45,602 nucleotides of DNA, taken from positions 1 to 45,602 of the forward strand of contig NZ_JAIWQW010000005.1 of the NCBI RefSeq assembly GCF_026122815.1, written 5' to 3'. The DNA is from Buchnera aphidicola (Pemphigus obesinymphae). GTDB taxonomy: Bacteria > Pseudomonadota > Gammaproteobacteria > Enterobacterales > Enterobacteriaceae. Shown here in pieces: positions 1 to 45,602 of this stretch; positions within the stretch are counted from its first letter, which is position 1; each line of letters opens with the position of its first letter. The notes below the pieces were generated by a model. That model did no database searches. It had not been told where the DNA came from and worked only from the letters and a program-made list of their open reading frames with translations. A program made the translations under genes and the position numbers.

Positions 1-233
1 TACCTTGTGGTATGTCTAAAGATTTATTACAACGTTTAATTCGGACTCGTATTCTTAATAAACAAATCAATTTAAAGTTATTAAATCGTGATCATCACAA
101 TTTTTTAAATAGAAAAACTATACGTGTCGGAGATCATTCAGATGTTCGTAGACGTAATGAACGTTACGTAAATTCCAAAGCAATTCGTCGAGATAATAAA
201 AATTATCTTTCATCTCGTCGTCGTAATGTTTAA
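1..233 (+). CDS. deaD: DEAD-box RNA helicase DeaD/CsdA, C-terminal end only
   Basis: This is the 3' end of a gene that begins before the window. The frame is open from base 3 and stops at 231-233, so the ATG at position 12 is internal, not a start. The stretch RTRILNKQINLKLLN matches the end of the RNA-binding domain of E. coli DeaD/CsdA (RTRILNKPMNMQLL from memory). After it comes a short tail very rich in Arg and Lys (RRRN, SSRRRNV), the counterpart of the basic RGG-like tail of the E. coli protein but much shorter. DeaD unwinds structured RNA, helps 50S ribosome assembly in the cold and can join the RNase E degradosome. A clear intrinsic terminator follows. The identification rests on about 75 residues only. 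Confidence 0.85.
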   Translation, partial: PCGMSKDLLQRLIRTRILNKQINLKLLNRDHHNFLNRKTIRVGDHSDVRRRNERYVNSKAIRRDNKNYLSSRRRNV

Positions 234-251
234 TAGATTATTAATTTTATT

Positions 252-276
252 TATGCCACTTTGTGGCATATTTTTT
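252..276 (+). terminator. Intrinsic terminator of deaD
   Basis: A perfect 8-bp stem TATGCCAC / GTGGCATA (252-259 and 263-270) with a 3-nt loop is followed by six T residues. It lies 19 bases after the deaD stop codon. This is the most canonical rho-independent terminator in the window and stands out by its GC content. It faces the convergent ridA gene. Confidence 0.9.
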
Positions 277-357
277 ATTTAATTAATAAATTTAAAAATG
301 AACGTTTAAAAACATTTTTATAGATTAACCATTCTTTAATGAATAATATAACATTCT

Positions 358-747
358 TTAATTGGATATAGCGAAAGCTTCTATTTCAATTTTTGCATTT
401 TTGGGTAATGCTGATACTTGAACACATGATCTTGCTGGGAAAGTAGTTAATTTATGTTTTGAAAAAAAATTTTCATAAACTTTATTGACAATTTCTAATT
501 GATTAATATCTGTTAAAAAAATAGTTATTTTAGCGATATTTTCTACTTTAAATTCAGCATCTTTTACTATTGATAAAATGTTATTTAAAATGGTTTTTGT
601 TTGTTTAATAATGTCTTTTTCTATTTTCCCAGATTTTACATTAATAGGAATTTGTCCTGATAAAATTAGTAATTTTCCTATTTTTATAGCTTGAGAGTAT
701 GGCCCTATCGGTAGAGGAGCGTTCTTGGTTAATATTGGAATTAACAT
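358..747 (-). CDS. ridA: RidA/YjgF reactive enamine/imine deaminase
   Basis: The 129-residue protein covers the whole YjgF/RidA family length (E. coli 128). RidA hydrolyses the reactive enamine/imine released by PLP enzymes such as threonine dehydratase, protecting other PLP enzymes and supporting isoleucine synthesis; it acts as a cytosolic trimer. The family active-site residues are present: R106 and C108 in PARSCV, and E121 in the IEIEAF segment. The N-terminal GPYSQAI and SGQIP motifs are intact. The ATG at 747 is preceded by AGGA at good spacing. In E. coli ridA follows pyrI; here a 635-bp gap separates it from argI. Confidence 0.95.
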   Translation of the reverse strand: MLIPILTKNAPLPIGPYSQAIKIGKLLILSGQIPINVKSGKIEKDIIKQTKTILNNILSIVKDAEFKVENIAKITIFLTDINQLEIVNKVYENFFSKHKLTTFPARSCVQVSALPKNAKIEIEAFAISN

Positions 748-1382
748 GTATATCCTATTTTTTATTTTGTTAAAATTTTTTATTAGAATATGATATATTA
801 CGTTATTTAAAATTTATCTATTATTGTAGATAAAAATAAAATATATGAAATTGTACATTTTTTAATACATAGAATATATTAAATTATATTTTATTAAAAA
901 TAATAAAAATTTTTATGGTTTTTATTAAAAACATGATTTTGTAATCATATAGAAAATATGAGTCATTTTAGATTATTATTTAATTATTATCAATAATATT
1001 TTGATATAAATATAAAGATTTTTTGATTTTAATAAATTAAGACAATTTTTCATTGTATTTTTTATTAATATTAAATTCAAAAATAAATGAGTGTTTGTAA
1101 TACATTGTTATATTATTTAAAATAAATAAAAAAATTTTCTTACATTCATATCATATTCATGATTAATGATACTTACGTTAAAAAATATTTTTAATATTAT
1201 TTAATTTGTATGCATAATTATGTCGATAATTTTGATTCAATGTTACTTTCATATTTATTTTTTAATAAATATATGATAATTTTTTAGATTAAAGATAAAT
1301 TTTGTGATGATATATATCATATTTTTTATTTAATTTTAATTATTGAAAAAATTTCAGTCATTAATTTTATTTTTATAGAAGA
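748..1382. other. Gene-free spacer between argI and ridA
   Basis: This 635-bp, very AT-rich spacer has no ORF with recognisable homology. In E. coli and, as I recall, in well-known Buchnera genomes, pyrB and pyrI (aspartate carbamoyltransferase subunits) lie between argI and ridA. The spacer is probably the eroded remnant of pyrBI. I could not align any part of it to PyrB or PyrI by eye, so the origin is inferred from gene order only. It should also hold the ridA promoter. Confidence 0.5.
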
Positions 1383-2402
1383 TTAAAAAGAACAATTATT
1401 TTTTATGAGAGTAGCAATCATAATAGCTTTTATAGTATGTAATCTATTTTCAGATTGTTCAAAAATAGTACTTGAATTTTTTTCAAATATTGAATGAGTA
1501 ATTTCTATTCCTGAATATAAATTAAATTTTTCTAATATTTTTTTCCCTAAAATAGTATTTTTATCATGAAAAGCAGGTAGACAGTGTAATATTTTGACAT
1601 TTTTATTTTTTGTTAATTGAATCATATTTTCATTTACTTGGTATTTTTTTAGTAATTGAATTCTATCTATCCATAATTTATCGGGTTCTCCCATAGATAC
1701 CCAAACATCTGTATAAATAAAATCTACATTTTTTACGCCTTCTTCGATGTTTTCAGTACATAGTATTGTACTTTTTTTTTCTTTTGATATTGATTGGCAT
1801 TGTGAAAAAAATTGATTATCAGGCCAATATTTTTTAGGAGCTACTAATCTTAAATTTAGACCAGTAATAGCTGCTGCTTCTAACATGGTATTACTAATAT
1901 TATTGTTAGCATCACCTACGTAAGCACAACTAATTTTTCTTAAGTTTTTTTCATTCAGTGTTTCTTGCATAGTTAATAAATCTGCCAGTATTTGAGTAGG
2001 ATGAAATTGATTTGTCAATCCGTTCCATACTGGAACCGTAGAACATTTAGCCAAAATATTGATTATGTTATGATTATGTCCTCTATATTCTATTCCATGA
2101 TACATGCGACTTAGTACTTTTGCCGTATCTGCAATAGATTCTTTATAGCCTAGATGGCTATTACCAGGTCCTAAATAAGTTACATTAGCTCCTTGATCAA
2201 AAGCTGCTACTTCAAATGCACATCGGGTTCTGGTTGATTCTTTCTCAAAAATTAAAACAATATTTTTTTTTCTCAAATGTTGAATTTCTTTTCCATTTTT
2301 TTTTAATTTTTTTAATTTAGAAGATAAATTAATTAAATATTGTATTTCTGAATCTTTAAAATCTAATAATCTAAGAAAATTGCGTTGATATAATGTTGAC
2401 AT
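1383..2402 (-). CDS. argI: Ornithine carbamoyltransferase
   Basis: The 339-residue protein joins carbamoyl phosphate to ornithine to give citrulline, the sixth step of arginine synthesis. It has the carbamoyl-phosphate loop STRTR at residues 56-60, the FHPTQ motif, and the ornithine-domain HCLPAFHD motif around residue 275, all intact. It aligns along its length with E. coli ArgI (334 aa). The ATG at 2402 is preceded by CAGG. Aspartate carbamoyltransferase, which would use the same carbamoyl phosphate, is missing from its usual place next door, so in this cell carbamoyl phosphate may go only to arginine. The gene is transcribed away from pepA; the 0.5-kb divergent spacer must hold both promoters. 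Confidence 0.95.
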
Positions 2403-2909
2403 ATTAAATACCTGCTTACTTTTAGTATAAGTGATTAGAAATTTGATATATATTATATATATACATAATTTATTAAAATATTTTTTAAAGTAAAGTACAC
2501 TTAACTTTTATTAAATATATTTACATTTTAAAAAATATTAATCGGTTTAACTATTTTGGTTAATGTTTCTAAATATGATTGAATTTTATATGTTTACTAT
2601 TATGTATTTAAAATTATTCAGTTTGTTAAATTTTTGATAAATAATTTTTTATAAAAAATAAAATTATATTTTTAATTTTTATATGTTAAATTGATGTTTT
2701 TAATTTATGATATAAAAAAACTCTTTAAAATGTAATCACCATTATTAAATATATATCAAATATATGTATTTGATCAATTAATTTTAAGAAATAATATATA
2801 TTATTAATAAAAAATTAATATTTCTTTAGCAATGTATTTTTTTTAGTAAATTAGTTGGTATTCTGTAATAATATAAAATATTTTATAAGTATATATTCAG
2901 GTGTATATT
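2403..2909. other. Divergent promoter spacer argI / pepA
   Basis: This 0.5-kb AT-rich spacer separates divergent argI and pepA. No ORF and no convincing ARG box was found; E. coli argI is controlled by ArgR operators, and none is evident here. The ribosome-binding sequences of both genes are visible at its edges. Confidence 0.5.
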
Positions 2910-4421
2910 ATGAAATTTCATATAAATTATTTAAGTATAGAAAAATTAAAGAATGAATGTCTTGTTGTAGGTGTTTTTGAAGATAAAAAATTGCCATTTT
3001 CAACTAAACAGTTAGACGAAATTAGTCAAGGATATATTAATAAATTTATTATGTCAGGTGAAATAAATGGAAGAATAAATCAATCACTATTATTGTATCA
3101 TATTCCGTATGTTTTTTCTGAACGTATTCTATTAATTGGATGTGGAAAAGAATCAGAATTTGATGAAAGAAATTATAGAAAAGTGATATTTAATAGTATT
3201 AAAATTTTAAAAAACACATCTGCTACAGAAGCGGTATTTTTTTTAAATGATTTATATGTAAAAGATAGGAATATATATTGGAAAATTAGAGTTGCTGTAG
3301 AAGTAATTGATAGTGCTTTATATGATTTCAGTATATTAAAAAGTGGACAAAGAAAAGAAAATGTTGTTTTATACAACATATTTTTTAATATATATAAGAA
3401 GTCAGAAATAATTTCCGGAGAAGTGGCAATAAAACACGGATTTATTATTAATCAAGGAATAAAAATAGCAAAAGATCTTGCTAATTTACCTCCGAATATC
3501 TGTACACCAAATTATTTTGAGCTACAATCACAAAATTTAGTAAAAAAAAATAATAAAAAGATCTTAATAGAAATTATAGATGAAATAACATTGAAAAATT
3601 TAGGAATGAATGCTTATTTATATGTTGGAAAAGGTTCAAAAAATAAACCTTGTATGTCAGTAATTAAATATAATGGTAGCTACGATAAAACCAGTAAACC
3701 AATTGTTTTGATTGGTAAAGGGGTAACTTTTGATTCTGGAGGTATTTCTATTAAACCTTCTAGATTAATGGATGAAATGAAATACGATATGTCAGGAGCT
3801 TCTGTTGTATATGGATTAATGCATATAGTCTCTCAATTAAAATTACCTTTAAATATAGTGGGGATTTTAGCTTGTTGTGAAAATATGCCAGGAGGAAACG
3901 CGTATCGTCCTGGAGACATAGTTACGACAATGTCAAAAAAAACTGTGGAAATTTTGGACACTGATGCTGAAGGTCGTTTAATATTATGTGATGTATTAAC
4001 TTATGTTGAAAGATTCAATCCAAGTATAGTAATTGATGTGGCAACTTTAACAGGTGCATGTGTAGTAGCTTTGGGTCATTATGTAAGTGGTTTATTTTCT
4101 AACGATGATTTATTAGCTAATGATATGATATATGCTGGAGAACTAACTAATGATAAGGTATGGCGTTTACCTATCTTTCATGAATATTATAGCGATTTGG
4201 ATTCCAATTTTGCTGATATTGCTAATATTGGTTGCAGATCCGCAGGAGCAATAACTGCGGCATGTTTTTTATCCAATTTTACGAAAAAATATACATGGGC
4301 TCATATAGACATAGCTGGAACAAGTTGGAAATCTGGTAAGGAAAAGGGATCAACGGGTCGACCTATTTTGTTACTTTCTCAATTTTTGTTAAACAAATCT
4401 GGTTTAAATTTACATAATTAA
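2910..4421 (+). CDS. pepA: Leucyl aminopeptidase PepA
   Basis: With the ATG at 2910 the protein is 503 residues, the same as E. coli PepA, and begins MKFHINYL like E. coli MEFSVK. An AGGT lies just upstream, so the earlier ATG at 2901 is less likely. It is an M17 dinuclear metallopeptidase that removes N-terminal amino acids; in E. coli the hexamer also binds DNA (XerCD recombination, carAB control). Metal and catalytic residues are visible: K270 and D275 in the GKGVTFDSGG segment, the NTDAEGR-type motif (here LDTDAEGRL) and NMPGGNAYRPGD. The NIGGRPGG segment of E. coli reads NIGCRSAG here. It is followed after 189 bp by valS; holC, which lies between them in E. coli, is absent. Confidence 0.95.
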   Translation: MKFHINYLSIEKLKNECLVVGVFEDKKLPFSTKQLDEISQGYINKFIMSGEINGRINQSLLLYHIPYVFSERILLIGCGKESEFDERNYRKVIFNSIKILKNTSATEAVFFLNDLYVKDRNIYWKIRVAVEVIDSALYDFSILKSGQRKENVVLYNIFFNIYKKSEIISGEVAIKHGFIINQGIKIAKDLANLPPNICTPNYFELQSQNLVKKNNKKILIEIIDEITLKNLGMNAYLYVGKGSKNKPCMSVIKYNGSYDKTSKPIVLIGKGVTFDSGGISIKPSRLMDEMKYDMSGASVVYGLMHIVSQLKLPLNIVGILACCENMPGGNAYRPGDIVTTMSKKTVEILDTDAEGRLILCDVLTYVERFNPSIVIDVATLTGACVVALGHYVSGLFSNDDLLANDMIYAGELTNDKVWRLPIFHEYYSDLDSNFADIANIGCRSAGAITAACFLSNFTKKYTWAHIDIAGTSWKSGKEKGSTGRPILLLSQFLLNKSGLNLHN

Positions 4422-4610
4422 AATTACATAAATTTTTTAGTAATAGTTTTATATATGTTGAACATTATTGATTTTAGTATATATTTTATGCATATAGAGA
4501 TATTTTAACAATTATTATACATTCCATAAATAATTTTATTCCATAAAAATATGTTCTTTGCATAACTTTACATTTAACAGTAAAATTAAAGCTCTTTTAT
4601 AAAGACAAAT

Positions 4611-7472
4611 ATGAAAAAAAATTTTAGTCCTCAAGAAATTGAAAAAATATTATATAATTTTTGGGAAAAAAATGGATTTTTTAAAACTGATAAAAAATTT
4701 AATAAAAACAATTTTTGTATTATGATTCCGCCTCCTAATATTACTGGTAGTTTGCATATGGGTCATGCCTTTCAGCAAACGATAATGGATATTTTAATCC
4801 GTTATCATCGGATGCAAGGTGACAATACTTTATGGCAAGTAGGTACAGACCATGCTGGAATTGCCACACAAGCAATAGTTGAAAAAAATCTTATTTTAAA
4901 AGAAGGGAAAAATCGTCTTGAATATTCAAGATCTGATTTTGTAAAAAAAATATGGGATTGGAAAGAAAAATATGGTAATAAAATAATTTCTCAAATGCGT
5001 CGATTAGGTAATTCTATTGATTGGGATCGTGAACGATTTACTTTAGATCCTGTGATATCTAATGCGGTAACGCAAGCTTTTATTGATTTATATAAAGATA
5101 ATTTAATTTATAGAAAAAAAGGATTAGTTAATTGGGATCCTAAAATTCAAACTGTTATTTCTGATTTAGAGGTAGAAAATCGCCTTACAAAAAGTTTTAT
5201 ATGGTATATAAAATACCCTTTATTTGAAGATTGTTCAGATTTTTATCATGAAAAATATTTAGTTGTAGCAACAACTCGTCCTGAAACTTTATTAGGTGAT
5301 GTGGCTGTAGCAGTAAATCCTGAAGATAAAAGATATTCTAAATTATCAGGAAAACATGTTGTAATTCCTTTAATTAATCGTATTATACCTATTATTTTTG
5401 ATAATTATGCTAATTTAAACAAAAATACGGGATGTGTTAAAATTACTCCAGGTCACGATTTTAATGATTATAAAGTTGGATTAAGACATAATTTACCAAT
5501 GATTAATATTTTGACATTTGATGGGAAAATACGAGATATTCCTGAGATTTATGATACGAATAGTATTAAAAATAATGTTGATTATGATTTTATTCCTAAA
5601 AAGTTAAAACATTTAGATCGTTTTATCGCAAGAAAAAAAATAATTTGTGAAATAAAATTGTTAGGATTACTAGAAAAAATAATACCACAAAAAAATATGA
5701 TTCCATATGGGGATCGTAGTGGAGATATTATCGAACCAATGTTAACTGATCAATGGTATTTACGTACTTCTCAATTAGCTCCAACGGCTATAAAAGCAGT
5801 TAAAGAAGGTTTTATTAATTTTATCCCTAAACAATATAATAATTTATATTTTTCTTGGATGGATAAAATTCAAGATTGGTGTATTTCTAGGCAGTTATGG
5901 TGGGGCCACCGTATTCCTATTTGGTATGATGATAATAAGAATATTTATGTAGGGAAAAATGAAGTAGAAATTCGTAAACAGTACTCTGTTGCTAATCATG
6001 TTAACTTAATACAAGAAGAAGATGTATTAGATACTTGGTTTTCTTCTAGTTTGTGGACTTTTTCTACTTTAGGTTGGCCAGATAAAACTGATTTTTTAGA
6101 TTTTTTTCATCCTACTAATGTATTGGTCAGTGGTTTTGATATTATATTTTTTTGGATTGCTCGAATGATAATGTTAACTATGTACTTTTTGAAAGATAAA
6201 AGTGATAAACCTCAAGTTCCGTTTAAAACTGTATATATAACAGGGTTAATTCGGGATGAACAGGGAACAAAAATGTCTAAATCAAAAGGTAATGTCATTG
6301 ATCCAATAGATATGATAGATGGTATTACTTTAAAAGAATTAATTAAAAAACGTACTAAAAATATGTTAAAACCAAATTTAGCAAAAGTGATCAAAGAAAG
6401 AACAAAAAAAACATTTCCACAAGGTATTGTTGCTACAGGTACTGATGCATTACGTTTTACTTTTTCTGCTCTTGCTTCGGGAACACGAGATATTATTTGG
6501 GATATGAATCGGTTAAAGGGATATCGAAATTTTTGTAATAAACTATGGAATGCAAGCCGATTTATTTTGATGAACGTTCAACGTGAAGAATTAATAGTAA
6601 AAAAAGATTCTTATAAATTGTCATTAGCTGATCAATGGATAAGATTAGAATTCAATTCTACAGTAAAAACATACCGTTATGCTTTAGATAATTATCGATT
6701 TGATAGTGCAGCTAACATATTGTACGATTTTGTATGGTATAAATTTTGTGATTGGTATTTAGAATTTTCTAAAATTTTTATGAATCATAATGATACTGTA
6801 AATTCAATGGGTACAAAATGTACTTTAGTACATATATTAGAATCTTTATTGCGATTAGCTCATCCAATTATTCCTTTTATTACTGAAGAAATTTGGCAAC
6901 GTATTAAAGTATTAACTGATATTAAAGATAAAAGTATTATGTTACAAAATTTCCCTAAGTATAATAATAAATTAGTAAATGAATCAGTTATTAATGACAT
7001 GATGTGGATTCAAAATACTATTACAGCAATAAGGAATATTCGCGCTTCCACAAAAATTATTTCTAACAAATTAATTCCTGTTCTGTTCCAAAATGTTAAT
7101 TCTAAAGTAAAGAGAATTATAGATTTACATGGTAATTATTTAAAAATATTAGCTAATGTAGAAAGTATTACTATTTTATCATCTGTAAGTAAATCTCCTT
7201 TGTCTATCACAAAAGTAATAGATGGTGCAGAAATATTAGTTCCAATTACAGGAGAAATAAATAAAAAATTAGAAATTGATCGTTTATGTAAAGAAATTGA
7301 TAAAATTAATATCAGTTTAAAACGCTTAGAACTTAAGTTATTCGATAAAAAATTTATTATGTATGCACCTCAAGATATAATTGAAAGAAATAAATTAATT
7401 GCAGATCAGTTAAAAGATAAGAAAATTAAATTAATTAAAAGAATTAAATTAATATCAGATATTAGAGAATAA
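4611..7472 (+). CDS. valS: Valyl-tRNA synthetase
   Basis: The 953-residue class Ia aminoacyl-tRNA synthetase (E. coli 951) charges tRNA-Val. The ATP-binding signature HMGH is at residues 49-52 and KMSKS at 554-558, the same numbering as the second motif of E. coli. The CP1 editing domain lies between them (TTRPETLLGDVAVAV), the anticodon-binding domain follows (around 680-830), and the last ~65 residues form the Lys-rich coiled-coil arm typical of ValRS. The gene is intact. Its spacer to pepA carries no recognisable gene, and trhO follows after 158 bp. Confidence 0.97.
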   Translation: MKKNFSPQEIEKILYNFWEKNGFFKTDKKFNKNNFCIMIPPPNITGSLHMGHAFQQTIMDILIRYHRMQGDNTLWQVGTDHAGIATQAIVEKNLILKEGKNRLEYSRSDFVKKIWDWKEKYGNKIISQMRRLGNSIDWDRERFTLDPVISNAVTQAFIDLYKDNLIYRKKGLVNWDPKIQTVISDLEVENRLTKSFIWYIKYPLFEDCSDFYHEKYLVVATTRPETLLGDVAVAVNPEDKRYSKLSGKHVVIPLINRIIPIIFDNYANLNKNTGCVKITPGHDFNDYKVGLRHNLPMINILTFDGKIRDIPEIYDTNSIKNNVDYDFIPKKLKHLDRFIARKKIICEIKLLGLLEKIIPQKNMIPYGDRSGDIIEPMLTDQWYLRTSQLAPTAIKAVKEGFINFIPKQYNNLYFSWMDKIQDWCISRQLWWGHRIPIWYDDNKNIYVGKNEVEIRKQYSVANHVNLIQEEDVLDTWFSSSLWTFSTLGWPDKTDFLDFFHPTNVLVSGFDIIFFWIARMIMLTMYFLKDKSDKPQVPFKTVYITGLIRDEQGTKMSKSKGNVIDPIDMIDGITLKELIKKRTKNMLKPNLAKVIKERTKKTFPQGIVATGTDALRFTFSALASGTRDIIWDMNRLKGYRNFCNKLWNASRFILMNVQREELIVKKDSYKLSLADQWIRLEFNSTVKTYRYALDNYRFDSAANILYDFVWYKFCDWYLEFSKIFMNHNDTVNSMGTKCTLVHILESLLRLAHPIIPFITEEIWQRIKVLTDIKDKSIMLQNFPKYNNKLVNESVINDMMWIQNTITAIRNIRASTKIISNKLIPVLFQNVNSKVKRIIDLHGNYLKILANVESITILSSVSKSPLSITKVIDGAEILVPITGEINKKLEIDRLCKEIDKINISLKRLELKLFDKKFIMYAPQDIIERNKLIADQLKDKKIKLIKRIKLISDIRE

Positions 7473-7630
7473 TGTTCATATCTATGCTGATAAAAAATTT
7501 ATTTTATCAATAAAAATTTACGTTTTTAAAAAAAATTTTATATATATGATTAGAAATTAATTTTATTCATATAAAAATATTTAAGTATTGAATATTTATA
7601 ATTGATAATTATCTATTAGGAAAATATCAA

Positions 7631-8605
7631 ATGCCGTTTTTATACAATCGTATTTCAAATCATATTTTAAAAAACCGTATGTTGCTCGACACCGAAAAAC
7701 GTATAACGGTATCTTTTTATAAATATTGTACAATTAATTTTCCTAAAAAATTTAGAGATAATTTATATGTATATTTTAGTAAATTAGAAATTTTAGGAAG
7801 AATAATTGTCTCTGAAGAAGGGATTAATGCACAAGTCAGTGTTCCTATTAAATTTTATTCTTTAATGAAGCTACATTTAAAAAAAATACATCTTGGTTTA
7901 AATAATTTAAGAATGAACTTAGCTTTAGACAATAAAAAATCTTTTTGGGTTTTACGTATGAAAGTTAGAAAAAGAATTGTATCAGATGGCCTTGATGAAA
8001 ATATAAAGTTTAATCCTAAAGATGTTGGTATATATTTAAAGGCAAAAGAAGTAAATAACATGTTAAATGATAAAAACATAATTTTTATTGATATGCGTAA
8101 TCCATATGAATATGAAGTAGGTCATTTTAAAAAATCCATATCGATTCCTGCTAATACTTTTCGTGATCAGTTAAGAATAATAATAGATTTATTTAAAGAT
8201 TATAAAGACAAAAAAATTGTTATGTATTGTACAGGTGGAATTCGTTGTGAAAAAGCTACTTTTTGGATGAAGAATAATGGATTTAAAAAAATGTATCACA
8301 TTGATGGTGGTATTATCGGATATTTTCATGACGCTAAAAAAAATAGATTACCAATATTTTTTGAAGGGAAAAATTTTGTTTTTGATGCGCGTTTGGGGGA
8401 AAGGGTATCTGATCAAGTAATATCTTATTGTCATCAATGTGGACTAAAATGTGACTCTCATGTTAATTGTAGATATAATTTATGTCATTCTCTTTTTATT
8501 CAATGTCATAGATGTAGTCGTAAGTTTCATAGTTGTTGTTCTGAAAAATGTTTACATAATTTAATTTCACAAAATAAAAATACAAGATTTTTAAAATTGA
8601 TTTAA
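7631..8605 (+). CDS. trhO: tRNA uridine(34) hydroxylase TrhO (YceA), rhodanese family
   Basis: The 324-residue protein matches E. coli YceA/TrhO from its start MPFLYNRIS (E. coli MPVLHNRIS). TrhO makes 5-hydroxyuridine at position 34 of tRNAs in an oxygen-dependent reaction, a precursor of cmo5U/mcmo5U wobble bases. An N-terminal acylphosphatase-like domain (about 25-110, with EGINAQVSV) is followed by a rhodanese domain whose catalytic loop CTGGIRC has its first Cys at residue 200. A Cys-rich tail (CHQCGLKC, CHRCSRKFHSCCSEKC) follows. The protein ends about 25 residues earlier than E. coli, missing the disordered basic end. The ATG has a TAGGA upstream. Confidence 0.93.
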   Translation: MPFLYNRISNHILKNRMLLDTEKRITVSFYKYCTINFPKKFRDNLYVYFSKLEILGRIIVSEEGINAQVSVPIKFYSLMKLHLKKIHLGLNNLRMNLALDNKKSFWVLRMKVRKRIVSDGLDENIKFNPKDVGIYLKAKEVNNMLNDKNIIFIDMRNPYEYEVGHFKKSISIPANTFRDQLRIIIDLFKDYKDKKIVMYCTGGIRCEKATFWMKNNGFKKMYHIDGGIIGYFHDAKKNRLPIFFEGKNFVFDARLGERVSDQVISYCHQCGLKCDSHVNCRYNLCHSLFIQCHRCSRKFHSCCSEKCLHNLISQNKNTRFLKLI

Positions 8606-8628
8606 ATTTATTAAATTTGCATTCTACA

Positions 8629-8660
8629 ATTAACAATTTTATTTATATAAAATTGTTAAT
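8629..8660 (+). terminator. Probable terminator of trhO
   Basis: A perfect 13-bp inverted repeat ATTAACAATTTTA / TAAAATTGTTAAT (8629-8641 and 8648-8660) with a 6-nt loop begins 24 bases after the trhO stop. There is no long T run after it, so it may act as a 3' stabilising hairpin rather than a strict intrinsic terminator. Confidence 0.6.
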
Positions 8661-9748
8661 ATTATTTAACAGATTAAAATTTTAAAATTGTTGCAGATAA
8701 AAGATATTTTTATGGTTATTAAATATTTTGATTATCAGAGTAATTTTTATTTTTTAAAATATTTAAATAATTTTTTATCTTATAAATTATTTATTATTAT
8801 ATACATGACAATAGTAAATACTATTACTATATATATTAATGATATTTTATAGGTTAAATTTAATTAAAAAATTTTCCTATAATAGTATTGTATTAATCAT
8901 AAAAAATAATATTTTCGTTATATATTGATTTTATTCGGAAATAAGTTTTTTAACTTATTTGATAATGTAATAAATAAAAAAAATTTTTTACTTTTCCATG
9001 TAAATATTAATAATAATTAATATTTTTAAAAATTAAGAAATTATTAAAAAAATAATTTAATGTTTAAAAAATTCTTATTTTGACTAAATATATTTATTTT
9101 ATTATTTAAATAAATTGTATATTTTTTAAATCAATTTTATATAAATAAATTTATTTTTTTTAAAACTTTTAAAAATATTAATTATTTAATATCTAGATTT
9201 TTAGGAAAATTTAGAAATATTATTAATTTAAGATAAAAATTAAAATTAATTATAAATTAATAGTAAAAAAAATACTAACTACAAAATTATTTTTTAATAA
9301 AATTTGACTTTTAAAAAATATCTATTAGTTTTTATTATATAAAATAATTGATTATATTTTTGGTATTGTAACAAATTAATGTACAGTGTTCATAAAATAA
9401 AATTTTTTAGTGTTATTATAATTTTATAGATTAAAACTATATTTAAATATCTAAATTATACAATATTTTAGAAAAATTTATATGTATTTAAAAAAATTTT
9501 GTAACGTAAAGTATGAATAATTAGTTATAAAATTGATATTTGTAAAAAATACAAGATACACATATTAATTTTAATTTTTTTTAAATAGAAAATATTAAAT
9601 TTTATAAAATTATAGTATCATAGATATGATAATTAAAATTATAAATAATGTGTCTTAATTTTTATCATTATTGAAATTTATTATTTTTATAAAATATTTT
9701 TTTAAAATTTAATTTTTAAATTATATATGATTTCATTATGGAAAAATT
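8661..9748. other. 1.1-kb gene-free spacer between trhO and asnS
   Basis: Nearly 1.1 kb without any convincing ORF, with almost only A and T. The size is close to that of pyrD (about 1 kb), which sits near asnS in E. coli and, as I recall, in other Buchnera. Together with the missing pyrBI this suggests loss of pyrD. I found no alignable PyrD remnant by eye. The asnS promoter should lie near its right end. Confidence 0.45.
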
Positions 9749-11134
9749 ATGAAAATAGTACCTATAGTAAATTTGTATCTCCATCGTATTCCAATTAACA
9801 GTATTATTGAAGTTCAAGGATGGATACGAAGTAAAAGAGATTCAAAATCTGGCATATCATTTCTTAATGTTTATGATGGATCATGTTTTAATTCAATTCA
9901 AGTGGTAGTTAGTCGTGATTTAGTTAATTATGCGGAAGTATTGCGTTTGACTGCAGGTTGTTCAATTTCTATTGTTGGTTGTTTAATTTTATCTCCTGGT
10001 GAAAAACAAAATTATGAAATTCAAGCTACAGTAGTTGAGGTTATTGGTTGGATTGAGGATCCTAAAAGTTATCCTGTTTCAGCAAAAAAACATACTGTTG
10101 AATATTTAAGAGACATAGCTCATTTAAGACCTCGTACTAATTTTATTGGAGCCATTACCCGAATTAGACATACTTTAGTGAAAGCCTTACATAATTTTTT
10201 TGATAAAAAAGGATATTATTTAATTTCTACACCAATTATAACAGAAATAAATGCTGAAGGAGCAGGTGAAATGTTTAGAGTGTCTACAAAAGATATGAAA
10301 AATATTTCTAAAAATGTTAATTTTGATAAAGATTTTTTTGGAAAAGAGTCTTTTTTAACTGTATCTGGACAATTAACTTTAGAAACTTACGCTTGTGCTT
10401 TATCTAAAGTATATTCATTTGGACCTGTTTTCCGTGCAGAAAATTCAAATACCAGTCGACATTTAGCAGAATTTTGGATGTTAGAAGTAGAAAAATCTTT
10501 TTCGACATTAAAAGATATGCATTTATTATCTGAAGAAATGTTAAAATATATTATATCGGTTGTTTTAAAGGAATGTGAATTAGAAATTTTATTTTTTAAA
10601 ACGTCTTATGAACCGAATATTTTAAATAGATTAAGAAGTTTTTTAGAAAATGATTTTGTTAAAATTGATTATAAAGATGCGATAGAAATTTTACTTTCAT
10701 CAAAGATTAAATTTCAAAGATCTGTTTTTATGGGAGTTAATTTATCTACGGATCATGAACGGTATATAGTAGAAAAATATTTTAAAAAACCTGTAATAAT
10801 TAGTAATTATCCAAAAGATATAAAAGCATTTTATATGCGATTAAATAAAGATCAAAAAACAGTAGCGGGAATGGATATATTATTACCTGGTATTGGAGAA
10901 ATTATAGGTGGATCAGAAAGAGAAGAAAGACTCGAAATTTTAGATAATCGTTTAATAGAGTTAGGATTAGAAAAGGAAAATTATTGGTGGTATCGTGATT
11001 TAAGACGCTATGGGACAGTTCCTCATGCAGGTTTTGGATTAGGAATAGAACGTTTAATAGTTTATATCACAGGAATTAAAAATATAAGGGATGTGATTCC
11101 TTTTCCAAGAACGGTTGGTCATGCTAATTTTTAA
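9749..11134 (+). CDS. asnS: Asparaginyl-tRNA synthetase
   Basis: The 461-residue class IIb synthetase (E. coli 466) charges tRNA-Asn. It has an N-terminal OB-fold anticodon-binding domain (about 1-115: [20 protein letters not shown]), then the class II catalytic domain with motif 2 ([19 protein letters not shown]) and motif 3 near the C-terminus (FGLGIERL). The final [12 protein letters not shown] matches the end of the E. coli protein. The start ATG is preceded by GGA. It is followed after 94 bp by the porin gene in the same direction, as in E. coli. Confidence 0.97.
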
Positions 11135-11228
11135 TTAATAATAAATATATATTTTAATATTTTTATAAAATAAATTAACAATTTTATTTTTTTTAAAACT
11201 AACTAAAATCATGAGGCAATAAACAATA

Positions 11229-12338
11229 ATGATAAATTATATTTTTTTACTAATTATAATTCCATTTTTATTAATTATTAATACGGCTGATGCTGTAGAA
11301 ATATACAATAAGAACGGTAATAAATTAAAAATTTATGGAGGAATGAATCAAAAGTATCGATTTCTTCATTCTTCTAGTTCTACGAATAAAAAATATGATA
11401 AAGATCCTAGTGAATATATGCTTGGTTTGTTTGGAGAAACAAAAATAAATAATGAATGGTCAGGATATAGTTGCTTAGAATATAGAGGAAAAGGTTTTGT
11501 TTCAGAAAATAGCATAGATAACAATCTTAATAATAAAATTAGTTTAGGACTAATAGGTTTTAAATTCGGGAAATGGAGTTCTTTAGATTATGGTAGAAAT
11601 CATGGTGTGATATATAATGCTAAATCTTTAACGAATTGTCATTCTTTTATTGATACTGATCGTGTATTTAAAGAAAATGATGTTTTTTTAATGGATAGAG
11701 CAAGTAATGTAATTACTTACCATAATTATAATTTTTTTGGTTTATCCAATAATTTAACTACTATTTTACAATATCAGGAGAAACATAAAAATAGTAATTC
11801 TATGCAAGAAAATGGAAGCGGTTGGGGTAGTTCAATAAAATATGATAATAGAAAAGGAATAACAGCAATAGCTTCTTGGTTTTCTGAAAATCGTACTTCA
11901 CGTCAAATTATTGATGGTCAAGGAGATAGTGCTGATGCGTATGGAGTAGGTTTAAAGTATGAAAAAAATAATGTATATATGGCAGCTTTCTATGGAGAAG
12001 GACGAAACATTACACCATATGCAAAGTTCACAAAATTTGCTGGTAAATCGGGTAATTTAGAATTATTCGGTGAATATAATTTTGATGGCGGATTAAGTTC
12101 TTCTTTAACATATTCTGAATCTTACGGTAATAATATGAAATCTATTAATTCTACGCTATTTAGCAAAAAGAGAATTTTTAGTAGACAAATGAACATTTCT
12201 AGTCATTATAATTTTAGTAAAAAAATATATACTTATATAGATTATAAATTAGATTTTTTGAAATATAATCAAGATGTTAATGTTCCAGAAGAATCTCATG
12301 ATAATATTTTAAGGGCTGGTATGGTTTATAAATTTTAA
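11229..12338 (+). CDS. ompF: Outer-membrane porin, OmpF/OmpC type
   Basis: The 369-residue protein is a trimeric beta-barrel general porin. A hydrophobic signal peptide (residues 2-18) ends in the AxA site ADA, with cleavage expected after residue 22. The mature protein then begins VEIYNKNGNKLKIYGG, as in enterobacterial porins (AEIYNKDGNKVDLYG). The C-terminus MVYKF ends in the Phe needed for outer-membrane assembly. Position next to asnS supports ompF. The loop-3 motif PEFGG of E. coli OmpF is not conserved, so channel properties may differ. In a symbiont enclosed in host membranes this is the likely main route for small solutes. Confidence 0.9.
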   Translation: MINYIFLLIIIPFLLIINTADAVEIYNKNGNKLKIYGGMNQKYRFLHSSSSTNKKYDKDPSEYMLGLFGETKINNEWSGYSCLEYRGKGFVSENSIDNNLNNKISLGLIGFKFGKWSSLDYGRNHGVIYNAKSLTNCHSFIDTDRVFKENDVFLMDRASNVITYHNYNFFGLSNNLTTILQYQEKHKNSNSMQENGSGWGSSIKYDNRKGITAIASWFSENRTSRQIIDGQGDSADAYGVGLKYEKNNVYMAAFYGEGRNITPYAKFTKFAGKSGNLELFGEYNFDGGLSSSLTYSESYGNNMKSINSTLFSKKRIFSRQMNISSHYNFSKKIYTYIDYKLDFLKYNQDVNVPEESHDNILRAGMVYKF

Positions 12339-12405
12339 TAAAATATCTATTTTTTATTATTAAATAATTAAATTATTTCTATAATACACAAAATGATACT
12401 TCCAA

Positions 12406-12492
12406 TTCTCTGCTGATTTTTTATTGCAGTATAAATGTATTAATTTTACTTTTTGTAAGTATAATTAAAAAAATAAAATATTCAGCAGAGAA
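12406..12492. other. Long stem-loop between convergent ompF and hinT
   Basis: The arms TTCTCTGCTGA (12406-12416) and TCAGCAGAGAA (12482-12492) are perfectly complementary. They extend inward as TTTTTTATT against AATAAAAT with one bulge, giving about 20 bp. The 55-nt interior contains a smaller TTAC/GTAA hairpin. The CTCTGCTGA core is much richer in GC than the surrounding spacer. It lies 67 bp after ompF and about 250 bp after the end of hinT, so it could be a bidirectional terminator or a small structured RNA. Confidence 0.6.
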
Positions 12493-12743
12493 AAATTTAT
12501 TTATCAATAACTATTTTATTAATTAAATTATTAATAATTAAAATTTTTATATTAGAAATATAATTTTTATATATAGTATTTTATTTTTAATTGGATTATT
12601 AAAAATTTTAGTATTTTTTCATAGAAATATTTTTTAATTTTTTATATTTCTTTTTATAATATGTAAAAACTAATTTTATTAAATTAATAAAATACATTTA
12701 ATTAATTATATTCAAAAATTATTTTGAATTATTAAATACAATC

Positions 12744-13088
12744 TTATAATATATCTCCTAAATATTTTCCTCCAAGTAAATGCAAATGTAAATAAGGAAT
12801 TTCTTGACCTCCATCTTTATTACAATTTAATATTAGACGATATCCTTTTTCATCTATTCCTGTTTTTTTCGCTATTTTAATAGCTGTAGTAAATATATGA
12901 GTTAGTATGTTTTTATTTTCTTCATTGATATCATTTGCTGAAATAATTAATGTATTGGGTATAATTAAAATATGTACAGGTGCTTTAGGTTTGATATCTT
13001 TAAATGCTGTTACTATTTTATCTTTATATATAATATCAGCTTTAATTTCTTTTTTTAAAATTTTTAAAAAAATATTTTTTTGATCCAA
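12744..13088 (-). CDS. hinT: HinT purine nucleoside phosphoramidase (HIT family), altered
   Basis: The 114-residue protein aligns with E. coli HinT (119 aa) over its length: [19 protein letters not shown] matches TAFRDISPQAPTHILIIPN. HinT hydrolyses adenosine 5'-phosphoramidates. Two features are odd. First, the conserved start corresponds to a TTG codon at 13086-13088, with no ATG nearby and no clear ribosome-binding site. Second, the HxHxH histidine triad reads Y99-L-H101-L-H103: the first His is Tyr, while the nucleophile (middle His) and the last His are kept. The protein also lacks the last few residues. It may be weakly expressed or partly degraded. Confidence 0.85.
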
Positions 13089-13199
13089 AATTTAATTTTC
13101 TTTTTTAATCAATGATATATGTATTCTACATTATAATTTTATATTGTTCTTATTATTTAATAATATATTTTTAATATAGATTTTATTTTGATATAAGAT

Positions 13200-13226
13200 A
13201 AGGGTAAGTATTGGTTGCTTACCCTT
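13200..13226 (-). terminator. Hairpin after ptsG
   Basis: A perfect 9-bp stem AAGGGTAAG / CTTACCCTT (13200-13208, 13218-13226) with a 9-nt loop lies 10 bp after the ptsG stop codon. It is GC-rich for this genome. No T run follows on the minus strand, so it could be a terminator or an mRNA 3'-end stabiliser between ptsG and hinT. Confidence 0.7.
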
Positions 13227-13236
13227 TGATATATTT

Positions 13237-14670
13237 TCATAATTGAAGTATATAATGATCCATAGCTGTTTTTAGATTATCAGATTTTGTTCCAAAGACA
13301 ACTTGAACTCCTGATCCAGATATGACTATACCGGCAGCTCCAAGTTGATATAGTTCTTTTTTGTTTACTTTGGATATATCAATTACAGTAACGCGTAAAC
13401 GAGTAATACAAGCATCTAAATGTTTTATATTATTTTTCCCACCAAATGCTTTTATAAGATGTGGTGCCATTTCATCTGCATTTTTATTAAATAAAACGTT
13501 ATTTGTTTTTTCTCTTCCTGGCGTTTTTAAATTTAACTTTTTTATTAAAAAATAAAAAGTGCAATAATACACACTACCATATATTAAACCTATTATTGGG
13601 AAAAGCCATATTCTATTACTATTCCCACTAAGAATGATGAAATCTATAATTCCATGAGAAAAACTCGTTCCTGCTCGCATATCTAGTAAAATACATACTG
13701 GAAAAGCTAAACCTGCTAATATAGAATGTATAATATATAACATTGGAGATGCTAAGATAAAAGAAAACTCTATGGGTTCTGTTATTCCGGTTAAAAAAGC
13801 TGTTAATGCTGCAGATAACATAATTCCTCCAACTTTAGCTCTATTTTTTAAATTAGCAGTGTGCCATATAGCAATAGCTGCAGCAGGGAGACCATACATT
13901 TTAAAAATAAAACCACCTGATAATTTACCTGCAGTATTATCCCCTGCCATATATCTAGCAATATCACCGTGGAATATTTGTCCCATGTTATTAGTATATT
14001 CTCCTATTTGCATTTGAAATGGCACGTTCCATATGTGATGTAATCCAAAAGGAACTAAAGCTCTTTCTACTATTCCATAAATAGTAAAAGCAAAAATAGG
14101 ATTTTGATAAGCAGCCCATTGAGAAAATGTTTGTATACAATTTCCAATTGGGGGCCATATTAAAGCTAAAATCACACCTATTATTATGGCAGTAATACCT
14201 GATATAATTGGAACAAAACGTTTTCCAGAAAAGAAACCTAAATATTCTGGTAATTGAATTCGATAAAATCGATTAAACATATATGCTGAAATTGATCCGG
14301 CTATGATGCCTCCTAAAATTCCAGTATCAATAAGATTTTTCCCATTGATTTCTGTTATCGGTATGTTTAAGAATATAGGTGTTAAAACAGATAAAGTTTT
14401 AACCATAATGCCGTAAGCAATTACTGAAGCTAATGCCGATACCCCATCATTATTTGTAAATCCAAGAGCTACTCCTACAGCAAATATTAACGGCATGTTA
14501 GAAAACACAGAACCTCCTGATTCTGCCATAATTCTAGAAACAATATCTGGAATTATGCTAAATTTAGCTGATCCTATTCCAAGTAAAATACCAGCGATTG
14601 GTAAAACTGATACTGGTAACATCAGTGATTTACCTATTTTTTGTAGGTTAGAAAATGTATTTTTAAACAT
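13237..14670 (-). CDS. ptsG: PTS glucose transporter, enzyme IICB-Glc
   Basis: The 477-residue protein has the same length as E. coli PtsG and aligns throughout. The IIC membrane domain (about 1-390, some 10 transmembrane segments, with the [10 protein letters not shown] sugar-site motif) is followed by the IIB domain. The phosphorylated Cys lies in the motif [10 protein letters not shown], at about residue 421. The enzyme imports and phosphorylates glucose to glucose-6-phosphate, receiving phosphate from IIA-Glc. Glucose-6-phosphate can feed the pentose phosphate pathway through zwf, also in this window. The start ATG has AGGAG upstream (caggagtttctataa), a strong site for this genome. Confidence 0.97.
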
Positions 14671-14885
14671 TTATAGAAACTCCTGAATATTATGAAATAA
14701 TTGATGTGTATTCATACGTGTATATTTTATTTTAAATAACATTAGTATTTATTTTTTAAAATAATTTTTCCTAATATTTCTATTCTTGTATTTATAATAT
14801 ACTTAAGATTTTAACATGAAATATATGTCGTAATATTACAATAGATAGTTTATTTATATTTTTATTATTTAAAAAAATTGAATTT

Positions 14886-15712
14886 TTATTTTTTATCCTT
14901 TAACTGGAAAAGTTCATAAAAATTTTTTTGTGTAATTTCTGTAAAATATTCCATGTTGATTTTTCTTAATTTTACAATGCAATCAGCTATATATTTTAAA
15001 TAGGAAGGTTGATTTTCTTTTCCACGTTTTGGTACAGGAGTTAGATAAGGAGCATCGGTTTCTATTAGTAGACGATCTAAAGGTATGTATTTCGCTGTTC
15101 TACGTATTTCATCTGCATTTTTAAAAGTAATGATGCCTGAAAAAGAGATATAGAATCCCATATCTAATATTTTTTTAGCAGAAGATACGTTTCCAGTGAA
15201 AGAATGTATAATGCCTTTACATTTTTTTGATTCTATTTCATTTAAAATAGATAAAGTATCATCGATAGATTCTCTGGTATGCACTACAACTGGTTTATTT
15301 AATTCAATACTAATTTTAATATGTTTACGAAACACGTATTTTTGTTCTTTTTTATTTTTTTTTTGATAATAATAATCTAGACCGGTTTCTCCTAATGCAA
15401 TAACATTTTTTTCTTGTGCTAGTTTTTTTAAAATCTTTAAATCTATTTTATTACACTTAGATAAGTATAAAGGATGAATTCCACATGAGTATAAAATATT
15501 TTTGTAATTTCCTATTTTTTTTTTATGTCTAGAAAATTTTTGATAGAAGTGGATATCGTTAAAATTAGACCTATATTATTTTTAGTAGATTTTTTTAATA
15601 TATCTTCTATGCCGTGATGTGTTTTTTTTTCTTTTAGAAGATCTATATGACAATGTGAATCTATCAAAAATAATTTTTTTTCCGCTGAAATTGATTCATT
15701 AAATTTTTTCAT
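14886..15712 (-). CDS. tatD: TatD-family metal-dependent deoxyribonuclease YcfH, frame broken at A10
   Basis: Two ORFs in different frames together give the whole protein. The first (from 15712) has the metal motif IDSHCHID and stops at TAG 15512-15514, directly after ten A (T10 at 15515-15524 on the plus strand). If one A is added, the frame runs on through IGNYKNILYSCGIHPL, ALGETGLDYYY, VHTRES, SFSGIITF and LLIETDAPYL to the stop at 14886. This gives 275 residues (E. coli YcfH 265) and the joined length divides by three. No other stop or frameshift is seen. YcfH is a TIM-barrel hydrolase of unclear cell role. The ATG start overlaps the end of holB by 14 bp and adds about 14 residues to the E. 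coli N-terminus. It may be rescued by transcript slippage, be a recent pseudogene or reflect a sequencing under-call. Confidence 0.85.
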
Positions 15713-16706
15713 TATAAAATATTTTTTTTTCCCAATTTAATAGTTGTTCTGCTAATAATAATTCGTAATTAATTCCCATAATATGTGTTAGCCTGTGTCG
15801 ACATATTATCCAAGACTGAATACTATGATCTAAAAATGTAATAGTACAATTTAAAGATAAATATGTTATAAATTTTTTTTTATCTAAATTTTGCACGTAT
15901 GGAAACAAATTATATTTCCATTTAACAACATCAAATAATAAGTAACAAAGCCAATCTATATAAATATTTACATATATTTTTTTTTTAGTAAAAAAAAATA
16001 ATAAATTAAATAATTGTTTTTTATAAATTGCATTTTCTAAATTAAAAAAAAATAATTTTCTTTCTAACCATAAATTTCCTTGAATTATTTTTTTTGCTAA
16101 AAGAGGAGCACCTTCTGTAATGCGTAAAGCCGTTAAAGATAGTAATTCATTTTTACAATAGTGATTTTTTTTTAACCAAATTGTGCTTTTTTTTTCTGAA
16201 GGTGGAAATAAAGTATATGAAAAACAGCGACTGCGTAAAGTTGAAGATACATTAAGTGCATTATAATTTACAATAAAAAACCAAGTATTTATAGGCGGTT
16301 CTTCTAAAATTTTTAGCAAAGCACAAATTCCGGAATTAGAAATATATGAAATATTTGGTATCCATATTATTTTTTCTCCATTTTGTTGTGAGGTTTGAAA
16401 TGTTTTATCAATGATTTTTCTAATTATATCAATACCTAATATATTAGTATTATTTTTTATTTTTAGCTGATACCAATCAGGGTGATTATTGGACATCATT
16501 AAATAACAACTATGACATTTACCACAACTTTTTATTTCTTGTCGATTTTTACATAATAACCAACGAGTAATAGCCCACAAAAAATTTAGCACACCTACAC
16601 CTCGACATGTGTTAATCAAGATGGAATGATGTGCTTTTCCTATTTGATGTTGTTGTATAATTTCTTTATAAGGTTTTATTAACCAAGGATACCAATTTAT
16701 AAGCAT
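15699..16706 (-). CDS. holB: DNA polymerase III delta' subunit
   Basis: The 335-residue protein (E. coli HolB 334) is the delta' subunit of the clamp loader that places the beta clamp on DNA. The start MLINWYPWL matches E. coli MRWYPWL. Zinc-binding cysteines C52, C61, C64 and C67 (CGKCHSC) are present, as is the SRC-type motif (RSRCFSY) preceded by LKILEEPP. As expected for delta' it lacks a good Walker A site. The ATG lies at the very end of an A9 run and inside the end of tmk. The C-terminal third is diverged and rich in Phe, Lys and Ile. It overlaps tatD downstream. Confidence 0.92.
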   Translation of the reverse strand: MLINWYPWLIKPYKEIIQQHQIGKAHHSILINTCRGVGVLNFLWAITRWLLCKNRQEIKSCGKCHSCYLMMSNNHPDWYQLKIKNNTNILGIDIIRKIIDKTFQTSQQNGEKIIWIPNISYISNSGICALLKILEEPPINTWFFIVNYNALNVSSTLRSRCFSYTLFPPSEKKSTIWLKKNHYCKNELLSLTALRITEGAPLLAKKIIQGNLWLERKLFFFNLENAIYKKQLFNLLFFFTKKKIYVNIYIDWLCYLLFDVVKWKYNLFPYVQNLDKKKFITYLSLNCTITFLDHSIQSWIICRHRLTHIMGINYELLLAEQLLNWEKKIFYNEKI

Positions 16707-17331
16707 TTTTTTTTAACCAATTTTTCAATTTTTTTTGTAATATTTTTCTTACAATTTCTATATTTTGATTAGTATTAATAGTAATAATGTTGGGATTGGA
16801 TTTTATTAGTTCTAAGTATTTTTCTCTGGTACGTATAAAAAAAATTAATTTATTATTTTCTATGCGATCAGGATTACCTCTAGCATGAACACGTTGTAGA
16901 CCTATTTTAGGATCAACATCTAAATAAAAAGTTAAATGCGGTTGAAATTTTCCTAATAATATTTTGTGTAATTTAAAAATTTTTTTGGTATCTATATTAC
17001 CACCACCTCCTTGGTAAGCAAAAGAAGACAAATCATGACGATCACTAATAACCCAAGTTCCTTTTTTTAATGCAGGTTTTATTATATTTTCAACCAATTG
17101 AATTCTAGCTGCATACATTAATAATAATTCACTGGTATTAATTAATTTTTCTTTATGATTTTTTTTTATTAAACAGCGTATTTTTTCGGAAATAGGAGTA
17201 CTACCTGGTTGACGTACACAAATGATATTTTTTATATTGTTTTTTTTTAATATTTTTGATATAAGTAAACAAGAATTAGTTTTTCCAGATCCTTCTATAC
17301 CTTCAACTACGATAAATTTACCATTATTCAT
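16666..17331 (-). CDS. tmk: Thymidylate kinase
   Basis: The enzyme phosphorylates dTMP to dTDP. It has the P-loop EGIEGSGKT (residues 10-18), the DRHDLSSFAYQGGG motif and the C-terminal LID region. As encoded it has 221 residues and overlaps holB by 41 bp. The last 13 residues look unlike E. coli Tmk (213 aa). Adding one A to the A9 run (plus-strand T 16706-16714) would end the protein at 16697 as ...WLKKKCL, 211 residues, close to E. coli and with a small overlap with holB. The family motif REPGG reads R40-Q-P-G-S44 here. With no evidence of a thymidylate bypass in the window it is presumably essential. Confidence 0.93.
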   Translation of the reverse strand: MNNGKFIVVEGIEGSGKTNSCLLISKILKKNNIKNIICVRQPGSTPISEKIRCLIKKNHKEKLINTSELLLMYAARIQLVENIIKPALKKGTWVISDRHDLSSFAYQGGGGNIDTKKIFKLHKILLGKFQPHLTFYLDVDPKIGLQRVHARGNPDRIENNKLIFFIRTREKYLELIKSNPNIITINTNQNIEIVRKILQKKLKNWLKKNAYKLVSLVNKTL

Positions 17332-17610
17332 TTGATTAAATCACTTAAATGCATTTTACTTAAATCGAATTCAACGAAACTAAAATCAATATTTCTGTAT
17401 CGATTAATTTTAAAATACGCAGTACTTTTAAATTTTAATTTAAAAAATTAATTCAAATAAAATAAATTAATTTGATTTTATTTTACTAATAATATAAGAG
17501 TTTTATATATAAAAAATATATAAAAATAAATCAATTTGAATAATTATTTAATTTTAATTAAATATCAGTAATATTTTTATAAAAATATCGACATTTAATT
17601 TAGAATGTTT
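17332..17610. other. Spacer between acpP and tmk
   Basis: This 279-bp AT-rich spacer has no ORF. In E. coli fabF, pabC and yceG(mltG) stand between acpP and tmk; none of them is recognisable here. The tmk gene would need its own promoter here or read-through from acpP. Confidence 0.5.
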
Positions 17611-17850
17611 TTATTTTTTTAAAGTATTTTTAATATAATCAATTGTATTCTTTACTGTACTAAATTTTTCAGCATCTTTATCTGATATTTCAATGTTAAA
17701 TTCTTCTTCTAATTTCATAATTAATTCTATTGAATCAAGTGAATCGGCTCCGAGATCTTTTAAAAATGAGTGATGACTAAGAATATCTGTTTCTTTTATA
17801 CTTAATTGTTCAGAAATAATTTTTTTGATACGAGTATCTATGGTGTTCAT
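17611..17850 (-). CDS. acpP: Acyl carrier protein
   Basis: Starting at the ATG at 17850 the protein is 79 residues and begins MNTIDTRIKKIISEQL, like E. coli MSTIEERVKKIIGEQL (78 aa). The longer start at 17865 (MELKI...) is unlikely because the family starts here. The phosphopantetheine site is S37 in GADSLDS (S36 of the mature E. coli protein). It is acidic and helical as usual, with EEEFNIEISDKDAEK in helix III. It carries growing acyl chains for fatty acid and lipoyl synthesis. It follows fabG by 55 bp, as in E. coli. Confidence 0.97.
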   Translation of the reverse strand: MNTIDTRIKKIISEQLSIKETDILSHHSFLKDLGADSLDSIELIMKLEEEFNIEISDKDAEKFSTVKNTIDYIKNTLKK

Positions 17851-17905
17851 AATTTTTAGTTCCATTTTTTATATAAAAAAAAAGTTTATACATGTATGTA
17901 AATAA

Positions 17906-18642
17906 TTAACACATATACATACCACCATTGATATGTAATGTTTGACCTGTTATATAAGATGCTTTATTAGATACTAAAAAAAGCACTGCTTCAGATATAT
18001 CATTAACTTCTCCAAAACGTTTCATAGGTATTCTTTCTATATATTTTTTATATTTTTTATAGTTAAGAGCATCTGTCATATCTGTTTTAATTAGTCCTGG
18101 AGCAATGATATTTACTGTTATTCCATAAGATGCCAGCTCTAATGCTAGAGATTTATGAAATCCAATTAGTCCAGATTTAGTTGCTGCGTAATTTGTTTGT
18201 CCGTAATTTCCAATATGTCCAACGATAGAGCCAATAGTAATAATACGACCTTGGCGATTTTTTATCATTGAAGGTACAATTAATTTTGATAGATGAAATA
18301 TTCCTGTTAAGTTAACATTTAATACGTCAATCCAATTTTTTGTAGTCATATTAATTAATAATTTATCACATTTTATACCGGCATTATTGACTAATATATC
18401 AATATTATTAAAATTTTTATAAATTTTATTTATTTTTTCTTTTATGTTGATAGAATCATGTAAATTTAATATGAGACCTTGTCCTTCATAATTTTTTAAA
18501 TAATTATTAATTTTTTGAACACCTAATGGGGTTGTGGCAGTACCAATTACAAGAATTCCTTTTTTTGCTAGTTTTTTTGCAATATCTAAGCCAATTCCAC
18601 GAGATGCTCCTGTTACTATTGCAATTTTTTTTTTATTATCAT
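17906..18642 (-). CDS. fabG: 3-oxoacyl-ACP reductase FabG, frame broken at A10
   Basis: FabG is the NADPH-dependent beta-ketoacyl-ACP reductase of fatty acid elongation. The gene starts at ATG 18640-18642, four bases after the fabD stop, and reads MIIKKK, then ten A (plus-strand T 18625-18634), then stops after two more codons. Adding one A gives MIIKKKIAIVTGASRGIG and a frame that stays open to 17906: 245 residues against 244 in E. coli. The Rossmann motif TGASRGIG and the NNAG motif lie upstream of the first intact-frame ATG at 18349. The catalytic residues S139, Y152 and K156 are all kept. An essential gene with an otherwise perfect reading frame is most likely rescued by poly(A) slippage, unless the A run was under-called in sequencing. 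Confidence 0.92.
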
Positions 18643-18646
18643 ATTT

Positions 18647-19579
18647 TTATTTTGTTAATTTTAGAGCTTTTAAAAAATTTGTTTTGTTGTGTAATGATAT
18701 TGCTTCTAAAAAAAAATTTCTTTTATTTATGTTTGTTAAAGTAGAATTAGGACCTGCTTCTAAAATTAATGAAACGCCTTTTTTAACCATATACTCTATG
18801 CTTTCATGCCATCTTACTGGTTTTGTTAATTGTTTTAACAAAGCAATACAAATTTTTTTTTTAGAAGATTCACATTTTACATCGATATTGTTAATAATAG
18901 GACATGTTGGTTTATTAAATTTAATATTATTTAAAATATGCATCAGTTTTTTTTTAGCGGGTTGCATTAATTGACAATGAGAAGCAATGTTAACAGATAG
19001 TGGTAATATATATTTAGCACCATATTTTTTACAAGCAATGCTAGCTTTTTCTACTGCTTCTTTATGGCCTGATATAACTATGTGATTTAATGAATTAAAA
19101 TTTGATGGTTCTACTATTTCATTTTTACCATGAATTTTACAAATATCAATTATTTTTTCTTTATTTAAACCAATAATTGCTGACATAGCAACTGGTATGT
19201 TATTTACTGATCTTTGCATTAATTTACCACGAAATTCAACTAATTTTATTGCATCATGTAATGTAATCACGTTAGAGCATACTAAAGCTGAATATTCTCC
19301 TAAACTATTGCCTGCCATAATAAATGGTATAGGTCCTTTTTTATATCGCCACAAACGATAAATAGCAACAGATATACTTAAAATTGCTGGTTGTAAAAAT
19401 TCACTTTGATTTAATTTTTTTTTAGGATCATTTTTAATTAATTCAAATAAATCATAACCGAGGGCACAGGATGATTCTTCAAATGTTTTTTTGATAATAG
19501 GATGTTGACATAATGACGAAGTTAAGATTCCTTTTATTTTTATACCTTGCCCAGGGAAAATTATGGAAAACATACGCAT
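18647..19579 (-). CDS. fabD: Malonyl-CoA:ACP transacylase
   Basis: FabD moves malonyl from CoA to ACP. From the ATG at 19579 (AAGG eight bases upstream) it has 310 residues (E. coli 309); the alternative start at 19585 is a GTG. The N-terminus MFSIIFPGQG matches the FPGQG motif, the nucleophile is S92, and the catalytic H201 is present in ASHCQL. The nucleophile motif GHSLG reads GNSLG here: N91 replaces the His next to the serine. The order fabD-fabG-acpP is that of E. coli. plsX and fabH, which precede fabD in E. coli, are missing between it and rpmF. Confidence 0.95.
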   Translation of the reverse strand: MRMFSIIFPGQGIKIKGILTSSLCQHPIIKKTFEESSCALGYDLFELIKNDPKKKLNQSEFLQPAILSISVAIYRLWRYKKGPIPFIMAGNSLGEYSALVCSNVITLHDAIKLVEFRGKLMQRSVNNIPVAMSAIIGLNKEKIIDICKIHGKNEIVEPSNFNSLNHIVISGHKEAVEKASIACKKYGAKYILPLSVNIASHCQLMQPAKKKLMHILNNIKFNKPTCPIINNIDVKCESSKKKICIALLKQLTKPVRWHESIEYMVKKGVSLILEAGPNSTLTNINKRNFFLEAISLHNKTNFLKALKLTK

Positions 19580-19679
19580 TTCCACTACCTTAAATTTAAT
19601 TTTTAAATATAGTTAACTTTTTTATGTTATTATAAGAAAACTATATTTATTATTTTTATAATTAATAATTTCTTATTTT

Positions 19680-19844
19680 TTAAAAAATTTTATTTCCTTT
19701 GTAATATCCTTTTTTTGTAATGTGATGTCTAATATGAATTTCTCCAGATAAACGATCAATTGATAAATTTGGTGTTTTTAATTTATCATGAGATCTACGC
19801 ATACCTCTTTTTGCACGAGTAGGTTTATTTTTTTGTACTGCCAT
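19680..19844 (-). CDS. rpmF: Ribosomal protein bL32
   Basis: The 54-residue protein begins [20 protein letters not shown], nearly identical to E. coli L32 ([20 protein letters not shown]). The start is at 19844, behind an AAAGGAA site; an upstream in-frame extension to 19883 is not conserved. It ends [15 protein letters not shown], three residues shorter than E. coli. It is a small basic protein of the large ribosomal subunit. The spacer to fabD is only about 100 bp because plsX and fabH are gone. Confidence 0.97.
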
Positions 19845-20063
19845 ATAATGTTGTTCCTTTTTTATGTCAATGCATAACGACATTAAAAAAATAAAAATTT
19901 GATTTTTTTATCATAAACTAAATTGGAATAAAAAGTAATATTTTATATTAAAAATAATGCATGTATTTATATATTATGTTTAATTTATATACTCAATAAA
20001 TGTTACGATATAATTAATTAATTTTAATTAAACATTATTTAAAATATTTTTTTGTTTTATTTT

Positions 20064-21026
20064 TCATAACAGTAAATTTAAATATTTTTTAAATTGTTTT
20101 TCTAACGGTGCTAATATAGTTATGTTATGTTTGTAATATGGATGTATGAAACTAACTTTATGAGAATGCAACAGTAATCTATTTTTTAAATTTTTGTTCT
20201 TTAATTTAAGATCTAAATTCTTTTTCCCATAACGTGAATCGAAAACTATAGGATATCCCGTATGGGCTGTATGTACTCGTATCTGGTGAGTTCTTCCTGT
20301 AATCGGAGTAGCTAATAAAAGAGTGTGATTGATATATTGTTGTTTAATAAAAAATTGAGTTTCTGATTTTTTCCCTTTTTCGCTAATTTTAACAACATTT
20401 TTTTGATTGAACAATTTTGTTTTTAATAAGGGGACGGTAACACTTTTTTTATTTTTAGGCCATTGTCCGTGTACTAAAGTAATATATATTTTTTTTATTT
20501 TTTTTTCTCTTAATTGTTGGTGCAAATTGCGTAATGTTGAACGTTTTTTAGCTAATATTAGAATTCCAGACGTATCACGATCTAAGCGATGAACTAATTC
20601 AAGAAAATAATTTTCGGGTTTCAATTTTCGAAGAATTTCTATTATTCCAAAATTTATTCCACTTCCACCATGTACTGCTATTCCAGATGGTTTGTTAATA
20701 ATTAACAAATATTTATCTTCATATAAAATGTTTTTAAATATATTTTCTATTTGTTTTTTATGTAGAATAATATTTGTAATCGTATTTTTTTTTATTATTT
20801 TTTCAGTTATATCAATTGAAGGTATTGTAATTTGATCTCCTATTGCTAATTTATATTTTGGTTTTATTTTTTTTTTATTTATTTTAACCTTTCCAGTTCT
20901 GATAATTCTATAAATCATACTTTTAGGTATAGTTTTTAACTTTTTTATTAAAAAATTATCAATACGTTGTTTTTCTATTGCTTCTGTAACAGATACAGTT
21001 TGTATGTTTAATATTTTTTTTTTCAT
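20064..21026 (-). CDS. rluC: 23S rRNA pseudouridine(955/2504/2580) synthase
   Basis: The 320-residue protein (E. coli RluC 319) has an N-terminal S4 RNA-binding domain (about 20-75, RIDNFLIKKL ... SMIYRIIRTGKVKIN) and an RluA-type pseudouridine synthase domain. The catalytic Asp is D149 in HRLDRDTSG, and the GRTHQIRVH motif follows. Codons 2-5 lie in a run of ten A immediately after the ATG, and this run is in frame, unlike those in fabG, tatD and rsmC. The gene is divergent from rne across a 0.6-kb spacer, as in E. coli. Confidence 0.95.
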   Translation of the reverse strand: MKKKILNIQTVSVTEAIEKQRIDNFLIKKLKTIPKSMIYRIIRTGKVKINKKKIKPKYKLAIGDQITIPSIDITEKIIKKNTITNIILHKKQIENIFKNILYEDKYLLIINKPSGIAVHGGSGINFGIIEILRKLKPENYFLELVHRLDRDTSGILILAKKRSTLRNLHQQLREKKIKKIYITLVHGQWPKNKKSVTVPLLKTKLFNQKNVVKISEKGKKSETQFFIKQQYINHTLLLATPITGRTHQIRVHTAHTGYPIVFDSRYGKKNLDLKLKNKNLKNRLLLHSHKVSFIHPYYKHNITILAPLEKQFKKYLNLLL

Positions 21027-21622
21027 ATATTTATTTTATGTTTTATTAAATTATTTTTAAAAAATATTTTGTTGTGTATAACATATAATTTATGACCCAT
21101 GGTATTTTTACAGGACAGTTTTGTTAAATCAATGAAAATATTTTTTAGTATTTGTTTTATATATAAAACGTTTAATCTTTTTATTTTCCGTAAGAGTTAA
21201 TGAATTAATAGATAATCGAATAATAATTTTTATATTTTAAAAATATTTAAAACATATGTGATAAAATACAAGTAAATATATAATTAATTGATATATTTTA
21301 TGTCAATTATATATATTTACTTGTATTTTATATGAAAATTAGCATTCATATATTAAGAAAAAATATAACATGATAAGTTTTTGCAACTTATAAATAGAAT
21401 CTATGATCACGATATGCAAATAAATATTTTATATAATAAAATTATTATGTAAATTAAAATATGTAATTATTGAAAGTAATAAAAATTTAAAATTAATTAA
21501 TTCTTTAAACATATTATTTATATATAACCATTTATGATATTAATCATAAATTTATTTTTTGTTATTTAATTTCTATATTTTCTACCATTTTAACACTTAT
21601 CGAAAATACGAGAGATGTTCTA
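21027..21622. other. Divergent leader region of rluC and rne
   Basis: A 596-bp spacer that must contain the promoters of rluC and rne. E. coli rne has a long structured 5' leader (about 361 nt) used for autoregulation, so much of this may be transcribed. It contains one strong inverted repeat (listed separately) and otherwise no gene. A GAGAG ribosome-binding site lies just before the rne ATG. Confidence 0.6.
21261..21331. repeat. Long inverted repeat upstream of rne
   Basis: The first 22 bases of the left arm (21261-21282) pair perfectly with the end of the right arm. After a 2-nt bulge another 7 bp pair (AATTGA-type end). The arms are 21261-21291 and 21303-21331, with an 11-nt loop. The outer ends read ATAAAATACAAGTAAATA and TATTTACTTGTATTTTAT. 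It lies about 290 bases upstream of the rne start and 235 upstream of rluC. It could be a leader hairpin of the rne mRNA or a terminator/insulator between the two divergent genes. Confidence 0.65.
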
Positions 21623-24600
21623 ATGAAAAGAATGTTAATTAATGCAACCCAACAAGAAGAATTAAGAGTGGCACTTGTAGATGGACAACGTTTGTATGAT
21701 TTAGATATAGAAACATCTGGATATGAACAAAAAAAATCTAATATTTATAAAGGGAAAATATCTCGTATAGAACCTAGTTTAGAAGCTGCTTTTGTTGATT
21801 ACGGTTCTGAAAAACATGGATTTCTTCCTTTAAAAGAAATTTCCAAAGACTATTTTTTAAAGTATGATACATGTTTCACTAAACCTAATATAAAAGACAT
21901 TGTAAAAGAAGGACAAGAGATTATTGTACAAATTGATAAAGAAGAAAGAGGAAGTAAAGGTGCTGCATTAACTACGTTTATTAGTTTAGCTGGTAGTTAT
22001 TTGGTTTTATTACCTAATAATCCTCGAGCTGGAGGTATTTCTAGAAGAATAGTAGGTAATGAGCGATCTGAATTAAAGTTGACATTATCTTTGCTAAATT
22101 TACCTGAAAATATGGGTTTAATTATCAGAACAGCTGGTTTAGGTAAATCTTTATCAGCACTTAAATGGGATTTAAATTTCAGATTACAACATTGGAAAAC
22201 AATTCAAGAATCTGCAAAAAAAAATTCAGCTCCTTTTTTAATTCATCAAGAAAGTAATGTCATTGTACGTGCTTTTCGAGATTATCTTAGACCAGATATT
22301 GGAGAAATTCTTATAGATAATCCTAAAATATTAGAATTAGCACACCAACATATTACTTCATTAGGTCGTCCTGATTTTAGTAATAAAATTAAATTATATA
22401 CAGGAGAAATTCCATTATTTAGCCATTATCAAATAGAATCGCAAATTAATTCAGCATTTCAAAGAGAAGTTAGATTACCTTCTGGAGGTTCTATTATGAT
22501 AGATTCAACAGAAGCTTTAACAGCTATTGATGTTAACTCAGCACGTTCTACTAAAGGTCTTGATATTGAAGAAACAGCATTAAATACTAATATTGAAGCT
22601 GTTGATGAAATTTCTCGTCAATTGAGATTACGTGATGTAGGAGGTTTAATAGTTGTTGATTTTATAGATATGACACCTGTTTGTAATCAACGTAAAATTG
22701 AAAATCAATTACGCGAATCTGTGAGACAAGATCGTGCTAAAATTCAAATTGGAAATATTTCTAAATTTGGTTTATTAGAAATGTCTCGACAACGAATTAG
22801 TCCTTCTTTAGGTGAATCGAATTATCATATTTGCCCTAGATGTAGTGGAACAGGTACTATAAGAGATAACGAATCTTTATCTTTGTCTATTTTAAGAGTA
22901 ATAGAAGAAGAAGCTTTGAAAGAAAACACTCATGAAGTACATGCTATTGTGCCTGTAGAAGTGGCATGTTATTTATTAAATGAAAAAAGAGAAGCTGTTA
23001 ATGCAATTGAAAAGCGTCAAAGCGGTGGAAAAACAATTATTATTCCGCATGACGAGATAAAAACACCTCATTATTCTGTTTTACGTATCAGAAAAGGCGA
23101 AGAAATAGAAACTACCAGTTATCGACTTCCAAAATTTCATAAAAATGGTATTATTCGGACTGTTGAAGAAGTTGTAGATAAGAAAAAAAATAAAAACTCT
23201 ATTTTCTCTACATTATCTATTTATAACACTTTTTTATTAAAAAAAACAATAGATAATAAAAAAAAGATTGAATCTCATACATTTGTAAAAAATAAATCAA
23301 TTTCTCCATCTTTATCTAGATTAAATTTATTAGAAAAAATAATTTTTTGGTTAAAATCACCTTTTTTTAGTTTTAATTTAAATTTGTTAAAAAAAAGAAA
23401 TAAAAAAATTGATTTAATAAGTAAGAAAGATAAAGATTTGAACAACGTTAATCAAATTCAAGATGAATGTCACATATATGGTAAAGAAGCAAATGACGAA
23501 ACTGAAAGTATTAAATCAAGTCAATGTAATACCAGTTTTCCTTATGAACCTAAATATGTTTCTAAAAATGATCATTTGGTTAATGTAGAAAAAACTAAAT
23601 ATTACGAATATTTTGATAAAAAAATGTTGAGAAATAAATTTAAATTAGATAAGTCAAATGTAACGTTAAAAAGAAAACGTCACGGTATAAAAGTAAAAGA
23701 TAATCAGAAACTATTTAAAATAATATCAAATTTTTCAGAAAAAAAAGTTCTTTTATCAAAAAATATGTTAAAAAATTTTTTTAAAAAAATAAGTCTGAAT
23801 AATATTTATTTAAATATGCAGTATTTACATACAACGTATCATATTAATGATTTTTTGTATGAAAAGATTATTAAATTGTATTTTTCTGAAATAAGAAACA
23901 AAATTTCTTTAAAACAAGGATATGTAATGTTAAATACTTTTAATACTATACCATATAAAATACCTTATAAAAAAATAGATAAAAAAAATGATATTTTTTT
24001 CGAGAAATCTAAATGTTCAAAATTAAGAATGTTTTCTGATAATTATACTGTTTTTAAAAATAAATCGAATTATTTTAAAAGTCCTATGTTTATTATATCA
24101 GGTGTATATTCATTAGAAATAGCTTTAGGAAAAGTATGGATTAGTTGTAAAAAAGATATATTTGTTAAAAAAATAAATGATAAAAATAAAATATGTAAAA
24201 AGTCTTTATTCAATATATTTCCTGTAAATAAAAATAACGATATATCAAGAAATCATATGATATCTATTTATCAGAATAAAATAAAATCAATTTTTTATAA
24301 AAATTATGGTAGAAAAGATAACAAAATAATAAAAAAAAAGTTCAAGAAAGAAAATACAAATATTACATTATATTCGAAAAAACCATTATTAAATATGTTA
24401 TCTTATGGAAAAACAGAAAATAAAATTCAATTAAAGTTTAAAGATAATAAAAAAAGTTTATGTGTTTCTAATTTAATTTCTAAAAATTTTAATAAATTAG
24501 AAAAAAATAAAAATAAAAAATGTATATCTAGTGCTCCAATTACAAAGATTCCAGTATCCATTCAAAATAGAAAAAAAAATCTAGTTAATAATTTAACATC

Positions 24601-24685
24601 ATATAAAAATCAGTCTGACATAACACATGCTGCAGGTGGACATGCTGCGAGTAGTGTTGCAAGCGCTCCCATTACACGTGTTTAA
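21623..24685 (+). CDS. rne: Ribonuclease E, degradosome scaffold
   Basis: The 1020-residue protein has a catalytic half (1-~530) very close to E. coli ([22 protein letters not shown]). It includes the S1 domain, the 5' sensor, the DNase-I-like site with D303 (AIDVNSARS) and D346 (DFIDMTP), and the Zn-link CPRCSG with C404 and C407. The C-terminal half is diverged and Lys/Asn-rich but keeps three islands: an amphipathic stretch at about 563-585 ([18 protein letters not shown]) at the place of the membrane-anchor helix; about 818-845 (SPMF...[12 protein letters not shown]), matching the enolase-binding segment (SPMP...SPELASGKVWI); and the last ~20 residues ([19 protein letters not shown]), resembling the PNPase-binding end. 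An extra SSAPITKIP copy lies near residue 968. It controls mRNA decay and rRNA/tRNA processing at the inner membrane. Confidence 0.97.
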
Positions 24686-24723
24686 TTTTTTATTTATTAA
24701 ATTATTGTTAATATTTTTTTGTT

Positions 24724-24768
24724 GCATCCCATCTTTCTTTATTAATTTTTTAAAATACTATGGGATGC
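24724..24768. terminator. Bidirectional terminator between rne and flgJ
   Basis: The perfect 9-bp stem GCATCCCAT / ATGGGATGC (24724-24732, 24760-24768) encloses a 27-nt T/A-rich loop, about 40 bases after the rne stop and 100 bases after the flgJ stop. T-rich sequence follows on both strands. It sits where two convergent genes meet. Confidence 0.75.
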
Positions 24769-24868
24769 TTTATACATATAAATATATTTTATAAAAAATA
24801 GTAAAATAATATTTTTTTTAATACATATTTAATATGTTGATAAAAATTTATTAATGATAATTAACATA

Positions 24869-25177
24869 TTATTTATTTTTTTTTGAAATTTGTTCTATTA
24901 GCATTTTTGCTAAACCAAAACCTTTTTTACTTATTTGTTGTGATATAACTTGATCATATATGTCTGCATACATACTTTCAGTTTCATTATTTAATAAATC
25001 ATTTTTTATTTCGCTGTTCCTGATACTTTTTAAAATAATATTTAAAAATAATCCTTCAACTTGTTTAGCTATATTTAACGTGTTTTCTTCAACATTTTTT
25101 TTCGATTTTATAATAGATATATTTGTATTTTCTATCTTTTGTATAGGATTAATGAAAAAATTAAATTTATTTTCCAT
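24869..25177 (-). CDS. flgJ: FlgJ rod-capping domain only
   Basis: The 102-residue protein matches only the N-terminal rod-binding domain of FlgJ (KNVEENTLNIAKQVEGLFLNIILKSIR ... SMYADIYDQVISQQISKKGFGLAKMLIEQI). E. coli FlgJ has 313 residues; the C-terminal peptidoglycan-hydrolase domain is completely absent. A short FlgJ is also what I recall from other Buchnera. The protein would cap the growing flagellar rod without cutting the wall. The gene is last in the flg cluster; flgK and flgL, which follow in E. coli, are missing, and rne comes next on the other strand. Confidence 0.88.
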   Translation of the reverse strand: MENKFNFFINPIQKIENTNISIIKSKKNVEENTLNIAKQVEGLFLNIILKSIRNSEIKNDLLNNETESMYADIYDQVISQQISKKGFGLAKMLIEQISKKNK

Positions 25178-25193
25178 TTTATTTGTTCCGTTT

Positions 25194-26324
25194 TTATATG
25201 ATTTCTAATTGAGCGTGAAGACATCCCGCATTTTTCATAGCTTGTAATATTGACATTAGTTCCACAGGTGTAGTTCCTAAAAGATTTAAGGCATGAACAA
25301 TATTATGAAGATTAACACTATTAATATCAGATTGTATATTAGTGGTCACGGATTTTATTTTGTTATTTTTTTTTGATGTAGATCTTATTTGTGTATTTAT
25401 GACAAATACATGAGATTTATTGGTTTTATTTTTTTTATTAATGATTACCGATATATTTTCATTGGTTATAGCACATATATCTAATCTTACTTCCTTATTA
25501 ATAACAATAGATCCGGTACGAGCATTAAAAATTACTTTTGCATCTTTTTCTGGTAGATCAATATTGATATTTTGAATATTGGAAATCATACGTATTTTCG
25601 TACTATTATTATCTGGTGTATTTAGTTGTATAGTTCTAGCATCTAATACTATAGATGAATTCGGGTAGTGCCTATTAATCGCATCGCTAATGTATTGAGC
25701 TATGGTAAAATCTTCTTGATTCAGTTGTAAATTAAATGTTTTATTTTGACCAAATTGTGTTTTTATTTCTTTTTCAATAATTGCTCCATTGCTAATTCTT
25801 CCACCGTTTAATTGATTAATGTAATTTTGACGATGATATGTAAAAGATTGATTAGTATGGCTACCTATTAAGACATTTCCTTGAGCAATAGCGTAAATTT
25901 TGTTATCTATTCCTTTTAATGGAGTCATTAGTAATGTGCCGCCTTTTAAACTTTTAGCATCACCTATAGAAGATACTACAACATCTATTTTTTGTCCTTG
26001 ATGACTGAAATTAGGCAATTCAGCTGTAACTACCACAGCTGCTATATTTTTAATTTGGACCCGTTTGTTTGATTGAATATCAATTCCGAATTGAGATAAC
26101 ATGTTATTTAAAGTTTGTAATGTTAAAGGAACATGTATAATTTGATCTCCTGTTCCATCTAATCCAACTACTAAACCATAACCAATTAATTGGTTTTCGT
26201 GTGTTCCTTGAATACTCGTAAGATCTCTAATTCTATCAGCATATATTGTGGAACTCATTCCTAAAAAAAATAAAAGAATAAATCTTAAAAGTAGTGAATA
26301 TAACATAAATATACTCTTATACAT
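25194..26324 (-). CDS. flgI: Flagellar P-ring protein FlgI
   Basis: The 376-residue protein (E. coli 365) forms the P-ring around the rod in the periplasm. A signal peptide is visible (Leu/Phe-rich, ending SSTIYA before DRIRDLTSIQG, the conserved mature start). The motifs NQLIGYGLVVGLDGTGD and SSIGDAKSLKGGTLLMTPL are kept, and it ends GCLHAQLEII, as in the family. Two in-frame ATGs (26324 and 26306) could start it; the shorter would still include the signal peptide. It precedes flgJ by 16 bp. A 165-bp gap with a strong hairpin separates it from flgH. Confidence 0.95.
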   Translation of the reverse strand: MYKSIFMLYSLLLRFILLFFLGMSSTIYADRIRDLTSIQGTHENQLIGYGLVVGLDGTGDQIIHVPLTLQTLNNMLSQFGIDIQSNKRVQIKNIAAVVVTAELPNFSHQGQKIDVVVSSIGDAKSLKGGTLLMTPLKGIDNKIYAIAQGNVLIGSHTNQSFTYHRQNYINQLNGGRISNGAIIEKEIKTQFGQNKTFNLQLNQEDFTIAQYISDAINRHYPNSSIVLDARTIQLNTPDNNSTKIRMISNIQNINIDLPEKDAKVIFNARTGSIVINKEVRLDICAITNENISVIINKKNKTNKSHVFVINTQIRSTSKKNNKIKSVTTNIQSDINSVNLHNIVHALNLLGTTPVELMSILQAMKNAGCLHAQLEII

Positions 26325-26371
26325 ATAATACGATTATAAAAGATAATAATTATAAAAAAAAATTTTAAAAT

Positions 26372-26439
26372 CAATAATTTTTAGAGACTTACTAAAAAAT
26401 AATATTTAATATTGTTTAAAGTAAGCTCTAAAATTATTG
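26372..26439. other. Strong hairpin between flgH and flgI
   Basis: The arm CAATAATTTTTAGAG plus ACTTACT (26372-26393) pairs with AAGTAAG plus CTCTAAAATTATTG (26419-26439), giving about 20-21 bp with two single-base bulges and a 25-nt loop. It is transcribed if the flg operon runs through. A hairpin of this strength inside an operon suggests partial termination, RNA processing or protection between the L-ring and P-ring genes. Confidence 0.65.
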
Positions 26440-26489
26440 AGTATATGTTAATCTGATATGATTATTTTAATCAAAACATTAACTATTTT

Positions 26490-27197
26490 TTACATCGGTG
26501 AAATTTTAAATAAAAACCGTTGTAACCAACCTATTTTATTTGATGTTCCTGCATAATTATTACTAAAATATTCTATATTTGCATTAGCAACTTGAGTAGA
26601 TACAATTGTGTTATTTTTTGAAATTATACGAGGATTGACAATTCCAGAAAAACGAATACATTCTTGCCCTTGATTAATTGATATTTTTTTTTCTCCAAAA
26701 ATATTAAAATTACCGTTAGGTAATATTTCATTAATAGTAACTGTGATCACTCCTAAAAAAGAATTTTGAGCTGATGAACTCCCTTTTCCAGAAAAATTAT
26801 TTTTTGCTAACGTATCTAATCCTGATTTATTACCACGATTAGATGTAAAACTATCTGCAAGACTTGGTATTCCTATGGCAATACTACTGCTTCCATTTCG
26901 ACTAATGTTAGAATACATTTTATTACTGGTAATTAAATTTTCTTGTAATATAACAGTAATTGTATCCCCTATATTTCGAGGTTTATAATCTTCAAATAAA
27001 GGATGATATGTATTATTTGTGGGTGCAGTTTCTTTCAGTAATGAATTATTTTCTGTAATTGATTTTTGACTAGATAATTGATTATTCATCATTTTTTTTT
27101 CTTTTTTATGAGTAAAATACGATGAACTACAACCATTTAATGTTAATAATAATGAAATTACCAGAAAAAATTTAAATTTTAAAAATGAATTTAACAC
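26490..27197 (-). CDS. flgH: Flagellar L-ring lipoprotein FlgH
   Basis: The 235-residue protein (E. coli 232) forms the L-ring in the outer membrane. It has a lipoprotein signal with lipobox LNGC, the acylated Cys being C23. Family motifs include the IGDTITVILQENL segment, the central Gly/Ser-rich region with GKGSSSAQNSF, and VTINEILPNGN. The C-terminal YFSNNYAGTSNKIGWLQRFLF matches the family end. It lies 66 bp after flgG. Keeping a signal peptide and lipobox suggests that a real envelope-spanning basal body is still built. Confidence 0.95.
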   Translation of the reverse strand: MLNSFLKFKFFLVISLLLTLNGCSSSYFTHKKEKKMMNNQLSSQKSITENNSLLKETAPTNNTYHPLFEDYKPRNIGDTITVILQENLITSNKMYSNISRNGSSSIAIGIPSLADSFTSNRGNKSGLDTLAKNNFSGKGSSSAQNSFLGVITVTINEILPNGNFNIFGEKKISINQGQECIRFSGIVNPRIISKNNTIVSTQVANANIEYFSNNYAGTSNKIGWLQRFLFKISPM

Positions 27198-27263
27198 TAA
27201 AAATACCTTACAATGATTGTAAATTAGTTTACAGAATAACTTTCTATTAAAAACTTATACATA

Positions 27264-28046
27264 TTATAGTTGAGATAATTTTTGCAACATTTGATCAGAA
27301 GCATTGATTGCTTTGCTGTTAATTTCATAAGCTCTTTGTGTTTGAATCATATTTACTAGTTCTTCTGCTACGTTAACATTAGATGTTTCTACATAACCTT
27401 GGTACAATAAACCTGTACCGTTAAAACCTGGTACAGTATCAATAGGAGCACCCGAAGATGGAGTTTCTTGATATAAATTTTCTCCAATACTTTCTAGTCC
27501 AGAACTATTTATAAAATTAACTATATTTAATTGTCCAATTTGAGCGGGTTGAGCTTGATTTTGTACTTTAGCAGCTACAATACCATCCCGACCAACAGTT
27601 AAATCAATGGTATTTGTTGGTAAATTTATATTAGGTAAGATAGGAAATCCACTATTAGTTATCAATTGACCATTTTGGTTAATTTGAAAAGAACCGTCTC
27701 TAGTATAAGCTAAATTACCATCTGGTAGTTGAACTTGAAAAAAACCTTGACCATTGATTGCAATATCTTTTGATGAATCGGTTTTAGAAAGGTTACCTTG
27801 ACTATGGACACGTTCTGTGGATACCGGCCTGACTCCTGTTCCTAGTTGTAAACCTGAAGGTAAAATTGTATCTCCTGATGAGTCAGAACCTGGTTGTCGT
27901 ATATTTTGATAAATCAGATCTTCAAATATAGCTCTTGACTTTTTAAATCCATTTGTACTGACATTAGCTAAATTATTAGAAATAACGTTCATGTTAGTTT
28001 GTTGAGAATCTAGTCCAGTTTTTGCTATCCATAAAGAAGGAATCAT
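27264..28046 (-). CDS. flgG: Flagellar distal rod protein FlgG
   Basis: The 260-residue protein has the same length as E. coli FlgG. The N-terminal D0 segment [20 protein letters not shown] with the rod-protein signature [16 protein letters not shown], and the C-terminal helix ([21 protein letters not shown]...), are both intact. FlgG builds the distal part of the rod that crosses peptidoglycan and outer membrane. It is the best conserved of the flg genes here. The start follows flgF by 23 bp. Confidence 0.97.
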
Positions 28047-28069
28047 AATTTATTACATCCTTATTTTAG

Positions 28070-28840
28070 TTAATTATTAATATTTAGTAATTGATTTGCA
28101 CGTTGTATGTTTTCATCAGCAGTAGAGATTATTTTCATTTCTATAGAAAAATGTCTTTCATTTGAAATCATATTAATTAAATTTTCATTTAGATTCACAT
28201 TGCTGTCTTCTAACATTCCTTTGTTTAATTGGACATTTTTATTGTCAGGTATGTGATTTCCCCATTTTTTTAATCCTTTTTCATTTAGATAAAACACACC
28301 TCCATTCCCTCTTTCTAAATATTTTGGATTAGGATTAACCAATTTTAATTTTCCAATGATATTTTGTTTTGTTTTTTCTTTTTTAAAATCGATATAATTA
28401 ATTGTACCAGATGAGGATATGGAAATTTTTTTATTTTTTTTTAATGAAATAATTCCTAATTTACCTATAACTAGATGATTATTAATCATTAATTGTCCAT
28501 TGGTATTAATTTTAAAATGTCCATTTCTAGTATATCCTTCTTTATTTTTAGCATTTTCATCTTTTATTACAAACCATCCGTTGCCTTTAATGCATAGATC
28601 TAAATCTCTTTTTGTAAAATTTATAGGTCCAGAGGAAAAATTAGAATATGGGTAATTATTTTCTGATAGAATTTGTTTATCTTTAAATGATTCTGAATTA
28701 TTGGTTAAAGACGATGTTTGGAAAGTTAATTGTTCTTTGAAACCAAGAGTAGATGCATTGGCTAAATTATTAGCTATTATTGCTTGTTTGTCTAAAATTT
28801 TATTAGCAGTTAACATACTAGTATAGATAGTTGGATCCAT
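28070..28840 (-). CDS. flgF: Flagellar proximal rod protein FlgF
   Basis: The 256-residue protein (E. coli 251) has the rod/hook N-terminal signature (AIIANNLANASTLGFKEQL) and the C-terminal VNLNENLINMISNERHFSIEMK helix. The central region is diverged and Lys/Asn-rich. It is part of the proximal rod. Position between flgE and flgG settles the identity. Confidence 0.92.
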   Translation of the reverse strand: MDPTIYTSMLTANKILDKQAIIANNLANASTLGFKEQLTFQTSSLTNNSESFKDKQILSENNYPYSNFSSGPINFTKRDLDLCIKGNGWFVIKDENAKNKEGYTRNGHFKINTNGQLMINNHLVIGKLGIISLKKNKKISISSSGTINYIDFKKEKTKQNIIGKLKLVNPNPKYLERGNGGVFYLNEKGLKKWGNHIPDNKNVQLNKGMLEDSNVNLNENLINMISNERHFSIEMKIISTADENIQRANQLLNINN

Positions 28841-28860
28841 ATCGTTATCCTGTTATTTAT

Positions 28861-30078
28861 TTATAATAAATTCATTAAGATATTAAACATTTTCTCTTCT
28901 ACTTTAATGACTTGAGCGTTTGATTGATAATTTCTTTGGGCTATTATCATATTTATAAATTCTTTGTTTAAATCTACATTAGATTTTTCTAATCCACCGC
29001 ATATCACCTTTCCAAATCCGAGACTGTTTGGTGTACCTGTTGTTTCTATACCTGACATTTCATTTTTAGAGAAAATTCCGTTACCTTCTGATTTTAAATT
29101 TTCAGCATTAGTGAAATTAGATAATACGATTTTACTTAACGGAATTTTTTTTTGATTAGAGTAAATACCATAAATAATCCCATTATTTTCTATAACGTAA
29201 TTTTGAATGGTTCCTTTTTTATATCCATTATGAGAAAAATAATTTTTTTTGTCTGTTGATTTATTTTGCAATATTGTTTCTAAGTTTATTAAAATTTTTT
29301 CTTCTTTTCCATTTTCATTTGAGTTAATGTCCATTTTAAATGTTTTATCGGAAATGATATTTCCATTATCGTCAAATTCTATTTTAAATGGTATTATTTT
29401 TTTATTTTTATTTTTTTCAAACGGGTGTATATCCCATATTTTATTCGCAGTTTTTACAAAATAAAAGTTTATAAATCTTTTTTTTCCAAAAGAATCTATA
29501 ATTCTTGTTTTTAACTTGTGGTTATAGGTAGTAGATATTTGTGTATTAAATTCTTTTTTTATCTTTATGTTATCATGAGGATTTAATCTAAAAAAAAGTT
29601 TTAAGATAGTGGTAGGTTTACTATTTATTTTAGTGTAATTAGATAAATCAATAGGAATTAAGTTAGAATAATTATTACCAAATTTTAGGTAATAATTATC
29701 TATTGAATGTCCTGTAAGACTCATACCAGCTGAATTGACAATATGGTTTTTTTTATCGATATGAAAATGACCATTTCTAGTATAATAAATTGAATCGTTT
29801 TCTGCCAATAAACGAAAAAAACCATTTTTATTTATGTTTAAATCTAAATTTCTGTTAGTAAAAAAAATTTCTCCAGTATCAATATTAGATTTTTTTTTTA
29901 AAATATTAACACCCATGCCTTCTGTTTTATTAGTTTGATTTTTTCTGCTGGTTAAATCAGCAAATACAATACTTTTAGATTTAAATCCAATAGTAGAAGC
30001 ATTAGAAATATTGTCACTTATGATATCCATGGCAGTATTAGCTGCATTTAGTCCGCTAATAGCTTGTAAGAGTCCCAT
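28861..30078 (-). CDS. flgE: Flagellar hook protein FlgE
   Basis: The 405-residue protein (E. coli 402) begins MGLLQAISGLNAANTAMDII with the signature DNISNASTIGFK, and ends with the helical VDLNKEFINMIIAQRNYQSNAQVIKVEE segment. The outer D1/D2 domains are strongly diverged, rich in Lys and Asn. In motile bacteria this is the hook. With no sign of filament genes here, the structure may be a secretion-like basal body, as proposed for Buchnera. It lies 35 bp after flgD. Confidence 0.94.
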   Translation of the reverse strand: MGLLQAISGLNAANTAMDIISDNISNASTIGFKSKSIVFADLTSRKNQTNKTEGMGVNILKKKSNIDTGEIFFTNRNLDLNINKNGFFRLLAENDSIYYTRNGHFHIDKKNHIVNSAGMSLTGHSIDNYYLKFGNNYSNLIPIDLSNYTKINSKPTTILKLFFRLNPHDNIKIKKEFNTQISTTYNHKLKTRIIDSFGKKRFINFYFVKTANKIWDIHPFEKNKNKKIIPFKIEFDDNGNIISDKTFKMDINSNENGKEEKILINLETILQNKSTDKKNYFSHNGYKKGTIQNYVIENNGIIYGIYSNQKKIPLSKIVLSNFTNAENLKSEGNGIFSKNEMSGIETTGTPNSLGFGKVICGGLEKSNVDLNKEFINMIIAQRNYQSNAQVIKVEEKMFNILMNLL

Positions 30079-30113
30079 TTTATTTTCCTTAATTCGGTGT
30101 TTTGTATTATTGG

Positions 30114-30797
30114 TTAAAAAATTTTACGAATATTGTCCATTTCTATTATTCCTAATTTTCCTAAATCAATCATTTGTTTTTTATTTTTAAGATTAATAAT
30201 ACCGTGTACTATTCCATAGCTCAATGGTTCGCAGGATACATTTTCATTTTTATTTCTAGCATAGATAGCAAGATGATACGTTTCGTTGTTTACTTTTATG
30301 CCGTTACTTTTAATTCCATTCCAGGTAAAATCATGTACACCAGATTTCAGATTTCTTAATTTTTTAAAAAATAAAATTTTCCCTTCTCTGCCACTAATTA
30401 CTATTTCTGCAGAAGAGATGTCTTTGGGAAAATATACACCAAAAATAGCATCTTCTTTATTATCATATTTAATTGTAGAATGAGGAAATAAAATACCATG
30501 TCCGATTAACTTTGAAGCTCTAAATAATTTTTGATTATTAATATCTTCGGTAATATTAGATAATTTATGATTAATTTTCTCAATACCGTTATTTATGTTT
30601 ATTTGAGCTAATTGGGATGTTAAATCATTGTTTTTTAAAGGATTAGTTGGATCTTGATTTTTTATTTGTGCTAAGAATATATTTAAAAAATCATTTTTTA
30701 GGTTAATACGATTCTTTTCCATTGATAAATTTTCGTCGGTATCGATATTAACCATAGGAATTTTTGGTTTTTCATAAAATTTTATTGGAGCATTCAT
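30114..30797 (-). CDS. flgD: Flagellar hook-capping protein FlgD
   Basis: The 227-residue protein (E. coli 231) starts best at ATG 30797, behind AGGA with good spacing; the longer frame to 30821 begins with TTG and overlaps flgC. The conserved N-terminal segment DFLNIFLAQIKNQDPTNPLKNNDLTSQLAQIN matches the hook-cap family. The C-terminal FlgD Ig-like region has FTWNGIKSNG, typical of the family. The cap is needed for FlgE polymerisation and is normally discarded after hook assembly. Confidence 0.94.
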   Translation of the reverse strand: MNAPIKFYEKPKIPMVNIDTDENLSMEKNRINLKNDFLNIFLAQIKNQDPTNPLKNNDLTSQLAQININNGIEKINHKLSNITEDINNQKLFRASKLIGHGILFPHSTIKYDNKEDAIFGVYFPKDISSAEIVISGREGKILFFKKLRNLKSGVHDFTWNGIKSNGIKVNNETYHLAIYARNKNENVSCEPLSYGIVHGIINLKNKKQMIDLGKLGIIEMDNIRKIF

Positions 30798-30810
30798 TTT
30801 TTTTCCTATT

Positions 30811-31224
30811 TTATTGACCAATATTAAGTGTTTTCATAATCATAGATTTTACTGTATTTATAATTTCTACATTAGCTTGATAATTACGAGCAGTAGATAT
30901 ACTATTAACCATTTCTGTAATGATATTCACATTAGATGTACGTATATACCCTTTTTTGTCAGCCATTGGATTATTAGGACTGTATATTAATTTACAAGGA
31001 CTAGGATCTTCTATAATTTTATCGATTTCAACTTCTCCAATATTATCTTCAAAACGATTTTTTTCTTTTAGAATAACTTGTTTAGCAATATATGGATAAA
31101 ATTTACCATTTTTATTAATTATGCTATCTATATTAGCTAGATTTTTAGCATGAACATTCATTTTTATTGCTTGTGCAGTCATCGCAGAACCCGCGATATT
31201 AAATATATTTAGTAATGACATCAT
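30811..31224 (-). CDS. flgC: Flagellar proximal rod protein FlgC
   Basis: The 137-residue protein (E. coli 134) begins MMSLLNIFNIAGSAMTAQ, matching E. coli MALLNIFDIAGSALAAQ; either of the two ATGs (31224, 31221) may be used. The C-terminal VNIITEMVNSISTARNYQANVEIINTVKSM segment is nearly identical to E. coli. It starts directly after the flgB stop codon, implying translational coupling. Confidence 0.96.
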   Translation of the reverse strand: MMSLLNIFNIAGSAMTAQAIKMNVHAKNLANIDSIINKNGKFYPYIAKQVILKEKNRFEDNIGEVEIDKIIEDPSPCKLIYSPNNPMADKKGYIRTSNVNIITEMVNSISTARNYQANVEIINTVKSMIMKTLNIGQ

Positions 31225-31638
31225 TTATTGTCCGAGTATGGTATTCGTAATATTTTTTATTTCAGATGTTAAAAAACTAATTTGAGATTGATACTGTAAG
31301 GCACTTTTTATAAATTTTATACGTTCTTGATTCATATCTAAGTTATTTTTTTTAAAGTTAAACTTTTCAGAATTTTTAGAGAAGATATTAAATGCAAGTT
31401 TATTTTTTTTGTGTGAAGAAAAATGTTTTATAGATGTTTTTAATAAAGATATTTGTTTTTGTTTTCCTGTTTTATTATCTATAATAGTATTCATTTCTTT
31501 TTTAAAATTTATGTTTAATGGATGATAATTGGGAGTATCAAAATTTGCTATATTAGATGATATTATTTTTTGTTGATATGTTGCTAAATTTAAAAAATTT
31601 TTACTAGTTTCAAATAAATTGTTGATTTTATCAAACAT
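31225..31638 (-). CDS. flgB: Flagellar proximal rod protein FlgB
   Basis: The 137-residue protein (E. coli 138) is the first gene of the flg operon here. It has the N-terminal rod signature (QQKIISSNIANFDTPNYHPLNINFKKEM) and the C-terminal ALQYQSQISFLTSEIKNI segment. The ATG at 31638 is preceded by AGGA. The flgA gene, divergent from flgB in E. coli, is absent upstream. An operon promoter should lie upstream of 31638; no class-2 flagellar promoter could be picked with confidence. Confidence 0.93.
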   Translation of the reverse strand: MFDKINNLFETSKNFLNLATYQQKIISSNIANFDTPNYHPLNINFKKEMNTIIDNKTGKQKQISLLKTSIKHFSSHKKNKLAFNIFSKNSEKFNFKKNNLDMNQERIKFIKSALQYQSQISFLTSEIKNITNTILGQ

Positions 31639-32686
31639 ATTACATTCCTGATTTTTATCGTAATATTATATAATTTAAAAATTAAAATTGAAAAGTATTT
31701 TATGAAATTAAATAATTTAAAAAAATAGAATGTTTATTTTTATAACATAGACATTATTATTAAAGATAATATCGTATTTCAATTTTTAAAAATAATTTTT
31801 ATAAATTTAAATAATACGTTGTTATTCTAATTTTGTACATTTTTATATATGTTTTTACAAATATATGTATAAATGATAACATTTTAATTTAAGATATATT
31901 TTTTATCGAAACCGAATAAATATAAAAGAATAGATATGTTTTAAAATAATAGATTTGGTTATTTTAAAAAATTACTAATAAAAATATATCTTAAATTTTT
32001 TATTATATCTATATCAAGTGTAGTGTAATATACTACATATTATTATAAAATGTTATAATTGTTTTACAAAGTTTATTATTTATTTAAATAATAAAAATAT
32101 TTATAATATAACATTATATATATTTGTAAAAAATTTTTATATATAAAAAATATGTTAAATATATATTAATTTAAAATCGTTGTAATTTTTAAATTGATTT
32201 TATTTAAATTTTTAATTAAATATTTTAAAAATATGTGTTTTTATTTTTTATGTTTTAAAAATACATTCTTTAAAAGAAAATATATTCAATTTCAGATAAA
32301 AAATTCTATGTAAAAATATTTTTATATTATATATAAAATTTTTATTAATTGAAAATTATTTACTTATTTTTATAAAAAAATTAACATTTTTTTTAGTAAT
32401 GTTTTCTTAAAATATAAAACAAAATTTAAATTTTTGTATTTTTACAAATATCATATCATTTATATACTTATTACAATTTTTGAATTTATCAAGTATTAAT
32501 TATTTTATATTTTTTTAACTTGATCAAGTTAAAAAATTTATTTATGTAATATTTATTTTTTAATTTTATTTTAGATTGATTAAATTTTTATTTGTTAAGT
32601 AAATAAAGCTGATTAATATAATTTTATTGTTTAATAGTACTAAAAATTATCTTTAATAATTTATTTATTATTTTAAAATATTTTTT
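31639..32686. other. 1.05-kb gene-free spacer upstream of flgB
   Basis: A long AT-rich spacer between flgB and tRNA-Ser without any convincing ORF or structured RNA. In E. coli flgA, flgM, flgN and murJ lie on this side of flgB. Their loss would explain the space, but no remnant can be aligned by eye. Confidence 0.45.
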
Positions 32687-32774
32687 TGGAGGAGGAGGAG
32701 AGATTCGAACTCTCGGATAATTTCTCATCGGCGGTTTTCAAGACCGCTGCCTTAAACCACTCGGCCACTCCTCC
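32687..32774 (-). tRNA. tRNA-Ser (anticodon TGA)
   Basis: A class II tRNA with a 7-bp acceptor stem GGAGGAG/CTCCTCC, D arm, anticodon stem with loop CTTGAAA (anticodon TGA, reading UCA), a long variable arm (GATGAGAAATTATC) and T arm GAGAGTTCGAATCTCTC. The 3' end reads T-CCA, so CCA appears to be encoded here (bases 32687-32689 on the plus strand). The discriminator is U where E. coli tRNA-Ser has G. The plus strand shows a GGA trinucleotide repeated four times across this end. Confidence 0.95.
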
Positions 32775-32975
32775 AAAATGCTTTTTTTTAAATAGTTCTA
32801 ATTTATAAGTATATCATATTATTAAATATAGTAATAATATTTTACTAAAGTAAAATAAAAAATCAATAAAATATTTTTATAAATACCATTTAAATAGTAT
32901 TGTAAATACTATTACGTTTAGATATAATAAATCTGAAATTATATATATATATTTTTAAAATATTACTAATATTTA

Positions 32976-33046
32976 GGCGTATTGGCAGATTGGTGATGCA
33001 GCGGATTGCAAATCCGTAAAACTCGGTTCAATTCCGGGATACGCCT
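32976..33046 (+). tRNA. tRNA-Cys (anticodon GCA)
   Basis: The 71-nt cloverleaf has acceptor stem GGCGTAT/ATACGCC and the expected U discriminator. The anticodon stem-loop CGGATTGCAAATCCG gives anticodon GCA, as in E. coli tRNA-Cys. The 3' CCA is not encoded (TAAAA follows) and must be added by the CCA enzyme. Confidence 0.96.
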
Positions 33047-33074
33047 AAAAATTATAAAAAATAGAAATGTACAA

Positions 33075-33158
33075 GCCCGGATGGTGAAATTGGTAAACAC
33101 AAGGGATTTAAAATCCCTCGGCGTAACAGCTTTGCGGGTTCAAGTCCCGCTCCGGGTA
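33075..33158 (+). tRNA. tRNA-Leu (anticodon TAA)
   Basis: An 84-nt class II tRNA, nearly identical to E. coli tRNA-Leu(UAA): GCCCGGATGGTGAAATTGG at the 5' end, the anticodon stem-loop AGGGATTTAAAATCCCT with anticodon TAA, a variable arm, and A as discriminator. CCA is not encoded. It lies 28 bp after tRNA-Cys and is probably co-transcribed with it. Confidence 0.96.
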
Positions 33159-33178
33159 CAAACAAATTTAATGTGAAA

Positions 33179-34191
33179 TTAAATGATAGCTTGATACACT
33201 TTAAAATGGTTATTTCTTTTTAATATAGTATATTTATTAAAGGTATCATTTAATATCCTATCAAATGATAAAAATCTATTTGTAACAAATCTTAATTCTC
33301 CTTTTGTTTTTAAATAATTTGCAGATTGTTGAATCATATTTATTATTGTTTTAAGAGACATTTTTAAATCTCTGTGTATCGGTGGATTACAAATTATTAC
33401 ATCAAATTGTTTATTAATATTAGAATATAAATTGCTAGGTAATATATTACCTTTAATTCTATGGTGAAATAAGTTTATCTTACATAAAAACAAAGAAATA
33501 AGGTTAATATCTGTTAAAGTTAAATTAATTTTATTTGATATATCAGCTAATAATATAGATATGATTCCTGAACCTGTTCCTAAATCTAATATATTTCCTT
33601 TTATCTTATTTGTAAAAGTAGAAATAAGTAATTTACTACCTGGATCTATTTTTTTATGTCCAAATACACTTGGTAAAGTTTTTATTTTACAATTTTGAAT
33701 TATATGATTATTAAAGTAATTTTTTAATTGAAAGTAAGAATTTTCATTTAAAGTACCATAAAAAAGTATGGCATGCTTGGCTGCATCAATCTTTTTCAAT
33801 ACAATCCAATTATTTAACATGAATATTGAACTTTTAACTCCACTGCAATTTTCTCCTACTATAAAAATATGAGTTTTTTTTTTAAAATGGAAAATAAATA
33901 TTCTAACTGAAATTTTGCTTCGGATTTACTTTTTGGCCAAAAATATATCAAAGTATCAAATTGTAAAACAATTTTTTTATTGAAAAAAATTGAATAAAAT
34001 ACTTTTTCCCTTTTTAGAAAACTTAATTTTTGATAAGTATCGTACATGTGTGTGAAAACTATGGTTGAGATTGTTTCGATATGAAATGGAATTTGATCTT
34101 GTATGTTGCCTGAGAAAATTATTTTTTTATCGGTAAAAAGAAAATTATTTTTTGAAATTAATTTACTTGGTTTAGTAAGATTAAATATAAT
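33179..34191 (-). pseudogene. rsmC: 16S rRNA G1207 methyltransferase RsmC, frame broken at A10 and no ATG start
   Basis: Three stretches together match E. coli RsmC (343 aa) end to end. The N-terminal part, without an ATG, reads KIIFSGNIQDQIP...DTLIYFWPKSKSEAKFQL (E. coli DTLIYYWPKNKPEAQFQL). At ten A (plus-strand T 33874-33883) the frame stops. Adding one A restores IFIVGENCSGVKS and the catalytic domain with LDLGTGSG and the NPPIH motif, ending at 33179. The joined frame gives about 337 residues, divisible by three. AAGGAG (34195-34200) is followed by ATT (34189-34191) and ATA (34186-34188) where the ATG should be. With two lesions this may be a young pseudogene. Alternatively slippage and a rare start codon keep it weakly active, since the rest is clean. 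Confidence 0.8.
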
Positions 34192-35169
34192 AAGCTCCTT
34201 ATAATTTGTTTATGTAAACAAATGTAAAAAATTTATAGTTCACATTGAACTGATATTTTTTTATTTTTAAATAATAATTTTTTTATAAATTTGATATTTT
34301 TTGTTGTTAAGTTTAATTTGCATAGAAATTATATTTTTATATAAAAATATAATAAAAATAATAAAGTTATACAACATGTTAATAATAAACACATCTTAAT
34401 AATAAATGGAATAAATATGTAACTTTCTTATATCATATTTTATAAAAATTTAATTTAAATTTTAAAACATTTTATAAAAATCTATACGAGTCGTATATAT
34501 TTCTAATAATATAAAAGTTAATAACTTATATATTAAAATTTTAAATTTATGTTTTTAAATAAGCAAAAAAATAGTTTTTTATTTTTATATTATTAGATTG
34601 GTATATTTTATTATATTATTTTTAAGTAATGAAATCATATGTTGAAATTAATTTATTGTATCAAGAATTAAAAATAATTTTTTATTAATATTTATATTTG
34701 TAATAGTCAATATTTCTTTGTTCAATGGTATGTATTTAATTCTATTAAATAACATAGGTGTATGTAAAATCTAATTTTTAATAAAAAATTCATTTTTTAA
34801 ATTTACGAATATTTTAATATTAAAAGAAATGATGTTTATTTAAAATATAAATATGAAAAATTTCGCATTATCAATATTTTTATCAAAACATTACAATAAA
34901 GTTATGTTTTATATGAAAACCAGCTTAAATACAGTTATAAAATTAAACGGGAAAGTATTATAAATTATAATAATAAAATTAAGAGAATAAAAAATAAAAT
35001 ATTTATTTTATAAATACAATAGATATCAAGAAATTAGTAATATTTTAAAAATAGTTATGTAAAAATTGATTTTTTATACGTCAATTTAAAATATATCTAA
35101 TTCAGTATTACGGATATTATATTTGCACGATATTAATTTAAATTTTCAGATATGTTTCATAATATTATT
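34192..35169. other. About 1-kb gene-free spacer between tsaB and rsmC
   Basis: AT-rich sequence without a convincing ORF in any frame. It contains the AAGGAG ribosome-binding site of rsmC at 34195-34200. I cannot name the gene that may have been lost here. Confidence 0.45.
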
Positions 35170-35826
35170 TTAGTATATGGGTACTATATTTTTGAATATT
35201 AAAATATTATTTTTCTTTAATAATAAATTGACAAAAGTAATAATATCTTTAGCATGAGAAAAAATAATCTTAGTAGAAATTAAATTTATTTTTTTTGTAT
35301 TTTTAAAATTAATTTTTTCCCATCCGTTACCGACAGTCGTCCATGAACCAGATAATTTGTTAATTTTAGTATTTACATGTTCCATTTTTAAACATATTTC
35401 TGTATTTTCCCCCATCCATGTTCCATTATTGTTTCTGATATATTTAGCCCAATAAATTCCGTTTTTTTTTGCATCGAAAGCAATAAGTACTTTTTTTGTA
35501 GCATATTTTCTCCAAGCTTGTTCTGCCATACTGGCAAAAGTAGACACACCTATTAAAGGTATTTTTTTTTGTAAGGCCATTGCTTGTGCAATACAAATAG
35601 CAAGACGAATTCCCGTAAAGTTACCTGGTCCTTTAGAACAAGCTATAGCATTAAGTTCGTTAATTTTTATACAACAAGTATTTAAAATTTTTGCAATCAT
35701 AGGTAAAATTGTTTCTGTATGTTTTTTTTTACATAATTTAAATTTATTTACGATAAAGTTATTTTTCAATAAGGATACAGAACATCCGTCCATGGACGTA
35801 TCAATTGCTAATATTTTTTTAAACAT
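35170..35826 (-). CDS. tsaB: tRNA t6A biosynthesis protein TsaB (YeaZ)
   Basis: From ATG 35826 the protein is 218 residues and begins MFKKILAIDTSMDGCSVSLL, like E. coli MRILAIDTATEACSVAL (231 aa). A GAG lies six bases before this ATG; the alternative start at 35841 adds MSEKN. The motifs CKKKHTETILPMI and GPGNFTGIRLAIC (family SPGSFTGLRIG-like) are present. TsaB is the inactive ASKHA-fold partner that activates TsaD in making N6-threonylcarbamoyl-A37 on ANN-decoding tRNAs. It lies 79 bp after the yoaE stop. Confidence 0.92.
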   Translation of the reverse strand: MFKKILAIDTSMDGCSVSLLKNNFIVNKFKLCKKKHTETILPMIAKILNTCCIKINELNAIACSKGPGNFTGIRLAICIAQAMALQKKIPLIGVSTFASMAEQAWRKYATKKVLIAFDAKKNGIYWAKYIRNNNGTWMGENTEICLKMEHVNTKINKLSGSWTTVGNGWEKINFKNTKKINLISTKIIFSHAKDIITFVNLLLKKNNILIFKNIVPIY

Positions 35827-35905
35827 ATTTTTCTCGGACATTTTAAAAAAAGTTATACATGTAATTGATCATATTTTTATATTATTACGTCAGTAAATAT
35901 GAAGT

Positions 35906-37480
35906 TTAATTATATTCATTTATTTCTTTATCTTTTGTTACACGAACTAGGTTAATACGATATTGTGAGGCTTCTACGATATGAAAATGCAAAGGAGCAA
36001 TGTAAATAGTTTCTCCTGTCAAGGGTAATTGACCTTTTTGTGCAATTAATAAACCAGCTAAAGATGCATAAGTATTTTTCTTTTGTATTAACTCTTTAGT
36101 ATTTAATAATTGTTGTAAAGAATGTAAATCTGTACCGCCTTTTACTAACCAACTGTTTTCTTCTACTATTACTTCTGGTGTTTCATCTTCATCTGGAAAT
36201 TCTCCAGCAATGGCTTCTAACATGTCTACGGGAGTAATTAATCCTTGAATAACTCCAAATTCATTAGTAACTATTACTAAGCTACCTTTAGCTCGTCGTA
36301 AAACTCCCAATAAATTAATAGGATCTAAAGTGTCGGGAATAATGATAGGAGGTGTTTTAGATGCAAATGCAGTTACATCAATTTTCCTGTCTATTGCTAC
36401 TAATAATTCTTTAGCTCTTACTATACCAATAATTTCATCTAATTCATTTTTACATACTGGAAATAAACTATGAGGAGTATCTAGTAATTGTAATCTAATA
36501 TTATTCATATCTTGATCTACATCAACCCACGATATTTCTCTTCTTGGAGTCATGATGCTACGAATAGAACGTGCAGCAAGTGTGAGTACACCATTTATCA
36601 TGTATCTTTCTTCGTCTTTAAAAGATTCTGTTTCAGACATCGATTTATAATATATTTTTTTATCTTTTTTTTCTTTTGATATTTTAATAGCATTATTTTT
36701 TTGTTCTCTAACAATCAAACGCAGAATAGCTTCAGCTGCTCTTTGTCTCATGGGACGACGAGATTGATGACGTAGAAAGTTACGACGCGCTATTTGATTA
36801 AATAATTCAATTACAATCGAAAATCCTATAGCAGCATATAAATATCCTTTTGGTATTTTAAATCCTAATGCTTCTGAAACTAAACTTAATCCAATCATGA
36901 GAAGGAAACTCAAACATAATACCACAACTGTTTGATGCAAATTAACAAATCTAGTAAGAGATTTTGACATCAACAACATTAAACCTGTGGCTATTATTAC
37001 TGCTGTCATCATAATTACTAAGTTATTAACCATACCAACCGCAGTTATCACAGCGTCTAACGAAAAAATAGCATCTAATAATACTATTTGAATAACTACA
37101 ATCCAAAAATTAGCACCATTTTTATTATTTGTACTTTCTTCGGGATGATTTTCTAATCTTTCATGTAATTCTATAGTTGCTTTAAAAAGTAAGAAAAAAC
37201 CTCCAAATAATAAAATTAAATCTCGTCCTGAAAGTATTAAGTATTGATTAGAAATTAATATAGATCTTAATGATACCATCCACGATATCAATGATAGCAA
37301 TATTAAACGTATAAATAAAGTAAAACCAATTCCTAACAAACGAGCTTTATCTCGTTGATATATAGGTAATTTTTCAGCTAAAATAGCTATAAATACCAAA
37401 TTATCGATGCCCAATACTATTTCTAATACAATAAGTGTGAGTAATCCAACCCAGTTAGCTGGATCTAAAAGAAATTCCAT
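35906..37480 (-). CDS. yoaE: TerC-family membrane protein with CBS and CorC domains (YoaE)
   Basis: From the ATG at 37480 (GGAG six bases upstream) the protein is 524 residues and begins [20 protein letters not shown], matching E. coli YoaE (518 aa). The N-terminal TerC-like domain (about 1-240) has around seven membrane segments and the acidic motifs ..[12 protein letters not shown] and [12 protein letters not shown]. Two CBS domains follow (about 300-420), then a CorC/HlyC transporter-associated domain (about 430-515, [11 protein letters not shown]). TerC-domain proteins have been linked to metal, often manganese, export; the exact role of YoaE is not known. It is fully intact despite the reduced genome. 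Confidence 0.93.
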
Positions 37481-38131
37481 TAAAAACTCCATGGAAAAAT
37501 AAAACAGTATACTATTTAGTATAATTAGTAAGGAAAAATTAAGTAAAGGAATACGAGATGCAAAAAATATTTTCTGTTAATAAAAGAATATTTTATTCTA
37601 AAAATAACTTTGGAAACATATAAAGATATTTTTGTTTTCATATATAACATATACATTTCATTTTTATTTATATATACGAAAATAGTTTTTTTTTATGAAA
37701 ATTAGATTAAATTAATCATTTATTTGAAACAAAACGCATATTATGTACATATATTAAAAATATTGTTAAAAAATAAAATGTTTTTTAAAAAAAATTCTTT
37801 ATTATTATTCAATAATATTTTTATTTAAAAATAAATAAATACAAATATTACTGAAATTTTGTTAAATATAAAAATAAAAATTTCATATCTTATATTTTTA
37901 ATTGAATAATTTTCGTTAAAAAATTGCATTAAGCAATACACATAATTTAATTAAAAAGAAATTTCTATTCTTATTCAAATAAAATAATTTTAAAATTTTT
38001 ATATTTTTATTTTAAATGTATTATTTTAAATTATATTTTTTCTTAATTAAAAACATAATTTAAAATTAATAATTACTAAAAATTTAGTATAAAATATTTC
38101 AATTTGAAATACAATAAAAGAAAATTACGAT

Positions 38132-38169
38132 GTATAATGAAATTAAGAAACAACTTAATCTCATTATAC
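38132..38169 (-). terminator. 16-bp hairpin downstream of htpX
   Basis: GTATAATGAAATTAAG (38132-38147) pairs with CTTAATCTCATTATAC (38154-38169) with one mismatch in 16, around a 6-nt loop AAACAA. On the minus strand it is followed by T-rich sequence (TAATTTTCTTTTATTG), as expected for a terminator of htpX about 105 bases upstream. Confidence 0.65.
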
Positions 38170-38231
38170 GTAGTATTACACTGTAAGTAATAAATGCATT
38201 TTTTAAAAATGTTAATTTTAACATTACATAT

Positions 38232-38262
38232 AATATATTAGTATGTTTGATGCTAATATATT
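38232..38262 (-). terminator. 10-bp hairpin just after htpX
   Basis: The perfect inverted repeat AATATATTAG / CTAATATATT (38232-38241, 38253-38262) with an 11-nt loop lies 13 bases after the htpX stop. It is AT-only except the closing pair, so it is weaker than the 16-bp hairpin further on; the two may work in tandem. Confidence 0.5.
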
Positions 38263-38275
38263 TTCTATAATATTT

Positions 38276-39154
38276 TTATAGATATGAATTATTATATAAT
38301 GCTTCAATTCTTTTTTTTAATGGAGGATGAGACATAAATAAATTTATTATTGATTTATTTTTTCCATTGATACAAAACGCTAAGATGCTACTTGATTCCT
38401 TCGGTTCACAACTAGTTTTGAATCTTTCTAAAGCAGCAATCATCTTATTTCGACCAACTAATTTAGCAGATCCTGCATCAGCATGGAATTCTCGATAACG
38501 TGAAAACCACATAGTAATAATACTGGCAAATATCCCGAATATTAATTCTAATACTATGTAAGTTACTAAATATATTGCAGAATGACCATTTTTGAAATCA
38601 TTCGCATCTTTACTTCCAGATATAATGGAAGTAACTAATTGAGCAATAATACGCGATACAAATATTACAAATGTATTTACTACTCCTTGTACCAAAGTCA
38701 TAGTAACCATATCACCGTTGGCAATATGACTAATTTCATGTGCAATTACTGCTTCAGCTTCATCCTTAGTCATATTATTTAATAATCCAGTAGAAACAGC
38801 AATTAAAGAGGAATTACGACGAGGTCCTGTAGCGAAAGCATTCATATCTAAAGCATCATAAATAGCTACTTCTGGTGGTATGAGTCCCATTTTTTTGGCT
38901 TGTTGATGTACTGTTTTAGTTAACCATATTTCACTTTCATTTGATGGATAATGAATAATTCTCCCGTTAACAGATCGAATCGCTATCCATTTTGATAAAA
39001 GTAATGAAAATATAGAACCTCCAAATCCGAATAATCCAGATATAATTATTAAACCATATATACTATGAGATTGAATTCCTGTAAGACTAAGGATTATTCC
39101 AAATATGAACATGACGGATAAATTAGTCAACATAAAAAGAATAATACGCATCAT
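38276..39154 (-). CDS. htpX: Membrane zinc metalloprotease HtpX
   Basis: The 292-residue protein (E. coli 293) is an M48 inner-membrane protease that, with FtsH, degrades damaged membrane proteins. Two N-terminal membrane segments (about 5-25 and 33-55) precede the zinc site H139-E140-I-S-H143. A third metal ligand is expected in the [13 protein letters not shown] region. Two more membrane segments lie at about 155-175 and 195-215. The start ATGATG follows AAGGA. It is followed by two hairpins. Confidence 0.95.
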
Positions 39155-39688
39155 AATATTTTTCCTTTAATTCGTAAAATAAGTAATAATCGAAAATTAT
39201 TTTTGTATTTATAAAAAATTATTTTTTATTAATAAATTTAATTTAATAAAAAATAATTTAATTTTTATTAATTAAAATAAATTTAATTTAAATGTTGTTT
39301 AAAGATACGTTTTAATATCTATTTGAAATATTTTATTATAACATTTTTATTTTTTGATATTTTAATATGTTTACAAATATATTAAAATATAAATTTTATA
39401 TGATAAATTTATTTATAAAAATATTATTTTTTAAAATATTATAATAGAAATTATTATTTATTTTTTTTAAAAAATTCAATTATAAAAATACATAATTATT
39501 TATTTTAACACCGAATATTAAATTTATTAAATGTTAATAAATAAAATTTATTTTTTATATAATATTTAAGATAAAAAAATACATACATTTTATTGTTCTT
39601 TAAAATTAATTTTTAATAAATAAAATTAATAAAAATAAAAATGTACATTATATTATACTGAATAAATAAGGTAATAATCGTAAGAATG
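39155..39688. other. Spacer between zwf and htpX
   Basis: 534 bp of AT-rich sequence with no ORF of note. It should contain the htpX promoter. A run of TTTATTAA-like repeats near 39230-39300 is ordinary for this base composition. Confidence 0.4.
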
Positions 39689-41158
39689 TCAATCATTATG
39701 CCAAATTCTAGCATCTTGTTGAATAATTTTTTCAGATGCATCTGGACCCCACGTGCCAGATTTATACAGTGCTGGAAATTCATTTTTTTTGTTCCAAGCA
39801 CCAATGATTAAATCAATCCATTTCCATGATTCTTCTATTTCTTTTTTACTTACAAACAACGTTTGTATTCCTTTCATACTTTCTAATAGTAATCTTTCGT
39901 AAGCGTCTGATAAATTATTTTTATAAATTTTATCGGAATAATTAAAATTTAAATCAACATTATCTAACGTATATTCAGAATTTAAACTAGGTATTTTATT
40001 TAAAACTTGAAGAGTAAAGCCTTCGTTTGGTTGTATTTTGATTATAAGTTTGTTAGATGGTAATCTTGCATTATGGTAATCAAATAAATTTATTACAGGT
40101 TTTTTAAAAAAAATAACTATTTTAGAACATTTTACTGGTAATCTTTTACCTGTACGTAGGTAAAATGGAATACCAGCCCATTTCTTATTGTCTATGTTTA
40201 CTTTAATGGCTACAAAAGTTTCAGTTTTACTTTTTTCATTAGCATCATTTTCATTAATATAAGAAGGTACTTGTATACCATTTAGTATACCAGATGAATA
40301 TTGACCAAGAACAACATTTTTATTAAAATTAGCATCGTTAATGTGACGTAAAGATTGTAATATTTTAATTTTTTCTTTTCTGATACTATCAGTATTCAAA
40401 TTTTCAGGTGGAGACATAGTAATAGTCGTTAAAATTTGTAGTAGATGATTTTGAAGCATATCTCTAATTTGTCCTGATTGATCAAAATATCCCCATCTTC
40501 CTTCTATTCCAACTTGTTCAGCAACAGTGATTTGAACATGATCTATAATTTTATTGTTCCAATTATTAGAAAATATAATATTTGAAAAACGTAATGAAAG
40601 TAAATTTAATATGGTTTCTTTCCCTAAATAATGATCTATTCTAAATATTTGAGATTCTTTAAAATATTTACTGACCTGATTATTAATTTTTTGTGATGTT
40701 TTTAGAGATGTACCTAATGGTTTTTCCATTACTATTCGGGTTGGAGGAAGATTTAATTGATTTTTACTTAAACCTTGACATATAGAACTAAATAAATTTG
40801 GAGGAACAGCGAAATAATTAATAATTATATTATTTTTTTGATTTAATATGATTTGTAATTTTATAAAATCATTCGTATTTTTTACATCAAGATTACAAAA
40901 ATCTAACCGAAGAAATAATTTTTTTAAAAAATAATCATTTAATTTATCTTGCGCAAATGTTTCTAACGATTCTTTTACAAAAGAATGAAAAAAATTTTTA
41001 TTCCAATTAGCGCGTCCAACTCCAATAATTCTTGTATTCTCATGTAATTGATTAAATTTTTCTAATTGATAAAGAGCAGGTAATAATTTTCTACGAGTTA
41101 AATCACCTTTAGCTCCAAAAATAACTAAATCACATGCTTGATTTATTTTTGAAATCAT
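39689..41158 (-). CDS. zwf: Glucose-6-phosphate 1-dehydrogenase
   Basis: The 489-residue protein (E. coli 491) oxidises glucose-6-phosphate with NADP+, the entry to the oxidative pentose phosphate pathway. The Rossmann start IFGAKGDLTRRKLLPALYQL and the substrate-site motif RIDHYLGKET are intact. So are FYLRTGKRLP and the C-terminal WKWIDLIIGAW. NADPH made here would serve FabG and amino acid synthesis. E. coli has zwf and pykA divergent with hexR between them; hexR is missing and the 0.5-kb spacer holds no gene. Confidence 0.97.
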   Translation of the reverse strand: MISKINQACDLVIFGAKGDLTRRKLLPALYQLEKFNQLHENTRIIGVGRANWNKNFFHSFVKESLETFAQDKLNDYFLKKLFLRLDFCNLDVKNTNDFIKLQIILNQKNNIIINYFAVPPNLFSSICQGLSKNQLNLPPTRIVMEKPLGTSLKTSQKINNQVSKYFKESQIFRIDHYLGKETILNLLSLRFSNIIFSNNWNNKIIDHVQITVAEQVGIEGRWGYFDQSGQIRDMLQNHLLQILTTITMSPPENLNTDSIRKEKIKILQSLRHINDANFNKNVVLGQYSSGILNGIQVPSYINENDANEKSKTETFVAIKVNIDNKKWAGIPFYLRTGKRLPVKCSKIVIFFKKPVINLFDYHNARLPSNKLIIKIQPNEGFTLQVLNKIPSLNSEYTLDNVDLNFNYSDKIYKNNLSDAYERLLLESMKGIQTLFVSKKEIEESWKWIDLIIGAWNKKNEFPALYKSGTWGPDASEKIIQQDARIWHND

Positions 41159-41657
41159 TTTATCTCCTATTTATCATTTATTTGTTTTTATTTGAAAACT
41201 AGTAAAATTAATTGGAATTAATATTCAAAAAAAAATTTTATAAAATTTTAAAATTATTAAATTTTGTTTATTTTTTAATCATATTAGTATTTTTTATAAA
41301 AAATGCTTATAAAATGTCAATAAATGTATATGATACTTATTATTTATGTTTATATGCACGTTATTCATTTTTCATTTTTTATATATATCAAATTATATTT
41401 TTAATATGTATATGTTGAATTAATTATACATTTTATTTTTAATAAAAAATGATATTATTTACCATGTTTTAAATAATTTCATAATATTTACTATATTTTA
41501 TTAATGAGATAATTTTTCGGTATTAATTATATATGAAGTATTTTTACTATTTGACATAACTATATTATACTTGTATTTTTTATCAATTAAAGAAAAAATA
41601 AGTTGTGAAAAATATTATTTTTAATAATATTTTTACTTCTTTTAATCGAGAAATTTT
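41159..41657. other. Divergent promoter spacer zwf / pykA
   Basis: The 499-bp spacer corresponds to the place of hexR in E. coli, but no HexR-like sequence is seen. It must carry the promoters of both genes. A short hydrophobic ORF inside it (41212-41418, TTG start) looks like chance. Confidence 0.5.
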
Positions 41658-43103
41658 ATGTTAGAACGTCTTAGAAGAACAAAAATAGTTGTCACATTAG
41701 GACCAGCTACAGACAAAGAAGATAATCTTGAAAAAATTATTCAATCGGGAGCAAATGTACTAAGATTAAATTTTTCTCATGGTACAAAAGAAGAACATAG
41801 ATACAGAGCAGAAAATGCAAAAAAAATAATTAAAAAGTTAAATTGTAATTTAGCTTTACTTGGTGATCTACAAGGTCCTAAAATTCGTATTGCTAGATTC
41901 AAAAAAAATAGCATTAATTTAAATATTGGCGATTTATTTTTACTAGATTCAACATTAAGTAATAATGAAGGTAATCAAAATCAAGTAGGTATTGATTATA
42001 AACAATTACCTAAAGATGTTAAACCTAATGACATTTTATTATTAGATGATGGAAGAATTCAATTAAAGGTACTTAAATCTACTCATGAAAAAATATTTAC
42101 AACAGTATTAATAGGAGGATGTTTATCAAACAATAAGGGAATTAATAAATTAGGAGGAGGATTATCTTCAAAATCTTTAACAGGAAAAGATATGAATGAT
42201 ATTATTTTAGCATCTAATATCGGAGTAGATTATTTAGCAGTATCTTTCCCACGATGTGCTCAAGATGTGAAATTAGCTAGAAAATTAGCACAAGAATCAG
42301 GTAGTCATGCAAAAATTGTTGCTAAAATAGAAAGAGCCGAAGTAGTAGCTAATGACAAAGTGATAGATGAAATTATATGTTCTTCCGATGCTATTATGGT
42401 AGCAAGAGGAGATTTAGGTGTGGAAATTGGTGATCCTGCACTGGTAGGAATTCAAAAAACTCTAATCAGAAGAGCTCGACAATTAAATAGAGTAGTAATA
42501 ACTGCAACTCAAATGATGGAATCTATGATTAAAAATCCTATACCTACTAGAGCAGAAGTTATGGATGTTGCCAATGCTGTATTAGATGGAAGTGATGCAG
42601 TTATGTTGTCAGCTGAAACAGCAACAGGAAAATATCCTGTAAAAACAGTTTTAGTAGTATCTAAAATATGTCAGGGAGCAGAAAAAGTTCCAAGTATTAA
42701 TATTTCTAGACATCGATTAAATTTAAAATTTACTGATGTAGCAGAAGCTGTTGCTATGTCTGCTATGTATGCAGCTAATCATTTAGAAGGAGTACGTGCT
42801 ATAATTGCTATGACAGAATCAGGACGTACTGCATTAATTACTTCTCGAATTACGTCGGGTCTTCCTATTTTTGCTTTATCGCGTCATGAAAAAACATTAA
42901 ATTTAACTACTTTATATAGAGGCGTTATCCCAATATATTTTGATAGTGAGAAATCGGGAATATTTGTTGCTAAAGAAGCTATTCATTTATTACATAAAAA
43001 AGGATTACTATCATTAGGAGATTTAGTAATTTTTACGCAAAGTGATATTAAGGGACAAAGTGGTGAAACCAATACTACTAGAATTTTAAGAGTTTTAAAA
43101 TAA
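41658..43103 (+). CDS. pykA: Pyruvate kinase II
   Basis: The 481-residue protein (E. coli PykA 480) converts phosphoenolpyruvate and ADP to pyruvate and ATP. It matches PykA rather than PykF ([38 protein letters not shown]). The active-site Lys lies in [11 protein letters not shown], and the C-terminal regulatory domain ends TNTTRILRV as in E. coli. The ATG has GAG seven bases upstream. Conservation is high throughout. Confidence 0.97.
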
Positions 43104-43121
43104 TTTAAAAATTTTTTAAGA

Positions 43122-43155
43122 AAAATATATTTATATAGATATATAAATATATTTT
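43122..43155 (+). terminator. Perfect palindrome after pykA
   Basis: AAAATATATTTATAT (43122-43136) and its exact reverse complement (43141-43155) flank the 4-nt loop AGAT, 18 bases after the pykA stop. The 15-bp stem is all A/T. It is the likely terminator of pykA. Confidence 0.65.
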
Positions 43156-43520
43156 ACTCATTTATCATTACACGTTATTTAATGTTTTTAAATTAATCAT
43201 GAAATGAAATTTACTTTTATAAAAAAATATATTTTGATTATTAGTAATAAATTGCTATTTATTTTAAATAATAATTTGAAGTTTATGTGTTAATTATTTC
43301 ATTAAATTTAAATATATTATAAAATTTATATATATTAATATTATAATATATATTTTTATGTTAAATAAATATTAATTTTCATAATTAGAAAAATTATGTG
43401 GTAATATATTTAAAATTTTTTTAATCATCATTAAATGATGTTAATACATTTTAAAAATTTTCATAACTAATGCAGGGCAGCATAATACTAATTAATTTTA
43501 TTACAAACTATGTATTTTAT
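43156..43520. other. Spacer between pykA and znuC
   Basis: 365 bp of AT-rich sequence. In E. coli lpxM, mepM and the divergent znuA lie between pykA and znuC; none is recognisable here. No Zur operator could be identified. The promoter of znuCB should be here. Confidence 0.5.
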
Positions 43521-44237
43521 ATGTACTCATTAATTAAATTAAGAAATATTTTTATCAAATTCAATCATCGATGTATTCTTTCAAACGTTTCATTAAATTT
43601 AATACCTAATCAAATTTTAACTTTAATAGGACCAAATGGTGCAGGAAAATCTACATTAGTAAGAGTAATTTTAGGTTTATTAAAACCTAATTCTGGGAAA
43701 GTTGTTAGAAAAATTAACATAAAAGTTGGTTATGTACCTCAAAAATTACATTTAAATGTAACTCTTCCTATTACAGTAAATCGTTTTATGAGATTATCTC
43801 AAGGTATAACAAAATCATCAGTAAAAAAAGCATTACATCGTGTAAATATATTGCATATACAAAATCACCAATTACAAATACTATCCGGTGGCGAAATGCA
43901 ACGAATGTTATTAGCTCGTGCTTTATTAAAAGAACCAGAATTATTGATATTAGATGAATGTACTCAAGGCATAGATATTTCGGGACAAGTTGCTTTATAT
44001 AAATTAATCAATAACATTCGTCATGAATTAAAATGTTCTGTTCTCATAGTATCTCATGATTTAAATTTAGTAATGGCAACAACAGATGAAGTACTATGTT
44101 TAAACCAACATATATGTTGTTCAGGAACACCGGAGATAGTTTGTAAAAATTCAGAATTTATTTCTCTTTTTGGTGAAATAGGAATAAAAAATTTTGCGGT
44201 ATATCGTCACAAACATAATCATCGTCATGATTTTTAA
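43521..44237 (+). CDS. znuC: Zinc ABC transporter ATP-binding protein ZnuC
   Basis: From ATG 43521 the protein has 238 residues and begins [10 protein letters not shown], like E. coli MTSLVSLENV (251 aa). A longer frame to 43470 is not conserved, and neither start has a clear ribosome-binding site. It has Walker [10 protein letters not shown] (37-45), signature LSGGE (121-125), Walker B with D145-E146 (DEC where E. coli has DEP), and the H-switch region VSHDLNLV. The C-terminus is His-rich ([11 protein letters not shown]), as in E. coli. It drives zinc uptake with ZnuB. The periplasmic ZnuA gene is not in its usual place. Confidence 0.95.
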
Positions 44238-44261
44238 TACTTAACAGATGAGGTAAAATTT

Positions 44262-45056
44262 ATTTTAACTATAACTATATTACTTTTCCCAGGATGGTTA
44301 GCAGGAATCTTATTTACTTTTGTTACTGGTCCTTTAGGTTCTTTTATCATATGGCGTCGCATGTCTGCTTTTGGAGATACGTTATCTCATGCTTCTTTAT
44401 TAGGATTGGCTGGAGGAGCTTTATTAAACATCAATTATTTCTATATGATTTTATTTTTGTTATTAATTATTTCTATTCTTATTGTTTTTTTAGAACATAT
44501 TTCTTTTGTTTCTTTAGATACAATATTAGGAATAATATCTCATAGCGCTTTATCTTTAGGTATGATTATATTAAGCATGATGTCGGAAACAAAAAGAATC
44601 GGCATTTCTAATTATTTTTTTGGTAACTTATTAAAAGTTAATATATCAGATTTAATAGTGATTTTATTGGTGATTTTTTTTGTTTTATTCATTTTAATTT
44701 GGTATTGGAGAGAAATATTATGTTTTACGATCAATCGAGAATTGGCAATAGTAGATGGAATTAACGTTTCTAAAATGCGTTTAATTCTTATATTTATAAC
44801 TACTTTAGTGATAGCTATTTCTATAAAATTTATTGGTTCTTTAGTTGTTACTGCATTGCTAATTATTCCTGCGGCTACTGCTCAAAAATTTTCTACTTCT
44901 CCAGAAAATATGGCTATATTTTCTACATTTATAGGTATGTTAGGGTTCACGTTTGGAATGATAATGGCTGCATTTTTTGATTTTCCAACCAGTCCATCTG
45001 TTGTTTTGTTTCTATCATTTTTCTTTTTGTTAAGTCATTTTAAGAAAAATAATTGA
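44262..45056 (+). CDS. znuB: Zinc ABC transporter permease ZnuB, non-ATG start
   Basis: The frame runs unbroken from just after the znuC stop to 45056. E. coli ZnuB (261 aa) begins MIELLFPGWLAG. Here the homologous LLFPGWLAGILF starts at 44280, before any in-frame ATG (the first is at 44361, in the WRRMSAFGDTLSHASLLG motif, after the first membrane segment). GAGG at 44250-44253 lies eight bases before an ATT codon at 44262-44264, which would give 264 residues. So the start is probably ATT or another rare codon. The protein has about eight membrane segments, and LLIIPAATAQ is the conserved permease motif. Confidence 0.88.
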   Translation: MLTITILLFPGWLAGILFTFVTGPLGSFIIWRRMSAFGDTLSHASLLGLAGGALLNINYFYMILFLLLIISILIVFLEHISFVSLDTILGIISHSALSLGMIILSMMSETKRIGISNYFFGNLLKVNISDLIVILLVIFFVLFILIWYWREILCFTINRELAIVDGINVSKMRLILIFITTLVIAISIKFIGSLVVTALLIIPAATAQKFSTSPENMAIFSTFIGMLGFTFGMIMAAFFDFPTSPSVVLFLSFFFLLSHFKKNN

Positions 45057-45125
45057 ATATAGATATATATATTTCATATATAAATTATTATAAATAAAAA
45101 ATAATTTTTTAAACATATTCACTGA

Positions 45126-45602
45126 TTATTTTATGTTATGGTAAATATTTTGGATGTCTGTATTTTTTTTCAGTTTTCTAATCAATTTATAAAAAATTAT
45201 ATTTTCTTCTGGATTTACCGTAATAAAAATATAAGGAGTAAATAAAAATTCAGTATAACTTGGTTTAATATTGAAAGAATTAAGTTTTGATTTAATCATT
45301 TCTAATGAATCTGTATTAGAAATCAATTGAATATACTTATTTTCATAATTAGAAATATATTCAGCACCGTATTGTATAGATATATTTTTTATTGTTAAAA
45401 AATTATTTTTTTTGGAACAAAACATTGCTATTTTTTTTTTGAATAGATATTCAACAGAGGTAACAGGTGTTAAATTAAAATTAAATTTTGAAAAAATATA
45501 ACGTATTTCAGCAACAGTTCTATTTTTATTATCACTTAAACAATCTAATATAATAGCAATTCCTTTTTTACCATATCCTCCATATTGAATTCTTTTAAGA
45601 GA
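45126..45602 (-). CDS. yebC: YebC/TACO1-family regulator, 5' end outside the window
   Basis: The frame is open from the window edge (45602) to the stop at 45126, 158 residues. YGGYGKKGIAIILDCLSDNKNRTVAEIRYIFSK matches E. coli YebC ([33 protein letters not shown]). The domain then continues through VEYLFKKK to ...IRKLKKNTDIQNIYHN. E. coli YebC has 246 residues, so about 90 are missing beyond the edge. A run of ten A (plus-strand T 45431-45440) is in frame here. YebC family proteins bind DNA, or help translation of proline-rich stretches. In E. coli ruvC, ruvA and ruvB lie between yebC and znuB; here only 69 bp separate the two. Confidence 0.92.
   Translation of the reverse strand, partial: SLKRIQYGGYGKKGIAIILDCLSDNKNRTVAEIRYIFSKFNFNLTPVTSVEYLFKKKIAMFCSKKNNFLTIKNISIQYGAEYISNYENKYIQLISNTDSLEMIKSKLNSFNIKPSYTEFLFTPYIFITVNPEENIIFYKLIRKLKKNTDIQNIYHNIK

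Follow-up and report, generated by a model that had tools for sequence, protein, structure and literature searches.

For gammaproteobacterial RNases E, Ait-Bara et al. 2014 (PMC4435900) list the microdomains MTS, AR1, HBS, AR2, EBS, PBS1, and PBS2, of which PBS1 and PBS2 are the PNPase sites in Enterobacteriales. In E. coli, residues F575 and F582 are needed for membrane binding, and the RNase E tail is not essential (PMC12594526); because of this dispensability, the fitness value of joining RNase E to PNPase, and of the degradosome contacts in general, is an open question. According to PMC5818665, the helicase CsdA (DeaD) becomes part of the E. coli degradosome at low temperature, and the degradosomes of Streptomyces and Anabaena, listed in its Table 1, contain RNase E and PNPase but neither a helicase nor enolase. 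Buchnera can be regarded as a natural erosion experiment, in which the tail mostly drifts while gene-poor lineages hold on to the PNPase dock and the membrane helix. No title on the RNase E or degradosome of Buchnera was among the literature matches listed; the word “Buchnera” is absent from the main text of PMC4435900, and “endosymbiont” and “spacing” are absent from the text of PMC12489471.

The E. coli dock was described by Paris et al. 2025 (PMC12489471) from cryo-EM and binding assays. Residues 1005-1017 (β2) and 1048-1061 (β1) of RNase E form strands that resemble each other and lead into a proline motif, a single tail reaches across two PNPase protomers, and R1012 and R1056 make salt bridges to PNPase residues 320 and 322. 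The motifs bind PNPase with low nanomolar affinity together, and β1 alone with micromolar affinity. These acidic residues are printed there as Asp320 and Glu322, whereas the annotated E. coli PNPase reads E320 and D322; likewise, the His522 of that paper does not match the annotated sequence (A522), in which 532 is the sole His within 488-555.

The window, a stretch of 45,602 nucleotides from Buchnera aphidicola (Pemphigus obesinymphae), contig NZ_JAIWQW010000005.1, comes from a genome (G000) of 680,759 bases in 146 contigs, with estimated completeness of 99.78% and contamination of 8.55%, in which PNPase and enolase genes are both present. The gene order of the window is rluC - rne - flgJ/flgI, whereas in E. 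coli flgL follows rluC - rne. Its features are as follows.

12..233, + strand: 3′ end of deaD, a DEAD-box helicase, about 74 codons (open frame; 13/24 identities with E. coli DeaD in its C-terminal part)
21623..24685, + strand: rne, RNase E, 1020 aa, intact ORF (open reading frame call)
21623-23122, + strand: RNase E catalytic part, residues 1-500 (S1, RNase_E_G, and RNase_E_G_Thio domains; PDB entries of E. coli RNase E)
23141..23260, + strand: constrained stretch after the catalytic part, residues 507-546 (dN/dS 0.16-0.23 within the genus of the window)
23309..23386, + strand: membrane-anchor-like helix, residues 563-588, core 568-582 (position homologous to the E. coli MTS, constraint, predicted helix)
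24074..24154, + strand: putative remnant of the enolase-binding segment, residues 818-844 (profile, 16.2 bits)
24518..24553, + strand: putative upstream part of the PNPase site, β2, residues 966-977, basic anchor K975 (profile, dN/dS, E. coli structural counterpart)
24629..24682, + strand: putative terminal part of the PNPase site, β1, residues 1003-1020, basic anchor R1019 (profile, dN/dS, E. coli counterpart 1039-1061)

The catalytic half is complete. The E. coli RNase E chains match it with a phmmer E of ~1e-270 over aligned residues 1-531, the S1, RNase E/G catalytic, and Zn-link/thioredoxin-like parts are all present, and its dN/dS is 0.09 between the window and G003, a genome of the same genus. 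The tail (residues 501-1020) has, as the initial annotation noted, drifted to Lys/Asn-rich sequence, with 18.8% K, 11.3% N, and a GC of 19.5%, whereas the E. coli tail is rich in Ala, Glu, Pro, and Val. Yet its frame is open for 520 codons, despite a stop being expected about every 9 codons from the base composition and despite 47 and 84 stops in 519 codons of the other two forward frames. Therefore, the frame is probably kept open by selection for something near the C-terminus.

Profiles of nine tail segments were built from 20 tails of larger-genome family members, E. coli included and G067 dropped, and each small-genome tail was scored against 300 shuffles of itself. A second Buchnera genus, here g74, comprises 36 genomes with an RNase E match in each, all of them long (896-973 aa, 36/36); its tails were scored against 200 shuffles. 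In the window and its congeners G002 and G003, the significant matches were to the enolase site and the PNPase motifs only; AR1, the RhlB site, AR2, and the middle PNPase stretch gave no significant match in these three tails, and the same four segments and the MTS matched 0/36 tails in g74. The segments named by the initial annotation do stand out, at residues 568-585, 819-841, an SSAPITK ending in K975, and 1003-1020. Taken together, the four island stretches are more conserved among the window, G002, and G003 than under all 520 shifts of their pattern along the tail.

Stretch 1003-1020 scores 19.8 bits against the β1 profile, with 0/300 shuffles as good, and the same absence of equally good shuffles (0/300) holds for the β1 and β2 matches in the window, G002, and G003. 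In G002, the best match of the β2 profile fell on β1, and the β2 stretch is identical to that of the window. Both [S/A]AP-x-T-[K/R] motifs are found in the window tail, the second preceded by an AGGH element. The partly repeated SSAPITKIP / SAPITRV element reported near residue 968 and at the tail end is thus there: judged from sequence, SSAPITKIP corresponds to β2 and SAPITRV to β1, the putative counterparts of the two-part PNPase-docking site of E. coli, where the β1 equivalent is placed at 1039-1061 (PMC2723993, PMC12489471). The Pfam model PF12111 (PNPase_C), which is short, reached 14.4 bits against a curated cut-off of 25 on the divergent Buchnera sequence. For the middle contact stretch (E. 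coli 1018-1039), a profile of 1024-1040 had no significant match in the window, G002, G003, or the 36 g74 tails.

For the origin of the repeat, 21 larger-genome family members were compared (2.7-5 Mb, assumed free-living, with E. coli counted among the 21). Since the second copy also reads [SAT][AS]P-x-T-[KR] in 11 of them, the resemblance of the motifs is ancestral, and a local duplication was rejected. The distance between the two anchors is 44 residues in 18/21 of these relatives (43 in one, two unscorable), in 3/3 genomes of the window's genus that have the motifs, and in 3/3 of genus g110. However, it is 39 in G153, 47 in G066, and mostly 45-46 in g74, so a fixed ruler of 44 residues was discarded; the constraint on spacing is loose at most.

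The motifs are present in 3/4 genomes of the window's genus. In g74, the β1 profile matches 36/36 tails (35/36 by eye, G076 being doubtful) and the β2 profile 34/36, with 0/200 shuffles as good; the basic β2 anchor is changed from K to Q in G185 and G164, and the β1 anchor is not basic in G170, G172, and G173. One or both PNPase motifs occur with no enolase site in G112, G151, and G152 (g110) and in G153 and G021 (g19), and likewise in G066, G024, and G091, which are less securely identified. In a collection made up of plasmids, the leuA of G000 has its best matches among Buchnera records (64 of the 86 matching records; 70-76% identity for the Buchnera matches listed) and lies near no named plasmid, which favors a Buchnera origin of the window but is no proof of it. 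For other lineages, the nearest named leuA is that of Mindarus for G152 (81%), Neophyllaphis for G021 (93.5%), and Myzus for G076 of g74 (82%). Buchnera identity is not established for G066, G024, G118, G123, and G131, which keep a motif, and G091 is assigned by a distant leuA match only.

Selection on the tail was measured within two genera. Between the window and G003, with few codons per segment, dN/dS is 0 for β2, 0.15 for β1, 0.17 for the MTS, 1.03 for the enolase segment, and 1.04 for the free tail. The stronger test is g74, where 16 disjoint species pairs give 0.17 for β2, 0.38 for β1, 0.39 for the MTS, 0.91 for the enolase segment, and 0.84 for the free tail. When ten-residue windows of g74 are ranked by pN, the 16 lowest of 406 lie on β2/β1 and the 17th on the MTS, and conservation peaks above 1.5 s.d. 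(35 aligned tails) fall on the membrane stretch, residues 591-608, β2, and β1. The PNPase-docking motifs are the best-conserved part of the RNase E tail. The initial annotation had claimed purifying selection on all the islands; this is supported for the PNPase site and the membrane helix and is not supported for the enolase segment, whose dN/dS is like that of the free tail.

Stretch 507-546, which was not among the islands first listed, has a dN/dS of 0.18 between the window and G003. Its g74 counterpart has 0.69, so this constraint is not general.

The membrane-anchor-like stretch described by the initial annotation as amphipathic has in its favor its place, its constraint, and its predicted helix. 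In the alignment with the E. coli MTS, I574 and F581 occupy the positions of F575 and F582; the core is invariant in 3/3 full tails of the window's genus; and a single-sequence AlphaFold2 model limited to residues 541-610 has helices at 569-577 and 580-609. The stretch also overlaps the tail's most hydrophobic 18-residue windows. Amphipathicity was not borne out, as the hydrophobic moment is unexceptional for the composition (p=0.61), nor was a profile match, the enterobacterial MTS profile scoring -3.4 bits on the window and matching 0/36 g74 tails. The original reading probably holds for the helix, and homology and constraint together suggest that RNase E would be attached to the membrane.

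The enolase segment presents a different picture. The profile of the site matches residues 819-841 of the window at 16.2 bits, with 0/300 shuffles as good, and the G003 segment, at 33.5 bits, stays near the E. coli form. Residue differences between the window and G003 are fewer in the segment (8/27) than in the free tail (237/387, p=0.0013); the same comparison with G002 gives p=0.1. The profile matches 18/36 g74 genomes and 0/5 in the two other Buchnera-like genera (G112, G151, G152; G021, G153), and in the pN ranking of g74, the enolase core is 120th and the other half 287th of the 406 windows. The site thus appears, from its sequence, to be decaying in the RNase E of the window. A scan of the enolase side put position 378 (A) as the top column, in 8/8 genomes with the segment vs 1/21 without it, and was not used as evidence because the with-segment genomes are nearer to E. 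coli throughout.

The deaD fragment at the start of the window, which the initial annotation offered as a possible helicase partner, has no Pfam match. The remainder of the gene would be encoded on contig C104, in the frame that follows pnp, where a DEAD-box match (G000:C104:34537-35037) lies about 1.6 kb after the pnp domain match. This is the only DEAD-box match in G000 better than 1e-30, and read as deaD it leaves the DEAD-box search with no RhlB gene found in that genome. At a threshold of 1e-40, one DEAD-box match was obtained in 38/43 small genomes and none in G008, G009, G052, G125, and G134.

PNPase was found in 44/44 genomes searched, of which 43 are small (200-900 kb; Buchnera and others), 14 with at least one PNPase motif and 29 without. 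The 14 dock-bearing genomes comprise ten with both motifs, G021 and G024 with β2 only, G076 with β2 and a weak β1 remnant, and G091 with β1 only; β1-labelled matches in G021, G024, and G076 and β2-labelled ones in G091 and G002 are in fact located on the other motif. The 29 dockless genomes comprise 26 in which RNase E, at full length or truncated, has no motif, and three with no RNase E match (G013, G062, G102); G104, whose RNase E frame is split and leaves a 304-aa piece, was counted as dockless. The plus/minus counts exclude E. coli and G017, which the tree test treats as dock-bearing; the PNPase of G156 was not found in the sequence searched, and that of G153 was not included.

The PNPase of G000 carries the acidic anchors, as E320, D322, and D328. 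Residues 320, 322, and 328 are all acidic in 14/14 dock-bearing and 6/29 dockless genomes, in 10/10 vs 5/28 with one genome per genus, and in 14/14 vs 5/16 at matched divergence (p=8.7e-5). The mean identity to E. coli is 0.641 in dockless and 0.703 in dock-bearing genomes, the former thus being the more diverged. Five dockless genomes besides G001 keep the trio. In 34 further g74 PNPases, the trio is acidic in 33, the exception being G183 (N322, with RNase E motifs intact), and A39, F41, H532, and A540 are kept in 34/34. The overall count for the trio is 47/48 dock-bearing vs 6/29 dockless small genomes (p=4e-13, uncorrected for kinship). That the acidity of PNPase 320/322/328 follows the RNase E dock across small genomes is new here.

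Because all PNPase columns share one tree, the 550 core columns were ranked by the same association. The top five are 540, 320, 41, 532, and 39; thus 320 is 2nd and 532 4th, and 322 is 8th and 328 25th. In a genus-weighted ranking with g74 added, 320 and 532 remain 2nd and 4th, with 322 12th and 328 37th. None of 20000 conservation-matched column triples reached the skew of 320/322/328. The published between-motif contacts (PNPase 13, 160, 169, 197, and 199) show no association with the dock, and once they are included the matched-column test loses its significance (2552/20000). The stretch of RNase E that makes these contacts is itself undetectable in the scanned tails of Buchnera. On a tree built without the associated PNPase columns, the six independent pairs agree in direction for residue 320 and the dock, dividing on average into 3.4 same, 0 opposite, and 2.6 with no difference (sign test, median p=0.25, too few pairs for significance).

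A natural loss of the tail occurs within the window's own genus. In G001 (nearest named leuA Greenidea, 73%), RNase E is cut at 429 aa and the whole tail is lost, so that the outcome which the initial annotation named as refuting its reading, islands not conserved in sister lineages, is in part the case. Downstream, a remnant lies in another frame, at 29% identity and with 11 stops within the aligned stretch; no homopolymer of at least 8 occurs from 300 bases before to 200 after the stop. A poly(A) frameshift was therefore rejected as the cause of the truncation, and the remnant and its stops point to real decay. Across three frames of G001, β1, β2, the enolase site, AR2, and the middle motif all had no match above 0 bits.

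The PNPase of G001 has changed at four of the top five columns, A39S, F41L, H532Y, and A540S, in a ranking from which G001 had been excluded, and still has D320, D322, and D328. Changes hit 4 of the top 5 columns vs 21/433 other conserved columns (p=4e-5), 4 of the top 10 vs 21/428 (p=0.0014), and 7 of the top 20 vs 18/418 (p=3.9e-5). Truncated RNases E of 396-472 aa are likewise found in G129, G047, G094, G122, and G061, and G055, a Buchnera lineage by leuA (nearest named Ceratoglyphina, 100%), has an RNase E of 518 aa with no dock.

We propose, with a probability of roughly 0.75, that the RNase E of the window is the scaffold of a stripped-down degradosome of the E. coli type, a membrane-held pair of RNase E and PNPase whose helix and dock are held by selection and which has been lost in some Buchnera. 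The dock is present and constrained, and conservation and loss on PNPase match it. By analogy with the cryo-EM structure of the E. coli complex, from which the geometry is carried over, RNase E and PNPase would form a complex in this Buchnera as well: β2, ending in SAPITK, and β1, ending in SAPITR, would each add to the β-sheet of a neighboring PNPase protomer, K975 and R1019 would make salt bridges to the acidic patch E320/D322 (E. coli numbering), and a single RNase E tail would keep one PNPase trimer close to the endonuclease. In this reading, the tail has lost its RhlB site and its arginine-rich RNA-binding sites, and its enolase site is decaying.

The fuller reading, in which membrane helix, enolase, PNPase, and DeaD as helicase make up a complete working degradosome, all under selection, is unlikely. 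It draws on an enolase segment that is recognizable in the window, G002, and G003, at 33.5 bits in the latter, and that differs less than the free tail between the window and G003 (p=0.0013), on the enolase and deaD genes being present, and on CsdA (DeaD) in the cold degradosome of E. coli (PMC5818665). Yet the dN/dS of the segment is like that of the free tail, its halves rank only 120th and 287th of 406, the site was not found in 5/5 genomes of two other Buchnera-like genera, and AR1, AR2, and the RhlB site are undetectable in the window, G002, G003, and 36 g74 tails. The “working degradosome” of the initial annotation is an inference. Very little credence can be given to inertia, that is, to islands that are leftovers with too little time yet to decay. 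A same-genus sister, G001, already lives without the tail, which is therefore not essential in every Buchnera; however, neighboring residues have evolved near neutrality (dN/dS 0.84-1.04) over the same time in which the PNPase motifs stayed at 0-0.38, and those motifs occur in 35-36/36 g74 genomes. The data already contradict inertia where the PNPase motifs and membrane helix are concerned, though not for the enolase segment.

On the PNPase side, the pattern might reflect a general degeneration of dockless genomes and not the loss of a contact. The greater divergence of these genomes and the non-significant tree pair test speak for this, but we consider it improbable, given that the association persists at matched divergence, that conservation-matched columns are without the skew, and that G001, with its PNPase changes, sits inside the window's genus. 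Finally, the C-terminal motifs could be kept for another partner or for protein stability, as the role of PNPase as partner in Buchnera is drawn from sequence comparison; this seems highly improbable, since the motifs match the residues through which E. coli RNase E binds PNPase (PMC12489471) and the corresponding residues of PNPase covary with them.

The order of loss in Buchnera that emerges from this analysis is the RNA and RhlB sites, then the enolase site, and the PNPase site last. It is tempting to propose, at about even odds, that among the scaffold functions of RNase E in Buchnera, PNPase docking is the one kept longest, outlasting the helicase, RNA-binding, and enolase contacts, and that repeated loss of the dock leaves a footprint on PNPase at A39, F41, E320/D322, H532, and A540. 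If so, PNPase residues 39, 41, and 540 would be docking-surface residues that have so far gone unreported, alongside the published contacts 320/322, and 532 may be the His522 of PMC12489471. The repeated dock losses with matching PNPase changes thus point to specific residues that are testable in E. coli.

Compared with the known systems, the window resembles the E. coli degradosome in its catalytic half, in the place and order of the membrane helix, enolase segment, β2, and β1, and in the 44-residue anchor distance; its islands correspond to the MTS, the EBS, and the two PBS motifs of the gammaproteobacterial list (PMC4435900). It differs in having no detectable AR1, RhlB site, AR2, middle PNPase stretch, or RhlB gene, in a β2 anchor that is Lys where E. 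coli has Arg, and in the decaying enolase segment. The composition, RNase E and PNPase, is like that of the Streptomyces and Anabaena degradosomes. Here, however, this state would have arisen through the erosion of a scaffold of the E. coli type, and it comes with an E. coli-type docking motif.

The RNase E of the window's symbiont carries a constrained stretch immediately adjoining the catalytic half:

23141-23260, plus strand: constrained stretch of RNase E, residues 507-546, lying 3' of the catalytic half

Within the window's genus, dN/dS for residues 507-546 is 0.16-0.23, which denotes strong constraint; for the counterpart in g74, a second Buchnera genus, it is 0.69, with hardly any constraint.

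The AR2 RNA-binding site and the enolase site are retained, and the PNPase dock is lost, in the RNase E of three family members with small genomes and higher GC (0.41-0.45), namely L037 (G092), L039 (G086), and L042 (G041). This is the reverse pattern. On the partner's side, PNPase columns 39, 41, 512, and 540 (E. coli numbering) are conserved where RNase E has the dock and often altered where it is dockless. These columns are absent from the published contact residues consulted; they may constitute an extended docking surface.

Five small genomes encode an RNase E of only 396-429 aa, which has lost the small domain along with the tail:

Short RNase E loci: L135 (G001, the sister in the window's genus), L129 (G047), L131 (G122), L133 (G094), L134 (G129)

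All five end around the Zn-link, and they are possibly minimal RNase E forms. In three small genomes of 400-500 kb, with estimated completeness of 95-99% (G013, G062, and G102), nothing matched RNase E/G at an E-value cut-off of 0.001, yet PNPase is retained. A DEAD-box RNA helicase match better than 1e-40 was found in 38 of the 43 small genomes; G008, G009, G052, G125, and G134 gave no strong match (best 1.9e-25).

Flagellar genes beside rne are also retained in the window's symbiont:

24869-26324, minus strand: flagellar genes adjoining rne; flgI above the cut-off, a flgJ-like 102-aa frame under it

In E. coli, flagellar assembly is blocked once the RNase E tail is removed (PMC12399333); a link between these genes and the adjoining tail is possible.
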